From positions 1-64,000 of the forward strand of contig NZ_JAJKFT010000010.1 of assembly GCF_020966755.1 (NCBI RefSeq): a stretch of DNA of 64,000 nucleotides. The letters run 5' to 3'. This DNA is from Blastopirellula sediminis. GTDB taxonomy: Bacteria; Planctomycetota; Planctomycetia; Pirellulales; Pirellulaceae. Position 1 is the stretch's first letter; every line of letters starts with the position of its first letter. The notes under the pieces are model-generated. The model did not search any database, was not told the origin of the DNA, and saw only the letters and a list, made by a program, of their open reading frames with translations. Positions 1 to 64,000 of this stretch are shown here, piece after piece. Both the position numbers and the translations under genes were made by a program.

Positions 1-76
1 GAGCAATCGCTTAACTAGACGTCTACCATGGGACAGTCTCACTCAGCTCAGCTTGGTCACAACCATATTTATACGA

Positions 77-113
77 AACCTCACGTCAGCTAACGCTGGC
101 GTGAGGTTTTTTT
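77..113 (+). terminator. intrinsic terminator of an upstream plus-strand gene
   Basis: A 14-bp stem (77-90 with 95-108, one G-T wobble) closes a TAAC tetraloop and is followed by a run of seven T. The run lies on the plus strand, so it most likely ends a gene that lies before the window. It may also stop transcripts of the minus-strand regulator ending at 131. Nothing else is seen in bases 1-130. Confidence 0.8.
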
Positions 114-130
114 ATGCGCGCTGCGAAACG

Positions 131-880
131 TTAACCGCCGCGCTGATAACTGCGGCGATATTCGAGCGGCGTCATTCCCATATGCTTGCGGAACTGACGA
201 CTAAACGTGCTCTGATCAGAAAATTCATTTTCCATCGCAATCTGGTGGATCGACCGATCGGAACTCGCCAGGTCATGCGCCGCGGCATTCAAGCGAGTCC
301 GAATCTTGAAATCGCGGGCGCTCATCCCAAACACCGCCTGAAATTTGCGATTCAGCTGCCGCGTCGATAACTGAGCCCGCTCGGCGATCTCTTCAATCGT
401 CGCTTTGGCGCCGGCCGACGTTCGCATGAACTCGACCACATCCTCCAGTTCCGAAGCAGGCGCCGCCCAGCGCTGCCCTTCTTTGTAGCTTCGAATTACT
501 CCGGCGACGCCGATGATCTCCGACCCATCCTCGCTATAGACCGGCATCTTGCTGGTAATGTGCCAGTCGAGAATCTTGGTCTCGTCGTAGAAAACTTCGA
601 CTCGATTGCGAATTTGCTCCCCCGTCTCCATAACGTACCGATCGTCGGCCCGATATTTATCCGCCACTTCGGTCGGAAAAAACTCCCAATCGTAAGCGCC
701 GACAACGTCGTTCTCATTCGCGAGGCCCAAGCGGCGAATCAATTGCCGATTCGCCCAGATCATTCGGCTATCCCGATTCTTGGTGAAAAAAAATACGTCC
801 GGCAGCGCGTCGTAGAGATTCTGGAGCTGATGCCGCGTCCCCATCTGCTCGAAAAATTGCCGCTGTAGATCGGTGGACAT
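131..880 (-). CDS. PAS-domain AraC-family transcriptional regulator
   Basis: A 249-residue regulator. Residues about 18-130 read as a PAS sensor fold (FFFTKNRDSRMIWANRQL near the start, HITSKMPVYSEDGSEIIG near the end). Residues about 150-245 form the paired helix-turn-helix of the AraC/XylS family, with TIEEIAERAQLSTRQLNRKF for the first helix pair and a typical IHQIAMENEFSDQSTFSRQF second pair. Family knowledge predicts DNA binding controlled by a ligand or cofactor in the PAS domain; the ligand cannot be read from sequence. It stands alone and diverges from panB across about 240 bases, so autoregulation or control of a neighbour is possible but unproven. Confidence 0.9.
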   Translation of the reverse strand: MSTDLQRQFFEQMGTRHQLQNLYDALPDVFFFTKNRDSRMIWANRQLIRRLGLANENDVVGAYDWEFFPTEVADKYRADDRYVMETGEQIRNRVEVFYDETKILDWHITSKMPVYSEDGSEIIGVAGVIRSYKEGQRWAAPASELEDVVEFMRTSAGAKATIEEIAERAQLSTRQLNRKFQAVFGMSARDFKIRTRLNAAAHDLASSDRSIHQIAMENEFSDQSTFSRQFRKHMGMTPLEYRRSYQRGG

Positions 881-1124
881 CGCCGCCTCTCGTTGAGTGC
901 TGCTGGAATTGCTTTGAACCAGTTCTCTCCCAAGGCGAATTATGCACGAAACGCCAAATGCCGAAAACGCTAAGCCAGCCGAACCGCCGAAAGAGGGTCA
1001 TCTGCGCAAAACGGCAGCCGCGATGTACTTTCCGCCGCGGTTGCCCGATTTAGGCGTCGCGACGACAATTAAGGGGAATGCGGCGCTGCTCGCCGCGAGC
1101 CCCTAGCAAGAAAATTGGTCGCGA

Positions 1125-1934
1125 ATGTCCTCTCACAAACCTGCTTCCGATCGCATTACCGTCCCCAAGTTCGTCGCCATGAAACGGGACGGCAAGAAAA
1201 TCTCGATGCTGACCGCGTACGACTATACGATGGCGCAGCTGCTCGACGAAGCAGGAGTCGATTCGGTGCTAGTCGGCGATAGCTTGTCGATGGTAGTGCA
1301 GGGACACGATACGACCTTGCCCGTCACGCTCGACGAGATGATTTACCACGCGAAGATGGTTGTCCGCGCGGTTCAACGAGCGCTAGTGATCGTCGATCTG
1401 CCGTTTCCCAGCTTTCACCTCGGCGTCTACAGCGCGATCGAAAGCGCCGGACGCGTGCTGAAAGAAACCGGCGCTCAAGCGGTAAAACTGGAAGGGGGCG
1501 TTGAACAGGCCGAAGTGATCGCCGGGCTCGTCTCGGCAGGCATTCCGGTCATGGCGCACGTCGGACTTCGCCCGCAGTTGGTGATGCAGATGGGGGGCTA
1601 TAAAGTTCAGCGCGACGAAGAGCAGCTCATGGCCGACGCGCTCGCCGCGCAAAACGCGGGAGCCTTTGGCTTGGTGCTCGAATGCGTCCCGCGCACATCC
1701 GCCGAAAAAATCTCGGCGGAGCTTTCGATTCCGACCATCGGCATTGGCGCCGGCGCCGGTTGCGATGGCCAGGTCTTGGTGGTCAACGACATGTTGGGCC
1801 TCACCGGCGGCTACGTCCCCAAATTCGTCAAAGCGTTCGCCGATCTACGCGGGCAGATCTCCAGCGCCGCCAAGCAATACTGCGAAGAAGTTCGCAGCGG
1901 CGTTTTCCCCGCGGATGAACATAGCTTCAAATAA
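1125..1934 (+). CDS. panB: 3-methyl-2-oxobutanoate hydroxymethyltransferase
   Basis: Ketopantoate hydroxymethyltransferase, the first committed step of pantothenate (vitamin B5) and coenzyme A synthesis; it moves a hydroxymethyl group from methylene-tetrahydrofolate to 2-oxoisovalerate in the cytoplasm. The 269 residues match the family length. Metal-binding positions are visible: D52 in LVGDSLSMV, D91 in IVDLPFPSF and E123 in VKLEGGVEQ, with the catalytic-type glutamate E186 in LVLECVP. The family signature GYKVQ follows QMGG. No clear Shine-Dalgarno is seen before the start. panC and panD are not nearby, so the gene is not part of a pantothenate operon here. The next gene follows after 54 bases in the same direction. 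Confidence 0.96.
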   Translation: MSSHKPASDRITVPKFVAMKRDGKKISMLTAYDYTMAQLLDEAGVDSVLVGDSLSMVVQGHDTTLPVTLDEMIYHAKMVVRAVQRALVIVDLPFPSFHLGVYSAIESAGRVLKETGAQAVKLEGGVEQAEVIAGLVSAGIPVMAHVGLRPQLVMQMGGYKVQRDEEQLMADALAAQNAGAFGLVLECVPRTSAEKISAELSIPTIGIGAGAGCDGQVLVVNDMLGLTGGYVPKFVKAFADLRGQISSAAKQYCEEVRSGVFPADEHSFK

Positions 1935-1988
1935 GCCCGCAATCCGCGTCAGCAAATCATCGCGTCCACAACTCCGCTGGAGAGAACA

Positions 1989-4046
1989 ATGGCGAATCGC
2001 CTTGCCAATGAGTCGAGCCCCTATTTGCTGCAGCATGCCTCGAACCCAGTTCACTGGCGTCCGTGGGATGCGGCTTCGTTAGAGGAAGCGGTCGATGCGG
2101 ACAAACCAATCTTTCTTTCGATCGGCTACTCGGCGTGTCACTGGTGCCACGTGATGGAGCACGAGAGCTTCGAGAACGCGGCGATCGCCGACTACCTGAA
2201 CGAACATTTCATCTCGATCAAAGTCGATCGCGAAGAACGCCCTGACCTTGATCAGATCTACATGAACGCGGTGCAGATGTTGACCGGTCGCGGCGGTTGG
2301 CCGATGTCGGTTTTTTTGACGCCGCAGCTCAAACCGTTCTTCGGCGGAACCTATTGGCCGCCGACCGCCCGCGGCGGCATGCCCGGCTTCGACCAGGTGC
2401 TGCGTGCCGTGATGGATGCGTGGGCAAATCGCCGCGCCATCGCCCTGGAACAATCGGAGAAATTCGCCGAACGCCTGCAAGAGATCGGGCAAGCCGAAGA
2501 TTCCGGTGAAGCGATCGGCATCGAACTGCTCGATCAGGCGTACAGGTATCTCGAATCGATCTATGACTTCCGCGACGGCGGTTTCGGCGGAGCGCCGAAG
2601 TTTCCGCATACGATGGATCTCGAGGTTTGCCTCCGCTATAGCCGCCGCAAACCGGAAAGCCACGCCCTGGAGATGGTCGTCCACAATCTTGACCAAATGG
2701 CGCGCGGCGGGATCTACGATCATCTCGGCGGCGGTTTCGCGCGCTACTCGGTCGACGCCGAATGGCTTGTGCCCCACTTTGAGAAAATGCTGTACGACAA
2801 CGCGCTCCTCACAGGCATCTACGTCAACGCCTATCGCGTGACGAAGCGCGCAGATTTTGCCCGCGTCGCGCGAGAAACGTGCGACTACGTCCTTAACTAT
2901 CTGACCGACGAGTCAGGCGGCTTCCAAAGCGCCGAAGACGCCGACAGCGAAGGGGAAGAAGGAAAATTCTACGTCTGGAGTCGCCAGGAGATTATCGCCG
3001 CACTCGGCGAAATCCGCGGTTACCGCTTCTGCGAAATCTACGACGTTAGCGAGTCGGGCAACTTCGAAGGCCACAACATCCTGAACTTGCCGCAGTCGAT
3101 TGAAGCTTGGGCGGCGGCCAAGAATGTTGACGCGGTTGAGCTGCGCAGCGAACTGGACGCCGATCGCGCAAAACTGCTCCATCTTCGCGACGAACGGATT
3201 CGTCCCAGCAAAGACGATAAGGTTCTCACCAGTTGGAATGGCCTGATGATCGAAAGCCTGGCTCAAGCGGCGGGCGCACTCGGCGAACCGAAGTATCTGG
3301 CGGCGGCCGAGAGAGCGGCCGACTTTCTGTTCGACACGATGCTCGATCCGAATGGACGGCTGCTTCATTCCTATCGCCAGGGTGTCGCCAAGCTGGCCGC
3401 TTACCTGGACGACTATGCGAATCTCGCCAACGCTTGCATCACGCTATACGAAGCGACCTTCGACGATCGTTGGCTCGATCGGGCGATCGACCTGTCGAAC
3501 CTGATGATTCGCCACTTCGCCGATCCGGCCGGGGGCGGCTTCTACTTCACCGCCGATGACCACGAACAGCTGATCGCGCGAAATAAGGACCTGTACGACA
3601 ACAGCGTCCCAAGCGGCAATTCGATGGCGGCGGTCGTGCTGCTACGGCTGAGCGCGTTGCTGGGGAATACCGATCTGCTCGACGAAGCTCTGACCGCGAT
3701 GCGCGTCGCCGCGCCGCTAATGAAGAAGCATCCAACCGCCACCGGGCAGATGCTGACGGCGGTCGATCGCTACGTCGGCCCGGCCCGGGAAGTGGTGATT
3801 CTGGGCGATCCGGAGTCGGGCGATACCCGCGATTTTCTGGCCGCTTATCGCCAGAGCTACACCCCCAAGAGCGTCATCGCCTGCGTTTCGCCGGGAACGA
3901 CGCCTGAGGAAGATGCCCCGCTGGCCCCGATCTTTGCGGGCAAATCGCCGCTTCCAGACGCGGACGGTACCGTTTTCATTTGCGAGAATTTCGCCTGTCA
4001 GCGGCCGGTGACCGCGAAAGAGGCGGTCGCCAATCTAGGCTCCTGA
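1989..4046 (+). CDS. DUF255 (YyaL/SSP411-like) thioredoxin-fold protein
   Basis: A 685-residue protein of the DUF255 family. The N-terminal 160 residues form a thioredoxin-like domain with the family hallmark [10 protein letters not shown], in which C50 and C53 make a CxxC pair, and with [11 protein letters not shown] and FGGTYWPP. The remainder resembles an alpha/alpha-barrel of the N-acylglucosamine 2-epimerase/cellobiose-epimerase type ([49 protein letters not shown]). The fold class is well established but the substrate is unknown for bacterial members. It lies between panB and lysA on the same strand; nothing shows a functional link. Confidence 0.9.
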
Positions 4047-4158
4047 TTGGGGGCGAACCGCGGGGCAGGGGGCGTGTCCCGATCGAGGATCGTTCTTTAA
4101 AATGAGCGATTCGCTTCGACTTTTTTCCTCCATTTTGACGCCGATAGGGTAACCAACC

Positions 4159-5430
4159 ATGCCGACCGTGCCGCAATTCCAAACGTTTCGCACCGAAATC
4201 GCCGGGGTCTCCGTTGTGGATTTGGCGGCGAAATACGGCACGCCGACCTTCGTCTATGACGGGGCGAAAATTGTCGAGCGGATCAACGACCTACGGAAGT
4301 TCGACGTCATTCGCTACGCCCAAAAGGCTTGCTCGAATCTGGCGATCCTGGACCTGGTTCGCCGCAACGGCGTGTTGGTCGACGCGGTCAGCGCTGGTGA
4401 AATCCGTCGCGCTCTCGCCGCCGGTTTCGTGCCGAAAGGAGAACCGGCGCCAATCGTTTACACCGCCGACATCTTCGACCGCGAAGCGCTGGCTCTCTGC
4501 GTCGAACATGGGCTGCATGTGAACTGCGGTTCGCCAGACATGATTGCTCAGCTTGGCGAAGCGGCGCCGGGGAGCGAAATCACCCTGCGTATCAATCCTG
4601 GCTTCGGTCATGGTCATAGCCAAAAGACCAACACCGGCGGCCAGCAATCGAAGCACGGCATCTGGCACGAACAGTTGAATGACTGCCTGCTGATCGCCGA
4701 TCAACATGGCGTTCGCGTCACTGGGCTGCACATGCACATCGGTTCCGGTACCGACCTGGAACACCTGGGCCAGGTTTGCGGCGCGATGGAAAAGGCGGCG
4801 CTGGAAGTTGGTCGCACGATCACCACAATCAGCGCTGGGGGCGGCTTGCCGATTCCGTACAACTCGTCGCAGTCGTATGTCGACCTTGATCAGTACTTCG
4901 ATCTGTGGAACGCCGTTCGCAATCGTCTGCAGGATGCGTTCGGCCACGCGATCTCGCTCGAGATCGAACCGGGGCGTTATCTCTCGGCCGAAGCTGGCTA
5001 CCTACTGGCCGAAATTCGCGCGATCAAATCGATGGGAGAGAACAAGTTCTACGTCGTCGACGCTGGCTTCAACAATCTGGCGCGACCGATTCTGTACGGT
5101 TCGTATCACCCGATGTCGATCGCACTGGCCAGCGGCGAGACCGAAGATCGACCGCATCAGGACGTGGTCGTCGGCGGTCCGCTCTGCGAATCGGGCGACA
5201 TCTTCACGCAGACCGAAGGGGGCTTCGTCGGGACGCGCAGCTTGCCTGCCGCGGGGATTGGCGATTACCTGGTGATCGAGTGCGCAGGAGCGTACGGATT
5301 CGTGATGGGCTCGAATTACAACTCGAAGCCGCTAGCCGCCGAGGTTCTGATCCAAGACGGCCAAACGCACTTGGTGCGCGAACGCCAGTCGTTCGAGAAC
5401 CTGATCGCTGGCGAACACATTCCCCGCTAG
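4159..5430 (+). CDS. lysA: diaminopimelate decarboxylase
   Basis: PLP enzyme (fold type III) that decarboxylates meso-diaminopimelate to L-lysine, the last step of lysine synthesis. K56 in RYAQKACSN is the expected Schiff-base lysine. H193 in HMHIGSGTD, the glycine-rich phosphate loop ISAGGGLPIPY near 225-234, EPGRY at 270-274 and the C343-E-S-G-D motif are all present, as is Y379 near the C-terminus. At 423 residues it has a normal length. The alternative family, carboxynorspermidine decarboxylase, is less likely because the CESGD and EPGRY context fits DAP decarboxylases. Start at 4159 follows AGGGTAA. A planctomycete with DAP decarboxylase also fits recent evidence for DAP-based peptidoglycan in the phylum. 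Confidence 0.9.
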   Translation: MPTVPQFQTFRTEIAGVSVVDLAAKYGTPTFVYDGAKIVERINDLRKFDVIRYAQKACSNLAILDLVRRNGVLVDAVSAGEIRRALAAGFVPKGEPAPIVYTADIFDREALALCVEHGLHVNCGSPDMIAQLGEAAPGSEITLRINPGFGHGHSQKTNTGGQQSKHGIWHEQLNDCLLIADQHGVRVTGLHMHIGSGTDLEHLGQVCGAMEKAALEVGRTITTISAGGGLPIPYNSSQSYVDLDQYFDLWNAVRNRLQDAFGHAISLEIEPGRYLSAEAGYLLAEIRAIKSMGENKFYVVDAGFNNLARPILYGSYHPMSIALASGETEDRPHQDVVVGGPLCESGDIFTQTEGGFVGTRSLPAAGIGDYLVIECAGAYGFVMGSNYNSKPLAAEVLIQDGQTHLVRERQSFENLIAGEHIPR

Positions 5431-5442
5431 TTATAAGCACTT

Positions 5443-5482
5443 GGCGCCACCCCGATAGAAAAGACGAGCTATCGGGGGCGCC
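5443..5482. terminator. hairpin between convergent lysA and HAD gene
   Basis: A 9-bp stem CCCCGATAG/CTATCGGGG (5450-5458 with 5469-5477) is extended by five further G-C pairs (5443-5447 with 5478-5482) after a two-base bulge. It sits between two convergent stop codons (5430 and 5494), which suggests a shared transcription stop. There is no T run on either side, so a Rho-independent role is only tentative. Confidence 0.4.
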
Positions 5483-5493
5483 CCAAAACTCGC

Positions 5494-6354
5494 TTACGCG
5501 CCGCGGGAAGCGGCGTACATCAAACGTTCGTTCTCTTCCATCGAATGCGGCATGATGCCGTGATCCCACGCCGGGAGCATCGTATCGTTTTCGATGTCTT
5601 CGATCAGGTCGGCGACCGAGTTGATCACGCGATCAGGTCGAAACGCGTACGACGACAAGTCTTCCGCACGCGAACCGCCGCTGAGCGTCAACGTCGCGTA
5701 GTAACCCATCTGCACGGCGCCCAGGATATCGGTTTCCATCGTGTCGCCGATCATCACCGTTTCCCACGAGCGAACGCCTAGTTCCCACTGCGCCGAACGC
5801 ATCATCACCGGGCTCGGCTTGCCGACGCTGAACGCCGTCTTGCCGGTCGCCTTTTCGATAAACGAAACGGTAGCGCCGCAGCCGCTGCGGGTGCCGCTTT
5901 TCGTCGGGCAATTAGGATCGAGATTGGTCGCGATCAATTGCGCGCCATCCAGTACCATCTGCACCGCCGCATCAAGCATTTCCAGCGTGATCGAACGAGC
6001 TTCGCCCACGACCACATAGTCGGGCGCGTGATCGACGATCGCGTATCCATTGCGGTGCAATGCGTTGTGCAAACCACCTTCACCAATCACGAACGCCGTT
6101 CCGCCAGGCTTCTGTTTCGCCAGAAAGCGAGCGGTCGCCATCGCACAGGTAAAGATTCGTTCTTCTTCGACGTCGATCCCCATCCGATACAACTTGGCCG
6201 CCACGTCGCGTCGCGTGCGCTGACTATTGTTGGTCAGGAATAAAAAAGGGATCTGCTTCTTTTTCAGCGTTGCGATAAAGCGGTCCGCGCCGTCAATCAA
6301 CTGACTGCCGCGGTAAATAACGCCATCCATGTCAATCAAAAATCCAAGGCCCAT
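5494..6354 (-). CDS. HAD-IIA family phosphatase (NagD-like)
   Basis: Haloacid-dehalogenase-type phosphatase of subfamily IIA. The start was placed at 6354 because the protein then begins MGLGFLIDMDGVIYRG, putting the nucleophile motif DxD close to the N-terminus as usual, and GGAAAG lies just upstream; an in-frame Met at 6453 would add 33 residues without homology. Motif II is LFLTNNSQRTR, the motif III lysine lies in FSVGKPSPVMMR, and motif IV is MIGDTMETDILGA. The family includes NagD, 4-nitrophenyl phosphatase-like and glycerol-phosphate phosphatases, so the substrate cannot be named. The C-terminal 40 residues (PAWDHGIMPHSMEENERLMY) look like a lineage-specific tail. Confidence 0.88.
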   Translation of the reverse strand: MGLGFLIDMDGVIYRGSQLIDGADRFIATLKKKQIPFLFLTNNSQRTRRDVAAKLYRMGIDVEEERIFTCAMATARFLAKQKPGGTAFVIGEGGLHNALHRNGYAIVDHAPDYVVVGEARSITLEMLDAAVQMVLDGAQLIATNLDPNCPTKSGTRSGCGATVSFIEKATGKTAFSVGKPSPVMMRSAQWELGVRSWETVMIGDTMETDILGAVQMGYYATLTLSGGSRAEDLSSYAFRPDRVINSVADLIEDIENDTMLPAWDHGIMPHSMEENERLMYAASRGA

Positions 6355-6792
6355 CGTTCTCTTTCCTTGTAGAGTCGAACCAGCAAACAAAAGGTAGGAC
6401 CAGACTACGTTAGGCAATTGACATGCCAATTCGACAAGGCGACCGCACTCCACCTAATTACCATCTAACGGATTGGTTTAAGTGAGAATGATGGGCACTG
6501 CCTAATTCCTGCGCAGGTGCGACGGCGTTGAGTACCACGTTGCGCTTCGCTGGGCTAGCACTCTGAATTGCGCGCTGCGCACGGGAATCTTGCGTATCTT
6601 TGCGCGTGTCGGCGTTTCTTGTGCCGACTTACGTCGATCGGCCTACTAAAAAAAATGGCGAAGTAACGGGGAACTTCCCGCAGCGATTTCTGACAGGTTT
6701 TGGGGCGAAGAGCCCGGCACTACAGTCTGCAGCCCCCGAGATGTATAATTAGTCGTTTCCTTCCCACTTTCGCTAGACAAGCAAATAGCGCC
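6355..6792. other. 438-base divergent intergenic region (HAD / nadA)
   Basis: No convincing gene is seen. The region separates the divergent HAD phosphatase and nadA, so it should hold both promoters. A perfect TATAAT box at 6744-6749 faces nadA. Sequence around 6520-6640 is rich in GCGC words but shows no strong hairpin with a T run. No riboswitch or tRNA fold was recognised. Confidence 0.5.
6744..6749 (+). promoter_or_regulatory. candidate -10 box for nadA
   Basis: TATAAT matches the vegetative -10 consensus and lies 43 bases before the chosen nadA start. The base positions expected for a -35 box (TACAGT, spacing 17) match the consensus poorly, so activity may depend on an activator or on the sequence around the -10 box. 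Confidence 0.4.
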
Positions 6793-7929
6793 ATGACCAC
6801 GACGCTGGAAACCCCGGCATTCGATTTCGCTCCCTACCGCTCGCTCAGCAACGAAGAGCTGACCGATCGCATCAACGCTGTCCGCAGCAAACATGGGAGC
6901 CGTCTGCTGATTCTGGGACATCACTACCAGCAGGATGAAGTGATTGCGCTCTCCGATCTCCGCGGCGACAGTTATCAGCTGAGCAAGATGGCGGCTGAAA
7001 GCGGCGACTGTCGCAACATCGTCTTCTGCGGCGTCCACTTCATGGCCGAGACCGCCGATATCCTGGCGAACCGTCCTGAGAAAGTCGCCGCCCGCAATGG
7101 ACAACGGGTCGATGTGATCCTGCCCGACATGGCGGCCGGTTGCTCGATGGCCGACATGGCGGCGATCGAACAAGTCGAAAACGCGTGGGAAGATCTCGGC
7201 GAACTGATCGATACGAACGACATCACGCCGGTCACTTACATCAACTCGGCCGCGAGTTTGAAATCGTTCGTCGGCAAGCATGGCGGGATCGTCTGCACGT
7301 CGAGCAACGCCGCTTCGGTTTTGAAGTGGGCGTTCGCGCGCACCAGCCGCGTTCTCTTTTTCCCGGATCAGCATCTCGGTCGCAACACCGCGCTGACGAT
7401 GGGGATCACCAACGATCAGATGCCGGTCTGGAATCCGTACGAATCGGAATATGGCGGCAACACCGAGGATGCGATTCGCAATTCGAAGGTGATTCTCTGG
7501 AAGGGTCACTGCAGCGTTCACCAGATGTTCAAGAAGGAACATGTCGCCGCGTTTCGTCGCGACTTTCCCGGCATCAAGATTCTGGTTCATCCCGAATGCA
7601 TGCAGGAAGTGAACGAGATCGCCGACGTCTCTGGCTCGACCGGCAAGATCATCGAGACAGTCAAGAATGCTCCGGCCGGAACCAAATGGGCGATCGGCAC
7701 CGAATTGCATTTGGTGAATCGCTTGAAGCAGGAGCACCCGGAGCAGGAGATTCATTTCCTCTCACCGGTCGTCTGTATGTGCGCCACGATGTATCGCATC
7801 GACCTGGCGCATCTTTGCTGGAGCCTGGAGAATCTCGACGCCGGAAGCCCGGTCAACGTCGTCCGCGTTGATGACGAGACCGCTGAGTGGTCGCGAACGG
7901 CGCTCGAACGGATGTTGAGCGTCAAATAG
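6793..7929 (+). CDS. nadA: quinolinate synthase A
   Basis: Iron-sulfur enzyme that condenses iminoaspartate with dihydroxyacetone phosphate to quinolinate in de novo NAD synthesis. The start at 6793 gives MTTTLETPAF and 378 residues; an upstream Met at 6700 would overlap the promoter box. The three cluster cysteines are seen as C117 (AAGCSMADM), C269 (HPECMQEV) and the C328/C330 pair (PVVCMCATM). Substrate motifs LGHHYQQDEV and PDQHLGRNT are intact. nadB and nadC are not in the window. The oxygen-sensitive [4Fe-4S] cluster is a family property, not visible directly. Confidence 0.95.
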   Translation: MTTTLETPAFDFAPYRSLSNEELTDRINAVRSKHGSRLLILGHHYQQDEVIALSDLRGDSYQLSKMAAESGDCRNIVFCGVHFMAETADILANRPEKVAARNGQRVDVILPDMAAGCSMADMAAIEQVENAWEDLGELIDTNDITPVTYINSAASLKSFVGKHGGIVCTSSNAASVLKWAFARTSRVLFFPDQHLGRNTALTMGITNDQMPVWNPYESEYGGNTEDAIRNSKVILWKGHCSVHQMFKKEHVAAFRRDFPGIKILVHPECMQEVNEIADVSGSTGKIIETVKNAPAGTKWAIGTELHLVNRLKQEHPEQEIHFLSPVVCMCATMYRIDLAHLCWSLENLDAGSPVNVVRVDDETAEWSRTALERMLSVK

Positions 7930-8087
7930 GTCTCTCGTTGTCGCACGAGATCGGGAACGCGTAGAATTCGTACAATCGGTACGACGCGCACCCGGCCGTA
8001 GGAAGATCGGCGGCAGAGAGTATCTCCGCGGAATCGATCCCACAGCGATTGGGGAACGAGTGTTAGAGTTGCCGACGTTTATACGGA

Positions 8088-8103
8088 TCGATCCTCGGAT
8101 CGA
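8088..8103. repeat. short inverted repeat before the exporter operon
   Basis: TCGATCC and GGATCGA (7 bp each) are separated by two bases and lie 34 bases before the HlyD start at 8137. The symmetry and position fit an operator for a dimeric repressor, but GATC-rich words are very common in this genome, so chance is a real alternative. Confidence 0.3.
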
Positions 8104-8136
8104 ATCGCAACGATCACTTTCCCTGCGGATATCGCT

Positions 8137-9261
8137 ATGTGGTCTCGGATCGCCTTCATCGCCGTTCTGATCGTGATTTTCGGCTCGCTTTTGACTTATA
8201 GCCAATTGCAGCACGAGCCGCTCAAGGTCTCCGGCTATATCGAAGCGCAAGATATCCGACTTGGTTCGCGCGTCGGCGGACGAGTCGCCGAAGTGCTGGC
8301 CGACGAAGGGGACATGGTCAAACAGGGTCAAGTCCTCGTCCGCTTGGAGCCGTTCGATCTGAACGAACTGCTGGCCGCCGCCAAAGCGGAAACCGACGAC
8401 AAGCAGGCGCTGCTCGAGAAACTGAAGACCGGCTATCGTCCCGAAGAAATCGCCCAGGCGAAATCGCAAGTCGACGAACTCGCCGCGCGCCTCGAAATGC
8501 TGGTCAACGGTCCACGCAAACAAGAGATCGACGCGGCTCGCGCCGAACTGCAAATGGCCTCGTCGCAGTTGGAGTTGGCGCAGTCCAATTACAAACGCGA
8601 GAAGGAGGTCTTTGAAAAGGGCGCCGGCACGCAGGAAAAGTTTGATCGGGTCGCTGATTTGTTGCGGGAAGCGGAGAGCAATTCGGTCGTCCGTGAAAAC
8701 AATCTCTCGCTGCTGGTCGAAGGGACGCGCAAAGAGGAAATCGCCCAAGCTCGCGCCTCTCTGGCGAAGGCGACCGAAGAATACAACCTGATGAAGTCAG
8801 GCTTCCGCAAGGAAGACATCGCCCAAGCCGAAGCGGCGGTCGCCGCGGCGAAGGCCAACGTCGCCGCAATCGAGAAACGGATCGATGAGTTAAGCGTCAC
8901 CGCTCCGACCGATGCGATCGTCGAGGCGCTCGAACTGGAGCCTGGCGACCTGATGCCGCCGAACGCGCCGATGTTGACGCTGATCGATCCGAAGACGCTT
9001 TGGGTGCGGGCCTACGTTCCGGAAAACCATCTGAATATCCAACTCGGTCAAAAGTTGCCGGTCACGGTCGACAGTTACGACCAGGAGTTTCAGGGAGAGA
9101 TCACCTTCATCGCGCGGAACGCCGAGTTCACTCCCAACAACGTGCAAACGCCGGAAGAGCGATCGAAGCAGGTCTTTCGCATCAAAGTGACGCTGCTCGA
9201 CGGGCTCGATCAACTCCGCAGCGGCATGGCCGCCGACGTCTGGCTCGAGCCGAGAAAGTAA
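8137..9261 (+). CDS. HlyD-family membrane fusion protein of an ABC exporter
   Basis: Periplasmic adaptor that would link an inner-membrane exporter to an outer-membrane channel. Residues 5-22 form an N-terminal membrane anchor. A biotinyl-lipoyl half motif (RVGGRVAEVLADEGDMVKQG) lies at 45-64 and its partner near 255-275. Between them is a long alpha-helical hairpin containing four copies of a G-x-R-x-E-E-I-x-x-A motif (about 98, 125, 196 and 221), the pattern known from the YbhG/YhiI adaptors. A beta-barrel domain follows, ending SGMAADVWLE. The length (374) is typical. It ends four bases before the ATPase-permease gene, so the two form an operon and very likely one exporter. Confidence 0.9.
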   Translation: MWSRIAFIAVLIVIFGSLLTYSQLQHEPLKVSGYIEAQDIRLGSRVGGRVAEVLADEGDMVKQGQVLVRLEPFDLNELLAAAKAETDDKQALLEKLKTGYRPEEIAQAKSQVDELAARLEMLVNGPRKQEIDAARAELQMASSQLELAQSNYKREKEVFEKGAGTQEKFDRVADLLREAESNSVVRENNLSLLVEGTRKEEIAQARASLAKATEEYNLMKSGFRKEDIAQAEAAVAAAKANVAAIEKRIDELSVTAPTDAIVEALELEPGDLMPPNAPMLTLIDPKTLWVRAYVPENHLNIQLGQKLPVTVDSYDQEFQGEITFIARNAEFTPNNVQTPEERSKQVFRIKVTLLDGLDQLRSGMAADVWLEPRK

Positions 9262-9265
9262 CGCG

Positions 9266-11479
9266 ATGAGCGAGCCGGTCATTCGAGTCGAGGGACTCTC
9301 CCGCACGTTCGGCGATCTGGTCGCCGTCGACGACGTCAGTTTTGAAGTCGGTCGCGGCGCCATCTTTGGTCTGCTCGGTCCGAACGGGAGCGGGAAGTCG
9401 ACGATCATCCGAATGCTCTGCGGCGTGCTCCAGCCAACGGCCGGGGATGCGTCGGTCCTCGGCTTCGACGTACGCACCCAGCCGGAAGAGATCAAACGTC
9501 GCATCGGCTACATGTCGCAAAAGTTCAGTCTCTATAGCGACTTGTCGGTGCAGGAAAACCTCGACTTTTACGGCCGCATCTATGGACTGACCGATCAGCG
9601 TCTGACCGAACGTCGCAAAGCGGTCCTTGATCTGACCGGCCTCGGCGATCGAATCGATCAGTTGGCCGGAACGCTCTCAGGCGGTTGGAAACAACGTCTC
9701 GCTTTGGCCTGTGCTTTGATTCATGAGCCGGAGGTGCTCTTTTTGGACGAACCGACCGCGGGGATCGACCCGGTCGCCCGGCGGCAACTGTGGGACTTGT
9801 TGTTCGAGCTGGCCGCGCAAGGCGTCACGCTGTTCGTAACGACCCACTACATGGACGAAGCGGAACGGTGCACCGACGTCGGCTACATCTTTATGTCGAA
9901 GCTGCTGGTCCTGGGACGTGGCGAAGAGCTGAAACAGCTTCCCGACGTTACTCCCGCAGGGACGAAGCGGCTAGAGATCGACGTCCGTAATCCCTCGGCC
10001 GGGCTCACGAAACTGGTCCACGTCCCGCAGGTGCATGACGCGACGCTGTTTGGCGAGATGATCCACGCCCTGGTCGATGAGTCGTATACGGACGAGCAAC
10101 TTGCCGCCGACCTGGGGACGACGGTCGAAAAGCTTTCGATTCGGGAGATCTCGCCGACGCTGGAAGACGTCTTCGTCACGTTGACCAAGAATGCCGAAGC
10201 GCGACGCAACAACGGCGAACCGGCCGAGACGGTCCGTTTGGACTCAATGATCGCCGACGAGGAAGCGGAGGAAGAGTCGGCGCCCTCCCCTCCTCCGCGC
10301 AAGCAACACAAGTCGACGCTGACCGGCCATTCGACCGACGGCCTGCTGGCGATCTTCGTCAAAGAGATGTCGCACATTCGCCGCCAGCCGAGCACGTTGT
10401 TCTTCATGTTCGTCGTGCCGGTGATGCAGATCTTGATCTTCGGCTACGCGATCGACATTCAAATCGAAAACATCCCGATGGTGGTCTACGACCTGGATGG
10501 TCGGCAGGATAGCCAACGGTTGATCGACGCCTTGGTCAATACGCGCAAGCTAAAGTTAATCGACCGCGTCTATGACGAGGAGAGTTTCCACAGGGCCCTA
10601 TCCTCCGGTCGGGCGAAAGTCGGCGTCCGGATTCCACCAAACTACAGCGATCAGTTGACCCTCGGCCGCCAGGCCGAAATCCAGGTGCTAATCGACGGCA
10701 GCGACTCGCAAGTGGCGACCACCGCCCAAAACGCCGTCGCCTTGCTTGGTTTGAACTTGTCGATTAGCCGCGCGAAAAACGTCGCAAGTGAAGTCCAGCT
10801 TGCGCCTGCGCGCGATAAGTGGGGCGAATTAGCCCTGCCGATCGACGTTCGCCCCCGCTTGCTCTACAACCCCGACCTGGAAAGCGCCCGGTTCTTCGTT
10901 CCTGGCCTGGTTGGGATCATCTTGCAGCTAGTGACCCTCTTCCTGACCGCGTTCGCGATCGTGCGCGAGCGGGAACTTGGCACCCTCGAACAGTTGTTCG
11001 TCACGCCGGTTGGTCGGGCCGGTTTGGTGCTGGGGAAACTGGTCCCCTACTCCATCATCGGCCTGGTCGAAATGCTGCTCGTGCTGACCGTGATGGTCTA
11101 CGTCTTCGGCGTCCCGATCCGGGGCAATTTGCTGCTGCTGACGGCGCTTTCGGCCCTGTTCATCGTCTGCTCGCTCGGCTTGGGATTGCTCGTTTCGACG
11201 CTGGCCAAGACCCAGGTCGCCGCGCTGCAGTTCTCGTTTTTAATCATGCTGCCGTCGGTGCTGCTCTCCGGCTTCATGTTCCCCCGCAGCGAAATGCCGC
11301 TGCCGATCTACCTGATCACGTTTGCGATCCCGGTGACCTACTTCATCGAAATCCTCCGCGGCATCGTCCTCCGCGACGCCGACTTCATCGACTTGATCCC
11401 GTCGATCGCCGGGTTGTCGATCTGCTGCCTGGTGATTTTGACGCTGAGCATCACGCGGTTTAGAAAGCAGTTGGACTAA
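9266..11479 (+). CDS. fused ABC ATPase and ABC-2 permease exporter
   Basis: A 737-residue fusion. The ATPase half (about 1-310) has Walker A GPNGSGKST at 38-46, the signature TLSGGWKQRL near 136-145, Walker B LFLDEPTAGIDP near 158-169 and an H-loop TTHYMDEAE. An acidic-proline linker (about 328-358, EEAEEESAPSPPPRK) joins it to an ABC2-type permease: an N-terminal helix (FFMFVVPVMQILIFGYAI), a large extracytoplasmic loop and a C-terminal bundle of about five helices from residue 540. This resembles the YhiH/YhhJ and YbhF/YbhR/YbhS exporters, which act with HlyD-type adaptors. Substrate unknown; xenobiotic efflux is a plausible inference. A second permease is not present, so the fusion may act as a homodimer. 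Its TAA overlaps the stop of the convergent gene. Confidence 0.9.
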   Translation: MSEPVIRVEGLSRTFGDLVAVDDVSFEVGRGAIFGLLGPNGSGKSTIIRMLCGVLQPTAGDASVLGFDVRTQPEEIKRRIGYMSQKFSLYSDLSVQENLDFYGRIYGLTDQRLTERRKAVLDLTGLGDRIDQLAGTLSGGWKQRLALACALIHEPEVLFLDEPTAGIDPVARRQLWDLLFELAAQGVTLFVTTHYMDEAERCTDVGYIFMSKLLVLGRGEELKQLPDVTPAGTKRLEIDVRNPSAGLTKLVHVPQVHDATLFGEMIHALVDESYTDEQLAADLGTTVEKLSIREISPTLEDVFVTLTKNAEARRNNGEPAETVRLDSMIADEEAEEESAPSPPPRKQHKSTLTGHSTDGLLAIFVKEMSHIRRQPSTLFFMFVVPVMQILIFGYAIDIQIENIPMVVYDLDGRQDSQRLIDALVNTRKLKLIDRVYDEESFHRALSSGRAKVGVRIPPNYSDQLTLGRQAEIQVLIDGSDSQVATTAQNAVALLGLNLSISRAKNVASEVQLAPARDKWGELALPIDVRPRLLYNPDLESARFFVPGLVGIILQLVTLFLTAFAIVRERELGTLEQLFVTPVGRAGLVLGKLVPYSIIGLVEMLLVLTVMVYVFGVPIRGNLLLLTALSALFIVCSLGLGLLVSTLAKTQVAALQFSFLIMLPSVLLSGFMFPRSEMPLPIYLITFAIPVTYFIEILRGIVLRDADFIDLIPSIAGLSICCLVILTLSITRFRKQLD

Positions 11480-12162
11480 CCCGTCTTCCGACGACGCGTT
11501 TTCGTCTTCGGCGTTGCACTCTCCACCAACTCCAGTTTCGGCCGCGGAATCTTGATTCCATAGACGCGGCCGAACTGTTGGTGGAGCTGCATGAAGTTGA
11601 GCTCCAGGAACTGGTAATGGGTCCGCAGGGGCGCCGTCATCAGGTATTTGTTGGCCAGCACTCCCATTTGCTCGTCGTATTCTTTTTGCGAGTGGGAATG
11701 GGCGTAGCAGCGGCCTGGCAAGCGGCGGATGTCTCCGTCGAACTTCGGGCTGACGTGCCACAGTTCGTGGAAGATGGTGATCAGCTTTTCTTGGAAGACG
11801 AGATCCATGAACCGCGGCAGGTAGAACGTCAGGATGTAGAGCATCTCGCGTCCCCGCTCGTCGGCGAGTCTTTGCACTCGGTAGGTCCGTCCGCGGCGTT
11901 TGGTGGTCGCTGAGCCCCCTTCAAAGCGAAGCGGCGTCAGCGAGGCGAAGATCCCGTACGGAACGTCCTTGCGGGCCTGGGCGACGGCGACCGCCATCCG
12001 GCTGAGATCGATATGTTTCAGCTCAGGCGTGCGAACGACCATGTCGGCGACCAATTGGCGCATGCTCCAGGAGAAGTCGAAGCCCTGCTGCGGGTTTCGC
12101 TTCACCAGAGAGATCGGTCGACTTCGCGAAGAGGTCGAAGGTCGCATGCGTGAACCGTCCAT
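11476..12162 (-). CDS. putative zinc metallopeptidase (HELWH motif)
   Basis: A 228-residue basic protein not confidently recognised. It has an HExxH zinc-protease motif in IFHELWHVSP (H132-E-L-W-H136), with possible further ligands in CYAHSHSQKEYDE about 20 residues downstream. The arrangement resembles the putative phage metallopeptidase family (PhageMetallopep-type), but no phage genes surround it. The C-terminus is Lys/Arg-rich (TPKTKTRRRKTG). No signal peptide or membrane helix is seen, so it should be cytoplasmic. The start is uncertain: Met at 12162 or 12147 are both possible, and the first lies only a few bases after the rplQ terminator. Its stop overlaps the stop of the ABC exporter by three bases. 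Confidence 0.6.
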   Translation of the reverse strand: MDGSRMRPSTSSRSRPISLVKRNPQQGFDFSWSMRQLVADMVVRTPELKHIDLSRMAVAVAQARKDVPYGIFASLTPLRFEGGSATTKRRGRTYRVQRLADERGREMLYILTFYLPRFMDLVFQEKLITIFHELWHVSPKFDGDIRRLPGRCYAHSHSQKEYDEQMGVLANKYLMTAPLRTHYQFLELNFMQLHQQFGRVYGIKIPRPKLELVESATPKTKTRRRKTG

Positions 12163-12166
12163 CCAT

Positions 12167-12208
12167 GAAAAAAGCCGTTACACTCCACGTGCGGGAGTAT
12201 AACGGCTT
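12167..12208 (-). terminator. terminator after rplQ
   Basis: A long hairpin pairs AAAGCCGTTA with TAACGGCTTT and, after one mismatch, ACTCC with GGAGT around a 7-base loop (12171-12186 with 12193-12208). On the minus strand it is followed by a T run, so it ends the rpmJ-rpsM-rpsK-rpoA-rplQ transcript. The plus strand also has a weak T run. Confidence 0.85.
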
Positions 12209-12261
12209 TGGTTTGTCTGAGGCAAAGCGAATTGCGGCCGAAAATGGCCGGAAACGCTCGC

Positions 12262-12909
12262 TTACTCGGCCGCGGCGGCTTCGCCTTCGAAGGCCGGACG
12301 CTGGGCGGCTTCGCTGACGCGGTCCCGTTCGTTGCCGACGAATTCGATGATCGCACGCGTACCGGCGTCGCCCAAACGGGGCGTGGCCAGACGCAGAATG
12401 CGGGTGTAACCCCCTTGGCGATCTTCAAACTTCGGAGCGACCTGATCGAACAGGATGTCGACCGCCTGATGGTTGCCCAGCAGGGCGACGCAGCGACGAC
12501 GAGCGGCCAACGCGGGAGCCTGGGCGTTGTTCCAAGCGACGTAGGCGTCGCTCTTGCGCCATTCTTTGTAGGCTTCGTTGACCTTGCCGTTCGAATCGTA
12601 CTTCTGCAGCTTGGTCGCCAACTTCTCGGCGGCGCGAATGCTCGGCAACGCATTACGAGCGATGGTGATCACCTTTTCGATGTACGGGCGAATTTCCTTC
12701 GCCTTGGTGATCGTCGTGATGATGCGGCCCTTGACCTTCGGAACGTTACGGCCGGCGTCCGGCGTATCGGTCGAGAGGTACTCGTAACCCGATTCATTCA
12801 CGTCGTCGCTACGGAGCGAGAGGAGCAGGCTGCTCGCCATGTTCCGCATCATCGCCTTGCGGTGAGGGGACGAACGTCCGAGAACGCGGCCTTTTTTTCG
12901 ATGTCGCAT
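12262..12909 (-). CDS. rplQ: 50S ribosomal protein L17, with insertions
   Basis: Large-subunit ribosomal protein L17, recognised by MRHRKKGRVLGRSSPHRKAM at the N-terminus, TKAKEIRPYIEKVIT in the middle and FEDRQGGYTRILRL near the C-terminus. It is 215 residues long, whereas most bacterial L17 proteins have about 120-130. The excess is mainly two internal insertions (about residues 31-61 and 87-136) plus an acidic, alanine-rich tail. It is the last gene of the ribosomal block and follows rpoA with about 50 bases between, the standard order. A strong terminator follows. Confidence 0.95.
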   Translation of the reverse strand: MRHRKKGRVLGRSSPHRKAMMRNMASSLLLSLRSDDVNESGYEYLSTDTPDAGRNVPKVKGRIITTITKAKEIRPYIEKVITIARNALPSIRAAEKLATKLQKYDSNGKVNEAYKEWRKSDAYVAWNNAQAPALAARRRCVALLGNHQAVDILFDQVAPKFEDRQGGYTRILRLATPRLGDAGTRAIIEFVGNERDRVSEAAQRPAFEGEAAAAE

Positions 12910-12962
12910 GTTACTAACGTCTTGTAAAACTAACCGTGTGAGTTGCGAATAACGGTCGTCGA

Positions 12963-13949
12963 CTAACGAGGCGCCGATTGAACTCGCATTCCCAAGTGCA
13001 GGCCCAGCTCTTTCAGCTTTTCCTTCACTTCGGTCAGCGTCGTTTCGCCAAAGTTACGAACTTCCATCAACTGATCTTCGGTACGGCGAACCAGGTCGCG
13101 GACCGTATTGATATTTTCCGATTCCAAGCAGTTGCTGGCACGCACCGACAGGTGCATCTCGGCCAGGCTCATGTTCAGCTTCGATTCCAGCACCGGATCC
13201 AGGCCGCTCGATTGCGTACGGCTGGGGATGCTGATCTTCGAGCCGAGTTCGTTGTATTGAACGAACGGATTGAGGTGCTTGCGGAGAATCTTCGCCGCTT
13301 CGACCAAAGCGTACTCCGGATGAATCGAACCGTCGGTCCAGATTTCCAGGGTCAGCTTGTCGTAGTTGGTCTTTTGACCAACGCGGGTTTCTTCCACTTC
13401 GTAGCGAACGCGAGTCACCGGGCTGTAAACGGCGTCGACCGGGATGATCCCGATTTCGTGTTCAGCGGTGCTGTGCTCGGTCGCCGGCACATAACCACGG
13501 CCCGATTCGACGACCATTTCCATCATGAATGGAATTTCGCCGGTGATCGTGCAGAGGTGGATGTCTTTGTTGATGATCTCGACTTCCGGATCGCACTGAA
13601 TGTCGGCGCCGGTAATCGTGCAGGGGCCCTGCTTTTCGATCGTGATGACCTTGGTCATCTCGGAGTGCTTTTTGACGACGATCGCCTTGGTGTTCAGGAC
13701 GATCTCTGTCATGTCTTCGACGACGCCCGGGATCGAGGTGAACTCGTGCTGAGCTCCGCGAACCTTAATCTGCGTAACCGCTGCGCCTTCCAGGCTCGAC
13801 AGCAGGATGCGACGCAAGCTATTGCCGATGGTCACGCCGAAACCGCGTTCAAACGGTTCCGCAATGAACTTGCCGTAGGTTTGCGAGAGGGTTTCGGCTT
13901 CGCAATTAACGACGCTCGGCAGTTCCAAACCGCGCCAGCGAATATGCAT
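12963..13949 (-). CDS. rpoA: DNA-directed RNA polymerase subunit alpha
   Basis: Alpha subunit of RNA polymerase, 328 residues. The N-terminal domain carries the assembly motif [21 protein letters not shown] (about 38-58), which binds beta and beta-prime. A linker follows at about residue 245, then the C-terminal domain ([20 protein letters not shown] and [19 protein letters not shown]) that contacts UP elements and activators. All expected parts are present. It lies between rpsK and rplQ; rpsD, which often sits between rpsK and rpoA, is absent from this position. Confidence 0.98.
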
Positions 13950-14010
13950 TGGTTCTCTCCGTTCGACGAACTTCGATACAGCTGTGGGGGGGAAGAGGAA
14001 AACGCAGCGA

Positions 14011-14391
<381 letters not shown>

Positions 14392-14466
14392 TGCGCCAAT
14401 CTCCTGATGTGTGAATGTTCGCTTGATCGAGGCCAGCCATCTGACGAAGGCTAACCCACCTGCAGA

Positions 14467-14850
14467 TTAACGCAGGTCCTTCACGCCCTTCTTGCCGGCG
14501 ACCGTCTTCTTCGGTCCCTTGCGAGTACGGGCATTGGTGCGGGTTCGCTGACCGCGAACCGGCAGACCGCGGCGATGACGCAGGCCGCGATAGCAAACAA
14601 TGCGATTCAAACGCTGAATGTTTTGAGCGATTTGTCGGCGGAGCGGACCTTCGACGGTGTATTCCGTTTCCAGCAACCCGGCGATCTTGCTGAGCTCGTC
14701 TTCATGGAGCTCGCCCGCCAAACGGTCTTGCGAGATACCAACCTTCACGCACAGCTCGCGAGCGGTGTGCGGGCCGACTCCGTACAAGTACGTGAGCGAA
14801 ACCCAAGTCGGTTTGTCGTTCGGAATGTCGACACCCATCAAACGGGGCAT
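14467..14850 (-). CDS. rpsM: 30S ribosomal protein S13
   Basis: Small-subunit head protein S13, 127 residues. The N-terminal part has VDIPNDKPTWVSLTYLYGVG with the helix-two-turn-helix RELCVKVGIS, and the C-terminal part has YRGLRHRRGLPVRGQRTRTN and a Lys-rich tail (KGPKKTVAGKKGVK), which reaches the decoding centre and the P-site tRNA in known ribosomes. It follows rpmJ after about 150 bases and precedes rpsK. Confidence 0.98.
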   Translation of the reverse strand: MPRLMGVDIPNDKPTWVSLTYLYGVGPHTARELCVKVGISQDRLAGELHEDELSKIAGLLETEYTVEGPLRRQIAQNIQRLNRIVCYRGLRHRRGLPVRGQRTRTNARTRKGPKKTVAGKKGVKDLR

Positions 14851-15003
14851 AACTCTACTCCTGCCAAGACGCCGAAGCGTCGAAATTGCTCTATGTGTTT
14901 AAAATTGTACGGTTTACGTGCGACAGACAGGCTGCGGATCGGTCCCAGTGCGGGAAATCTCACAACCGGCAGGTCCAGCGCCGCAGAGCGGTAGACCTAT
15001 GGC

Positions 15004-15117
15004 CTAGCCCTGACGTTGCTTGTGGCGGGGATTCTCGCAGATCACGAAAATCCGACCACGGCGGCGGACTACTTTGCACTTGTCGCAGATGCGTTTTACG
15101 CTGGCTCGAACTTTCAT
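15004..15117 (-). CDS. rpmJ: 50S ribosomal protein L36
   Basis: A 37-codon gene encoding L36. The protein begins [20 protein letters not shown] and continues with a cysteine and a histidine in [11 protein letters not shown], the C-C-C-H zinc ribbon (C11, C14, C27, H32). This makes it the zinc-binding form of L36. It is first in the rpmJ-rpsM-rpsK-rpoA-rplQ block, the order common in bacteria, and a candidate promoter lies directly upstream. Confidence 0.95.
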
Positions 15118-15158
15118 CGCCTACAGCTTCCAATCAATGCTTATGGTGGAAGCGAGCC

Positions 15159-15188
15159 AGTATAACGCTCCTCGCGATTGCCTTGCAA
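15159..15188 (-). promoter_or_regulatory. candidate vegetative promoter for the rpmJ-rplQ block
   Basis: Read on the minus strand, TTGCAA (15188-15183) and TATACT (15164-15159) are separated by 18 bases. Five of six -10 bases and four of six -35 bases match sigma-70 consensus. Transcription would start near 15152, about 35 bases before the rpmJ start. Position and strand fit a promoter for the ribosomal genes. Confidence 0.6.
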
Positions 15189-15319
15189 GGCCCTCTGAGC
15201 AGGAAAAGCAAACGGAATGTCTACCCCAATTCCGAGCCGCTCGCCCAGTGGTAACTTGGACAAGTTCGAGCGGCTTTTTCCTGGTTTTCTGGGGATTTTT
15301 GCCAGCATTGCCGCCAGAT

Positions 15320-16738
15320 TTAGAGCCAATCAGCGTACGCTTTTTTCAGGTCGAGCTTGTCCCCGACTTCGGTTTGCAGCACCAGCAGTCGCTGCAAAAG
15401 TGCGGAAATTCGCTCGCGCTGCTCCGGTTTGGCCGCCAGATCTTCCATTTCTTGCGGATCGGCCGTCAGGTTAAACAGCTTTACCTTCCCAATCGTCGGG
15501 TAGAGGATCAATTTGTAGCCGTCGGCGGTGATCATCCGCTGACGTTCCAGGTAGGCGCCATAAATCGCCTCGTATTGGACGTCCCGCTCGCCGTTGATCA
15601 CCGGCAGCAAACTGCGGAATTCGACGTGATCCGGCTTGGCGACCCCAGCGATTTCCAGCGCCGTGGCCATCACATCCTGCAGATAAACCGGCACTTCGCA
15701 CACTTTCCCCTGCGGCAATCCGGGGCCCGAGACCAGCAGCGGCACTCGGACGCTGTGGTCATACATGTTCTGTTTGCCCATCAGCCCATGGTGCCCGCAG
15801 GCCAGACCATGGTCGGCGGTGAAGAAGATATAGGTGTTATCCGCTTGGCCGGTCGCCTTCAGCGCGTCGAGGATGCGGCCGATTTGGACGTCCATGTGCT
15901 CGATAATCGCGTAATACTCGCTGCGATGAACCTGAATCGCATGCGGAGTTCGCGGGAACGGCGCTAGTTTCTCGTCACGCAGACCTTTGCCGGCGCCCAT
16001 CGCTTCTTTTTCGGGATATTCCGGCAGAAAGTCGGCCGGCACGTCGGTTTTGTCGGCCGGGTAGCGATCGACAAAGTCCTGCGGCGACTGCCGCGGATCG
16101 TGCACCGCGTTAAACGCCAGGTACATGAAGAACGGTTTGTCCTGTTTGGCGGCCGTTTCCAGGAAACCAATCGCATCGTCGGCGACCACTTCGCTCCAAT
16201 GTTTGCCGCCGGCCCAGAAACCGCCGAACTTCGGATCGGACGGAGACCAGTAGTCCGTGCCGTCCGCCTGCGGGCGATCATAGCCTTGATCGGTCTGATT
16301 CGGCATGCCGCCGCGGATATGAGCGCTCGTTGCAAAGGCTTTCGCCGCGTCGGCCGGCACATGCCATTTGCCGGTCATGTAGGTGTCGTAGCCGGCCGCT
16401 TTCATGTACTCCGACCAGAATCGCCCAGCGACCCGTTCTTTGTCGGCGGTCTTATAGACCTTTTCTGCATGCCAGACAAAGCGTCCGGTGTTCAGCATCG
16501 TGCGGCTGGCGACGCAAACGGCGCCGCTCCACGATCCCATGTTGTAGGCGTGAGTAAAGCGAGTTCCTTGTTTCGCCAACTGATCCAAATTGGGCGTATG
16601 GACCATCGGGTGCCCGTACGCTCCGACGCATTCGTAGCTGTAGTCGTCAGCGAACAGAAAGAGAATGTTCGGCTTCTCAGCAGCGGAGGCCAGCGACGTC
16701 GTCAGCAAAACGAAGAACAGCGAGGCGATTCTGGACAT
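15320..16738 (-). CDS. secreted sulfatase (choline-sulfatase/arylsulfatase type)
   Basis: Type I sulfatase of 472 residues with a signal peptide (about 1-20, LFFVLLTTSLASAA). Early metal-binding residues are in ILFLFADDYSYE. The catalytic motif is C75-V-A-S-R in SGAVCVASRTMLNTGR, a variant of C-x-P-x-R with alanine in place of proline; C75 would be matured to formylglycine by an FGE or radical SAM enzyme encoded elsewhere. IFFTADHGLACGHHGLMGKQ forms the second metal and substrate motif. The domain order is complete. Planctomycetes carry many such enzymes for algal sulfated polysaccharides; the substrate of this one is not known. The upstream gene ends with its own terminator, so it is transcribed alone. 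Confidence 0.92.
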   Translation of the reverse strand: MSRIASLFFVLLTTSLASAAEKPNILFLFADDYSYECVGAYGHPMVHTPNLDQLAKQGTRFTHAYNMGSWSGAVCVASRTMLNTGRFVWHAEKVYKTADKERVAGRFWSEYMKAAGYDTYMTGKWHVPADAAKAFATSAHIRGGMPNQTDQGYDRPQADGTDYWSPSDPKFGGFWAGGKHWSEVVADDAIGFLETAAKQDKPFFMYLAFNAVHDPRQSPQDFVDRYPADKTDVPADFLPEYPEKEAMGAGKGLRDEKLAPFPRTPHAIQVHRSEYYAIIEHMDVQIGRILDALKATGQADNTYIFFTADHGLACGHHGLMGKQNMYDHSVRVPLLVSGPGLPQGKVCEVPVYLQDVMATALEIAGVAKPDHVEFRSLLPVINGERDVQYEAIYGAYLERQRMITADGYKLILYPTIGKVKLFNLTADPQEMEDLAAKPEQRERISALLQRLLVLQTEVGDKLDLKKAYADWL

Positions 16739-16819
16739 GTCGAACTCTCGGGGCAGGGCGGGGCGGGATAGGAATCCGATCGGAGATTTCCGTTATAACC
16801 GCCAGGGGAGCCGAGGGGC

Positions 16820-16853
16820 AAAAAGAAAACGCCGGCGAATGGCCGGCGTTTTC
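16820..16853 (-). terminator. terminator after the cyclophilin gene
   Basis: A 12-bp stem GAAAACGCCGGC/GCCGGCGTTTTC (16825-16836 with 16842-16853) with a 5-base loop lies 33 bases after the minus-strand stop codon at 16886. Read on the minus strand it is followed by five T. It separates the cyclophilin gene from the sulfatase gene. Confidence 0.85.
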
Positions 16854-16885
16854 GGGCGAAAAGCGGATTTTTCCGGTCGATCAGG

Positions 16886-17491
16886 CTATTTGACCACGCC
16901 GCAGTCGGCAATGGTGATCGTCGCGCGGGTTTTACCCCCTTCTGAACCGAGCGATTCAACCTTCTTCACGACGTCCATCCCCTGCAAAACCCGGCCGAAC
17001 ACGACGTGACGACCGTCGAGCCAGGAGGTTTTGACCGTGGTGATGAAAAACTGCGAGCCGTTGGTGTTCGGGCCCGAGTTGGCCATGCTCAAGACGCCCG
17101 CTCCATCGTGGGTGAACTTGAAGTTCTCGTCGGCAAACTTGGCGCCGTAGATGCTTTCACCGCCGGTGCCGTTACCGTTGGTGAAGTCCCCCCCCTGGAG
17201 CATGAACTGCGGAATGACGCGGTGAAACGTGCTCCCTTTGTACGACAGCGGCACTCCGGAGCGTCCCTTCCCTTTTTCGCCGGTGCAAAGAGCGCGGAAG
17301 TTGGCGGCGGTTTTCGGGACATCTTCACCGAACAAGCCGATCACGATGCGGCCGGCTGGTTGCCCATTGATCGCAATATCGAAAAAGACCTGATCAGTCA
17401 CTTTGCCCTGCGCCGCAGGAACGGTAGGAGCGGCCAACAAGGTCGAAGCGGAAAGAACCGAAAATGCAGCAATCATCGCCAAGCGCAACAT
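16886..17491 (-). CDS. secreted cyclophilin-type peptidyl-prolyl isomerase
   Basis: Cyclophilin that catalyses cis-trans isomerisation of proline peptide bonds, probably in the periplasm. The start at 17491 was chosen because the protein then opens with a signal peptide ([20 protein letters not shown]); an upstream in-frame Met at 17632 would bury it. Active-site residues are seen in [15 protein letters not shown], with the catalytic Arg in HRVIP and Phe/Met/Gln of FMLQGGDF, plus GSQFFITT and the [12 protein letters not shown] loop with Trp. The form is eukaryote-like ([21 protein letters not shown]), as is common in planctomycetes. Length is 201 residues. Confidence 0.93.
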
Positions 17492-17783
17492 GAACAACTC
17501 CGGGGAGAAAGTGTGGTGGATTATTGTGGCAGACCTACATTTTGCCTCTTTCCTCCAATTACCGCCAGACGAACCTGGCGCTGCGCGAATTGGAAGTTCC
17601 ACTCCCAACATAGACAAACGCATTTTGATCAATGCCCACCTTTCCCAAATTGAATGACCTAAGCCAGTAAATGAGGAAACGGTAAAGATCGTGAGAATTT
17701 CCGTTGACGACGGTCAGCGGATCGAAGGTCATCGCCTAGAATCGCCCACTGTACGCGTTTCTGAAGGTGATAGAAGTTTGAAT

Positions 17784-19883
17784 ATGATCTCGTTATCTCC
17801 GCGAATTTACTTTGTTTTGCTCCTCCTGTTCGCCTTGTTGCATGGGGGCTGCAGTTGTAATTCCGCCGAAAGTCGCTTGGCCTCGATTAGCCTGCGACGT
17901 TCGGATGACGACGAAGACCAGCCGACGCCGCCTCCGGCTCAAACGCCGCCGCCCGTCCAACCAGCGGCGACTCCTCCTCCCGCGCAACCTGCAGCAGTTC
18001 CTGCGACTCCTCCCCCAAGCGCAGCTCCCAATACGCCGGCAGCCACTCCAACTCCAACGCCGAATCCCAATCCTCCGGCGATGCCTGCCGAAACGGCCCC
18101 TCCGGTAAATCCAAAATTTGCGTCACGTCGCGAGCGAATTGAGCAACTGGCGGAGAATCCTCCGGCCGACAAAGCCGAAGAAGCGCGGACCAAGCTTGAA
18201 ATCATCGGCGAAGCCTTGGCCGACATGATCGTCGACAAGGCGGAGATTCCCTCGGCGGTTCGCAAAGATTCGCGAGGCAACACGCTGCTCGGTTGGCGAG
18301 TCGAACTCCTCCCGTATCTGGGCTACGAAGATCTGTACGCCGAATTCGCCGTCGACAAGCCGTGGAACGATAAACAAAACCTGGCGCTCGCCAAGAAGAT
18401 CCCGCCGGTTTACCAATCGCCGGAGCGCCAGGACGAAGCGACCAACTTCTTAATGGCCTTTGGTCCGACGTGCGCCGCCCGAGCGTCGTCTCCCACCGGA
18501 CTGGACGCGGTCGGCCGCCGATCGCTCGCCACGATTCCGCTGATCGTCGAAGCGGACGATGCGATGTCGGTCAGCTGGGTCAAACCGTTTGACCTCGAAT
18601 TCAATCCCGCCGCTCCTCGTGAAGGGATGGGGGAACTCCGGGGTGGATCGATTTTCGTCGTTACCGCCGACGGCAAAGCGCACAAGGTTCCCGCCTCCGT
18701 CACGCCGACCGAGATGACTGATTTCTTTGTGCTGGCGAATGGATTCGACATTCGCAAAGTCGCCGTCGCCCAGTCGCAGCCGCAACCGGAAAATGTCGCC
18801 GCCAGCGCAACTGCGCCGGCCGACAATCAGATCGCTGCGAACATTCCAGCCAAAATGACTCCCAGCCCGTCGCCGGCTGCGGTCGAACCTGGTCCCGCGC
18901 TGGGCGGAGCGCAGCCTGCCCAAACGACGCCCGGGGTTGGCAAACTGCCGATTCCTGATCCCAAGCTGACCGAAGAGGCCGAAATGCGCATTCGCGAGAT
19001 TTTCGCGAATGAGTTTCGGGGCGCTGATTCCGAAAACCGCCGCGCTGATCTGGCGAAGACTCTCGTCGACGCCGGCAAAAATCTTGGCGACGATCCGGTT
19101 CAGCAGTTCGCGATGTATTCGCTGGCCTATCAAATGGCCCAGAAGGGCAAATCCCCGGTGACTGCGAAGGACGCCTTTGACCGTTTGAACAGTCAATTTG
19201 AGTTCGACACGGTCAATCAACAGTTGCAACTGTTGCGATTCTCGGCCGAGTACGTCTCGCGCATCCCGCAAGATCGCAAAGAGGATTTCAAGCAGTTGGC
19301 GATCAAAATCTGGCAAGTGTCGTACGATCGCAATAACTTCAAAGCGGTCGACGAACTCTTCACGATCATCGAAACGTTCGCTCGCTCGCAAAACGATGCG
19401 GCGATGATGCAGCGTATTACCGGCCTGCGGGAAGATGTTTCGGAGGCTCGCAAGGTCTACGCCGACATCGAATCGCAGTTCCTATCGCTCGAACGTCCCT
19501 CGTTCAATCCGGAAGGGAACTTGCTGGTCGGACGCTATCTCTGTTTCCATCGCAACCAATGGCAACAGGGAATTCCCTTCCTGGCGAAGTCGAGCAATCA
19601 GAAGTTGAAAGACGCCGCTCTGCTCGAGTTGGAATCGCCGACCACTCCCACGCTGCAAGCCGAAATCGGCGACATGTGGTGGGAATCGGTGACCGGCTTC
19701 CCCCCGGTCGAAAAGAAGCGAATCCAACGTCGCGCCGCTCAGTGGTACCAGTCAGCCATCGCTGGCTTGCCCAACAACATCGAACGAATCAAAGTCCAGC
19801 GGAACCTCGACGAGTACAAGAAACTCTATCCCGGCGAGCCGATCCCGCCGCTCGCTCCGACGCTCGGCACGGCCAGTCGATAG
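17784..19883 (+). CDS. DUF1559-containing lipoprotein with proline-rich linkers
   Basis: A 699-residue surface or periplasmic protein of unknown role. The start at 17784 gives a signal peptide ending in a lipobox-like LLHGGCSCN, so it is probably lipid-anchored. Residues about 45-110 form a Pro/Thr/Ala/Gln linker. Residues about 125-330 resemble the C-terminal DUF1559 module of planctomycete proteins (LLGWRVELLPYLGYEDLYAE, then DKPWNDKQN). A second Pro/Ala-rich linker lies near 345-405. The rest is helical and repeats-like (AMYSLAYQMAQKGKS, AAQWYQSAIAGLPNN), similar in character to TPR proteins. DUF1559 proteins usually carry a prepilin-like N-terminus; here a lipobox replaces it. The function is unknown. 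Confidence 0.7.
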   Translation: MISLSPRIYFVLLLLFALLHGGCSCNSAESRLASISLRRSDDDEDQPTPPPAQTPPPVQPAATPPPAQPAAVPATPPPSAAPNTPAATPTPTPNPNPPAMPAETAPPVNPKFASRRERIEQLAENPPADKAEEARTKLEIIGEALADMIVDKAEIPSAVRKDSRGNTLLGWRVELLPYLGYEDLYAEFAVDKPWNDKQNLALAKKIPPVYQSPERQDEATNFLMAFGPTCAARASSPTGLDAVGRRSLATIPLIVEADDAMSVSWVKPFDLEFNPAAPREGMGELRGGSIFVVTADGKAHKVPASVTPTEMTDFFVLANGFDIRKVAVAQSQPQPENVAASATAPADNQIAANIPAKMTPSPSPAAVEPGPALGGAQPAQTTPGVGKLPIPDPKLTEEAEMRIREIFANEFRGADSENRRADLAKTLVDAGKNLGDDPVQQFAMYSLAYQMAQKGKSPVTAKDAFDRLNSQFEFDTVNQQLQLLRFSAEYVSRIPQDRKEDFKQLAIKIWQVSYDRNNFKAVDELFTIIETFARSQNDAAMMQRITGLREDVSEARKVYADIESQFLSLERPSFNPEGNLLVGRYLCFHRNQWQQGIPFLAKSSNQKLKDAALLELESPTTPTLQAEIGDMWWESVTGFPPVEKKRIQRRAAQWYQSAIAGLPNNIERIKVQRNLDEYKKLYPGEPIPPLAPTLGTASR

Positions 19884-19905
19884 TGAGGGTAGCTGACTGC
19901 TCGGT

Positions 19906-20994
19906 CTAGTAGGGAGGAAGTAGTCGTCGGAATCCATACCCGACGACCAGCGTCAGAAACGCAAGGTTTCTCGGCAGTTCTTTCCACCAGGGAAGTTGCG
20001 GCGGTATGTCCGTGGCGCCAGTTTCGACGCTGTCGGCCAAAGCTCCCCCTAGCTCTTTCATCCACCGCGTCGTGCGCGGCCAGTCTCGCAGCCCGGCAAT
20101 CCACTCCGGTGGGATTCCCGCCGTGCCGGTTCTCGCTCCCACGATACCGCCGACAATCGCCGCCGTAGTATCGGCGTCTCCTCCGCAGCGGATCATCGTT
20201 TGGACCGCATTGCGGTAGTCGTTGGGAAAAGAAAGCCATACGTGCAATGCCGCCGGAACCGTATGGTAGACGTAACCGCTGACTCCCTTGCCAAGATCTC
20301 GCGAATCTAAAAAGTCCGTGGTCGATTCGCCCGCTTCGACGCTAGCGATCACTTTGGCGACCAAGTCAATCAGTTCTTCCGCAGGCTCGTCCGCAATCGT
20401 CTCGGTCAATCGCTGAAAAAAACGCTGCGGGGAAAGCTCCTGATCTTGCCACGAGAGGTTCGTCGCCAGGGCGATCGCCCACGCTCCGAATTCCGCCTTT
20501 GGATCGGTGTGCGTGACACGGGTAGAGACACGTACGAACTCGCGTAACTGATCCAAATCGCGAATCGCCGCCCCCAGAATCGGAGCCCGCATCGCCGGGC
20601 CATTCCCCGCGGAAAATATCCCGCTGCGCTGCGGAGAAACGCCAACCATCAACCTCGCGCAGGCGATGATGGTGGCCCGCCCAGTCCCAGCCGGAAGCAA
20701 GATCCCCCAGCGTTTTAGCCGCCGGGCGAAGTCCGGTAGAAAGCGGTCAACGTCGGTCCCTTGCGCGATCAGCGACTGGGCAACTATGCAGTTGTGCTCG
20801 GTATCGTCCGAAATCAAACCGATTCCGGGGATCAGGCGATAGCGATCTGGTTCGCCGAACAGTCGCTCTCCGCGGAGACGAGAAAGATTTTCGTAGGGGA
20901 GCCCCAACGCGTCTCCGACTGCGACGCCCAACAGGGTTCCGAGAATCGCGTCCCTTTGCGAGGGTGAATTCTCCGAGATCTCCCGGTCGCTCAT
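19906..20994 (-). CDS. ADP-ribosylglycohydrolase family protein
   Basis: Member of the DraG/ADP-ribosylhydrolase family that removes ADP-ribose from proteins or small molecules using a binuclear Mg site. The start at 20994 gives MSDREISENSPSQRDAILGT and 362 residues. Metal ligands are visible in GLISDDTEHN and GGDADTTAAIVGG; GVAVGDALGLPYE is the N-terminal family motif. A hydrophobic C-terminal segment (LAFLTLVVGYGFRRL) could be a membrane anchor. The gene overlaps the end of the upstream LptF/G-type permease by four bases (ATGA), which implies translational coupling. The target is unknown. Confidence 0.85.
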   Translation of the reverse strand: MSDREISENSPSQRDAILGTLLGVAVGDALGLPYENLSRLRGERLFGEPDRYRLIPGIGLISDDTEHNCIVAQSLIAQGTDVDRFLPDFARRLKRWGILLPAGTGRATIIACARLMVGVSPQRSGIFSAGNGPAMRAPILGAAIRDLDQLREFVRVSTRVTHTDPKAEFGAWAIALATNLSWQDQELSPQRFFQRLTETIADEPAEELIDLVAKVIASVEAGESTTDFLDSRDLGKGVSGYVYHTVPAALHVWLSFPNDYRNAVQTMIRCGGDADTTAAIVGGIVGARTGTAGIPPEWIAGLRDWPRTTRWMKELGGALADSVETGATDIPPQLPWWKELPRNLAFLTLVVGYGFRRLLPPY

Positions 20995-22142
20995 GCCCGC
21001 ATCGATTCCGACATGTAAGTCGCGAACGGCACGAAGATCATCAGCGGAAACCAGGCCGCCAGCGCCGGGCTGATCATGTAGTTCGCTCCCATTCCGCGGC
21101 TGGCCATCGTGACGCCGAAGAACAGGATCACGACCACGCCGCACAAGCCGATCGCCACAAAGACGTTGCGGTTGTCGTTCTTCAGCACCAGCGGCAAACC
21201 GAGCAGCAGCAGCGTCATATCGAGAAACGGCTGCGTCAGCCGGCTATGGATCTCGACCCGAACGTCGGCGCCAAAGTCGAGCGAACGATTCCGCAGCGCC
21301 GAGACGAGCGCCCAAGTCGACGCACTGTTTCGCCACTCGCGACTCGCGGTCAGCTGTTCGAACGTCAGTTCGCTGATGACGAAGCACTGATTGGGCGCGA
21401 GCCACGAATAATCTTTCGGCATCATCACAAAGACGTTGTCGTCGCGGTCGAACAGCGACGAAACTTCGGCCAGGTTTTCCGGCTCGGTCACGTTATCGAG
21501 CAAGTAACCGCTCGGACGGTCCCCTTCGGCCGGCTTATAGAAGGCGTTATCGGCGTTCAACTTCGTGCCGACGCCCGGTTGCGAACGAGGGAGCCGAAAC
21601 TTGGGAGCTTCAATGCGCATCTCGTTGGCGAACGTATGATTGCCGCTGATCAGCACGTCGGTCAGGTTATCGTACTTCGGCTGCAGTTGCTTGGCCGATT
21701 CGCCAAGCCAATCCTGGGCGTTCCGGCTGAGCGCGTCGGAATATTCCGGCACCACAAACTCGCGATTTAGCGCCCCGAGCACCGCGATAAACGCCACCGC
21801 GATAATCACCGGGCGGACGATTCGCTCTTTGGTAATTCCGGCCGCCATCAGCGCGGTCATTTCGTTATGCCGCTGCAGCCAGGTGACCGTAAACATCGCG
21901 GCAATCAGCGTCAAAATGCCGCCGGTCATGTTGAAGAAGGTGAAAATCCGCGGCGTGTAGTATTCGATCAGAATCGGAAACGCGCCTCGTCCCGTTTGCT
22001 CACCATAGCGGAGGAACTCGTCCAAGTTGTTGAACGAATCGATCACCACATACAGCCCGGTGAAGCTGATGAAGAAGATCAGAAACGACTTGATGAACTG
22101 CACGAGCAGATAGCGGTCGATGATGCACACGGCCGGAACCAT
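20991..22142 (-). CDS. LptF/LptG family permease
   Basis: Inner-membrane permease of the YjgP/YjgQ family (383 residues). Two N-terminal helices (FIKSFLIFFISFTGLYVVID and ILTLIAAMFTVTWLQRHNEM) precede a periplasmic beta-jellyroll-like domain (about 140-290), and three or four further helices follow at the C-terminus (FLDMTLLLLGLPLVL, VFVAIGLCGVVVILFF). Family members extract lipopolysaccharide from the inner membrane together with LptB and LptC. Its presence fits a diderm envelope. Only one copy is seen, so which partner (F or G) it is cannot be told. It is followed, with a four-base overlap, by an ADP-ribosylglycohydrolase gene. Confidence 0.88.
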   Translation of the reverse strand: MVPAVCIIDRYLLVQFIKSFLIFFISFTGLYVVIDSFNNLDEFLRYGEQTGRGAFPILIEYYTPRIFTFFNMTGGILTLIAAMFTVTWLQRHNEMTALMAAGITKERIVRPVIIAVAFIAVLGALNREFVVPEYSDALSRNAQDWLGESAKQLQPKYDNLTDVLISGNHTFANEMRIEAPKFRLPRSQPGVGTKLNADNAFYKPAEGDRPSGYLLDNVTEPENLAEVSSLFDRDDNVFVMMPKDYSWLAPNQCFVISELTFEQLTASREWRNSASTWALVSALRNRSLDFGADVRVEIHSRLTQPFLDMTLLLLGLPLVLKNDNRNVFVAIGLCGVVVILFFGVTMASRGMGANYMISPALAAWFPLMIFVPFATYMSESMRA

Positions 22143-22236
22143 CTCGACGGTGGTGACGAAAACAAAGCGGAAATCGCCAGAGGGTTATACCCGCCGCACG
22201 ATTTTTCCCAAAGGTGAATCGGGGACCCCATTCCCC

Positions 22237-22242
22237 TATACT
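22237..22242 (+). promoter_or_regulatory. candidate -10 box of a leaderless comF mRNA
   Basis: TATACT ends eight bases before the comF start codon at 22250, so transcription would begin at or next to the ATG. The -35 region at spacing 17 (GTGAAT) matches three of six consensus bases. No Shine-Dalgarno sequence is visible. Confidence 0.35.
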
Positions 22243-22249
22243 GGGCGGC

Positions 22250-23035
22250 ATGGCGACGCCGCACTCCCAAAACAACTGGAGAGAATTCACAAGCTGGGCA
22301 ATCTGGCCTTGGCGGCGTTTGCTATTACCTGCAGCCTGTCCACTTTGTCTCGCGGCGGTGGAATCGAATGCGGCAAGCGCGGTCGAATATTGCCGAGACT
22401 GTTGCGAACAACTCGTGAAAGACGCGCTGCGTTGTCGCCGTTGCGGCAATCGCTTGCCTCCCGCGGGTTTGGCGACCGACGCCGGATGTGACTTCTGTCG
22501 CGATATGCGACCGAAGTGGGATGGGGTGATCACCCTAGGGGATCACTCAGGCCTGCTGCAACAAGCGATTATCACGGCGAAACAAGCGAGTGGAGCTCCC
22601 GTTGCAGCGGCGATCGCCAATTTATTAGCGAGCAAAGTTGCCGAGACCGATTGGCTGGGAACAATTGATCTGGTCGTACCGACGCCGATTTATTGGCTGC
22701 GGCGGATTCGCCGCGGAATTAATCCGGCCGAACGGCTCGCCGCCGCGATCGCCAGGCGGCTAAATGTAAAGTTTTGTCCCCATGCGTTAAAAATCTCGCG
22801 AATGATGCGTAAGCAGTCGGAACTACGACTTGCCGCACGTCGGGCGAACGTCCGCGACGGATTTCGCGTGAAAACTCCCCATTTGTTGAGCGGCGCAAGC
22901 GTTTTGCTGGTCGACGACGTGATGACAAGCGGCGCGACGGCGGCGGAGATAACCGGTAAAATGCGAAAATGCGGCGCCGCTCGCGTAATCGTGGCGGTCG
23001 CCGCACGTGCGCCACGCGGCGAAACAGGAAACTAA
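22250..23035 (+). CDS. comF: ComF-family phosphoribosyltransferase-like protein
   Basis: ComF/GntX-type protein used in natural transformation, where it is thought to help single-stranded DNA uptake or processing. The start at 22250 gives 261 residues. An N-terminal double zinc ribbon carries CPLC (C30, C33), CRDC (C48, C51), CRRC (C62, C65) and CDFC (C80, C83). The C-terminal phosphoribosyltransferase fold has the PRPP loop VLLVDDVMTSGATAAE. It diverges from the LptF/G gene (about 107 bases between starts). Other competence genes are not in the window, so ability to transform cannot be concluded. Confidence 0.88.
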   Translation: MATPHSQNNWREFTSWAIWPWRRLLLPAACPLCLAAVESNAASAVEYCRDCCEQLVKDALRCRRCGNRLPPAGLATDAGCDFCRDMRPKWDGVITLGDHSGLLQQAIITAKQASGAPVAAAIANLLASKVAETDWLGTIDLVVPTPIYWLRRIRRGINPAERLAAAIARRLNVKFCPHALKISRMMRKQSELRLAARRANVRDGFRVKTPHLLSGASVLLVDDVMTSGATAAEITGKMRKCGAARVIVAVAARAPRGETGN

Positions 23036-23120
23036 CGTTTCCGGATCACTCGACCACCCGCGGACGGTCGAAGAATCTCGTGCAGTACCGCGCACTGCTA
23101 GCAACCCCCTGCGGTCAGAT

Positions 23121-24113
23121 ATGAATTCCGAAGAGCAACCCAAAAAACCAAGCGGCATCCAGTCCTTCCGCCGCGCGCTGTTGCGCGGTCTTGGTCTGGT
23201 AGCGCCGCCGTTGTTGACGGTGTTGATCCTGATTTGGGTACTCAGCTCGGTCCAGAACTACGTGCTGACCCCGGTCGAGTCGACCGCGCGCTATTTCGTG
23301 GCGATGGCGATCCGCGACGTTCAGCGGACGATGCCCGACGCGCAGCCGGGTGACCAGACCGCGATGCTGAACAACGAGGTCTACCACAAGACCCCTAATG
23401 GCGACTGGATTCCGGAGTCGGTCTACAACCTGGTCAACGAAAACCTCCACGATCAGCCGCTCCCGTACTCCGGCGCGGCGTTTTATCAGGAATACGTCCA
23501 GCTCCGCTTTCTGCGGCGGCAAATCACCATTCCGGCCCTCCTCTGCATCTTCGTGCTGCTTCTCTACTTCACGGGGAAGTTCGTCGCGATTGGGGTCGGC
23601 CGGATGCTTTGGACCACGTCTGAGAAGCAGATCCTGCATCGGCTGCCGATCGTGCGCAACGTCTACACGTCGGTAAAGCAGGTAACCGACTTCCTGCTGA
23701 ACGAACGGGAACTGGAATTCACGCGGATTGTCGCCGTCGAATATCCGCGCAAGGGGATTTGGTCGCTCGGCTTCGTCACCAGCGAGAGTCTGCTCGACAT
23801 TCGCAGCGTCGCCAACGAACCGGTAATGACCGTTCTGATTCCGACTTCGCCGATGCCGGCGACCGGATTCACCGTAAACGTCAAGAAAAGCGAAACGGTC
23901 GATTTGAATATTACCCTCGACCAGGCGCTGCAATTTATCGTCAGCTGCGGCGTCGTGGTGCCGGAACATCAAATGACCCGCGAAACGGCCAATCGGATCG
24001 CTACGCAAATCGCCGAGGCCAAGCAGCACGAAGAGACCGAGAATAACGACGACGTTCCTCCGAACGGCGTCCACCAGCCAGTTGTTGAATCGCCCCCCTT
24101 CGCGCAAAAATAG
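23121..24113 (+). CDS. DUF502 family membrane protein
   Basis: A 330-residue protein of the DUF502 family, function unknown. The start at 23121 gives MNSEEQPKKPSGIQSFRRAL. Two membrane helices are evident: LVAPPLLTVLILIWVLSSV near residues 24-42 and ITIPALLCIFVLLLYFTGKF near 140-160, with about 95 polar residues between. The C-terminal half has the conserved IPIVRNVYTSVKQVTDFLL-like segment (LPIVRNVYTSVKQ) and VLIPTSPMPATGFTV. The family is present in many diderm bacteria and plants; no activity has been established. It overlaps the end of the comF frame region only by the longer upstream Met, which was not used. Confidence 0.82.
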   Translation: MNSEEQPKKPSGIQSFRRALLRGLGLVAPPLLTVLILIWVLSSVQNYVLTPVESTARYFVAMAIRDVQRTMPDAQPGDQTAMLNNEVYHKTPNGDWIPESVYNLVNENLHDQPLPYSGAAFYQEYVQLRFLRRQITIPALLCIFVLLLYFTGKFVAIGVGRMLWTTSEKQILHRLPIVRNVYTSVKQVTDFLLNERELEFTRIVAVEYPRKGIWSLGFVTSESLLDIRSVANEPVMTVLIPTSPMPATGFTVNVKKSETVDLNITLDQALQFIVSCGVVVPEHQMTRETANRIATQIAEAKQHEETENNDDVPPNGVHQPVVESPPFAQK

Positions 24114-24269
24114 ACCCCCACCTTTTGCGTCTCAGTCTCGCTAATTCTCGCCAATTGCGGTATTCTGTCGGGGGATACGCAAATCACGATATCAAGGGCG
24201 TCGTCCTGGAAAGGGCAAGTTTCCAGCGATGTCGCAATTCCATTGGGCCACCTAATCTCCTCGAGACAT

Positions 24270-25196
24270 ATGCCAGCAATTCGGATTGGAACGCGGGGCA
24301 GCCAGCTAGCACAGTGGCAAGCCAATTGGGTCGCCGATCAGCTCCGCACTGCCGGGGCCGTCGTCGAAATCATCCATATCGCAACGCAGGGGGACGTAAC
24401 GCAAGGTCCTCTCGACTCGATCGGCGGACGTGGAGTCTTCACGACCGAGATCCAAGCGGCTCTCCTCGACAATCGCATCGACGTTGCGGTTCATAGTCTG
24501 AAGGATCTGCCGACGGAACATGTCGCTGGTTTGCGACTCGCAGCGGTTCCTCATCGCGAAGCGGACGGCGACGTCCTGATCTCGCCGAAGGCGACTGACG
24601 TTCTGAGCCTTCCCCACGAAGCGATCGTCGGCACCGGCAGCATGCGTCGTAAGGCGCAACTGCTCCACCTCCGCCGCGATCTCCAGATTCGCGACATCCG
24701 GGGAAATCTCGACACGCGATTGCGCAAGCTGGATGATGGCCACTACGACGCGATCGTCCTGGCCGAAGCCGGTTTGCGCCGGCTCGAGTTGTACGAGCGT
24801 ATCCGCCACGTCATTCCCAAGACGCAGATGCTGCCGGCCGTCGGGCAAGGCGCCCTTGGTCTTGAGATTCGTGAGAACGACGCCGTCGCCGCCAACGTGC
24901 TAGCTGCGCTCAATCACGAGTCGTCCTACTTCTCCGTCCTCGCGGAACGCTCGATGCTTCGCAATCTACGGGGCGGATGTCTCGCGCCGGTTGGAGCATG
25001 GGGGCGAATTGACGGAGAGAAGCAATTGCTCCAACTCGACGGCGTCGTCGTCAGCGGCGACGGGCATCATAAGATCTCCGCTTCCGCGTGCGGACCGCCC
25101 AATCGCGCTGAAGATATCGGTCGCCAGGTCGCCGATCAATTGGCGATTCAAGGCGCCGAACGCCTGATCGCGTTCGCTCGCGCGACCGGCAGCTAG
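24270..25196 (+). CDS. hemC: hydroxymethylbilane synthase (porphobilinogen deaminase)
   Basis: Joins four porphobilinogen molecules to hydroxymethylbilane in tetrapyrrole synthesis. The start at 24270 gives MPAIRIGTRGSQLAQWQANW and 308 residues. The dipyrromethane cofactor cysteine is C237 in LRNLRGGCLAPVG. Catalytic and substrate residues are seen in VAVHSLKDLPTE, GTGSMRRKAQL and IRGNLDTRLRKL. Other heme genes are not adjacent, so the gene is isolated. It shares no obvious operon with the flagellar genes that begin about 260 bases later. Confidence 0.96.
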   Translation: MPAIRIGTRGSQLAQWQANWVADQLRTAGAVVEIIHIATQGDVTQGPLDSIGGRGVFTTEIQAALLDNRIDVAVHSLKDLPTEHVAGLRLAAVPHREADGDVLISPKATDVLSLPHEAIVGTGSMRRKAQLLHLRRDLQIRDIRGNLDTRLRKLDDGHYDAIVLAEAGLRRLELYERIRHVIPKTQMLPAVGQGALGLEIRENDAVAANVLAALNHESSYFSVLAERSMLRNLRGGCLAPVGAWGRIDGEKQLLQLDGVVVSGDGHHKISASACGPPNRAEDIGRQVADQLAIQGAERLIAFARATGS

Positions 25197-25391
25197 TTCG
25201 TCCGGCAAATCACGACGCTTTCGGCAACTCTTTCCGCTAGCGTCTAGCATCTCCTGCGACTCCGGCAATTTCTGCGCGTCCCGTTCGTTGCGTCTCCGCC
25301 AACCTCCGCGAAGAATCTGCACGCCGTATCTCTCTCTATTTACGGCACTTGCGACGTTCTCTCCGCGGATTCTCTTTCGCTGCGCACGTTT

Positions 25392-25407
25392 CGGCACACC
25401 CCTTGCT
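25392..25407 (+). promoter_or_regulatory. sigma-54 (RpoN) promoter for the flagellar rod operon
   Basis: CGGCACACCCCTTGCT matches the consensus TGGCACG-N4-TTGCW at all strongly conserved positions: GG at 25393-25394 and GC at 25405-25406 with exactly ten bases between. Transcription would begin near 25418, 37 bases before flgF. sigma-54 control of middle flagellar genes is established in many bacteria; an enhancer-binding regulator would be needed and is not in the window. Confidence 0.75.
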
Positions 25408-25454
25408 TTGATTGAGCGACGCCTGGGGGGGCGAATCATGGATGAAACGCATCA

Positions 25455-26222
25455 ATGCCATACGGCCTATACATCGCCGCAGAAGGCGCCCAAGCCCAAG
25501 CCCAACGGGTCGAAGTGCTCGCGAACAATATCGCGAACGTCGATACCGCCGGCTTTAAGCGCGATCTGGCTGTTCTCCAAGCTCGTTACGCCCAGGCGAT
25601 TGAAGACGGCAAAGCCTATCCGAACACCGGCTCGATCAACGATGTCGGCGGCGGCGTCTACGTCAGCGAAAAAGTTACCGACTACGCCCGCGGCGTTCTG
25701 AAGGGAACCAACGTTCCGACTGACCTCGCGATCGAAGGGGAAGGCTTTTTCCAAATCGACATCGACGGCCAGACCTATCTGACCCGCGCCGGCAACTTCA
25801 CTTTCACCGCCGAAGGAAACCTGGTTACCGCCTCGGGCAACCCGGTTCTCGATGCGGAAGGGGAACCGGTTCAAGTCGATCCAGAGGCGTTGGCCAACCA
25901 CATCGGCAACTACTTCGACACCAACGGCTTCGTCACCGTCGGCGGCGACGTCATTCCGCTGGCGATGGTGAAGCCCGCTTCGCTGAGCGACCTGGCCAAG
26001 TACGGCGACACCGCGTTCTATCCGCTCGCGGCGGTCGAGCCGCTGGAGTTGGAAGAACGTCAAACGCGTCCCGGCTTCCTGGAAGGCTCCGGAGTCAACT
26101 CGATCACCGAAATGATGACGATGATCGAAGCCCAACGCTCCTACGAAGCGAACGTCAACCTGATCAAGAATCATGATGAGATGCTCGGAAACCTGGTAAA
26201 CCGCGTTCTCCGCCAAGCCTAA
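25455..26222 (+). CDS. flgF: flagellar basal-body rod protein FlgF
   Basis: Proximal rod protein of the flagellar basal body, exported by the flagellar type III system. The 255 residues have the rod/hook N-terminal motif (VEVLANNIANVDTAGFKRD), the central GEGFFQIDIDGQTYLTRAGNF domain and the C-terminal helix (IEAQRSYEANVNLIKNHDEM). The family also includes FlgG and FlgE, but position directly before a clear FlgG and the shorter length support FlgF. First gene after the sigma-54 promoter; flgG follows after 36 bases. Confidence 0.9.
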   Translation: MPYGLYIAAEGAQAQAQRVEVLANNIANVDTAGFKRDLAVLQARYAQAIEDGKAYPNTGSINDVGGGVYVSEKVTDYARGVLKGTNVPTDLAIEGEGFFQIDIDGQTYLTRAGNFTFTAEGNLVTASGNPVLDAEGEPVQVDPEALANHIGNYFDTNGFVTVGGDVIPLAMVKPASLSDLAKYGDTAFYPLAAVEPLELEERQTRPGFLEGSGVNSITEMMTMIEAQRSYEANVNLIKNHDEMLGNLVNRVLRQA

Positions 26223-26258
26223 CCGCCGGCGTCCTTCCCCCTTGGATAAGTAAGAACC

Positions 26259-27059
26259 ATGAGCGTTCAAACCCTTTACACCGCCGCCACTGGGATGCAG
26301 TCTCTGCAGACCAAGCTCGACGTGATCTCCAATAACCTGGCGAACGTGAACACGACCGCCTTCAAGAAGGATCGCGCCAACTTCGAGGACCTGTTCTACG
26401 ACAACCAGGTCTTGCCGGGGCAGCTGGACGGCGCGTCGAACCCGACCCCGACCGGCACCGCGATCGGCTTGGGCGTTCGCGTCTCGAGCACGCAGACCGA
26501 CTTCCAACAAGGCGCCTTCCGCGAAACCGATCGTTCGCTCGACTGGACGATCCGCGGCAAAGGCTTCTTTCAGGTTCTCGACCCGACGGGCCAAACCTAC
26601 TACACCCGCGCCGGCAACTTCTCGATCAACGCCAACGGCGAAATCGTGACCGGCTCGGCCGGCATCGGTCGACCGCTCGAACCGTCGATCGTTATTCCGC
26701 AAGACACCACCGCCATCGAAGTTTCGTCCGACGGCATCGTTTCGGTGCAGCGTCCCGGTCTCCAGACGCTGGAAGAAGTGGGCCAAATTCAGCTGGCCAC
26801 CTTCATCAACCCGGAAGGCTTGCTGAAGCTCGGCGACAACCTCTACGCCGAAACGAACGCTTCGAGCGCCGCGATTCAAGGCAACCCGAACATCGACGGC
26901 TTCGGCAGCATCGAAAAGGGCTTCCTGGAAGCGTCGAACGTCGAACCGGTCCAGGAACTGATCGATCTGATCACCACGCAACGCTCGTTTGAACTCAACT
27001 CGCAAACCGTGCAGGCCGGCGATCAGATCTTGCAGTTGATCTCGAACCTGCGTCGTTAA
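26259..27059 (+). CDS. flgG: flagellar basal-body rod protein FlgG
   Basis: Distal rod protein, 266 residues, close to the usual 260. N-terminal MSVQTLYTAATGMQSLQTKL and VISNNLANVNTTAFKKDRA, central IRGKGFFQVLDPTGQTYYTR and C-terminal IDLITTQRSFELNSQTVQAG are all typical; GLLKLGDNLYAETNASSAA in between is also a FlgG hallmark. The rod passes through the peptidoglycan layer. flgA follows after 30 bases in the same operon. Confidence 0.95.
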   Translation: MSVQTLYTAATGMQSLQTKLDVISNNLANVNTTAFKKDRANFEDLFYDNQVLPGQLDGASNPTPTGTAIGLGVRVSSTQTDFQQGAFRETDRSLDWTIRGKGFFQVLDPTGQTYYTRAGNFSINANGEIVTGSAGIGRPLEPSIVIPQDTTAIEVSSDGIVSVQRPGLQTLEEVGQIQLATFINPEGLLKLGDNLYAETNASSAAIQGNPNIDGFGSIEKGFLEASNVEPVQELIDLITTQRSFELNSQTVQAGDQILQLISNLRR

Positions 27060-27089
27060 TCGTCCAACGCCTGAAAGAAACCGATTTCC

Positions 27090-27950
27090 ATGCTTCGTCA
27101 CTTCGCCACCTTCGCTCTGCTGCTGACCGGTTTGACCGGCGCCGCTAGCGGCTACGACGTCGTCCTCCGCCGCGAAGCGGTGGTCGTCGAGTCGATCGTC
27201 CGCCTGGGCGACCTGGCCGAAATCGCCGGACCATCGCAGCGTTTTGTGCAAGAGCTGGAGCAGCTGGAACTGTTTCCCGCCCCCAGCTGCGATCGTTCGC
27301 GTTTCGTCACGATCAACGACATCCGCGCCCAACTGAGCGCCCGCGGCTTTCATGACGCCGACCTCTACTTCACCGGCGCCAGCCGAACTCGCATCGTGCG
27401 GACCAGCGGTACGGCCCCGATCAGCGAAGCGGTTCGCTCAACCGGTTCCGGCGTTCAGCGAACCAGCTGGGACGGCGGCCCGCTCGCCGAAGGGGAAACC
27501 TTGGTCGTCCACACCGTTCGCCCGATTCGTCGCGGCGAAGTGATTCAAGCCAAAGACCTGACGGTGCAGCCCCTCAACATCATTCGGACCGAAGGGGACT
27601 TTGAAACGCGGATCGAAGCCCTGGTCGGTAAAGAAGCGATTCGCTCGCTGCCGGCCCAACGCCCAATCGAGTCTGGCTCGGTTCAAGAACCGATCGTCAT
27701 CCATCAGAACGACGTCGTCACCGTGATTGCCAAGATCGGCGGTCTGGCGATTCGCCGCGATGCGATCGCCGTCAGCGACGCCGCCGTCGGTCAACTGCTG
27801 ACGGTGCAAGCGATCTCGCCCGATTCGCGCCGAGGTCAGGAACGAGGCGAAGTGTTCCAGGTTCGCGCCATCGGCCACGGCCAGGCGATGACCCTCAACA
27901 GCGACGAACGTCCGCAGACGACCGTCACCGCTTACCAGGGAGCCCGTTAA
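27090..27950 (+). CDS. flgA: flagellar P-ring assembly chaperone FlgA
   Basis: Periplasmic chaperone for FlgI during P-ring formation. A signal peptide covers about residues 1-20 (FATFALLLTGLTGAASG). The C-terminal half contains an SAF-like domain (VVHTVRPIRRGEVIQAKDLT) and the terminal domain IGGLAIRRDAIAVSDAAVG followed by GEVFQVRAIG. At 286 residues it is somewhat longer than enteric FlgA. Its stop overlaps the flgH start as TAATG, so the two are translationally coupled. Confidence 0.88.
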   Translation: MLRHFATFALLLTGLTGAASGYDVVLRREAVVVESIVRLGDLAEIAGPSQRFVQELEQLELFPAPSCDRSRFVTINDIRAQLSARGFHDADLYFTGASRTRIVRTSGTAPISEAVRSTGSGVQRTSWDGGPLAEGETLVVHTVRPIRRGEVIQAKDLTVQPLNIIRTEGDFETRIEALVGKEAIRSLPAQRPIESGSVQEPIVIHQNDVVTVIAKIGGLAIRRDAIAVSDAAVGQLLTVQAISPDSRRGQERGEVFQVRAIGHGQAMTLNSDERPQTTVTAYQGAR

Positions 27951-28642
27951 TGAACCGCACCGCGATCCTATTCTCGTTGCTCCTGACCGCCGCCTGTTCG
28001 CTGGCCGCGGCCCAAGGCCCGACTTCGAGCCTGGCCCAGCGTAGCTTGCCGGGCGACCCGTCGGTTCCCGGCGAACAAGTGCAAGGCGCCATCCGCGACC
28101 TCAGCTGGTATTACCGCGAACTGCCGCCGCCGCGCAAGATCCAAGCCCAAGACATCGTCCACATTCGCGTCGACGAAGCGGCCGAAATGGAATCGGAAGG
28201 GGATCTGAATCGCCGCAAGCAAGCGAACTTCAACGCGATTCTGGCCAACTGGGTTCACCTGGAAAACCTGAAGGCGATCGTACCCGATGAGCAGAACGAC
28301 GGCTCGCCGCAAATCACCGGTCAATTGACCAGCCGCTATCGCACACAGGGAACTTTGGAAACGTTGGAAGAGGTTCGCTTTCGCGTCGCCGCGACCGTGT
28401 TGGAGATCTTGCCGAACGGCACGCTGAAGCTGGAAGCCCAAAAAGAGATCCAGATCAACAACGAAACCTGGACCTACTACCTGCGCGGGATTTGTCGCGT
28501 CGAAGACATCGATCCCAACAACGTCGTCATGAGCGAACGCCTGGCGAACCTCAGCATCACCAAACGCGAGACCGGTCACATCCGGGACTCGTACAAACGA
28601 GGCTGGGTGCTGAAGATCTGGGACGAATGGAAGTGGTTCTAA
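27950..28642 (+). CDS. flgH: flagellar L-ring protein FlgH
   Basis: Outer-membrane L-ring subunit, 230 residues. The N-terminal segment MNRTAILFSLLLTAACSLAA is a signal peptide; Cys16 could be lipidated, though threonine rather than leucine stands at position -3 of the lipobox. The body has ITGQLTSRYRTQGTLETLEE and the FlgH-type strand VAATVLEILPNGTLKLEAQK, then ICRVEDIDPNNVVMSERLAN. An L-ring implies an outer membrane, which supports a diderm envelope for this planctomycete. Stop and RBS overlap: an AAGGAGG sequence directly follows for flgI. Confidence 0.92.
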   Translation: MNRTAILFSLLLTAACSLAAAQGPTSSLAQRSLPGDPSVPGEQVQGAIRDLSWYYRELPPPRKIQAQDIVHIRVDEAAEMESEGDLNRRKQANFNAILANWVHLENLKAIVPDEQNDGSPQITGQLTSRYRTQGTLETLEEVRFRVAATVLEILPNGTLKLEAQKEIQINNETWTYYLRGICRVEDIDPNNVVMSERLANLSITKRETGHIRDSYKRGWVLKIWDEWKWF

Positions 28643-28656
28643 GGAGGAACGAAAAC

Positions 28657-29784
28657 ATGATCGCAACCGCCATGAAAACCGCCGCCACCCTGTCGTTCGT
28701 CTTGATCGCCGCCGCCTCGGTCGCCGCTCAAACGCAGCCGCAACCGCAACCGTTGGTCGCCGAGCGTTTCCAGATCACGCAACCGCTGTCGACGTTCGTC
28801 CGGGTCAAAGGCCAGGAAGAAAACTACCTGCAAGGGATCGGCCTGGTCGTCGGTTTGAAAGGAACCGGCGATAAGCAACTGACCCCGACCCACAAAGCGT
28901 TGTCGCTGGTCCTGAAGCACCTCGGCAGCAACTCCGGTTCGGGTCCTGATGGCGAATATCTGCCGGAGGCGCTGAAAACCGTCACGAACACCGCGTTGGT
29001 CATCGTCCGGGCTCGCGTGCCGGCCGAAGGCGCCGAAGAAGGGGATTTGATCGATTGCGAAGTGAGCGCGCTCGGCGCCAAAAGCCTTGAAGGGGGTTCG
29101 CTGGCGATCAGCACGCTGCAAGGTCCGAACCCGCACGACAAAACGGTCTGGGCGATGGCGACCGGCAACCTCGAAATCTTCAGCAAGTCGGTGCCGACCA
29201 ACGCTCGCATCAAGTCGGGCTGCCGCATCGAACGTTCGATTCGCAACTCGTTCGTCTCGCCCGAGAACAAGGTCTACCTGGTTCTGAACGACGGTTACAA
29301 AGATTGGCAGATGGCCCAGGAAATCGTCTTCAGCGTCGGCAACTTGCTGCAAGTCGGCCAGGGCTCGTCTTCCAGCAACCAAATCGCCAAGGCGCTCGAT
29401 CAGAAGACGATCGAAGTGCAGATCCCGCCGCAATACCAGTCCGATCCGGTCTTCTTCGTCTCGATCCTGATGGATACGCCGATCGTCGACAAACAGCTGA
29501 ACAACAAGGTCGTCATCAACAAGGCCCGCGGCGTGATCGTCGTCGGCTCGGATGTCGAAATCGGTCCCGACGTCGTCACCCACAACGGCATCAAGATCGA
29601 AACGATCGATCCCGAATCGAACAAGTTCGTGCCGCTCAATACGCAGCCGGCCTATGCGACTCGCCTGAAGGACCTGGTCGACGCGCTCAATACGCTCAAA
29701 GTTCCGGCCGAGGACGTGATCGACATCATCGTCGCGATCCACGCCCAGGGCAAACTGTACGGCGAACTGGTTTTTGTGAACTAA
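28657..29784 (+). CDS. flgI: flagellar P-ring protein FlgI
   Basis: P-ring subunit that surrounds the rod in the periplasm. The start at 28657 is fixed by AAGGAGG at 28641-28647 and by the signal peptide that follows (MKTAATLSFVLIAAASVAAQ). Family motifs include LQGIGLVVGLKGTGDKQLTP near residue 57, NTALVIVRARVP, SLEGGSLAISTLQGPN and the C-terminal VDALNTLKVPAEDVIDIIVA. Length 375 is normal. Confidence 0.95.
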   Translation: MIATAMKTAATLSFVLIAAASVAAQTQPQPQPLVAERFQITQPLSTFVRVKGQEENYLQGIGLVVGLKGTGDKQLTPTHKALSLVLKHLGSNSGSGPDGEYLPEALKTVTNTALVIVRARVPAEGAEEGDLIDCEVSALGAKSLEGGSLAISTLQGPNPHDKTVWAMATGNLEIFSKSVPTNARIKSGCRIERSIRNSFVSPENKVYLVLNDGYKDWQMAQEIVFSVGNLLQVGQGSSSSNQIAKALDQKTIEVQIPPQYQSDPVFFVSILMDTPIVDKQLNNKVVINKARGVIVVGSDVEIGPDVVTHNGIKIETIDPESNKFVPLNTQPAYATRLKDLVDALNTLKVPAEDVIDIIVAIHAQGKLYGELVFVN

Positions 29785-29805
29785 CGACCGTCTGAAAGAA
29801 GAATC

Positions 29806-30225
29806 ATGGTCAGCAACGTCAACGCCAATCTGAACGTCGCCGCTCCGACTGCCGAGCAGTTGGAAGTGCGGGAAAAGTTCGACCAATTCGTCGGCGAGTC
29901 GTTGTTCGGCCAGATGCTGAAGACGATGCGGAAGTCGGTCGGCAAGTCCGCTTATTTCAACGGCGGCCGCGGCGAAGAAGTCTTCCAATCGCAACTCGAT
30001 CAACTGCTTGTCGAAAAACTGTCCCAGGCCAGCGCTCAGGAGCTGTCAGGTCCCATGTTTGAGCAATTTATGTCGCAGCAGAATCTCAGCGGCGAATCGA
30101 ACTCGAGCTCCAACTCGAACGAATCGTCGCAACGCCCCCCTCACTGGAAACAGGTCAGCTTGTTGCAGGCCGTCCAGACGTTGAACGATCAACCGAGCGC
30201 TCCGCTGTTGGACGCCTTGGCGTAA
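29806..30225 (+). CDS. flgJ: FlgJ-type rod-binding protein (no muramidase domain)
   Basis: A 139-residue protein with the N-terminal rod-binding domain of FlgJ only: QLEVREKFDQFVGESLFGQM, LKTMRKSVGKSAYF and GGRGEEVFQSQLDQLLVEKL. Enteric FlgJ has an additional C-terminal peptidoglycan hydrolase domain, absent here; single-domain FlgJ is common outside the gammaproteobacteria and a separate hydrolase is then used. A Ser/Asn-rich linker (SGESNSSSNSNESS) follows the domain. Lies between flgI and flgN. Confidence 0.85.
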   Translation: MVSNVNANLNVAAPTAEQLEVREKFDQFVGESLFGQMLKTMRKSVGKSAYFNGGRGEEVFQSQLDQLLVEKLSQASAQELSGPMFEQFMSQQNLSGESNSSSNSNESSQRPPHWKQVSLLQAVQTLNDQPSAPLLDALA

Positions 30226-30266
30226 ATCACCCTTTCTTCGCCAGCCGCTAGAGTAAGGTCTTCGCT

Positions 30267-30803
30267 ATGCCTTTTACGCCCATAGACGACGCGTCGCAAA
30301 CCTCGGCCGTCGACTGGGAATCGTCCACCGCGGAAGTTCTTCAGGAACTGACCAGCGTCCAGGACGAACTGATCGAAGTGCTCGGCACGAAACGGAGCCA
30401 GATGGTCGCTCGGGACATTCCCGGCATGGAAGCGACGCAACAGCGCGAGCTGGAGTTGATCAAGCGGCTCGAGCAACTTCGGGACGCGCGACATTCGCTC
30501 CTCACTTCCGCCCAACAGCACGGCTTGCCGAGCGATAGCATCCAATCGCTAGCCGAGATGGCTGATGGCGCCGAAGGAGAGAGACTGCGTGAGATAGCCA
30601 GTTCGGCGAAACTCCGGATGCGCACCATCCAGAACGAAACGCTGGTCAACTTCGTGCTAGCCCAACGCTCAGTACTACATTTGTCGCAGATTTTGCAGAT
30701 CATCGCGACCGGCGGCAAACTTCAGCCGACTTATGAACAGGAGAACTCCGCGCAGCAATACAACGCTCAACAGGGAGGTTCTCTTGTGGACCTGGAATCC
30801 TAA
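30267..30803 (+). CDS. flgN: FlgN-like flagellar export chaperone
   Basis: A 178-residue, largely alpha-helical, acidic protein. Its position directly before flgK and the helical pattern (VLQELTSVQDELIEVLGTKR, then LRMRTIQNETLVNFVLAQRS) match the FlgN family, which binds FlgK and FlgL before export. The C-terminal 30 residues are Gln/Asn-rich and probably disordered. Sequence conservation in this family is low, so the assignment rests mainly on context. The anti-sigma factor gene flgM, often next to flgN, is not present. Confidence 0.75.
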   Translation: MPFTPIDDASQTSAVDWESSTAEVLQELTSVQDELIEVLGTKRSQMVARDIPGMEATQQRELELIKRLEQLRDARHSLLTSAQQHGLPSDSIQSLAEMADGAEGERLREIASSAKLRMRTIQNETLVNFVLAQRSVLHLSQILQIIATGGKLQPTYEQENSAQQYNAQQGGSLVDLES

Positions 30804-30839
30804 TTGGGAATTGGGACGGTCCATGGAGAATAGTCAAGG

Positions 30840-32543
30840 ATGACTCTTTACACATCGCTTCAACAAACGAAGAACGCGCTGCTTGCCGCGCAAATCGGGA
30901 TCCAGGTGACGGGCAATAACATTGCCAACGTCAATACGCCCGATTATCTGCGCGAACGAGTCATCTATACCCCTGCGCCGACGCAAAAATATGGCGGCTT
31001 GCTCCTTGGCATGGGGGTGCAGGTCGAAGGGGTCGTTCAACAGGTCGACCATTTTCTCGAAGAACGCCTCCGCAACTCGACCAGCGATCTCGCCAACGGC
31101 GAAACTCAGGAAAACGTCTATTTACAGCTTGAGGCGCTGATCGGCGAACTAAGCGATACTGACATCAGCTCGTCGCTCAATGATTTCCTGGGAAGCATCA
31201 ACGACATCCTGAACCAGCCGGAAGACGTCGGCGTTCGCAACTTGTCGGTCCTCCGCGGTCAGACGCTAGCAGGCGACATCAGCCGCTTATACAGCCGCGC
31301 CAAAGAGATTCACACCGATCTCAATAAGCAAATCAAACAATCGGCCAGCGACATCAATTCGCTGCTCAACGATATCGCCGATTTGAACGTCAAAATTACG
31401 ACGCTGGAAGCGGGGCCGGTCACCAAGAGCGACGCGATCGGTCTCCGCGATCAACGGCAACGCAAATTGACCGAACTGGCCAAGATTATCGACATCAAAG
31501 GGGTCGAGCAGGAGAACGGCTCCGTTTCGGTCTTTCTCGGCGGCGAATACCTGGTTATCGATGGCATTGCACGGCAGGTCGAAACGAAAACGGTCGCCGA
31601 AAACGGCCTGAACAACGTCAAGCTGACGCTCGCCGGAACCGACTCCCCGATTCAGGTCAACTCCGGCAAATTGAAGGGGTTGATCACCTCTCGCGACGAT
31701 ATTGTCGGCGACTTCCTGGGCAACCTGGACGATTTCGCTCGATCGTTGATCTTCGAGTTCAACCGCGTCTTCTCCAGCGGTCAAGGGGAAACCGGTTATC
31801 AGTCGATGACCAGCGAATTCTTCGTCGACGAGTCGGCGATCAACGAGCCGCTCGATCAGGCCGGACTCACCTATACGCCGGTCAACGGTTCGTTCAAGGT
31901 CTACACCCTGAACACGGAAACCGGCCTGACCAAGACGGTCAACATCCCGGTCAAATTAAACGGGTTGTCGGACGACACGTCGCTGCAAGATATCGCCGAT
32001 GCGATCAACAACATTGATGGCCTGTCGGCGTCGATCTCGCTGGACGGACACCTGCAAATCGCCAGCGATTCGGAGAACGTCGAGTTCGCCTTTGGGGACG
32101 ATACCAGCGGCGCGTTGGCGGCGCTCGGGCTGGGAACGTTCTTTACCGGCACATCGGCCAGCACGATCGGCATCCACGACGCGATCAAAACCGATCCGTC
32201 CAAGTTCGCCGCTAGCAAAAACGGCATCGGCGTCGACACCGACAATGCGGTCGATCTGGCCGGATTTTTGGATCGCCCGCTCGATAGCCGCAACGGACAA
32301 ACGATCGACAACATTTACTCGCAATTGGTCGGCGACGTGACGCAGTCGGCTTCGGTCGCCAAGTCGGTGGCCGAAGGATACCGCGTTTTCAAGGAAACGC
32401 TGGATGGGCAAAAGCAAGGGCTCAGCGGCGTCAGCCTCGACGAAGAAGCGGTCAACCTGATTACTTTCCAGCGTCAATTCCAAGCGGCGTCCCGATTGAT
32501 TTCGGTTATCGACGAACTGTTGGAAGTGCTGGTGAACCTATAA
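30840..32543 (+). CDS. flgK: flagellar hook-associated protein FlgK (HAP1)
   Basis: First hook-filament junction protein, 567 residues. N-terminal LYTSLQQTKNALLAAQIGIQ with NNIANVNTPDYLRER, central region with GLRDQRQRKLTELAKIIDIK, and C-terminal SGVSLDEEAVNLITFQRQFQ with AASRLISVIDELLEVL are typical. Residues about 349-430 form a module like the flagellin hook IN motif (SLQDIADAINNIDGLSASIS). No cysteine is present in the whole protein. Unlike FlgL, FliC and FliD it does not carry the 100-residue repeat domain. Confidence 0.95.
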   Translation: MTLYTSLQQTKNALLAAQIGIQVTGNNIANVNTPDYLRERVIYTPAPTQKYGGLLLGMGVQVEGVVQQVDHFLEERLRNSTSDLANGETQENVYLQLEALIGELSDTDISSSLNDFLGSINDILNQPEDVGVRNLSVLRGQTLAGDISRLYSRAKEIHTDLNKQIKQSASDINSLLNDIADLNVKITTLEAGPVTKSDAIGLRDQRQRKLTELAKIIDIKGVEQENGSVSVFLGGEYLVIDGIARQVETKTVAENGLNNVKLTLAGTDSPIQVNSGKLKGLITSRDDIVGDFLGNLDDFARSLIFEFNRVFSSGQGETGYQSMTSEFFVDESAINEPLDQAGLTYTPVNGSFKVYTLNTETGLTKTVNIPVKLNGLSDDTSLQDIADAINNIDGLSASISLDGHLQIASDSENVEFAFGDDTSGALAALGLGTFFTGTSASTIGIHDAIKTDPSKFAASKNGIGVDTDNAVDLAGFLDRPLDSRNGQTIDNIYSQLVGDVTQSASVAKSVAEGYRVFKETLDGQKQGLSGVSLDEEAVNLITFQRQFQAASRLISVIDELLEVLVNL

Positions 32544-32665
32544 CGAATCAACAGAAGTCGCGGTAATTTTTGATGAAAGCGACGCCGAAGACCGCAAATC
32601 GGCCGGCGGCGTCATTACGTACGTACCCAATTTTTTTCGACGCGTTCTAAGCGACGCATACCGCC

Positions 32666-35600
32666 ATGACTCGAATCGTACCGGTCCCGACTACCCGCGT
32701 AAGCGACGGCAACTTGCAGAGTCGCTTGCTCTCGCAATTAGCGGCGAGTCAGGCCAGCCTATTCAATCTGCAGAACCAGCTCAGCACTGGCCGCCGTCTG
32801 CTTGCGCCGAGCGACGACGCTCCGGCGGCGATTCGCGGCATTACGCTTCAGTCGCTGATCGAACGCAAAACGCAGATCAGCGTCAACCTGACGACCAGCC
32901 AGTCGTATCTCTCGGCGACCGACACCGCGATGGCCGGCGCTGCGGACCTGCTTTCCGAAATGCGCGGCCTGGCGGTCATCATGGTCGATTCGACGGCGAC
33001 CGATACGGAAGTCGCCGCCGCCAGTCAGCAGTTTCAAAACGCCCTGCAACAATTCCTGGACATCGGCAATCGCCAGTTCCGCGGTCGCTATCTCTTCGGC
33101 GGCTCGAACACGACGACGACTCCCTTTACCTTGAAGAACGGGCTCGTCACCTACAACGGCAACACGAACGGACTGAACAGCTTCGCGGACGTCGACTTGC
33201 TGTTCGACACCACGGTCAACGGAAACACCGCCTTCGGCGCGATCTCGCCGGAAGTCAAAAGCAAGATCGACCTGAACCCGGTCCTGACCTTGGACACGAA
33301 ACTGTCCGACCTGCGGGGCGGCGCCGGCATCGCCAAGGGGAGCTTCGTCATTTCGGACGGCACGAATCCGGTGACGATCGACATTCGCTCGGCCGAAACG
33401 ATTGGCGACGTGATCAGCTTGATCGAGCGAAATCCGCCTCCGGGACGGAAAATCACGGCGCGAATCGATAACAACGGCCTCAACATCGACATCGACGACG
33501 CCGGCGGCGGCAACCTGACGATCCGGGAAGAAGGGGGAAGTCACGTCGCCGCCCAGCTCGGAATCTTGAAGACCAACGGCAACGGCGTGAATCCGATTGA
33601 AGGCGCCGACCTCAACCCGATCATCACCAAGGCGACCAAGATCTCCGATCTGCTTGGTTCACGCGCCCAGGCGATTATTTCGTACGCCGGGAATAACAAC
33701 GACATCGTTTTGAACGCCAAGAACAACGGCGCCGACGCGAACGGCGTTACGTTGAACCTGGTCAACGACGATCTTTTGCAAGCCAAGTCGGGACTCACTA
33801 AAGGGAACGAAGTCGTCAGCTTCGCCGAAGACCTGCAGCGTGCGCAAACGACGCTCGACCTGGATGGCGCCGGCAACAGTCTGCTGCTCACCGCCAACTC
33901 AACCGACGGCAGTCTCGACGGAGTCCATATCGTCTTCGACTCTTCGGCCGACATCGGCGACTCGGCCGTGATCGGTCCGACGACAACGATCAACGGCGTG
34001 AAGACGATCACCGTTCAAATCGACGATACCGACGAAACGTCGCTGCAAACGTTGTCCGACGCCTTTTTGGCGGATGGGCGGTTTTCGGTCGGTTTCGATA
34101 ACTCGACCGGCGAAACCTACAATCCGTCCAGTTCGGTACTCGCGACCAACAGCTCGAACACCTATACCGCCACCGTCTCGCAAACGGGAGTGAAGGCCCG
34201 CGCCGCCCTCCCCTTGTCCGGCGGCAACAACGACTTGATTTTGACCGCCAATCAAGCCGGCATCGACTTCAACAACGTCAATATCGTGATCGACGCCTCG
34301 GGCGATATCGGCGACGCCGCGACGGCGACCTATACCGATGACGGAACGACGCGAACGTTGACGCTGTCGGTTGACGACAGCGACGAAACCTCGCTGCAAA
34401 CGTTGATGAACGCGATCATCGCGGAAGGGAGCTTCTCGGTTCGGCCGGACAACTCGAACGGCAACACGTTCAATCCGTCGTCGTTCGTTTCTTCGGTCGA
34501 CGACGGTCCGATCGGCAACACCGGCAATAGCGGCGGGGATGAGAACGCGATCTTCGTCCGGGTCGACGCCGATCGCACCAACGCGAATCACCTGGTCAAC
34601 GCGCTGAACAACAACGCGAAATTCAGCGAACTCTATTCGGCCGAAATCGACGAACACGACACGGTCTCCGACTTTCAGCGCGGCTCCGGACTGGTTGACC
34701 TGACCGTGACCGGCACGTTTCAAGGAGGCAGCGGCGCCGACTTTGACGCCGAGTCCGGCCTGCAGATCACCAATGGCGGCGAAACGCAGGTAATCACGCT
34801 GGAAGACGCCGAGACGGTCGAAGATCTGCTCAACATTCTCAATGGCGCCGGTCTGGGCGTGTTGGCCGAGATCAACTCGGCCGGTAGCGGCATCAACCTC
34901 CGTTCCGTGGTGAGCGGCGGCAATTTCAGCATCGGCGAGAACGGCGGCACGACCGCGTCGCAATTGGGACTCCGCACCTTCAGTGAGTCGACGCTTTTGA
35001 GCTCGTTGAACTTCGGGCTGGGCGTGAATACGACCGACGGGACCGACTTTACGATCACGCGTAACGACGGCAAACAACTGGAGATCGACCTCTCCAGCGC
35101 CAAGACGGTCGGCGACGTCCTCAATCTGATCAACAACCATCCGGATAACCAGGACGGCAGCCCGGTCGTCGCCAAGCTCGCCGACTTTGGCAACGGCATC
35201 CAACTGATCGACGACAATCCAGACGGAATCGGTCGTCTGACGATTGAACGGGACAACCTGAGCACGGCGGCCATCGATCTTGGCCTGATGCCGGAAGGGG
35301 CGTTGATCGCAACCGTTTCCGATTCGCCGACCGCGACGCCGGCTGCGGCGACCGTCGAATTCACGCCTCCCGGCGACACCAACAACGCGATTCAAATCAC
35401 GGCGAATCTTCCCGGCACGACCTTCAACAACGTACAGGTCGAATTCGTCAACTCCGCCGCCTCCGGCGACCAGGCGATCGTCAACTACGATCCGACGACG
35501 AAGAAGTTAACGATCGACGTCGATCCGGCGGCGACCACCGCGAATACGGTCATCGCTGCGATCAACGCCGAGGGAACCTTCTCAGCCGATCTCTCCGTTA

Positions 35601-36397
35601 CCAACGACCCGACGAATAACGGCACTGGGCTGATCGCCGACACCGGCGTTCTCGCCGCGACCAACGGAGGAACGCCGGTCGCAGACGCCGAACCAGCCAC
35701 GGCGTCGGTTTCGTTCGCATCGCCGGAAAACCTGAACACCGGGTTTACGCTCGAATCGCTTTATCCCGGCACGCGGCATAACGACGTCCAGATCATCTTC
35801 ACCGACACGCTCACCTCCGGTTCGCCGACCGCCGTCTACAACTCGGGAGCGAAAACGCTGACGGTTTCGATCGACGCCGGCGTGACGACGACCGCCGATA
35901 TCGTCAACGCGATCAACCTTGAAGGGACGTTTCACGCCGAACTTGACCGGAGCGTCGACACGACGAACAACGGAACCGGCACGATTTCGGCGACCGGAAC
36001 CGTCGGCACGACTTCGGGAGGGACCGCGGAAGTCTTGTCGGGCAAGGACGTCAATCTGCGAGAGACGAAGAGCGTGTTCAACACGCTAATCAAACTGAAC
36101 GAAGCGATCGTCGATCGCGATTACGTCCAGATCAGCCGGCTCGTCGAGTCGCTCGACGCCGATCTGTCGCGACTTAGCTTCTCCCGCGGAGAGTTGGGGG
36201 CTCGTTCGCAAAACGTCGATTTGCTGAAAACGCGGCTCGACGACGACATGATCGAATTGCAGGCCAACCTCTCCGCCGAGATCGACGTCGACTTCGTTGA
36301 AGCGGCGTCCAACTTCGCCGCTCAGCAAGCCTCTTACCAGGCTTCGTTGCAGACAATCGGTCAAATCTATCAACTCTCGCTGCTCGACTATCTCTAG
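32666..36397 (+). CDS. flgL: giant flagellar hook-associated protein FlgL (HAP3) with repeats
   Basis: Second hook-filament junction protein. The ends are those of FlgL: N-terminal SLFNLQNQLSTGRRLLAPSD with IGNRQFRGRYLFGGS (about 133-147), and the C-terminal coiled coil from about 1135 (ETKSVFNTLIKLNEAI to SYQASLQTIGQIYQLSLLDY). Between them about 1000 residues are inserted; typical FlgL has 300-500. The insert alternates hook-IN-like modules (about 215-280, 700-750 and 795-850) with at least four copies of a ~100-residue Asp/Asn/Thr-rich domain (393-500, 512-606, 894-1002, 1011-1120). No cysteine is seen. The ~120-base gap before it has no clear promoter. Only the terminal parts can be assigned with certainty; the insert is probably solvent-exposed. 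Confidence 0.88.
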   Translation: MTRIVPVPTTRVSDGNLQSRLLSQLAASQASLFNLQNQLSTGRRLLAPSDDAPAAIRGITLQSLIERKTQISVNLTTSQSYLSATDTAMAGAADLLSEMRGLAVIMVDSTATDTEVAAASQQFQNALQQFLDIGNRQFRGRYLFGGSNTTTTPFTLKNGLVTYNGNTNGLNSFADVDLLFDTTVNGNTAFGAISPEVKSKIDLNPVLTLDTKLSDLRGGAGIAKGSFVISDGTNPVTIDIRSAETIGDVISLIERNPPPGRKITARIDNNGLNIDIDDAGGGNLTIREEGGSHVAAQLGILKTNGNGVNPIEGADLNPIITKATKISDLLGSRAQAIISYAGNNNDIVLNAKNNGADANGVTLNLVNDDLLQAKSGLTKGNEVVSFAEDLQRAQTTLDLDGAGNSLLLTANSTDGSLDGVHIVFDSSADIGDSAVIGPTTTINGVKTITVQIDDTDETSLQTLSDAFLADGRFSVGFDNSTGETYNPSSSVLATNSSNTYTATVSQTGVKARAALPLSGGNNDLILTANQAGIDFNNVNIVIDASGDIGDAATATYTDDGTTRTLTLSVDDSDETSLQTLMNAIIAEGSFSVRPDNSNGNTFNPSSFVSSVDDGPIGNTGNSGGDENAIFVRVDADRTNANHLVNALNNNAKFSELYSAEIDEHDTVSDFQRGSGLVDLTVTGTFQGGSGADFDAESGLQITNGGETQVITLEDAETVEDLLNILNGAGLGVLAEINSAGSGINLRSVVSGGNFSIGENGGTTASQLGLRTFSESTLLSSLNFGLGVNTTDGTDFTITRNDGKQLEIDLSSAKTVGDVLNLINNHPDNQDGSPVVAKLADFGNGIQLIDDNPDGIGRLTIERDNLSTAAIDLGLMPEGALIATVSDSPTATPAAATVEFTPPGDTNNAIQITANLPGTTFNNVQVEFVNSAASGDQAIVNYDPTTKKLTIDVDPAATTANTVIAAINAEGTFSADLSVTNDPTNNGTGLIADTGVLAATNGGTPVADAEPATASVSFASPENLNTGFTLESLYPGTRHNDVQIIFTDTLTSGSPTAVYNSGAKTLTVSIDAGVTTTADIVNAINLEGTFHAELDRSVDTTNNGTGTISATGTVGTTSGGTAEVLSGKDVNLRETKSVFNTLIKLNEAIVDRDYVQISRLVESLDADLSRLSFSRGELGARSQNVDLLKTRLDDDMIELQANLSAEIDVDFVEAASNFAAQQASYQASLQTIGQIYQLSLLDYL
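33842..34483 (+). repeat. tandem pair of ~100-residue domains in FlgL (copies 1-2)
   Basis: Residues 393-500 and 512-606 repeat the pattern LxLTANxxGxxxxxVxI then a beta-rich half with VDDxDETSLQTL, then FSV and NPSS. Both copies share DETSLQTL and YNPSS/FNPSS, which are missing from the other copies, so this pair looks like a recent tandem duplication. Confidence 0.75.
35345..36025 (+). repeat. tandem pair of ~105-residue domains in FlgL (copies 3-4)
   Basis: Residues 894-1002 and 1011-1120 repeat NAIQITANLPGTTFNNVQVEF-like and TGFTLESLYPGTRHNDVQII-like strands, a KKLTIDV/KTLTVSI strand, then TxxIVxAIN, EGTF and TNNGTG, closing with a Gly-Gly pair. The two share TNNGTG and EGTF and form a second duplication separate from copies 1-2. 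Confidence 0.75.
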
Positions 36398-36477
36398 TCC
36401 GCCGCGGCTCAAGAAGATTTAGCGAGCGGCCTTCTGCGCCGGATGTTCGGATTTTATGGATTCGCCCTCCCCCGGCG

Positions 36478-36485
36478 GCCGATAA
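36478..36485 (+). promoter_or_regulatory. candidate sigma-28 -10 box before fliW
   Basis: GCCGATAA equals the flagellar sigma-28 (FliA) -10 consensus and lies 75 bases before the fliW start. A TAAA-type -35 box at the usual distance is not clear (TGGA at spacing 17), so the box alone is the evidence. Confidence 0.4.
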
Positions 36486-36559
36486 TTCAGAATGTTAGAA
36501 ATTGGGTCGCCGACAGGGCGAACTGCCAGCAATGCATCACTGTTCGAGATGTTTCGACC

Positions 36560-37000
36560 ATGGATATCTACACGGCTCGCTTCGGAAAGCTCGAAATCGC
36601 GGATGAAGACGTGATCTTGTTCGCGGACGGCTTGATCGGTTTCGAACACCTGGTCAACTGGATTCTGCTGTCGGACGAAAAGTCGGAAGATCTGGGCTGG
36701 CTGCAATCGCTTCAGCAGCCGGAAGTCGCGCTGGCCGTCGTCAGCCCGCGTCGTTTCGCCCCGGAATACCGGGTACGGATGGAAAAAGAAGAGTCTTCGC
36801 CGCTCCGTCTGACGGCCGACGACGAAGTCTTCGTGCTGACCATCGTCAGCAAACATGACGACTCTCTGACGATTAATCTACGCGCGCCGGTCGTAATCAA
36901 TCTGACCAAGCAACTTGGCCGCCAAATTGTGACGACGGACGAGCAGCCGCTGCAGTTTGAAATTCAAAGCGGCGCTTCTTATTACCGCAAAAGCGCCTAG
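36560..37000 (+). CDS. fliW: flagellar assembly factor FliW
   Basis: FliW binds flagellin and CsrA; in Bacillus subtilis free FliW sequesters CsrA and thereby allows flagellin translation. The start at 36560 gives MDIYTARFGKLEIADEDVIL and 146 residues; an upstream Met at 36443 is in non-conserved sequence. Family motifs are LIGFEHLVNWILL, FAPEYRVRM near the middle and TINLRAPVVINLTKQLGRQI near the C-terminus. It is followed by csrA, the same neighbourhood in which the FliW-CsrA-flagellin circuit is known. Confidence 0.92.
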   Translation: MDIYTARFGKLEIADEDVILFADGLIGFEHLVNWILLSDEKSEDLGWLQSLQQPEVALAVVSPRRFAPEYRVRMEKEESSPLRLTADDEVFVLTIVSKHDDSLTINLRAPVVINLTKQLGRQIVTTDEQPLQFEIQSGASYYRKSA

Positions 37001-37075
37001 TTCGCTCGAATCTGCAGGCGAAAGTCGGCGGTACATTCGTTTCCGCCGACAGAAGTCGACCATTGCTGCGGATAT

Positions 37076-37102
37076 TGAATGGCGACTCATCAAAGGCCGA
37101 TA
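37076..37102 (+). promoter_or_regulatory. candidate sigma-28-like promoter for csrA
   Basis: TGAA at 37076-37079 is followed by 15 bases and GCCGATAG at 37095-37102, one mismatch from the sigma-28 -10 box and at the consensus spacing. It lies 144 bases before csrA. Confidence 0.35.
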
Positions 37103-37245
37103 GATGCTACAGCGGCCGGCGCCGCGACAGCGATGCTATCCCGAATCAGGGCCGCTAGCTGACTACCGCTTAAAAGAAATGCCCTACCGTTGTCCGGCGT
37201 CGCCGTCAAACGGAATAGAACAGCGCACCGAGGAAGGAGCCTGAT

Positions 37246-37467
37246 ATGCTCGTCTTGTCGAGGCATCGTGACGAAAGCATCATGATCGGCGATAACATCG
37301 TGATCACGATCGTCGATATTCGTGGCGACAAAGTCCGTCTGGGGATCGCCGCCCCGCAAGATATCCCCGTCCACCGCCAAGAGGTGTACGAAGCGATTCA
37401 ACGCGAGAATCAACAAGCGGCGCGGTTGCAACCGAACGAAGCCGCCGCTCTCCGTAAGACGAAATAG
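37246..37467 (+). CDS. csrA: carbon storage regulator CsrA
   Basis: Small RNA-binding homodimer that blocks or stabilises target mRNAs by binding GGA in hairpin loops. The 73 residues begin [20 protein letters not shown], continue [20 protein letters not shown] and carry the RNA-contact Arg in [11 protein letters not shown]. The C-terminal tail is variable and charged ([10 protein letters not shown]). AGGAAGGAG at 37231-37239 is a strong ribosome-binding site. It stands between fliW and the long flagellin leader, which points to flagellin mRNA as a target. Confidence 0.95.
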
Positions 37468-37721
37468 TTCCGCGCCTCTCTCGCGCAACGAACTATCCCG
37501 CCCGATCGTCTTACCTATCGTAATCCGCTCAATGGCGCCTGGCCCGGCGCCTTTCTTTGTCGCTGCTGCGACCCTTTTCTTCACCCTCAAAAGCGCAATG
37601 CGTCGCTGCGGGTATGCGCAGCCAAAACGGCAAAAACGCCGGAATTCGACACTCTGTGATGGTCGTAACGCTTGAGACTATTACGTTCTCTAATCGCGCA
37701 AGGAAAACTTAGTCAATCACC

Positions 37722-37749
37722 TAAAGCGTCCAAGTTCGGGTGTCGATAG
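37722..37749 (+). promoter_or_regulatory. sigma-28-like promoter of flagellin
   Basis: TAAAG at 37722-37726 and GTCGATAG at 37742-37749 match the FliA consensus TAAA-N15-GCCGATAA with a spacing of 16 and two mismatches in the -10 box. A second CGATAG follows at 37755-37760. Flagellin is the classic sigma-28 target. Confidence 0.5.
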
Positions 37750-37959
37750 TCCTTCGATAGATGATCGTGTATAGGATCGGTCGAGCGCTGGCGAGAAATT
37801 CCTTCACCAGAGCGAAGCGGCAGGATGACCTGCAGGGGCAGGAAGCCTCCTGAAATGACAAACTAGAAAGGTGTGATTTGGGCTGCGTTTGCAGCCGACC
37901 GTTCCGATCAAACTATTTCCCCAGGCGTCGGACGGGCTTCAAAGTAGTCCCTGGATTTA

Positions 37960-37973
37960 GGAGGGGTGACTCC
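37960..37973 (+). promoter_or_regulatory. flagellin ribosome-binding site in a small hairpin
   Basis: AGGAGG at 37959-37964 lies 11 bases before the ATG and is the best ribosome-binding site of the region. GGAG (37960-37963) can pair with CTCC (37970-37973) around a six-base loop, so the site may be partly hidden and open to regulation by an RNA-binding protein such as CsrA. Confidence 0.4.
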
Positions 37974-37975
37974 CA

Positions 37976-40900
37976 ATGACCCGCATCAATACAAACGTAA
38001 GTTCGCTAGTCGCTCAGAAGAATTTGGGCCGCTCCAATGCGGACCTCAACACGACGCTCACTCGCTTGAGCACCGGTCTCCGCATTAACAGCGGTAAAGA
38101 CGATCCGGCCGGTTTGATCGCCAGCGAATCGCTCCGCAGCGATATCACCAGCGTCGAAAAGGCGATTACCAACAGCGAACGAGCCAACCAGCTGATCGCG
38201 ACCGCCGACAGCGCTCTCGGCCAGGTCAGCTCGCTGCTCAACGACATTCGCGGGTTGATTTCAGAAGCCGCCAATACCGGCGCCCTTAGCGACGATCAGA
38301 TTGCGGCCAACCAGCTGCAGATCGACTCCTCGCTCGAAGCGATTGACCGTATCGCTCAGGTCACCTCGTTCCAGGGCAAGCGTCTGCTGGACGGTAACCT
38401 CGACTTCATCACGCAGAACGTCAACAGCTCGGGCATCGAAGGCCTCCGCATCGACCAGGCCAACTTCGGTACGCAAAGCTCGATCGGCGTCGCCGTCAAC
38501 GTCGTGAAGCAAGCCACCCGCGCCACCCTCAACTACGGCTTCGGCGCCGTTGCCGACAATCTGGTTCTGGAAATCGGCGGCGCCAACGGTACGGAAGCGT
38601 TCAACTTCGCCAAGGGTTCGACGATCGAAGAAATCGCTTCGGCCGTGAACCTGGTTTCGGACGCCACGGGCGTGGAAGCGGTCGTCGAATCGGCCGCCAC
38701 GAAGGGCTCGCTCACCGTCAGCAGCTTCGGCGCCGACAATGACATCACGTTGACCGCCAACGAAGCTGGATTTGACGCGGGCGACGTCCGTATCAAGTAC
38801 ACCAAGGGTTCGACGACCACCACTTCGGCGACTTACACCGCTCCGGTCGGTGATGACCCGGCCAAGCTGGAAGTGACGCTCGGCGTTTCGGCCTATGTTG
38901 CGGCCTCGGTCACCGTCGACACCGCCGGTAACGACAACGCCTTCACCATCACCGCCAACCAGGCTGGCGCTGACGTCAACGGCATCCAGGTCATCCTGGA
39001 CAACACCGGCGCCAAAGGCGCGGAAACGGTCGACTACGATGCCGACGCCGGCACGTTGACGATCCACAAGGCCGCCACTTCGACCGGCGCCGAAATCGTC
39101 GCCGCGATCAACAACGCCGCCACTAACACCCAGGTCTCGGAACTGTTTACGGCCGCTCTGGTCGAAACGACCGGTCCTGGCGCCGGCGCCGGCGTCGTTG
39201 CTGCGACGGGCGCCGCGGGCACCTTCGCGGGCGGCGTGGACGGGGGCGACATCATCGCCACGGCCAACGACGTGATCGCTGCGATCAACGCTGCGACCGG
39301 CAACGACAAAGTGACTGCGTCTCTCGCCGCCGGCAACGACGGTCATGATACGGTCACCGAGTTCTCGAACTACGCCTACAGCGGCGTCGCCGAAGAAAAC
39401 AACCGTCTGCAATTCCTGGCGCCTGGCGATTCGCCGAACGTCCGCTTCGTCTCGAACGCCGGCAGCTCGCTCGGCATCGACACGACGACCGACCCCCGCG
39501 TCGAAGGTTTGTCGCAATCGATCATCCAGAACGACGACGCCAACGGTACGTTCTCGATCACGGCCAAGCTGAAGGGAACCGAATACGACGGTTACACGAT
39601 CAGCTTCGTGGACGACGCCAACCTGGCGGGCGGCGGCGACGAATTCGTCGTGCTCGACAAAGAGAATAAGACGATCGAGATTCACGCCGTCGATGGCGCC
39701 TCGACCGCCCAGAACGTCGTCGATGCGATCAACAACGACACCTACGTCAGCGACTTCTTCGAGGCCGAAAACTTCGGTTCCAGCGACGGTAGCGACGTTT
39801 TGGACTACTCTGAACTGACGATCCCGGCGGCGACGACCGGCGGTCTGGTCAGCGAAGGGACGTTGATCATCAACCTGGAAACCGATGAAGACGGCAACAT
39901 CAAGACGACCGCCAACGACTTGATCGCCTTCTTCGATGATCCGAGCCAATTTATCTCGGACGCTGGCGAAGCCGCTGCGGCCCTCGCCTACCTGCAAGAT
40001 CGCGGCATCAGCGTGACCAACGTCGGCGGCAGCGACGGCAGCGGCGTGTTGGCTCCGACCACGTCGGACATCTCGTTCGCGACCAGCGGCACCGAGCTGG
40101 AAGACGCTCAAGCCTCCGGCACGACCTATGCGGTCAACGGCGCCACGGCTCAGCTGACGTTCACGGCGATCAACTCGGGCGCCGACTACGACGGCGTCAC
40201 GGTTCAGTTCGTCAATGACGCGACCGTCACGGCCGGCGTCGACGAACGTGGCGAATATGACGCCGCCTCGAAGACCCTCACCTTCTACATCGAAGAAGGG
40301 GTCAGCTCGGCGGACGACATCAAAGCCGCCCTCGACGGCGACTCGACCCTGAGCCTGCTGTTCAGCGCCACCTCGGGCGGTACCGGCGTCGTCACCACCG
40401 ACGACACCGCGACCCTGACCGGCGGCGTGGTCGACAACGGTTCGACCGACGGCGCCGCGTTGCTCGGCAACTCGGACCTGGAAAACCTGGGCCTGACGTT
40501 CCAAGCCACTAAGTTCGGTTCGGATTCGTTCGTCAGCGTGAAGGCCCTCAGCGGCACCTTCAGCCTGACCGACCAGAACGGAACGACCGGGGTCGATCGT
40601 TCGACCGGCACCGACGTCGATGTCCGCATCAACGGCATCCAGGCGATCGGCGACGGCTTGAAGGCCTCGATCAACACCTCGTCGCTCGACCTGAGCTTCT
40701 CGGTCGGCGCCGATGTGGAAGACGGCACCAACTTCGACTTCCAAATCGTCGGCGGCGGCGCCTTGTTCCAACTCGGTCCGGACGTGGTCAGCAACCAGCA
40801 GGCCCGCCTCGGTATCCAGAGCGTCAGCACCGCCACCTTGGGCGGCGTCAGCGGCCGCTTGTTCGAGCTTCGCTCGGGCGGCAACAAGAGCCTGACTTCC

Positions 40901-41182
40901 GACGTCGGCGGCGCCGCGAAGGTTGTCGATGAAGTCATCAACGTGGTGACCTCGCTCCGCGGTCGACTGGGCGCCTTCCAGAAGACGACCCTGGACTCCA
41001 ACATCTACTCGTTGAACGATACTCTGGCGAACCTGACCGAAGCCGAAAGCTCGATCCGCGACGCCGACTTCGCCACCGAATCGGCCAAACTGACGCGAGC
41101 TCAGATTCTCGTCCAGTCGGGCACCTCGGTGTTGGGTATCGCCAACCAGAACCCGCAAAACGTGCTCAGCCTGCTCCGATAA
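37976..41182 (+). CDS. fliC: giant flagellin with inserted repeat domains
   Basis: Filament protein, 1068 residues against 270-500 in most bacteria. The N-terminal D0/D1 region (about 1-170: RINTNVSSLVAQKNLGRSN, LSTGLRINSGKDDPAGLIAS) and the C-terminal D1/D0 region (about 965-1068: GRLGAFQKTTLDSNIYSLND to ANQNPQNVLSLLR) are intact, so it should polymerise. About 790 residues in between are insert. A hook-IN-like module is at about 190-250, and three clear copies of the 100-residue domain lie at 320-420, 523-622 and 722-817, with a partial one from 253. No cysteine is present. It is followed by a strong terminator. Confidence 0.93.
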   Translation: MTRINTNVSSLVAQKNLGRSNADLNTTLTRLSTGLRINSGKDDPAGLIASESLRSDITSVEKAITNSERANQLIATADSALGQVSSLLNDIRGLISEAANTGALSDDQIAANQLQIDSSLEAIDRIAQVTSFQGKRLLDGNLDFITQNVNSSGIEGLRIDQANFGTQSSIGVAVNVVKQATRATLNYGFGAVADNLVLEIGGANGTEAFNFAKGSTIEEIASAVNLVSDATGVEAVVESAATKGSLTVSSFGADNDITLTANEAGFDAGDVRIKYTKGSTTTTSATYTAPVGDDPAKLEVTLGVSAYVAASVTVDTAGNDNAFTITANQAGADVNGIQVILDNTGAKGAETVDYDADAGTLTIHKAATSTGAEIVAAINNAATNTQVSELFTAALVETTGPGAGAGVVAATGAAGTFAGGVDGGDIIATANDVIAAINAATGNDKVTASLAAGNDGHDTVTEFSNYAYSGVAEENNRLQFLAPGDSPNVRFVSNAGSSLGIDTTTDPRVEGLSQSIIQNDDANGTFSITAKLKGTEYDGYTISFVDDANLAGGGDEFVVLDKENKTIEIHAVDGASTAQNVVDAINNDTYVSDFFEAENFGSSDGSDVLDYSELTIPAATTGGLVSEGTLIINLETDEDGNIKTTANDLIAFFDDPSQFISDAGEAAAALAYLQDRGISVTNVGGSDGSGVLAPTTSDISFATSGTELEDAQASGTTYAVNGATAQLTFTAINSGADYDGVTVQFVNDATVTAGVDERGEYDAASKTLTFYIEEGVSSADDIKAALDGDSTLSLLFSATSGGTGVVTTDDTATLTGGVVDNGSTDGAALLGNSDLENLGLTFQATKFGSDSFVSVKALSGTFSLTDQNGTTGVDRSTGTDVDVRINGIQAIGDGLKASINTSSLDLSFSVGADVEDGTNFDFQIVGGGALFQLGPDVVSNQQARLGIQSVSTATLGGVSGRLFELRSGGNKSLTSDVGGAAKVVDEVINVVTSLRGRLGAFQKTTLDSNIYSLNDTLANLTEAESSIRDADFATESAKLTRAQILVQSGTSVLGIANQNPQNVLSLLR
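38933..40426 (+). repeat. three ~100-residue repeat domains in flagellin
   Basis: Residues 320-420 (38933-39235), 523-622 (39542-39841) and 722-817 (40139-40426). Each starts FTITAN/FSITAK/LTFTAI with a DYDG or EYDG or ADVNG turn, runs through VxFVNDxxVTxG, a YDxxxKTLT strand, SADDIKxALDGD or AQNVVDAINND helix, FFEAEN/FSATS and ends in Gly-Gly. They are separated by about 100-residue spacers, unlike the contiguous copies in FliD. Confidence 0.8.
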
Positions 41183-41213
41183 GTTTCGGGCTGAACAACG
41201 CGAAATTACGAAG

Positions 41214-41243
41214 GCCTCCGCCAACTTTGGCGGAGGCTTTTTT
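41214..41243 (+). terminator. terminator after flagellin gene
   Basis: Ten-bp stem GCCTCCGCCA/TGGCGGAGGC (41214-41223 with 41228-41237), loop ACTT, then six T. It lies 31 bases after the stop codon of fliC and separates it from fliD, so fliD needs its own promoter. Confidence 0.92.
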
Positions 41244-41277
41244 GTTGCGCCATACCGCTTACCTAATCGTAATAAGC

Positions 41278-41306
41278 TGAAGATCTTACCGCCCGAACGT
41301 CGATAA
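41278..41306 (+). promoter_or_regulatory. candidate sigma-28-like promoter for fliD
   Basis: GTCGATAA at 41299-41306 differs from the consensus GCCGATAA at one base. TGAA at 41278-41281 stands 17 bases upstream, longer than the usual 15. A promoter is required here because of the terminator at 41214-41243. Confidence 0.4.
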
Positions 41307-41382
41307 ACGATGATGACGCTATCTGTCCATTTGACGTTAACGCAGGCCGCTTGGGCCGCCTGAGAAAGCGACGATCTCCCCC

Positions 41383-44300
41383 ATGGCAGGGATTAGCAGC
41401 ACTACTGGTCTTATTTCCGGCATCAACATTGTTGATACGGTAACGCAGCTGCTCAAGATTGAAGCCCGACCGCGCGACTTGTTGATCTCCCGCACGACGA
41501 CAGTCTCGAACGAACAAGGCGCACTCAGCAAGGTCACCGCGGCGATCCTTAGCTTGCAGTTCTCGGCGCAAGCTCTCGGCAAGACTTCGATTTTCAACAC
41601 GCGCACCGCGCAGACCAGCAACTCCACCGCACTTTCCGCCACGGTTACCGGCACGCCGCGGGTCGGCGTAACGCAAGTTACTCCGGTACGTACGGCACAG
41701 GCGCAGCAATACCTCAGCTCCGGCGTCTCCTCCCTCACCGAGGCGCTCAGCGCCGGCTCGATCTCGTTCAGCGCCGCTCCGCGACTCGACAGCGGGATCG
41801 AACTAAACCGGCTCAACGGCGGCGACGGCGTCGGGCCTGGCAAGATCAAGATCACCGACCGAGCGGGGGATACCGCCACGATCGATCTTCGCTACGCGAC
41901 CACGATCGACGACGTCCTCAACGCGATCAATAACAACGACGACATCGACGTCACCGCGACGATCGAGGGCGATCGGATCAAGCTGACCGACAATACCGGC
42001 CAGACGACCAGCAATCTGATCGTCAAAGAAGTCTCCGGCGGATCGACCGCCGCCGACTTGGGACTGCGCGACGTCAACGTCGCCGCCAGCTCATACGTCG
42101 GCAACGATATTTTCTCGCTCCATAGCGGCACGAAGTTAAGCGAACTGCGCGACGGAGCGGGCATTCGTCTTAGCAGCGACTTAGACGACCTGACGATCAC
42201 CTTTCGCGACGGCACGTCCCAGAACATCGGCCTGCGGCAGACCGCTCAACCCGAAGCCGCCGCAACCGCTTCGACCTCGACCTCCGATCCGAAATTCAGC
42301 ATCACGGCCAACAATGCCGGCGACGCTTACGATGGGGTGTCGGTCATCTTCCAAGACAACGGGTCCGTCACCCAGGGTAGCGAAACGGTCGTCTACGACG
42401 ATTTGGCGAAGACCATTACCGTCCAAATCGACAAAGGTTCGACCACGGCCGCCGACGTCATCAGTGCAATCAACAACGACGCGTCGGCCGGACTCTATTT
42501 CACCGCTGCGACGATTGACGGCGGAACGGGCAACGGCTTGATCGACACCGTCGATACCGCGATCACCACCGGCGGAACGGCGCTCTCTTCCGCGGTCACG
42601 ACGGCAGCCAACGCCAACGCCAGTATCGAGATCAGCGCCGTCAACGCCGGTGGCGACTACGACGGCGTACAGATTCTCTTCGTCGACGATCCCGGCGTCA
42701 GCAAGGGAAGCGAAACGGTCATTTATGACGACAGCGATCCCGGCAACAAGACGCTGACTGTCCACATCAAGGCCGGCGAAACGACCGCCGATGACGTGAT
42801 CGCGGCGATCAGCGGCGATCCGTTGGTGAGCCCGCTGTTTACCGCGGCGAACGTCGTCGGCAGCAACGGCGATGGCTTGATCGACGTCTCCGACACCGGC
42901 ACGACAAGCGGCGGAACCGCCAACGCCATCGGCATTTCGACCGCTCAATCGGTCGACAGCGTCGTCAAGCTTACGGCCAAGCAATTGGGGGGAGAGTACG
43001 ACAACGTAACGCTGCGATACGTTAACGACCCGGCCGTCACCGCTGGTAACGAAGTCGTCGAATATGACGACAGTGATCCTGACAACATCACGCTGACCGT
43101 CCGCATCCAACAAGGCGCGACCACGGCCGATAACGTCATCGCCGCCATCAACGGCAACGCCACGACGTCGGCTCGCTTTACCGCTGCGACCGCGACCGGC
43201 GGTAGCGGAGACCGGATTGTCGACGTCCTTAGCACCGCCGTTACGTCGGGCGGAGCCGCACGAGAGGAACGCTCGCCCCAATCGTTGGGAGACCTGCTGA
43301 CGATCTTCAATGAAGTCGATCCGACGCGATTGCAGGCGCAAATCTCGGCCGATGGCGATCGCATCGAATTGATCGACCTCTCGACGGACAACGGCGGATC
43401 GTTTTCCGTCAGCAGCTTTGGCGACGGCCACGCGGCCGAGGATCTCGGAATCGCGTTTTCGACCGCCAGCGACACGATTTCGAGCGGTCGCTACATCGGC
43501 GGGCTCAACTCCAAGTTGATCAGTTCGCTGAACGGCGGCAAAGGTTTTGACCTAGGATCGATCAAGATCACCGACCGCAGCGGCGCGACGGCGACGATCG
43601 ACCTGTCTGGCGCCGAGACGGTGCAGGACGTCTTGACCGCGTTCAACGATTCGGGACTGGGCATAGAAGCCGAATACAACACAGCCGGCAACGGCATCAC
43701 AATTCGCGACACGACTGGCCAGTTCTTCAGCAATTTCAAGATCGAGAACGCCGACGCCACCAATTCGGCGACCCAGTTGAACATCGCCGTATCGACCTCG
43801 CAGACGAAAGTCGAATCAGGCTCGCTCCATTTCCAATACATCAGTGAGCAGACGGAACTTGATTCGTTGAATGGCGGCAAAGGGATCACGCGCGGCAAGT
43901 TCATCATCAAGGACAGTGCCGGCGGCGCCCGCGTTTTTGACCTCTCCGGCGACACGATTAAGACCGTCGGCGACCTGCTCAACGCCATCAATAGCCAAAC
44001 CGGCGTCAAGGTCACGGCCGAAATCAACGCCACCGGCGACGGCATCAAGATCATCGACCAGGCCAACGGATCTGGCGAGTTGCGGATCCAGGACTCAGGA
44101 ACGACCGGCACGGCGACTTCGCTCGGCTTGCTCGGGACCGGTTCGATCGCCCAAGGGGACTCGAAACAGAGCATCGTCGGCACGTTCAACAAGACCATCC
44201 AGATCGAAGCCGGCGAAACGATCAACGACGTAATCACCAAGATCAACGACCTGGACGCTGGATTCTCGGCGAACGTCTTCGATTACGGCGCCGGTTCCGA

Positions 44301-45165
44301 GCGATATCGCATTTCGCTCACTTCGGACAAAACCGGCAGCGGCGGCAATTTCCAGATCGACTCTTCCAACTCGCAATTCGAATTTGATGAGACGGTGCGT
44401 GGGCAAGACGCCCTGCTCCTGTTCGGCTCGAACGCCAATGGATCGTCCGGGATTCTGACCACTTCGTCGACCAACACCTTTACCGGCGTCGTCGAAGGCC
44501 TTAGCGTCACGATCAAGGAAGCGACGAACACGCCGGTCAACATCACCGTTTCCGAATCAGACACGGCGTTAATCTCCGCCGCCAACTCGTTCGTCACGCA
44601 GTACAACGCGCTGGTCGACTTGATGGACGACTACACCTCGTTCAATGAGGCGGACAGCTCAACCGGCATCCTGTTCGGCACGAACGTCGCGAACCGGATC
44701 GACACGGAACTTGGCGAAATCCTCACAAAGCGTTACGCCGGTCTCGGCAGCATTCAATCGCTGCAGCAGCTTGGCTTCACCTACAACGATAGCGGCAAGC
44801 TGACGCTCGACACGACGAAGCTGCAACAAAAGTTTGCGGAAGACCCGGAGGCGGTCGAAGAGTTTTTCTTGAAAGAACAGACGATCAGCGGCGAGAAAAA
44901 GAAAATCGGGTTCGCACAACAGTTTGACGACCTGATGGAAGCGTTCGCGGGGGCGAATAGCTCGCTGCTTATCAGTCGAATCGAAGCGTTGCAAAGCAAA
45001 ATTGATTTGAATCAGTCGCGAATCGACGCCTGGAACGAAAAATTGGAACGTCGCCAGACAGTCCTGCTGAACCAATTTTATGACTTGGAGTCGACGCTCG
45101 CCAAGATCCAGACCAATACGCAGTACCTGAGTGCGATTCAGCCAATTACGATCCCCGAAAACTAG
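41383..45165 (+). CDS. fliD: giant flagellar cap protein FliD (HAP2) with repeats
   Basis: Filament cap, 1260 residues; usual FliD has about 450-700. The N-terminal segment GISSTTGLISGINIVDTVTQ with LLKIEARPRDLLISRTTTVS and the C-terminal region (SAANSFVTQYNALVDLMDDY, RIDTELGEILTKRYAGLGSI, then the coil IDAWNEKLERRQTVLLNQFY) are standard. Between lie hook-IN-like modules at about 143-212, 716-780 and 830-895, and three tandem copies of the same ~100-residue domain found in FlgL and FliC (303-399, 413-512, 524-624). No cysteine. The N- and C-terminal parts are sure; the role of the insert is inferred to be surface exposure. Confidence 0.92.
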   Translation: MAGISSTTGLISGINIVDTVTQLLKIEARPRDLLISRTTTVSNEQGALSKVTAAILSLQFSAQALGKTSIFNTRTAQTSNSTALSATVTGTPRVGVTQVTPVRTAQAQQYLSSGVSSLTEALSAGSISFSAAPRLDSGIELNRLNGGDGVGPGKIKITDRAGDTATIDLRYATTIDDVLNAINNNDDIDVTATIEGDRIKLTDNTGQTTSNLIVKEVSGGSTAADLGLRDVNVAASSYVGNDIFSLHSGTKLSELRDGAGIRLSSDLDDLTITFRDGTSQNIGLRQTAQPEAAATASTSTSDPKFSITANNAGDAYDGVSVIFQDNGSVTQGSETVVYDDLAKTITVQIDKGSTTAADVISAINNDASAGLYFTAATIDGGTGNGLIDTVDTAITTGGTALSSAVTTAANANASIEISAVNAGGDYDGVQILFVDDPGVSKGSETVIYDDSDPGNKTLTVHIKAGETTADDVIAAISGDPLVSPLFTAANVVGSNGDGLIDVSDTGTTSGGTANAIGISTAQSVDSVVKLTAKQLGGEYDNVTLRYVNDPAVTAGNEVVEYDDSDPDNITLTVRIQQGATTADNVIAAINGNATTSARFTAATATGGSGDRIVDVLSTAVTSGGAAREERSPQSLGDLLTIFNEVDPTRLQAQISADGDRIELIDLSTDNGGSFSVSSFGDGHAAEDLGIAFSTASDTISSGRYIGGLNSKLISSLNGGKGFDLGSIKITDRSGATATIDLSGAETVQDVLTAFNDSGLGIEAEYNTAGNGITIRDTTGQFFSNFKIENADATNSATQLNIAVSTSQTKVESGSLHFQYISEQTELDSLNGGKGITRGKFIIKDSAGGARVFDLSGDTIKTVGDLLNAINSQTGVKVTAEINATGDGIKIIDQANGSGELRIQDSGTTGTATSLGLLGTGSIAQGDSKQSIVGTFNKTIQIEAGETINDVITKINDLDAGFSANVFDYGAGSERYRISLTSDKTGSGGNFQIDSSNSQFEFDETVRGQDALLLFGSNANGSSGILTTSSTNTFTGVVEGLSVTIKEATNTPVNITVSESDTALISAANSFVTQYNALVDLMDDYTSFNEADSSTGILFGTNVANRIDTELGEILTKRYAGLGSIQSLQQLGFTYNDSGKLTLDTTKLQQKFAEDPEAVEEFFLKEQTISGEKKKIGFAQQFDDLMEAFAGANSSLLISRIEALQSKIDLNQSRIDAWNEKLERRQTVLLNQFYDLESTLAKIQTNTQYLSAIQPITIPEN
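42289..43254 (+). repeat. three tandem ~100-residue repeat domains in FliD
   Basis: Residues 303-399, 413-512 and 524-624. Shared elements are a start strand (SITANNAG, EISAVNAGG, KLTAKQLGG), then YDG or YDN, VxFxDxxxVxxGxE, VYDDxxxxxxxTVxI, GxTTADxVIxAIxxD, FTAA and a closing SGG or TGG. The three follow each other with 10-14 residue linkers, so this is the cleanest tandem array of the domain in the window. Confidence 0.85.
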
Positions 45166-45180
45166 TCGCGGATATTCGCA

Positions 45181-45208
45181 CAAAGCCTGACGCTCGAGCG
45201 TCCGATAG
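45181..45208 (+). promoter_or_regulatory. candidate sigma-28-like promoter for fliS
   Basis: CAAAG at 45181-45185 and TCCGATAG at 45201-45208, spacing 16 as in front of flagellin. The leader to fliS would be about 45 bases. Confidence 0.4.
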
Positions 45209-45258
45209 ATATAGCATCCCGCAAGCGAAACTTCTCGAAACTCAACCCGGCGGAACTC

Positions 45259-45807
45259 ATGTTCGAATACGGCGCAACCAATTCCTATCTCGAAACGGAA
45301 GTCCTGACGGCTACCCCGCAAAAACTTCAGATGTTGCTGATCGGCGGCGCCATTCGCTTCGCTCAACAAGCGCAACACCTGAAAGACGCTGGTCAGGACG
45401 AAGCCGCTTGGGAAGCGCTGCTCCGTTGCCGCGGCATCATCACCGAGATCCTGATCAACATCCGCCCGCAGGTGACGCCGCTGGCAGGACAAGTGGCCGG
45501 CATCTATCTCTACTTGTTCCGCGAACTGTCGGACATCCAGATCTCGGATCAGTATGAGAAGATCAGCTCGCTGATCCCGGTGCTGGAAGAAGAACGAGAA
45601 ACCTGGCGTCAGCTCTGCGAAGCGATGCCCGAAGCTCCCGAAATGCCCCGCGAAGAGGTGAAGGAAATCACCGCCGCCAACTCGAAGCATTTGCTGGGCA
45701 ATCTCAATGTGGGGCAAGCCCCCAGCGGCGCCCATTGGGGATCACACTCTCCGGCCGCCGGCGAATACGCCTCGGGTCACGGCTCCGGCTTCTCGCTTGA
45801 CGCCTAG
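45259..45807 (+). CDS. fliS: flagellin export chaperone FliS
   Basis: FliS keeps flagellin soluble until export. The 182 residues start MFEYGATNSYLETEVLTATP, with the conserved Y-x-x-x-x-V and TATPQKLQMLLIGGAIRFA helix. GDEAAWEALLRCRGIITEIL-like and LYLFRELSDIQISDQYEK helices follow. About 40-50 residues at the C-terminus (GQAPSGAHWGSHSPAAGEYA) have no counterpart in enteric FliS and look disordered. Directly after fliD, as usual. Confidence 0.9.
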   Translation: MFEYGATNSYLETEVLTATPQKLQMLLIGGAIRFAQQAQHLKDAGQDEAAWEALLRCRGIITEILINIRPQVTPLAGQVAGIYLYLFRELSDIQISDQYEKISSLIPVLEEERETWRQLCEAMPEAPEMPREEVKEITAANSKHLLGNLNVGQAPSGAHWGSHSPAAGEYASGHGSGFSLDA

Positions 45808-45975
45808 TCGAGCGACATTCGACCTCGCGGCTCGAAATCGGCAAATCTGGTTGCGCTTCCCGGCAACCTGCGGTTCTCTCGATAAGGTCGCCCATCTTCC
45901 CCCTATGCCCCGGTTGCGTAGGTCGGGCAGATCGGCGACGATTGAGAGATTCCCCTGCACTTTGCGATTTGACCC

Positions 45976-45980
45976 GGAGG
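45976..45980 (+). promoter_or_regulatory. ribosome-binding site deciding a TTG start
   Basis: GGAGG is six bases before TTG at 45987. It fixes the start of the menaquinone enzyme; the only upstream in-frame ATG (45942) has no such site and adds poorly conserved residues. Confidence 0.7.
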
Positions 45981-45986
45981 TTTCCC

Positions 45987-46850
45987 TTGACCACCTCGAC
46001 TCAACTGATTCGCGTCGGCCATAGTCCTGATCCCGATGACGCCTTCATGTTCTACGCGCTCGCCGCGGAGAAGATCGATACCGGCGAATATCGTTTTGAA
46101 CATGAGCTGGTCGATATCGAGACCCTCAATCGTCGCGCGTTCCAGGGTGAATTGGAGCTGACCGCGATCAGCATTCACGCCTACGCCTTCCTGGCCGACA
46201 AGTACGCGATCTGCTCGTGCGGCGCCAGCATGGGGGACAACTACGGCCCCATGGTTGTGGCCAAAGAAGCCTGCTCGATCGAAGACCTGAAGTCGAAGAC
46301 GATCGCGGTGCCTGGCACGCTCACCTCCGCCTTCTTGGCGCTCCGCCTTTGCCTGGGTTCCGACTTTGAGCACGTCGTCGTCCCGTTCGATCAAATCATC
46401 GAAGCGGTCGCCGCTGGCGAATACGAAGGTCAGAAGCTCGACGCTGGTCTGATCATTCACGAAGGGCAGCTCACCTTCGGCCGCGAAAAGCTCGAGCTGA
46501 TCGTCGACCTCGGCGTTTGGTGGCATGACCTGACCGGCGGTTTGCCGCTGCCGCTCGGCGCCAACGGCATTCGCAAGGATCTGGGCGAAGAGAACATTCG
46601 CGAAGTGACCCGACTGCTGAAAGAAAGCATCGTCTTCGGCCTGGAACATCGCCAGGAAGCGCTCGACTACGCATTGCAGTTCGGTCGCGGTCTCGACAAC
46701 CAACTCGCCGACCAGTTCGTCGGAATGTACGTCAACGACTGGACCGTCGACTTCGGCGAAAAAGGACGCGAAGCGGTTCGCCTGTTCCTCCGCATGGGTT
46801 ATGAAGCTGGCGTGATTCCGACCCTGATCGAACCGGAATTCGTCTCGTAG
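45987..46850 (+). CDS. mqnD: MqnD-like 1,4-dihydroxy-6-naphthoate synthase
   Basis: Enzyme of the futalosine route to menaquinone that cleaves cyclic de-hypoxanthine futalosine to dihydroxynaphthoate; the protein has a periplasmic-binding-protein-type fold without a signal peptide. TTG at 45987 is used as start, giving 287 residues. Motifs include IRVGHSPDPDDAFMFYALAA, ELTAISIHAYAFLADKYAIC, GASMGDNYGPMVVAKE and IIHEGQLTFGREKLEL. MqnA is related, but SPDPDDAFMF and this length fit MqnD better. The ending is a clear terminator. Menaquinone would be the likely electron acceptor of the complex I encoded downstream. Confidence 0.78.
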   Translation: MTTSTQLIRVGHSPDPDDAFMFYALAAEKIDTGEYRFEHELVDIETLNRRAFQGELELTAISIHAYAFLADKYAICSCGASMGDNYGPMVVAKEACSIEDLKSKTIAVPGTLTSAFLALRLCLGSDFEHVVVPFDQIIEAVAAGEYEGQKLDAGLIIHEGQLTFGREKLELIVDLGVWWHDLTGGLPLPLGANGIRKDLGEENIREVTRLLKESIVFGLEHRQEALDYALQFGRGLDNQLADQFVGMYVNDWTVDFGEKGREAVRLFLRMGYEAGVIPTLIEPEFVS

Positions 46851-46892
46851 CGGCTCGCTAATTGGCGAACTGCTCCAAACCGCCCAAACGAT

Positions 46893-46920
46893 AAAAAGGC
46901 TCCTTCGGGAGCCTTTTTTT
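46893..46920 (+). terminator. terminator after mqnD
   Basis: Stem AAAAAGGCTCC/GGAGCCTTTTT around a TTCG tetraloop (46893-46918) followed by two more T. It lies 43 bases after the mqnD stop. Confidence 0.92.
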
Positions 46921-47022
46921 ATGCCTGTTTTGCAGCGTTTACAGCGGCACAATCTCCCCCCAAAATGCTACAGTAAATCAGGAAAGATTAACTTTTCTCC
47001 ATTTGCCGCATACTCTTTAGAC

Positions 47023-48240
47023 ATGATCGAACGAGCCTGGCAATCCGAACTCGCCGCCCTGATCTCGGCCCAAGAGCCGAAGTGGATCGAATTTCGGCGA
47101 CGACTGCATCAAAACCCGGAGCCATCCGGGCATGAGTATCAAACGAGTCTGGCGATTTACCAAGAGCTGAACTCGCTGGGGATCGAACTGCGCATGGGCC
47201 CTGAAGGGCGCGGCGTGTTGGCCGAGTGGCGAACGCCGCATGCCGAATCGCTGCCGCAAGCGATCGCGTTGCGCGGCGACATCGACGCATTGCGGATCCA
47301 CGATCAGAAAGATGTCCCCTATCGCAGCCAATGTCCCGGGCTGATGCATGCCTGCGGACATGACGCCCATGCGACGATGGCTCTGTGGGCGACGTCGCTG
47401 GTAGTTGAACTCGATCGCGCTGGCGCCCTTCCCTGGCCGGTCCGACTGCGCACGATCTTCCAACCGGCGGAAGAAACATGCGTCGGGGCGCTCGAGATGA
47501 TTTCGGTCGGCGCTTTGAAAGAAGTGCGTGAGATCTACGCAACGCATGTCGATCCGTCCCTTCCCACTGGCAGAATCGGCTTGCGCGTCGGTGCGCTGAC
47601 CGCCAGCTGCGATGCGGTCCGCATCATGATTCATGGTCAAGGAGGACATGGCGCTCGTCCGCACGAGTCGCGCGATCCCATCGCCGCCGCGGCTCAGCTG
47701 ATCAACGCCTTGTATTTGTCGATTCCGCGCGTGACCGACAGCCAGGATGCGGTCGTGTTGTCGTTCGGCAAGATCCACGGCGGCGAGAACTTGAACGTCA
47801 TTCCGGAACAGGTCGAACTGTTCGGCACCCTCCGCACCCTCGACTTGAAAGTGCGTCAGCGGACGATCGATCATATTCATCGCATCATCGAAGGGGTGCA
47901 GCGTGCGACCGACACCACGATCGAAGTTCGCTTCGACGTCGGCACGAGCGCCGTCATCAATCAGGCAGGCTCCATCACGCACCTGAAAACGGCGATTGTC
48001 GAGGCCTTCGGCCATGAAGCGATCTACGAAATCCCCCGAGCCAGCATGGGAGGCGAGGACTTCGCCTTTTACCTCGAACATGTCCCCGGCGCGATGGCGC
48101 GGCTCGGTTGTCGGCCTCCCGCCGCCGAACGTGCGCCGCTGCTGCATAGCGCGCTGTTTGATATCGATGAAGCCGTATTAGCGATTGGCGCACGAATGAT
48201 GGCCAGCGCCGTCATCCATGCGTTTGAACCGAAAGACTAG
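47023..48240 (+). CDS. M20 family amidohydrolase/carboxypeptidase
   Basis: Zinc-dependent amidohydrolase (405 residues) of the M20D group, which includes N-acyl-L-amino-acid and IAA-amino-acid hydrolases. The start at 47023 gives MIERAWQSELAAL; an upstream Met at 46921 lies in the terminator. Motifs: RRLHQNPEPSGHEYQTS at the start, RGDIDALRIHD, MHACGHDAHATMA (with the metal Cys/His), TIFQPAEETCVGA, YATHVDPSLPTGRIGLRVGA and MGGEDFAFYLEHVPGAM. Substrate is not determinable. No signal peptide, so cytoplasmic. Confidence 0.92.
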   Translation: MIERAWQSELAALISAQEPKWIEFRRRLHQNPEPSGHEYQTSLAIYQELNSLGIELRMGPEGRGVLAEWRTPHAESLPQAIALRGDIDALRIHDQKDVPYRSQCPGLMHACGHDAHATMALWATSLVVELDRAGALPWPVRLRTIFQPAEETCVGALEMISVGALKEVREIYATHVDPSLPTGRIGLRVGALTASCDAVRIMIHGQGGHGARPHESRDPIAAAAQLINALYLSIPRVTDSQDAVVLSFGKIHGGENLNVIPEQVELFGTLRTLDLKVRQRTIDHIHRIIEGVQRATDTTIEVRFDVGTSAVINQAGSITHLKTAIVEAFGHEAIYEIPRASMGGEDFAFYLEHVPGAMARLGCRPPAAERAPLLHSALFDIDEAVLAIGARMMASAVIHAFEPKD

Positions 48241-48292
48241 TCCCCGACCTGCATGCGACCTACTTGATTCCGCTTGAGGAAAACGCCCCGTC

Positions 48293-49429
48293 ATGAGCAA
48301 GCTAGTTTTCACCTCCAACGATGCGTTCACCGTTGGAATCGAGCTGGAATTGGGCATCGTCGACGCCAAGACGATGGCTTTGGCGAACTCTGTGCAACAA
48401 TTGCTCGAAGCGGCGCCGGCCGAGATCGCTTCGCGCATCAAGCCGGAACTGATGCAGTGTTGTATCGAAATCAACACCGAGATCTGCTCGACGATCGATC
48501 AGGCCGACAACGACCTCCGCCGCAAATTGCTGTCGGTGCAGACGGTGGCCGATGAACTCGACCTGCGGCTCTGGTGGGGATCGACCCATCCCTTCTCGCA
48601 TTGGTGCGATCAGAAGGTGACGCAGAACGAGCGTTATTTGAATCTGGTCGAGCTGCTGCAAGAGATGGCGCGGCGCCTGGTCACCAACGGGCTGCATGTC
48701 CATGTCGGCGTCGAATCGGGCGACAAGGCCGTAATGATCTGCGATCGGATCATGCAGTATCTGCCAGTGCTGCTCGCATTGTCGACCAGCAGTCCCTTTT
48801 GGGAAGGTCGCGATACCGGGCTCGCTTCGCATCGCAGCAAGATCATGGAAGGCTTGCCGACCGCCGGCCTTCCGCCGTTGATGCGCAACTGGAGCGAATA
48901 CGTCTGGTTGGTCAATCACATGGTCGACACCGGCTTCATCAACACGATTCGCGAGATCTGGTGGGACGTTCGCCCGCATCATAACTTCGGCACGGTCGAA
49001 GTTCGCGTCTGCGACATGCCTGGCAACCTCGACGACTCGCTGACCATCTCGGCGATGATCCAGTGCCTGGTCAAGCATCTGTCGGACGAGATCGACCTTG
49101 GCGCCTATCAGCACGACTGCCATCCGATGATGGTCCGGCAAAACAAGTGGCGAGCGTGCCGCTTCGGCTCCGACGCCAAGCTGGTCAACTCGTACACCTA
49201 CGAGGTCGAGTCGGTCAGCACCGTCGTCGCTCGTTTGATCGAGCGTTTGACGCCGTCGGCGATTGAGCTCGGCTGCGAGCCATATTTGCTGCGCGCGCAA
49301 GAAATTGCCGACCGACCCACGTGGGCCGATCGGCAACGATTGATTCTGAAAGAAACTGGCGATCCGACTGAAATCGTGCGACGAATGACCGAGCAGTCGC
49401 GCATCGAAACGTCAGCAGCCGCTGAATAG
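48293..49429 (+). CDS. YbdK-type carboxylate-amine ligase (glutamate-cysteine ligase 2)
   Basis: ATP-dependent ligase of the GCS2 family, 378 residues. Visible motifs are VGIELELGIVDAKTM, LMQCCIEINTEICSTIDQA, LWWGSTHPFSHW, LVTNGLHVHVGVESGDKAVM, then LALSTSSPFWEGRDTGLASH. These match YbdK proteins, which have weak glutamate-cysteine ligase activity in vitro. The true substrate is unknown. It follows the M20 gene after 52 bases in the same direction. Confidence 0.9.
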   Translation: MSKLVFTSNDAFTVGIELELGIVDAKTMALANSVQQLLEAAPAEIASRIKPELMQCCIEINTEICSTIDQADNDLRRKLLSVQTVADELDLRLWWGSTHPFSHWCDQKVTQNERYLNLVELLQEMARRLVTNGLHVHVGVESGDKAVMICDRIMQYLPVLLALSTSSPFWEGRDTGLASHRSKIMEGLPTAGLPPLMRNWSEYVWLVNHMVDTGFINTIREIWWDVRPHHNFGTVEVRVCDMPGNLDDSLTISAMIQCLVKHLSDEIDLGAYQHDCHPMMVRQNKWRACRFGSDAKLVNSYTYEVESVSTVVARLIERLTPSAIELGCEPYLLRAQEIADRPTWADRQRLILKETGDPTEIVRRMTEQSRIETSAAAE

Positions 49430-49443
49430 CCGCCTTACAGGCC

Positions 49444-50040
49444 TTACAGGTTGATGCCCTGCGGCTTGAAATAATCTGGTTCCGCGCCGGGGATCCATTT
49501 GATGTTGCAGCCGATGCTGGGCGCCTGATCGTCGCTCGGAGTGTCGCCGGCCAGGACGACGTCGACCGCTTTGCGGAGATCTTCGCCGGTCACCGGAACT
49601 TCGTTGCCGGGACGGCTCGGATCGAACTGCCCGCGATAGGCGAGCTTCTGATCTTTGTCGAAGACGTAGAAGTCAGGCGTGCAAGCCGCTTTGTACGCCT
49701 TGGCGACCGCTTGCGTTTCGTCGTAGAGATAGGGGAACGTGTAGCCCCGTTCTTCCGCTTCGGCGACCATCTTCTCCGGCGAATCGGCCGGGTAGTTGCT
49801 CACGTCGTTCGGGCTGATCGCGACGACGGCGGCGCCTTTGGCTTGATACTCTTGGCCAAACGCGGCCAGGTCATCGGCCAGGTGTTTGACGAAGGGGCAA
49901 TGGTTGCACATGAAGATGACGACCAGCGCCGGGGCTCCGGCGAAGTCGGCGAGCGAAACGGTTTTTCCGTCCACATTGATGAGCGAAAAATCGGGGGCTT
50001 GCGTACCGAGCGGCAACATGGTGCTCGCGGTTTTGACCAT
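49444..50040 (-). CDS. thioredoxin-like peroxiredoxin-type protein (CNHC motif)
   Basis: A 198-residue redoxin of the AhpC/TSA-thioredoxin fold: APDFSLINVDGKTVSLADFA, VVIFMCNHCPFVKHLADD with active-site C45-N-H-C48, and VAISPNDVSNYPADSPEKMV. A further conserved C-terminal element is GCNIKWIPG. The CxxC pair suggests a disulfide reductase or peroxidase acting in the cytoplasm since no signal peptide is seen. Family members with this motif are common in planctomycetes and bacteroidetes and lack a defined role. Confidence 0.85.
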   Translation of the reverse strand: MVKTASTMLPLGTQAPDFSLINVDGKTVSLADFAGAPALVVIFMCNHCPFVKHLADDLAAFGQEYQAKGAAVVAISPNDVSNYPADSPEKMVAEAEERGYTFPYLYDETQAVAKAYKAACTPDFYVFDKDQKLAYRGQFDPSRPGNEVPVTGEDLRKAVDVVLAGDTPSDDQAPSIGCNIKWIPGAEPDYFKPQGINL

Positions 50041-50136
50041 CGGTCAGACTCCTCTCGTGTTACTAGAAACTAGCGACTCACCCGGTATTGTAGCGCAATC
50101 GACGTAGCGCGGAAACCAACCCCGCGTCCCACGCCG

Positions 50137-50922
50137 CTAATCTCTCCCGACCCGGCGAAACAGTCGATAGGCGTTTTCAGTCGTCAGATTCGCAAATTCT
50201 GCGAGCGATTCCCCCCGAGCCGCCGCGACGCAAGCGGCGGTATGAGCGACGTACGCAGGCTCGTTCGGCCGTTTTCCCCGGACCGGCTCGGGACTGAGAT
50301 AGGGGGAATCGGTCTCGATCAAGATCCGATCCTTCGGGACCATCGTCGCCACTTCCCGCAGATCGCCGCTCTTTTTGAACGTCACCATCCCGGCGAAGCT
50401 GATGTACATATCGAGGTCCAAGCATTGCTGCAGTAGCGCTGGCTCACCGGTAAACGAATGCATCACGCCCCGCAGCGGGCCCCGCTTCGCCGCCTCCTCA
50501 AGCATCACCACAATATCGTCGCCGCAGTCCCGCATATGGACGATGAACGGAAAGTCACGCTCTTGCGACAACCGCAGATGGCGATCGAAGTAATCTTGTT
50601 GCACGTCAAACGGAGCATTGTCCCAATAGCGATCGAGTCCCGTCTCACCGAGCGCGACGACCTTCGGATGCTCCAGCATCTCCACGATTCGCTCCCAATC
50701 GCCCGGCTGAACTTCGCCGCAGTAGTTGGGCTGGATGCCGACGGTGGCGAAGATCTCCGGGAAACGCTCGGCGATTTCGATCGCCTTGGCGCTATCTTCG
50801 GCCGTGGTGCCGACGACCAACATCCGCGAGACGTTGGCCGCTCTCGCCCGAGCGACGACATCATCGATCTGAGAAATCAGCGTTTCGTCAAAGAGATGGG
50901 CGTGGGTATCAAACAGATTCAT
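50137..50922 (-). CDS. TatD family 3'-5' exonuclease/deoxyribonuclease
   Basis: Metal-dependent nuclease of the TatD/YcfH family, 261 residues. N-terminal LFDTHAHLFDETLISQIDDV holds the HxH metal motif. GETGLDRYWD, HMRDCGDDIVVM, GVMHSFTGEPAL, and ILIETDSPYLSPEPVRGKRP carry the rest of the TIM-barrel metal and catalytic residues. It follows the ferritin-like gene by 17 bases at the end of the complex I block and could be read through from it. Confidence 0.92.
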   Translation of the reverse strand: MNLFDTHAHLFDETLISQIDDVVARARAANVSRMLVVGTTAEDSAKAIEIAERFPEIFATVGIQPNYCGEVQPGDWERIVEMLEHPKVVALGETGLDRYWDNAPFDVQQDYFDRHLRLSQERDFPFIVHMRDCGDDIVVMLEEAAKRGPLRGVMHSFTGEPALLQQCLDLDMYISFAGMVTFKKSGDLREVATMVPKDRILIETDSPYLSPEPVRGKRPNEPAYVAHTAACVAAARGESLAEFANLTTENAYRLFRRVGRD

Positions 50923-50939
50923 GAACTTTCGACTCTTCG

Positions 50940-51374
50940 TTAGGAGGACGCCAGATCGATGGCCGTCTCTTCCAGATTCTTCAGATGTCCTTTGGCCAGT
51001 CCAAGCGCCTCTTCGGCGAGCGCTCGCGGCAGCGGTTCATCCGGCAGTTCGTCGACCAGGTCTTCCAACCGTTTGACGAACCCCTTTTGAAAGCGGAGCG
51101 ACCGCTTCACCAGGTACTGAATCGACAGATCATGCAGCCCGGTATAGTCCATCGGGAAGTTCCCGAGGTGCTCGTCCTGCCCGGTCGCTTCGAGCTGCGT
51201 CATGATCTTGTCGACCACGTACTGATGATCATGCGCGATCTGTCGCAACACCTCGACCGCGTCATCATCCTGATATCCGGCCCACGGATGCGTGTAGCTC
51301 AGATAGGAATGCAGCGAGTTGCGATGTAGCGCCGCTAGTTGATTCAACAGCCGCGCAGTTGGCGAGGAGATCAT
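50940..51374 (-). CDS. ferritin-like four-helix protein, unknown function
   Basis: A 144-residue protein, all-helical in pattern, with ARLLNQLAALHRNSLHSYLS, RQIAHDHQYVVDKIMTQLEA and the final helix EEALGLAKGHLKNLEETAID. Histidine and glutamate residues on several helices (LHRN, HDHQ) could bind metal as in ferritin-like or DinB-type bundles, but the spacing was not proven to match. It starts 19 bases after the end of nuoN and may be cotranscribed with the nuo genes. No function is claimed. Confidence 0.6.
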   Translation of the reverse strand: MISSPTARLLNQLAALHRNSLHSYLSYTHPWAGYQDDDAVEVLRQIAHDHQYVVDKIMTQLEATGQDEHLGNFPMDYTGLHDLSIQYLVKRSLRFQKGFVKRLEDLVDELPDEPLPRALAEEALGLAKGHLKNLEETAIDLASS

Positions 51375-51393
51375 GCGACGAAGACTTCCGCGG

Positions 51394-53133
51394 TTAGGTC
51401 AGAATTTGCGACACGGCTTCCAACAGCCAGGCGTTGAGAAAATCCCAATTGAACATCAGCAGCACCAGCGGAGCGGTAACCAGCGCCAAGTATCCGTTTT
51501 GAATGATGCCGATCGGCTGCTGCATCGGCGCCGTGTCGTCCGATTCGCCGTCGATCGTCATCACCTTGGCGATTCGCAGGTAATAGAACAAGCTGATCGC
51601 GGTGTTCAAACCGCCTGCGATCAACAGCAACATCAAAAAGGGATACGACGTCGCATTCCAGGCCTGGGCGATCGCCGCGAACACTGCGAACTTGCCGATA
51701 AAACCAGCCAGCGGCGGCAGCCCGATCAAGCTGACCAGGATCAGCGTCAAGCAGACCGCCACGGTCGGACCCCGCCGCAACATCCCGGCGTAATCTTTGA
51801 TCTCGTCGCTGCCGACCGCCTGGCGAACGAACGCCACCGCCGCGAAGGCGCCGAGATTCATGAACAAGTAAATCACCACGTACAGCGTCAAATAGGCGAT
51901 CGCCTGACGGGCCGCATCTTTGTCGACTTCCGCCACCGCAATCGCCGCCGGAACCGCCATCATCATGTACCCGGCATGCGCGATCGTCGAATAGGCCAGC
52001 AGACGCTTGATGTTCGTCTGCGCGTAAGCGGCCAGGTTGCCGAAGGTGCAAGTCACCACTGCAATCACCGCGATCAACAGGCAAACAAACTTACGAGCCG
52101 GCGAGAGCGGATCGACGGGTTTCGCTTCATCCGCCGCCACTTTCGCATCGACGAAGTTCACCAGTTGTACGTTCGCTTCATCCGCAGCTAGTTGCTCGAC
52201 GGCGGGAACAGTTTGCTTCGCCACTGCCTCTGGCTGAGCCGGCAGCGTCGTGAAGCCGATCGCCACTCGCACGAGCAGCGCCAGAGCCGCCGCTTTCGAT
52301 GCGACTGACAAAAACGCGTTCACCTCGGAAGTCGCCCCTTCAAACACGTCAGGGCACCAGAAGTGAAACGGAAACGCCGAGAGTTTGAACGATAGCCCGA
52401 CGCCGAGCATCAAACCGCCCAGGGCCAAGACCAACACTTCCGATCCGTGGGTTTCCGTGGCGAGCAGTTCGCTCAGCCGGGTCGCCATTGTCGGCAGATG
52501 GGCCGAGTTCAACACGCCGCAGAGCAAGCTGATCCCGTACAACATCACGCCGGCGGCGCCAGCGCCGTAGACGGCGTATTTGAGCGCCGCTTCAGAAGCT
52601 TTCTTATTCCGTCGCTGCAGCGCCACCATCGCGTACGACGGCACGCTCGCCATTTCGACCCCCATGAAGATCATGATCATGTGGTTCGACGCCACCATCA
52701 TGAACATCCCGAGCGTCGAGCCGAGCACCAGGACCACAAAGTCGGCGCTGTCATATCGCGGGGAAAGCCGTGTGATCTTCGTCAGCAAAAAGAACAGGAG
52801 CAAAAAGAAGAGCAGCAGCGCTTTAATCGCGATCGCAAAACCGTCATGCGTCAGCATGCCGGTGAATAGTTCCGTCGGTTGCAGTGCGCCCATCGAAATC
52901 GGAGTCGGCCCCTCGGCGCCGATCGACCAGGGCTGAAACGGCCGCAGCGCGACGAGTGCGGCGATCACGCCGCCGATCCCGAGCCAGACCGAGTCGATCT
53001 TCTCCAGCCCCGGCAGCATGCGGCAAAACAGAATCAGCACGATCGCGATCGTCAACGTCAACTCGGCGCCAATCAGAGGCAAGCTCTGCTGGAGCGTGTC
53101 GATTCGGAGTTGCTCGATCAGTTGATAAAACAT
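51394..53133 (-). CDS. nuoN: NADH-quinone oxidoreductase subunit N
   Basis: Proton-pumping antiporter-like subunit of complex I, 579 residues with about 14 membrane helices. Characteristic segments are HMIMIFMGVEMASVPSYAMV with the essential glutamate, LSFKLSAFPFHFWCPDVFEG, KRLLAYSTIAHAGYMMMAVP and IGLPPLAGFIGKFAVFAAI. A hydrophilic insertion of about 60 residues (near 300-345, QPEAVAKQTVPAVEQLAADE) has no counterpart in E. coli NuoN. It is last of the nuo genes, 21 bases after nuoM. Confidence 0.95.
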   Translation of the reverse strand: MFYQLIEQLRIDTLQQSLPLIGAELTLTIAIVLILFCRMLPGLEKIDSVWLGIGGVIAALVALRPFQPWSIGAEGPTPISMGALQPTELFTGMLTHDGFAIAIKALLLFFLLLFFLLTKITRLSPRYDSADFVVLVLGSTLGMFMMVASNHMIMIFMGVEMASVPSYAMVALQRRNKKASEAALKYAVYGAGAAGVMLYGISLLCGVLNSAHLPTMATRLSELLATETHGSEVLVLALGGLMLGVGLSFKLSAFPFHFWCPDVFEGATSEVNAFLSVASKAAALALLVRVAIGFTTLPAQPEAVAKQTVPAVEQLAADEANVQLVNFVDAKVAADEAKPVDPLSPARKFVCLLIAVIAVVTCTFGNLAAYAQTNIKRLLAYSTIAHAGYMMMAVPAAIAVAEVDKDAARQAIAYLTLYVVIYLFMNLGAFAAVAFVRQAVGSDEIKDYAGMLRRGPTVAVCLTLILVSLIGLPPLAGFIGKFAVFAAIAQAWNATSYPFLMLLLIAGGLNTAISLFYYLRIAKVMTIDGESDDTAPMQQPIGIIQNGYLALVTAPLVLLMFNWDFLNAWLLEAVSQILT

Positions 53134-53154
53134 TCGGGCTAGGCCTTGAGGTCG

Positions 53155-54975
53155 TTAAATTTCGCCGTCCGCCGCGACAACATCGGCCGCTTGCTTATCC
53201 ACTCCAGGTACGGCGACCGCGGCCGTCTTCTCTTGTTCCGCTCGCTCTTTTTGCAGACGCGGAATCTTCGTCTCCTTCGTCCACGCGGCCAGGTCTTGCA
53301 CCTGGGCGTCGACCGTCGCATCCATGTAGCGGAAGACGGTGTTGGGGAGCACGCCGAACAAAATCGCCAGCACGCAAAGCGGAACGGCGATCGCCATCTC
53401 GCGGAGGTTGATTTCGGTCAGCTCCTCTTCATGCTTCCCTTTGTATTCCGGTCCCAGGTAGACCCGTTGAACGGCCCACAAGATATATCCGGCGGTCAAG
53501 ATAACCACGAACGCCCCCGCGACCGCGAGGATCGCACTGAACTTCCAGACCGAGAGCACGACGAACGCTTCGCCGATGAACCCGCACAGCCCCGGCAAAC
53601 CAAGACCCGCGAAGAAGACGATGATCGCCATCGACGTGTAGATCGGCATCTTGCCGAAGAGCCCGCCGAACTCGTTCAGGTTGCGATGATGGACCCGGTC
53701 GTAAATGACGCCGACCATAAAGAACATCCCGGCCGAGCTGATCCCGTGCCCAATCATCTGGAACAAGGCGCCTTTGACCCCCATGTTCCAAGAGACCGGA
53801 TCGCCGACCACCGTCGCGCTCCAAACGCCCAGGCCTAGCACCACATAACCCATGTGACTGACCGAGCTATACGCGACCATCCGCTTGAAGTCGTTCTGGG
53901 CGAGCGCCGCAAAGGCGCCGTAGATCATGCTCAACACGCCGATGAAGCAAACGACCCACGCCAGGTCGTAACCGGCGTCGGGACAAATCGGGTAGCAGAT
54001 CCGAATGATGCCGTAACCACCCATCTTCAGCAGCACGCCCGCCAGGATCATCGAGATCGGCGTCGGCGCCTCGACGTGGGCGTCCGGCAACCAGGTATGG
54101 AACGGGACCGACGGCACCTTAATCGCGAAGCCGACAAACAGCAGCACAAAGGCCCACCACTGCAGCGACTTGCCAAAGAGCGCCTCTTTGTCGAAGACTT
54201 CCGTATGCTGGCCGAGCTGCTGCAGCGCCAAAATGTTGAACGTGTGGACCGGCGTTTCTAAAGCCGAGATCGTCTCGTGATACTTGGTCGCCGCGGCCAG
54301 ATGCTCATCCGGCGAACCGATCTGTTCGACCCCGGCCAGGCGGACGTTGCTGTCGACCAACTGCTGCGGCGTCAGTTGCCGCAAGTCGCTGCTGAAGTAG
54401 ATGATCAGGATCGCAACCAACATCAACACGCTGCCAAAGAGCGTGTAGAGGAAGAACTTGATCGCCGCGTATTCTTTGCGCGGGCCCCCCCAGACGCCGA
54501 TCAAGAAGTACATCGGCAGCAGCATCACTTCCCAGAAAATGTAGAACAGGAAGAAGTCGAGCGAAACGAAGACCCCCATCATCCCGCCAAGCAGCACCAG
54601 GTAAAGGACGCAGTAACCTTTGACATGCTTGTCGATCGTCCAGCTGGCGCCCATCGCGAGCGCGCTGATCAGCGCCGTCAGCACCACCAGAGGAAAGCTG
54701 ATGCCATCGAAGCCAAGGAAGTAGTCGATGTTGAACGACGGAATCCAGGGATGGCTGACGACGTTCTGCATTCCCGCTTCCGAGATATCGAAAGCGATCG
54801 CCTCGTTGGTCGAGAAGGTCATCCCGAACAGCACGACCCCCAGCAGCGCCACCGTAGCGAACAACGTGGCGAACCGGATCGCGTTCTTTTGATCGCCGGG
54901 GATCAGCGCTATCAGCGCAGCGGCGGCCAACGGAAAGAATATCAGCGCCGACATGAAGAAAGTGACGAGATCCAT
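53155..54975 (-). CDS. nuoM: NADH-quinone oxidoreductase subunit M
   Basis: Proton-pumping subunit M, 606 residues from the start at 54975 (MDLVTFFMSALIFFPLAAAA); a Met at 55011 would add a non-conserved stretch. Core motifs: FYIFWEVMLLPMYFLIGVWG, FAIKVPSVPFHTWLPDAHVE with PTPISMILAGVLLKMGGYGI, and KRMVAYSSVSHMGYVVLGLG. An insert of about 70 polar residues follows helix 6 (LTPQQLVDSNVRLAGVEQIG) and the C-terminus adds a polar tail (GVDKQAADVVAADGEI). Both features enlarge it relative to E. coli (509). Confidence 0.95.
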   Translation of the reverse strand: MDLVTFFMSALIFFPLAAAALIALIPGDQKNAIRFATLFATVALLGVVLFGMTFSTNEAIAFDISEAGMQNVVSHPWIPSFNIDYFLGFDGISFPLVVLTALISALAMGASWTIDKHVKGYCVLYLVLLGGMMGVFVSLDFFLFYIFWEVMLLPMYFLIGVWGGPRKEYAAIKFFLYTLFGSVLMLVAILIIYFSSDLRQLTPQQLVDSNVRLAGVEQIGSPDEHLAAATKYHETISALETPVHTFNILALQQLGQHTEVFDKEALFGKSLQWWAFVLLFVGFAIKVPSVPFHTWLPDAHVEAPTPISMILAGVLLKMGGYGIIRICYPICPDAGYDLAWVVCFIGVLSMIYGAFAALAQNDFKRMVAYSSVSHMGYVVLGLGVWSATVVGDPVSWNMGVKGALFQMIGHGISSAGMFFMVGVIYDRVHHRNLNEFGGLFGKMPIYTSMAIIVFFAGLGLPGLCGFIGEAFVVLSVWKFSAILAVAGAFVVILTAGYILWAVQRVYLGPEYKGKHEEELTEINLREMAIAVPLCVLAILFGVLPNTVFRYMDATVDAQVQDLAAWTKETKIPRLQKERAEQEKTAAVAVPGVDKQAADVVAADGEI

Positions 54976-55029
54976 AATTCCAATTCCCGCGGCGACAAAA
55001 CCTCGGAGCAAGCTGCTTTACGTAAACGA

Positions 55030-57525
55030 CTAGCGAGCGAAACCGTATGACCAAAAACTCATCAGCACAAATAACGCCAACGTACCGACGGCGATAAACA
55101 TCACGTACTGCCGCAGACTGCCGGTCTGCAAGCCGCGGAGCGAACTGCCGGTCTCGTACGTCTTCGCCGCCAGCCAATTGACGGCGCCGTCGATGACGCT
55201 GCGATCAACCCACAACTCGCCGGCGCGAGCCAACTGCCGCACCGACCAGGCCAGCCAATTCAGGAACTGGTCGATGCACTGCGTATCAAACCAGGCGGCG
55301 CAAGCGGCGATCCCTTTCGCCGGACGGACGAAAAGGTAATCGTACGCTTCGTCGAACCACCACTTGTGAACCAAAAACTTGTAGACCGGCGTAAAGGCTC
55401 GCCGGGCGTCGTTCGGGTCGAGCGATCCCCACAGATACATCACGGTCGCCAAAAAGATCCCGCTCATCGCGGCGCCAAACGCCATCAAACCGACCGGCGT
55501 CCGAATCTCTTCAGCGTGACTTTTCGACTCATGCAGCCAGACGTAACCCCCGTCGAGGCTCGCCATGTCGGACCAGAGCCCAACCGGACGTCCTTGCTCG
55601 ATCAGGTTCGCCAATCCATAGTTGCCGAAGATCGGCCACGCGACCGTAACCGCCATCACCGCAAGCACAATCAGCGGCACGTACATGATGCGAGGCGATT
55701 CGTGGGCGTGGTGATAACGCTCTTCGTCACGCGGTTCGCCGCTGAAGGTGAGGTACCACATCCGGAACATGTAAAACGCCGTCACCGCTGCGCCGCCGGC
55801 CGCCGCATAGAAGAAGATCGATCCCCACAGCGGATTGGCCGAGCGGAACAGATAGGCCTGCTCCAGCATCAAGTCTTTTGAGTAGTAGCCGGAGAAGCCG
55901 AACGGAATTCCCAACGCCGACGGCACGCCGACCCCAGCAATCGCCAAACAGCCGATCAGCATCGTATAAGCGGTGTACGGCATCTTCCTCCGCAGCCCGC
56001 CCATGGCGGTCATCTCGTTGGTATGCACCGCGTGGATCACTGAGCCGGAGCACATAAAGAGCAAGCTCTTGAAAAAGGCGTGCGTCACCAGGTGCATGAC
56101 GCCGGCCGTCCAGCCGCCCACCCCGAGCGCGAGCATCATATAACCGAGCTGGCTGACGGTCGAATAGGCGAGCACCCGTTTGATGTCGGTCGCAACGATC
56201 GCGATCGAACCGCCGATCAACAGCGTAATGCATCCAATACAGGCAATCACCAGCAACACTTCCGGCGCGAAAACCGGATAGAACCGGGCGACCAGAAAGA
56301 CGCCGGCCGCGACCATCGTCGCCGAGTGAACCAGCGCCGAAACCGGCGTCGGACCTTCCATCGCATCGGGGAGCCAGACATGCAGCGGGAACTGAGCGCT
56401 CTTTCCGACGCAGCCGCAGAAGATGCCGATCCCGGCGACCACCAGCAGCCAATAGCCGTAATGGGTCGAATCCCCTTCCGCTTTGCCGTCACGCCACAGC
56501 GGCACTTGCGCCAAGATTTGCGTCTGCAGCGACTCGGTCGTCGTCCCCGGTTCGGCCGAGACGATCAGCTCTTCGACCTTCCCTTTCGCCCCTTGCAGCA
56601 CCATGCCGTCGGGGACATGCAGCTCATGCAGCCCCTCTTCGCCGGCTGGTCGCAGCAGCGAGAACAAACCTTGCTCGCTCGCCGCGATCGTCCCGTCGCC
56701 GTTGCGATCGACGTCCCCAAAGTTGAACGTCGCCAGGCTCGCCCAGATCGCCATCAAGCCGATCAGCATGCCGAAGTCGCCGACGCGGTTGACGATCATC
56801 GCCTTGTTGGCGGCGGTCGACGCGCTCTGACGCTCGACGTAGAAGCCGATCAAAAAGTAACTGCAAACGCCGACCAACTCCCAAAAGATGAAGGTCATCG
56901 CGATATTCCCCGAGATCACCAATCCCAACATGCTGAAGCAGAAGAGAGAGAGGTACTGGAAGAAGCGGGGATAGCGGCCGGGGCGTTTTAAGTGATGTCC
57001 GTTGCGCAGCTCCACCTCGTGATCGGTCACCTCATGCAGCTCTTCATGCATGTAACCGGTCGCGTAGAAGTGAATGCAGGTAGCGATAAAGGTCACGACG
57101 CAAAACATGACGATCGTCAGTGCATCGATGTAATAGTTGATCGCGATTTCGGAACCGTAGAAACGGCCGAGCGAATACCAATGCCCCGTGTAGACCGGCG
57201 GCATGAAGTGAGGATTGACCGCATGCTCTCCATGCGGATGATCGTGACCATGATCGCCGTCATGCAGCGCCGTGAGCTGCACCGACGGGCGACTGACGGC
57301 CGCATGCGCTTCTGCATGATGCGGCGCCGGAGGCGTATGCTTCGCCACCCAGATCGCGCCAGCCGTGAGCGAACACATCGCTGCGGCGGCGATCGCGCCG
57401 GTCGCGATGTACGAACCAAGTTGATCGAGCCGCTTGCCGAACAAGAAAATCACGACGAACGAAACGAGCGGGAACAAAACCGCTAGTCCGAGCAGGAACG
57501 GCAGACTGTCTTCCGGAGTCAGCAT
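55030..57525 (-). CDS. nuoL: NADH-quinone oxidoreductase subunit L with EF-hand and His-rich insertions
   Basis: Largest proton-pumping subunit; 831 residues against about 613 in E. coli. Conserved: MTFIFWELVGVCSYFLIGFY (E216), AANKAMIVNRVGDFGMLIGL (K241), KSAQFPLHVWLPDAMEGPTP, KRVLAYSTVSQLGYMMLALG and the C-terminal lateral helix region. Two additions are notable: a His-rich stretch at 69-106 (HGHDHPHGEH) and an insert at about 268-355 that contains a perfect EF-hand calcium loop (273-284). Starts one base overlapping the nuoK stop (TGATG). Confidence 0.94.
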   Translation of the reverse strand: MLTPEDSLPFLLGLAVLFPLVSFVVIFLFGKRLDQLGSYIATGAIAAAAMCSLTAGAIWVAKHTPPAPHHAEAHAAVSRPSVQLTALHDGDHGHDHPHGEHAVNPHFMPPVYTGHWYSLGRFYGSEIAINYYIDALTIVMFCVVTFIATCIHFYATGYMHEELHEVTDHEVELRNGHHLKRPGRYPRFFQYLSLFCFSMLGLVISGNIAMTFIFWELVGVCSYFLIGFYVERQSASTAANKAMIVNRVGDFGMLIGLMAIWASLATFNFGDVDRNGDGTIAASEQGLFSLLRPAGEEGLHELHVPDGMVLQGAKGKVEELIVSAEPGTTTESLQTQILAQVPLWRDGKAEGDSTHYGYWLLVVAGIGIFCGCVGKSAQFPLHVWLPDAMEGPTPVSALVHSATMVAAGVFLVARFYPVFAPEVLLVIACIGCITLLIGGSIAIVATDIKRVLAYSTVSQLGYMMLALGVGGWTAGVMHLVTHAFFKSLLFMCSGSVIHAVHTNEMTAMGGLRRKMPYTAYTMLIGCLAIAGVGVPSALGIPFGFSGYYSKDLMLEQAYLFRSANPLWGSIFFYAAAGGAAVTAFYMFRMWYLTFSGEPRDEERYHHAHESPRIMYVPLIVLAVMAVTVAWPIFGNYGLANLIEQGRPVGLWSDMASLDGGYVWLHESKSHAEEIRTPVGLMAFGAAMSGIFLATVMYLWGSLDPNDARRAFTPVYKFLVHKWWFDEAYDYLFVRPAKGIAACAAWFDTQCIDQFLNWLAWSVRQLARAGELWVDRSVIDGAVNWLAAKTYETGSSLRGLQTGSLRQYVMFIAVGTLALFVLMSFWSYGFAR

Positions 57526-57860
57526 CAGCCCTTCAACTCATTCGCCTTGTCGACGTCAATCGTGGAGTGGTTGTTGTAATAGTTCAGAGCGATCGCCAGC
57601 GCGACCGCCGCTTCCGCCGCCGCCAACACAATGACGAACAGCGCCAGCAAACTTCCTTCCAGGCCGAGGTTCTCTTCCCGGAAGTAAGGGCTGGCGAACG
57701 CGACGAAGTTGACGTTCGCGCCATTGAGCACCAGTTCGACCCCCATCAGCACGCCGAGCGTGTTCCGCTTGGTCGCCATGCAAACGACCCCGGTCGCAAA
57801 CAGGAAAGCGCCGACGGCGAGGAAATGGGAGAGCCCGACCGGCTCGGTCAAAAAGTCCAT
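57525..57860 (-). CDS. nuoK: NADH-quinone oxidoreductase subunit K
   Basis: Small membrane subunit with three helices, 111 residues. Conserved glutamates for proton transfer are E42 (GVLMGVELVLNGANVNFVAF) and E83 (IVLAAAEAAVALAIA). N-terminus LSHFLAVGAFLFATGVVCMA and the C-terminal tail NHSTIDVDKANELKG are normal. Overlaps nuoJ by one base (TAATG) and nuoL by one base (TGATG), so translation of the three is coupled. Confidence 0.96.
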   Translation of the reverse strand: MDFLTEPVGLSHFLAVGAFLFATGVVCMATKRNTLGVLMGVELVLNGANVNFVAFASPYFREENLGLEGSLLALFVIVLAAAEAAVALAIALNYYNNHSTIDVDKANELKG

Positions 57861-58594
57861 TAGTTCCCTCCTTCGCCGGCAGCGGACGGAACGCTCCGCT
57901 TGGAGCGAGCCAAGTAGGCGGCGCCGACCAGCACGACCAGCAAGTGGACCGACACGATTTCAAACGGCAGCAAGTAGCCGACATAGCCCGGCGAATCGAG
58001 CTCTGGCTTGTCAGCGCGAACGCCGACGAGCCCCAGGCCGACCTGCGAGGTCAGTTCCGGCTGGCCATACTTCACCTTCGCCAACAGCGGGCGAAGCTTC
58101 GCTTCTTCGGCCGGCGTCATTTCGGTTCGATTGTCGGCAGCCATCGCGGCGATGATCTCTTCTTCCGCCGCGGTCACTTCGGCTCGCAAGCGAGCTTGAT
58201 AGTCGCTCGTCCGCCACGACGGTACGCTGAAGGCGATCTGCGTCAGTAAGGCCAACAGCGACCCGCCGACGATCAGCGCCAGGATCCAGTCGCCCGCTTT
58301 CGTCTTCATACTGATGAACGCCTGCTGCGCGGTCAGCATCACGCCGAAGATCAACAGAACCACCGTCCCGCCGACGTAAATCATCAACTGCATCGCGCCG
58401 ACAAAATGGGCCCCGGTCAAAAAGATCAACCCGCTGGTCGCCGCCAGGCTGATCACCAGGAAGAACGCCATCCGGACGACGTTGTTCGAGACGACCATCG
58501 CCAGCGCGAAGCCGCACGCGGCGAACGCCACGAGGTAAAAAAAGACAGTGTGCCAGTTAATCTCGGCGGCCAGTAATAGCGGAAGATTCATCAT
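57860..58594 (-). CDS. nuoJ: NADH-quinone oxidoreductase subunit J
   Basis: Membrane subunit J, 244 residues, longer than usual (about 170-185). Helices FYLVAFAACGFALAMVVSNN, VRMAFFLVISLAATSGLIFL, MQLMIYVGGTVVLLIFGVML, then a 100-residue polar segment (ALLTQIAFSVPSWRTSDYQA to LTSQVGLGLVGVRADKPELD) before the last helix LPFEIVSVHLLVVLVGAAYL. The segment GGTVVLLIFGVMLTAQQ holds the pi-bulge helix of the family. ATGA overlap with nuoH by four bases. Confidence 0.93.
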   Translation of the reverse strand: MMNLPLLLAAEINWHTVFFYLVAFAACGFALAMVVSNNVVRMAFFLVISLAATSGLIFLTGAHFVGAMQLMIYVGGTVVLLIFGVMLTAQQAFISMKTKAGDWILALIVGGSLLALLTQIAFSVPSWRTSDYQARLRAEVTAAEEEIIAAMAADNRTEMTPAEEAKLRPLLAKVKYGQPELTSQVGLGLVGVRADKPELDSPGYVGYLLPFEIVSVHLLVVLVGAAYLARSKRSVPSAAGEGGN

Positions 58595-59895
58595 CGCGAC
58601 TCCTCCGTCTCATGAGTCGAAGAGAGGGCGACCCGATCGGCTGAATCGTTCTCGAGCGAAGTCTGCGCCTCTTGCTGCGGGCCCCCTTCGACGGCCGAGT
58701 TCAGCTCGTACGCCTGAAGCGCGAAGCGTTTTTCCAGACGCTGCATTTCGTCGTCGATATCCTGCACCCATCCTTCGCGAATGTCGGCGCGAGCTTGCAT
58801 CGGCGCCAGGTCGTTCAAGAAGGGAATGTGCAGTGCGGTCCACATCAGCGAACCCAGAAAGCAGAACGCCGCGATCGGCACGCAATACTTCAGGCACATC
58901 GTAATGACCTGGTCGATCCGGAGCCGCGGCAACGTCCAGCGGACCCACATCATCACCAGCACGCCGATGACCGCTTTCAAAATGAAGTTCGCCAGACCAA
59001 CCAGGTTGGCGAGCGTTTCGAGCGTGAAGTTGTCTTCCGGCACCCAGAAGAAAATCGGGATCGGGCCGTTCCAGCCCCCAAAGAACAAGATGGCGGCCAG
59101 CCCGCTGACTAGGAACATCGAGCCATACTCGGCCATGAAGAACAAGCTCCAGCGGATGCCGGAGTACTCGGTCAAAAAGCCGGCCACCAATTCGCTTTCC
59201 GCTTCGGCCAGGTCGAACGGGGCCCGATTCACGCTGGCGATGCCGCACGTGAAGTAAACCCAGAACAAGATCATGCAGAACGGATCGTGGAAGAAGAGCC
59301 AGTTGCTGAACAGCCCTGACTGCTGATCGCCGATCGTCACCAGGTCCATCGTGCCGGCGATCATCACCGGCACCACAACGCAGATCCCCAGCGGCACTTC
59401 GTAGCTGACGACTTGGGCGGCTTGCCGCATCCCGCCGAAGAGCGACCATTTTGACCCCGAACCATACCCGGCCAGAATCACGCCGAACACTTCCAGGCCC
59501 AAAACCGCCACGATAAAGAAGAGACCGATATTCAGTCGCACCCCCACCCAGTCGCTGGCGAACGGCAAAGCCATAAACGCGGCGAAGCTGGAAGTCAGCG
59601 AGATGTAAGGGGCGAGCTTGAAGAGTAAAGGATCGGCGTCCTTGGGCATCAAGTCTTCTTTGCTGAGCAGCTTGATCCCGTCTGCCAGCGTTTGCAGCCA
59701 GCCGAACTTGCCGCCGGTGCGGGTCGGTCCGAGTCGGTCTTGAATACGACCGGCGACCTTCCGTTCGAGCCAGATAAAGAAGACCGCCCCGACCGCGATC
59801 ACATGCAGCAGCAAGACCGCTTGAATGAGCGCCGCTATCAACCAGCCGAGCCAATCCCAACCCTCTGGAAACCAGGTTGAAAAATAGTCGGCCAT
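58591..59895 (-). CDS. nuoH: NADH-quinone oxidoreductase subunit H
   Basis: Quinone-site membrane subunit, 434 residues from the start at 59895 (MADYFSTWFPEGWDWLGW), preceded by GGAAGGA; an upstream Met at 59997 reaches into the nuoD end region and is not conserved. Motifs: LERKVAGRIQDRLGPTRTGG, LASFAAFMALPFASDW-like SLTSSFAAFMALPFAS, CGIASVNRAPFDLAEAESEL with the conserved E cluster, and RWTLPRLRIDQVITMCLKY. A C-terminal extension of about 60 polar residues (EKRFALQAYELNSAVEGGPQ) is unusual. nuoI normally follows nuoH but is missing here. Confidence 0.94.
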   Translation of the reverse strand: MADYFSTWFPEGWDWLGWLIAALIQAVLLLHVIAVGAVFFIWLERKVAGRIQDRLGPTRTGGKFGWLQTLADGIKLLSKEDLMPKDADPLLFKLAPYISLTSSFAAFMALPFASDWVGVRLNIGLFFIVAVLGLEVFGVILAGYGSGSKWSLFGGMRQAAQVVSYEVPLGICVVVPVMIAGTMDLVTIGDQQSGLFSNWLFFHDPFCMILFWVYFTCGIASVNRAPFDLAEAESELVAGFLTEYSGIRWSLFFMAEYGSMFLVSGLAAILFFGGWNGPIPIFFWVPEDNFTLETLANLVGLANFILKAVIGVLVMMWVRWTLPRLRIDQVITMCLKYCVPIAAFCFLGSLMWTALHIPFLNDLAPMQARADIREGWVQDIDDEMQRLEKRFALQAYELNSAVEGGPQQEAQTSLENDSADRVALSSTHETEESR

Positions 59896-60032
59896 TCGTG
59901 GGCGATCCTTCCGTTTTGCCGCGTTAAAATTGGGGAAATCTGGGAGCCGTACGCTGCGGATATCATAACGCTCGCCGCTTTCGCTCGAAACCGGCACAAG
60001 GGGTAAATCGTCGCCAAAACGCCGCTTTGCGT

Positions 60033-61238
60033 CTAGCGATCGATCTCACCCATCACGATATCGAGCGAACCGACAATCGCCGGCACGTCAGCGATCAAAC
60101 AACCGCGGCAAAGTTGCGGGGCGACCGACAGATTGCTAAAGCAGCTGCTACGTGCCCGCGCTCGCAACGGAATCGGTCCCGTACCGTCGCTCACGATGTA
60201 AAAACCCATCTGCCCACGCGGGCACTCCGTTTCGAGGTAGGCCTCCCCTTTCGGGAGCTTGGTCGACAACTTGATCGGCGTGCCCCAGTCTCCGGTCGCC
60301 TGGCTGTACTTTTCGATTCCCTGACGGATCAGCGCGATCGCCTGGATCACTTCCAGCATCCGGACGTAGAACCGATGCCAACAGTCGCCGAGAATCGCTT
60401 CGGACGGAACCGGCGGGTAATCATGATCGCGGGGATAGCTGCCGTTCTTTTCGACGATCACCTCAAAGGCGTAGTCGGCGTAGAGCGACGTGTAGCGCGG
60501 ATCGCCATCGCGACGCAGGTCATAATCGACCCCCGATCCGCGCAAAACAGGCCCCGAACAGCCATAGTCGATCGCCATCTCCGGCGTCAGCAAGCCGATC
60601 CCCGCGGTTCGCTTGATGAAGATCGCGTTGGTCGTCAGCAGCGCGTGATAGTCGAGAATGACCGGCTCAAACTGATCAAGAAACCCCGATAGTTTCTGAA
60701 CCCAACCCGGCGGCAAGTCGGCCGTCGCGCCGCCGACCGTGATGTAGCTGTAAGTCAGGCGAGCGCCGCACGCGTCTTCCAGCAGATCGAGAATCTTCTC
60801 GCGTTCGCGGAACGCATACAGGAACGGGCTGAACGTGCCGAGATCGAGCCCGTACGTTCCCATGCCGACCAGGTGGCTCGCGATCCGGTTCAACTCGGCG
60901 ATGATCACGCGCAGGTGACGCGCCTTTTCTGGCAGGTCGTAGTTGAGCAGCTTTTCGACGGTCAGCGCCCAGCCGAGATTCATGTTCATGCCGGCCAGAT
61001 AATCCATCCGGTCGGTGTACGGAATCCATTGCCGCGGCGTCAGGTTCTCGCCGATCTTTTCGGCGCAGCGATGCAGATAGCCGATGTGTGGCGTCGCTTC
61101 CGAAACGACTTCGCCGTCGGTGCGCAGCACCAACCGCAACACGCCGTGCGTGCTGGGATGTTGCGGGCCCATGTTGACCAGCATTTCGTCCGTGCGGACA
61201 TCGATCTCTACAATGCCCGATGTAGGCGCCGTCGCCAT
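60033..61238 (-). CDS. nuoD: NADH-quinone oxidoreductase subunit D
   Basis: Quinone-binding 49-kDa-type subunit, 401 residues. Recognised by LVNMGPQHPSTHGVLRLVLR, PHIGYLHRCAEKIGENLTPR, YTDRMDYLAGMNMNLGWALT, GTYGLDLGTFSPFLYAFRER and the ending CRGCLIADVPAIVGSLDIVM GEIDR. The conserved His and Asp/Tyr of the quinone site are in QHPSTHG and YLAGM. nuoE, F and G, which normally follow, are absent; nuoH begins after 137 bases in which no gene or terminator is seen. Confidence 0.96.
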   Translation of the reverse strand: MATAPTSGIVEIDVRTDEMLVNMGPQHPSTHGVLRLVLRTDGEVVSEATPHIGYLHRCAEKIGENLTPRQWIPYTDRMDYLAGMNMNLGWALTVEKLLNYDLPEKARHLRVIIAELNRIASHLVGMGTYGLDLGTFSPFLYAFREREKILDLLEDACGARLTYSYITVGGATADLPPGWVQKLSGFLDQFEPVILDYHALLTTNAIFIKRTAGIGLLTPEMAIDYGCSGPVLRGSGVDYDLRRDGDPRYTSLYADYAFEVIVEKNGSYPRDHDYPPVPSEAILGDCWHRFYVRMLEVIQAIALIRQGIEKYSQATGDWGTPIKLSTKLPKGEAYLETECPRGQMGFYIVSDGTGPIPLRARARSSCFSNLSVAPQLCRGCLIADVPAIVGSLDIVMGEIDR

Positions 61239-61304
61239 AGCCGCTTCGCTCCGCTGATGCCAACCAATTGTGTTCTGTGTCGGTACCGCAGTACCATGCC
61301 GGCC

Positions 61305-61835
61305 TTAGCGCCCGCGAATGCCGTGATACTCCAGCGGCATTTCGTAATCTTTTCGCAAGGGATGCCCGACCCAATCTTCCGGACACAAGATCCGCTCAAG
61401 GTTCGGATGCCCGGTAAACCAGACGCCTGACAGATCGTACGCTTCCCGCTCGTGCCAGTCGGCGGTGCTCCAGACGCCGGAAACGCTGGGAACTTCCGGT
61501 AGCATTCCCTGCACGTCATCTTTCCAGCGCGGCAGCATCACCTTCACGACGAACGTCGTCTTGTACTGAATGCTGGACAAGTGATAGACCACCTCCAGAT
61601 GCGGCTCCCAGGCCGACTTGCCCCCCGGTTTCGCATTCGGATCGCAGTAGTCGACGACCGAGATGGAGTTGCAGTAGTTCAGCCGCAACTCTTCCGCGTC
61701 GCGCAGATAGCGGCAGACCTCGACCAAACTGCTGGGACTCACTTCCACCCACGGATCAATCGCCGCCGGCTCGACATGCGTCAGCTGATCGCCGAATCGC
61801 TTTTGCAGCCGCTCGATCGTTTGTTTTCCGCTCAT
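61305..61835 (-). CDS. nuoC: NADH-quinone oxidoreductase subunit C
   Basis: 30-kDa-type peripheral subunit, 176 residues. Motifs: [40 protein letters not shown] (partly lineage-specific), [38 protein letters not shown] and [20 protein letters not shown]-like [18 protein letters not shown], ending [20 protein letters not shown] and D are separate genes, not fused as in E. coli. Follows nuoA after 47 bases; nuoB is missing between them. Confidence 0.95.
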
Positions 61836-61882
61836 TTCCGTTCGCTCGTCTTCCTGTCGTCTTTATGTTCGTATCTGGGCAG

Positions 61883-62512
61883 CTATCGCGACTGGGCCGC
61901 TTGTTGCCGCCGGGCCGTAGTGGAGCGAACCGCAGATTCAGGCCCGGCTCGCGTCGCTTCGGTGATAGCCCGCACCCAATCGAGATCACCCCGCTTCCAC
62001 ACGTAGGCGAACCCCATTAACAGGACGGCGAAGAAAACGCCGATGTCGGCCAAACAGGTCCACAAAAGCGAGCGGGCGCCATCGCGCACCGTATTGGTCG
62101 AAACGGTCCCGGCGGCGACTTCGTCATTCAGCGATTCGGGCAAACCGAACTCGCGATGCAAACCGATGACCGCCGGCGCGAGGGTCACTCCATTCTCCAC
62201 GCTCTCGTTGACCACCGGAGCGCTCGGATCGGACAGCTGCGCCGACTTCCCAAAGACAACCGCCCAAGGAAAGAAGAACGCGACTTCGACGTCGAAGATG
62301 ATGAACAGCAGCGCGACCACATAAAAACGAAGGTCGAACTGAACGAAGCTCGAGCCGATGGTCGGTTCGCCGCACTCGTAGATTTCCTGCTTTTCCTCGC
62401 TCGGATTGTTGGGGCGCAAAAACATCCCCAACACGATATTGAAGAGGACGAACCCCATACCGACGCCGCCAAACAACAGCAGGTAGCCGACGATCGTCGT
62501 AGAAAGTGTCAT
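61883..62512 (-). CDS. nuoA: NADH-quinone oxidoreductase subunit A with insertion
   Basis: Small membrane subunit A, normally 115-150 residues with three helices, here 209. Helix 1 is TTIVGYLLLFGGVGMGFVLF; the Q-site loop EEKQEIYECGEP with conserved Cys47 follows; helix 2 is RFYVVALLFIIFDVEVAFFF. A polar stretch of about 60 residues (89-150) separates it from helix 3 (LADIGVFFAVLLMGFAYVW), and a basic tail follows (RSTTARRQQAAQSR). Family assignment is firm from the loop and helix 2. Confidence 0.94.
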   Translation of the reverse strand: MTLSTTIVGYLLLFGGVGMGFVLFNIVLGMFLRPNNPSEEKQEIYECGEPTIGSSFVQFDLRFYVVALLFIIFDVEVAFFFPWAVVFGKSAQLSDPSAPVVNESVENGVTLAPAVIGLHREFGLPESLNDEVAAGTVSTNTVRDGARSLLWTCLADIGVFFAVLLMGFAYVWKRGDLDWVRAITEATRAGPESAVRSTTARRQQAAQSR

Positions 62513-62699
62513 TAGGAGTCCAGCGAGGGCGAATTAAACTTGCTTCGCCCGGGGCGTCGATCACCGCGACAAGATCGCCGCAAAGATCGCTACCAGCGGG
62601 AGAAGCAATTCAACCCGGATTGTAGAACTACCGGGATTCAATGCAACTAGCCGGCGCTGACGGGTCGCGAATTTCCCGCGGCAGAATGGCGGCCTTCGC

Positions 62700-63143
62700 C
62701 TAGTTCTCGACGACGCAATCGGTCGTGATCGGCTGGCGCCCCGCGAAGCCGGCGTCCATATCGTGCCAATGCGACACGGTCGGCTCGCCTAACTTCCAGC
62801 AAAGATAGACCGACTTGCCATTGATGACCGCCGGGAAGTCGACCAGACCTTCCGGGCCGCTCTTCGGTTCGACGCCCAGATCGCGAAGTTCTTCAACGTA
62901 GCTCTGCAGCCGTTCCGAATCGCTTTGCAATTCGTCCTTCACCAACCGCAATTCTTCCGCATAAACGCGCGGCGCATTGTCATAGTTGGCCCGACGCTCC
63001 AGGTCGACGATCCGTTCGCGGCGCGAGATCACGTCGCGCGAGAGTTCAACGATATCCGCCACGATCGCCGACACAAGCGGCAACATCGCGTTCGCCTGGG
63101 CAACCGTGAATACGCGAACCGACGGAGCGGAGGATGAAGTCAT
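62700..63143 (-). CDS. DUF2203 family protein
   Basis: A 147-residue protein of the DUF2203 family, function unknown. The N-terminal part [20 protein letters not shown] is conserved, followed by a coiled segment (about 25-85) and the C-terminal [20 protein letters not shown] and [20 protein letters not shown]. No signal peptide. It stands between nuoI (116 bases upstream) and nuoA (187 bases downstream) on the same strand. A link to complex I is possible by position only. Confidence 0.85.
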
Positions 63144-63259
63144 CGAAAAACCCGATCGCTGTTCAAGACAAGACTGACTTACCCAAGTCTAAGCCTCGTT
63201 AACGGACTTGAAAAGCGACCTACCGCGCTTTCTTGAGCGGAGAGCCGAAGGTAACGATT

Positions 63260-63787
63260 CTATTGATTGGGACCACCGTGGACCGGCTGGACGATTACCT
63301 TCGACTCGGCGACGGCCGTCGGATTCAAGGTGCTTCTCCCCCAGGCGATCTCGACCGGCAGACGCGAGAAATCGACGATCGCCCCGTCACGGCTATAGCT
63401 GCTCAGGTCGAGCGTCCCCCCCATGAAAATACAGTCGACCGGGCAGGGCTCGACGCAAAGTGCGCAAAACATGCACTTCGTGTAGTCGATCGTAAAGCCG
63501 GTAACGGCAAACCCCTTCGCCCCTTCGACCCGCTCTTTGCCAATGTAGATGCAGTCGACCGGGCAAGCTTTCGCACATTGGTCGCAGGCAATGCAGGTCG
63601 TCAGGTCAAAACGGTGAAAGCCGCGATAGCGGGGCGAGACATGGACCGGGAGTTCGGGATACTCGTAGTGCTCGGTAAACGCCTTGCGGTTTTTATCGTA
63701 AGTGCTGAACCAATAACGAATTGTAATGGACAGACCTTGGGCGACCGTCACTACCGCGGCGTAGACGTTGCGGAACCAGGTCAACAT
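63260..63787 (-). CDS. nuoI: NADH-quinone oxidoreductase subunit I
   Basis: Ferredoxin-like subunit carrying clusters N6a and N6b, 175 residues. Eight ligand cysteines are in place: C65, C68, C71 and C75 (TTCIACDQCAKACPVDCIYI) and C105, C108, C111 and C115 (TKCMFCALCVEPCPVDCIFM). The N-terminal amphipathic part (VVTVAQGLSITIRYWFSTYD) sits at the membrane. It is separated from the other nuo genes by a DUF2203 gene; in most operons it lies between nuoH and nuoJ. Confidence 0.95.
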   Translation of the reverse strand: MLTWFRNVYAAVVTVAQGLSITIRYWFSTYDKNRKAFTEHYEYPELPVHVSPRYRGFHRFDLTTCIACDQCAKACPVDCIYIGKERVEGAKGFAVTGFTIDYTKCMFCALCVEPCPVDCIFMGGTLDLSSYSRDGAIVDFSRLPVEIAWGRSTLNPTAVAESKVIVQPVHGGPNQ

Positions 63788-64000
63788 GACGGATGCATCT
63801 CCTTACCCGTATTACAGCGAGCGCGCCCTCAAGATATCGCCATTAGGGTCAACTGTCACGCGTGGACCGGACAAAATGCGACGATTAATCGGGCTCAATT
63901 GATTCGTACGCAAAAGGCCTTTGGCGGGCCAGCGCAAACTCGCAAGATCAACTGTAGCAATAACTTAGCAGTTTGCCGCCTGGATAATCCTGGAGAACTG
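63788..64000. other. right-end intergenic region, no gene recognised
   Basis: 213 bases upstream of nuoI. No open frame with recognisable product, no clear hairpin with a T run and no convincing promoter were seen. The next gene lies beyond the window. Confidence 0.4.

Follow-up and report, generated by a model that had tools for sequence, protein, structure and literature searches.

A domain shared by FlgL, FliC and FliD of Blastopirellula sediminis, with copies apparently nested inside one another

Giant flagellins of the Oceanospirillales carry repeated DE regions in their variable region (Thomson et al. 2018, PMC6248924), and the same study counts Blastopirellula marina among the species with giant flagellins and raises the question of whether duplicated domains form contiguous or split folds. 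In the sections of that paper that deal with them, DE regions are reported only in flagellins and in tandem; the domain treated here, R2, is set apart from them by this description, as it occurs in FlgL, FliC and FliD and is also nested. In FliD, a loop of Head 1 carries Head 2 as an insertion (eLife 2016, PMC5072837), and FlgL and FlgK have a β-sandwich D2 in common (PMC6155364). Unlike the arrangement proposed for R2, host and guest are not described, in the passages on these domains, as one family meeting at one turn. Flagellinolysins contain a foreign catalytic metallopeptidase domain in the flagellin variable region (PMC5595980, PMC7643111); they share with R2 the insertion into flagellin, but their guest is catalytic and is, in the relevant passages, described for flagellin.

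Nesting of the form A1-B1-C-B2-A2 has been treated in general (PMC13114784), in a main text that has no word beginning with 'flagell'. High flagellin diversity in Planctomycetes has also been described (PMC7018530), and no passage on R2 was found in the available text of that paper. Literature searches for self-nested domains and for nested outer domains yielded no report of flagellar R2 nesting of the kind set out below.

Judged from profile searches, a domain of ~108 residues is common to FlgL, FliC and FliD in the window (the whole 64-kb stretch of DNA that was analysed), which bears out the proposal of the initial annotation that one domain recurs in all three proteins. An iteration-0 profile trained on nothing but the three FliD copies recovers FliC 511-624 (59 bits), 711-818 (56 bits) and 307-421 (33 bits) as well as FlgL 880-1003 (39 bits) and 1011-1120 (33 bits), with four further FlgL stretches at just 9-16 bits. 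Two weak full copies in FlgL, together with the FlgL halves described below, were confirmed by a model from which they were excluded, with scores of 25, 41, 24 and 28 bits (E<0.001 in 100,000 sequences). Across the whole 7.05-Mb genome, a 94-copy profile, whose rows include the full window copies but not the halves, gives 19 R2 matches at E<=1, confined to four ORFs: FlgL (6), FliC (5), FliD (3) and a second flagellin on contig C4 (5). FlgK had been said to lack the module, and R2 profile searches indeed find none in the window FlgK or in the FlgK ORFs of relatives having both ends (0/65). Pfam scans of the R2 copies return no convincing family.

The window contains 12 R2 domains (Table 1): five in FlgL (one split host, two guests and two tandem copies), four in FliC (a probable split host, its one guest and two further copies) and three in FliD. 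An earlier count of four copies in FlgL, three and one partial in FliC, and three in FliD was close in number, but its parse was wrong. Split copies, self-nesting and insertion into IN modules were absent from it.

Table 1. Genes, R2 domains and IN modules in the window
Feature	Position	Strand	Evidence
FlgK	30840-32543		Pfam/NCBIfam recognition
FlgL, hook-filament junction, 1243 aa	32666..36397	+	TIGR02550 200 bits; five R2 domains, three IN modules
FlgL IN module 1	33281..33565	+	IN profile 94 bits
FlgL R2 host N-half (model 2-49; residues 335-388)	33668..33829	+	24 bits; whole-genome E=1.5e-5
FlgL R2 guest 1, within host	33845..34156	+	25 bits, model without that copy
FlgL R2 guest 2, within host	34211..34501	+	41 bits, model without that copy; 8-copy profile E=9.2e-7
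FlgL R2 host C-half (model 51-107; residues 626-688)	34541..34729	+	28 bits; whole-genome E=3.3e-8
FlgL IN module 2, main part (IN model 10-97)	34712..34972	+	52 bits
FlgL IN module 3	34976..35287	+	94 bits
FlgL R2 tandem copy 1	35357..35674	+	FliD-only profile 39 bits; later model 111 bits
FlgL R2 tandem copy 2	35708..36025	+	FliD-only profile 33 bits; later model 100 bits
FliC flagellin, 1068 aa	37976..41182	+	Flagellin_N + Flagellin_C
FliC probable R2 host N-half (model 3-44)	38717..38836	+	whole-genome E=0.0015
FliC R2 guest	38906..39238	+	FliD-only profile 33 bits; later model 76 bits
FliC probable R2 host C-half (model 61-101)	39260..39367	+	whole-genome E=0.02; weak on its own
FliC R2	39512..39844	+	FliD-only profile 59 bits; later model 106 bits
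FliC R2	40118..40429	+	FliD-only profile 56 bits; later model 97 bits
FliD filament cap, 1260 aa	41383..45165	+	FliD_N + FliD_C
FliD IN module 1	41785..42066	+	98 bits
FliD IN module 2 N-part (IN 3-40)	42118..42243	+	19 bits; flanks align with continuous IN2 of four relatives
FliD R2 copy 1	42259..42579	+	112 bits
FliD R2 copy 2, copy modelled	42586..42918	+	116 bits; AlphaFold2 pLDDT 93.8
FliD R2 copy 3	42934..43254	+	100 bits
FliD IN module 2 C-part (IN 40-97)	43276..43452	+	34 bits
FliD IN module 3	43510..43785	+	89 bits
FliD IN module 4	43840..44130	+	92 bits

On the evidence of these matches, one R2 of FlgL is cut at its β4-β5 turn around two complete R2s; this host stands at the N-terminal edge of IN module 2. 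Overall, the sequences read as the layering D1 > IN > R2 > R2. The AlphaFold2 model of FliD copy 2 (pTM 0.85) predicts a compact, β-rich fold with one helix in the order b-b-b-b-b-a-b-b, and the host break, at R2 model position 50, falls between strands 44-48 and 56-61 of this modelled copy, in the turn that joins them. In FliC the two host halves are weak and the break lies somewhere within R2 model 44-61; the flagellin paralog on contig C4 has the same R2 N-half (E=8e-4). In sequence, R2 lies within or next to the IN modules in FlgL and FliD, and in FliC it occupies the variable middle. Besides standing in tandem, a complete R2 can take up the strand 4-5 turn of another R2, both in FlgL and in FliC.

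We consider it probable that R2 serves, on the exposed face of Pirellulales flagellar axial proteins, as a structural bulk module that builds their exterior outwards. Each host would fold as one domain from two halves around its guest. Because axial proteins run out and back, a domain that is inner in sequence would be radially outer, so that nesting would add layers outwards and tandem copies would enlarge the structure sideways. In that case R2 surfaces of similar chemistry, acidic and poor in cysteine, would be presented by junction, filament and cap alike. Conservation in R2 falls mainly on small and hydrophobic residues, on a Thr where the helix begins and on two isolated Asp positions. 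A mechanical or architectural job (a thicker, stiffer filament, or compatible outer contacts of neighbouring subunits) is most likely, over catalysis or calcium binding. Calcium binding, suggested by the initial annotation, found no backing, with no DxDxDG motif in the 94 R2 copies and conserved columns of this chiefly small and hydrophobic kind. One D-x-D/N-x-D-G is present in FlgL near residue 849, within an IN module.

The middle domains of FlgL, FliC and FliD occupy an exposed position, and this established placement of the carriers also suits a candidate role for R2 in adhesion or shielding, whether in surface attachment or in avoidance of phages or predators. The continuous decorated surface that the initial annotation envisaged across the three proteins would likewise be a candidate. 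Giant ORFs outside the flagellar class, probably extracellular and with PPC and Calx-beta neighbours, carry R2 too, so the domain is not flagella-specific across the order, and copy number differs between relatives; both points fit the same role. However, the Pfam matches of the 94 copies are only weak and scattered (a lectin domain in 2/94, best E 7e-4) and the conserved columns look structural, and we regard adhesion or shielding as a possible but unlikely function. Sites that are intact, filled once or filled twice in living relatives form a sequence-level record of size change in flagellar outer domains. The choice between contiguous and split folding in giant flagellins becomes testable in a single protein in which both modes seem to occur, and the sharing of one outer domain by junction, filament and cap suggests selection of the whole filament surface as a unit.

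A more speculative extension, which we hold only tentatively and think doubtful, is that a single domain makes up the Pirellulales flagellum exterior along junction, filament and cap, that this domain shares a fold, and maybe descent, with the sheath domain of contractile phage tails, and that the exterior grows radially by self-similar R2-in-R2-in-IN-in-D1 nesting, with one and the same turn used in different genes. The three axial proteins would then present one matched layered coat. Phage_sheath_domII (PF17481) is a β-sandwich of the contractile tail sheath, whereas the carriers of R2 are FlgL, FliC and FliD and, elsewhere, giant ORFs. When eight copies were scanned singly, PF17481 gave at best a nearly full-length match of 19.3 bits, below its cut-off of 31.4; among the 94 copies four matched at E<=0.1 (best 0.0015), and over 149 Planctomycetota genomes two matches reached E<=0.001, none of them above cut-off. 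Compared by profile with four sheath proteins, R2 reached a best probability of <1%, its positions 12-36 aligning with the beginning of the middle stretch of the sheath. Sequence support is unstable, since two sheath chains (E 0.098 and 0.11) are among the 12 matches of a PDB sequence search with eight copies but no sheath is among the 54 matches with 94 copies, where OspA is best at 0.013. Searches by tblastn with single copies returned one phage record each, at E=9 and 0.06, and no plasmid relatives were found. The link between R2 and sheath domains is raised here as a testable one.

Although its second half resembles the hook IN motif (PF07196), R2 is distinct from that motif, and it is improbable that R2 is this known motif found once more or a divergent version of the motif. 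The IN motif of FlgK, FlgL, FliC and FliD recurs, like R2, within the same axial proteins and shares a strand-helix-strand piece with R2 44-87; profile-profile comparison gives a probability of 35-80% for six IN sets, only within this piece, and of 6-11% for the three remaining IN-type sets (FlgL_b, FliC and FlgK), where reversed controls reach up to 7.4%. Profile iteration drifts into IN modules, the last iterated model also matching the IN stretch of FlgK at 36 bits. Against identity, the first half of R2 is unmatched, and IN sets compared with one another give 99.7-99.9% over 86-89 columns (71% for that of FlgK). PF07196 touches one of eight window copies, at E=0.15 and short of its curated cut-off of 22.7 bits, and it is not among the matches listed for the 94 copies (25 of 36 families); on whole FliC it does score above the cut-off, with two stretches, the better of which, 198-250, lies outside R2. 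Moreover, IN modules exist separately as neighbours of R2 in FlgL and FliD and act as its hosts. In FliD the R2 array lies inside IN module 2, which is continuous in all nine R2-less relatives (9/9), while in four R2-bearing FliD proteins R2 precedes the rest of an interrupted IN2, with both IN parts found in two and the second only in two. The module is thus more than the IN motif found again.

The half copies could instead be decayed or truncated tandem repeats, a reading that fits the low scores of the halves (just 18-44 bits for FlgL hosts) and the frequency of tandem copies within the same proteins. We judge it decidedly unlikely, as the halves complete one another at a single position and stand on either side of full copies. 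Among the 151 R2 proteins left after de-duplication of 181, a full copy comes next after 31/31 N-halves and stands before 43/44 C-halves, N-halves stop at model 39-54 and 39/44 C-halves start at 49-54. The N-full-C pattern was observed 27 times, against a mean of 7.0 and a maximum of 14 in 2000 label shuffles. Of the 72 FlgL proteins with both ends, 36 have the corresponding site intact, 27 have one guest there, five have two guests and four have no R2; both halves were found in 21 of the 32 split proteins, the C-half only in nine, the N-half only in one and neither in one, which was placed by position. Once reassembled, the hosts group with one another and with an intact copy: in a 102-copy tree, all FlgL hosts (9/9) belong to one group of 11 rows, with support of 91 and separate from the guests. 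Conserved positions are kept in the halves across relatives. Both FlgL site 1 and FliD IN2 show an interrupted host together with an uninterrupted form in relatives, the A1-B-A2 pattern of domain insertion.

Judged by their nearest relatives, most R2 copies are positional orthologs that have been passed on within one gene. When other loci are compared, the closest copy belongs to the same gene for 142/145 FlgL non-guests, 24/25 FlgL guests and 51/52 FliD copies, but for only 74/102 FliC non-guests, and the grouping of all FliC copies in one clade is rejected (p-AU 0.008), where single FlgL (p-AU 0.15) and FliD (0.50) clades are not; because of this behaviour of FliC, some movement between genes is likely, mainly into FliC. 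The idea that the module spreads between the three genes is thus retained for this part and given up for the majority of copies. Recent transfer between neighbouring genes by gene conversion would account for FliC copies falling into at least two groups, and for the guests of two FliC proteins of relatives, whose six best matches in a 130-copy flagellar set are all FlgL copies. We rate it very improbable, given that window copies average only 28-47% identity and have no long near-identical DNA among them (the longest family has two copies, 107 nt, 74%), that 193/197 FlgL and FliD non-guests have a same-gene nearest relative and that, once non-flagellar ORFs are added, FlgL is the nearest match for only 1/3 FliC guests. 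Recent copying at the DNA level was set aside as a candidate, as no near-identical copies across genes were seen in the window.

Compositional convergence of Asp/Asn/Thr-rich sequence, against which the initial annotation had rightly argued, has next to no chance of explaining the likeness: the carrier proteins are Asp/Thr-rich, but the last iterated model gives 54-94 bits to ten full copies, all ten in its training set, against a top score of 9.3 bits in 804 shuffled or reversed sequences (a control on that model, not on the FliD-only iteration 0), the adjacent FlgK is free of R2, the FliD-only profile reaches the FliC and FlgL copies, and the predicted fold is a single, confident one.

R2, the β-rich repeat domain of ~108 residues, was proposed in the initial annotation as a domain common to FlgL, flagellin (FliC) and FliD of the window, and is real by the criterion that a profile built from FliD only recovers the copies in FliC and FlgL. 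Before any iteration (iteration 0), this profile of three FliD copies matched copies in FliC (three) and FlgL (two) at 33–59 bits, and four more FlgL stretches at just 9–16 bits. The final iterated model, the only one run against controls, scored the ten full copies, members of its own training set, at 54–94 bits, with a maximum of 9.3 bits among 804 shuffled and reversed sequences. This model had drifted into the hook IN module (IN; Flagellin_IN, PF07196 type), matching an IN stretch of FlgK at 36 bits, and later work therefore relied on a 108-position model, for which the window and 40 fetched regions supplied 160 full copies, and on an alignment of 94 copies. Two weak full copies and the half copies in FlgL, all absent from the 160-copy model, scored 24–41 bits with it. 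Against the whole genome, the 94-copy profile, of which the full window copies are rows, gave 19 matches at E ≤ 1, all within four ORFs: FlgL (6), FliC (5), FliD (3) and, on another contig (C4), a second flagellin (5).

Coordinates of the flagellar genes and of R2-bearing ORFs elsewhere
Feature	Location	Coordinates	Basis or content
FlgK	window	30840-32543	Pfam + NCBIfam
FlgL	window	32666-36397	Pfam + NCBIfam
FliC	window	37976-41182	Pfam + NCBIfam
FliD	window	41383-45165	Pfam + NCBIfam
Second flagellin	L063 (own genome, contig C4)	4897-8106	
Giant ORF	L092	3127-20000	14 R2 matches
Giant ORF	L091	4238-19999	2 R2 matches

Partial R2 matches, covering the first or the second half only, enclose complete copies, so that a split R2 (the host) stands around an entire one (the guest). 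Among 151 R2 proteins (181 before removal of near-duplicates), a full copy comes next after 31 of 31 first halves and precedes 43 of 44 second halves, and half-full-half patterns occur 27 times, against a mean of 7.0 and a maximum of 14 in 2000 label shuffles. First halves end at model positions 39–54 and second halves start at 49–54 in 39 of 44; on the modelled copy the break is in the turn between strands 4 (44–48) and 5 (56–61). The window FlgL host consists of residues 335–388 and 626–688, with guests at 394–497 and 516–612. Of 72 FlgL recognised at both ends (71 and that of the window), 36 carry an uninterrupted R2 at this site, 27 one that contains a single guest and five (window, L103–L106) one that contains two; the other four lack R2. 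Both halves were found in 21 of the 32 split sites, the C-terminal half only in nine, the N-terminal half only in one, and neither in one (L111, assigned by position). On trees of 60 FlgK proteins the split and intact states require at least five (quick tree) or at least six changes (careful tree), and a single clade of split sites is rejected on the careful tree (p 6e-50); these changes may be gains or losses alike, and exchange between lineages may have contributed. FliC has its own split site in L121 and L107, where a copy that groups with the window FliC copy at 513–623 is cut at model position ~52 around a guest, and in the window FliC two lower-scoring halves of a probable split host (E 0.0015 and 0.02) stand on either side of the first full copy.

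R2 is also found inside IN modules, as examined in the window and 17 loci chosen from 80 with a 97-position IN profile built from these flagellar proteins. FliD proteins lacking R2 have at least four IN modules, the second being continuous in all nine, whereas in the window FliD IN positions 3–40 lie at residues 246–287 and positions 40–97 at 632–690, with three R2 copies between (293–624); these flanks align across the entire module with four continuous relatives. Of the four R2-bearing FliD, those of the window and L104 show both IN parts, and in those of L108 and L146 just the second was detected. In FlgL the evidence, which comes from start positions, is weaker: the second IN module begins at position 10–22, right after the R2 host, in 13 of 14 R2-bearing proteins, and at 2–3 in three of four without R2 (at 11 in the fourth). 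In the FlgL of L153 (443–3772), R2 splits the third IN module at IN 39/40, which is also where the second IN module of FliD is interrupted.

The initial annotation further held that the domain spreads between the three genes, which finds support mainly for FliC, copies in FlgL and FliD being mostly nearest to their own gene. In the tree built on 109 columns from 102 copies, which come from the window and 18 further loci, grouping is mostly by gene and position, with 49 of the 99 inner branches left open. A single FliC clade is rejected (p-AU 0.008), and single clades of FlgL (0.15), FliD (0.50) and FlgL hosts (0.77) are not. All nine FlgL hosts cluster with one intact copy and a further FlgL row (11 rows, support 91), and a 34-row group (support 99) joins 27 FlgL and seven FliC rows, four of the latter being guests. 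Among 344 copies, the best copy in other loci belongs to the same gene for 142/145 FlgL copies, 24/25 FlgL guests and 51/52 FliD copies, and for 74/102 FliC copies, the remainder of which are nearest to FlgL (15), FliD (9) and other ORFs (4). For 17 copies of other ORFs, mostly the giant ORF of L092, the nearest is FlgL in 11. The six best matches of the L121 and L107 FliC guests are all FlgL copies in a flagellar set of 130; with other ORFs included, three FliC guests are nearest to one FlgL, one FliC and one other ORF. A giant protein may have been the donor of FliC copies. The window copies share mean identities of only 28–47%; if there was transfer between these copies, it is therefore old.

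With an 8-copy profile (E ≤ 0.001), R2 was detected in 115 of the 196 genomes examined from the order Pirellulales, and in six of 294 in a phylum-wide draw, four of these six belonging to the order; the 94-copy profile matched seven of 245 phylum-wide, including four genomes that lie beyond the order, the best of these at E 2.4e-8. In 80 named loci, located via FlgL and thus biased towards it, R2 is present (E ≤ 0.01 in 100,000 sequences) in 67/71 FlgL, 23/32 FliC, 5/16 FliD and 0/65 FlgK, counting ORFs recognised at both ends and excluding those recognised at one. Giant ORFs of other genomes also bear R2, within the order (L091 and L092, each exceeding 5000 residues inside the fetched stretch) and outside it (L095); in that of L094 it was seen with the 8-copy profile only. 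PPC domains occur on a 2000-residue piece of L092 and Calx-beta domains in L095.

R2 is compact, conserved chiefly in small and hydrophobic residues, acidic (11.9% D+E, 3.7% K+R) and nearly free of cysteine (6 of 9843 residues); no DxDxDG motif was found in the 94 copies. Copies are found as tandem repeats, inserted in the turn of another R2, and within IN modules. Insertion of outer domains into flagellar proteins is already known (PMC5072837, PMC5595980), and the axial order is FlgL, flagellin, FliD (PMC6155364). Giant flagellins form thick filaments in two gammaproteobacteria, and Blastopirellula marina is on the list of giant-flagellin species of the same study, which poses the folding of duplicated domains, contiguous or split, as undecided (Thomson et al. 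2018, PMC6248924). For R2, the host halves would fold together around the guest, guests that are inner in sequence would be radially outer, and the resulting coat could serve a mechanical or architectural role. Searches of open-licence papers found no report of a domain family common to FlgL, FliC and FliD whose copies also nest in one another at a single turn.

In the window, two ORFs between FlgL and FliC, named by eye from their translations, are presumably FliW (36443–37000) and CsrA (37246–37467), the usual pair for control of flagellin translation. The window FlgL is 85% identical to that of Blastopirellula marina DSM 3645 (L103), one of the loci fetched with a FlgL alignment. The C4 flagellin shares the R2 layout of the window FliC, weak split host included, and is 90.5% identical to it overall, with 98–100% over the first 150 residues and only 78–96% over residues 450–850. 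Residues 706–1068 of the window FliC strongly match phrog_16088 (3e-31), a phage-library family of unknown function that is perhaps a flagellin-like protein filed among phage proteins. Within an IN module of the window FliD, residues 846–878 match Pfam OTU1_UBXL (23.2 bits, cut-off 22.7), probably a false positive.
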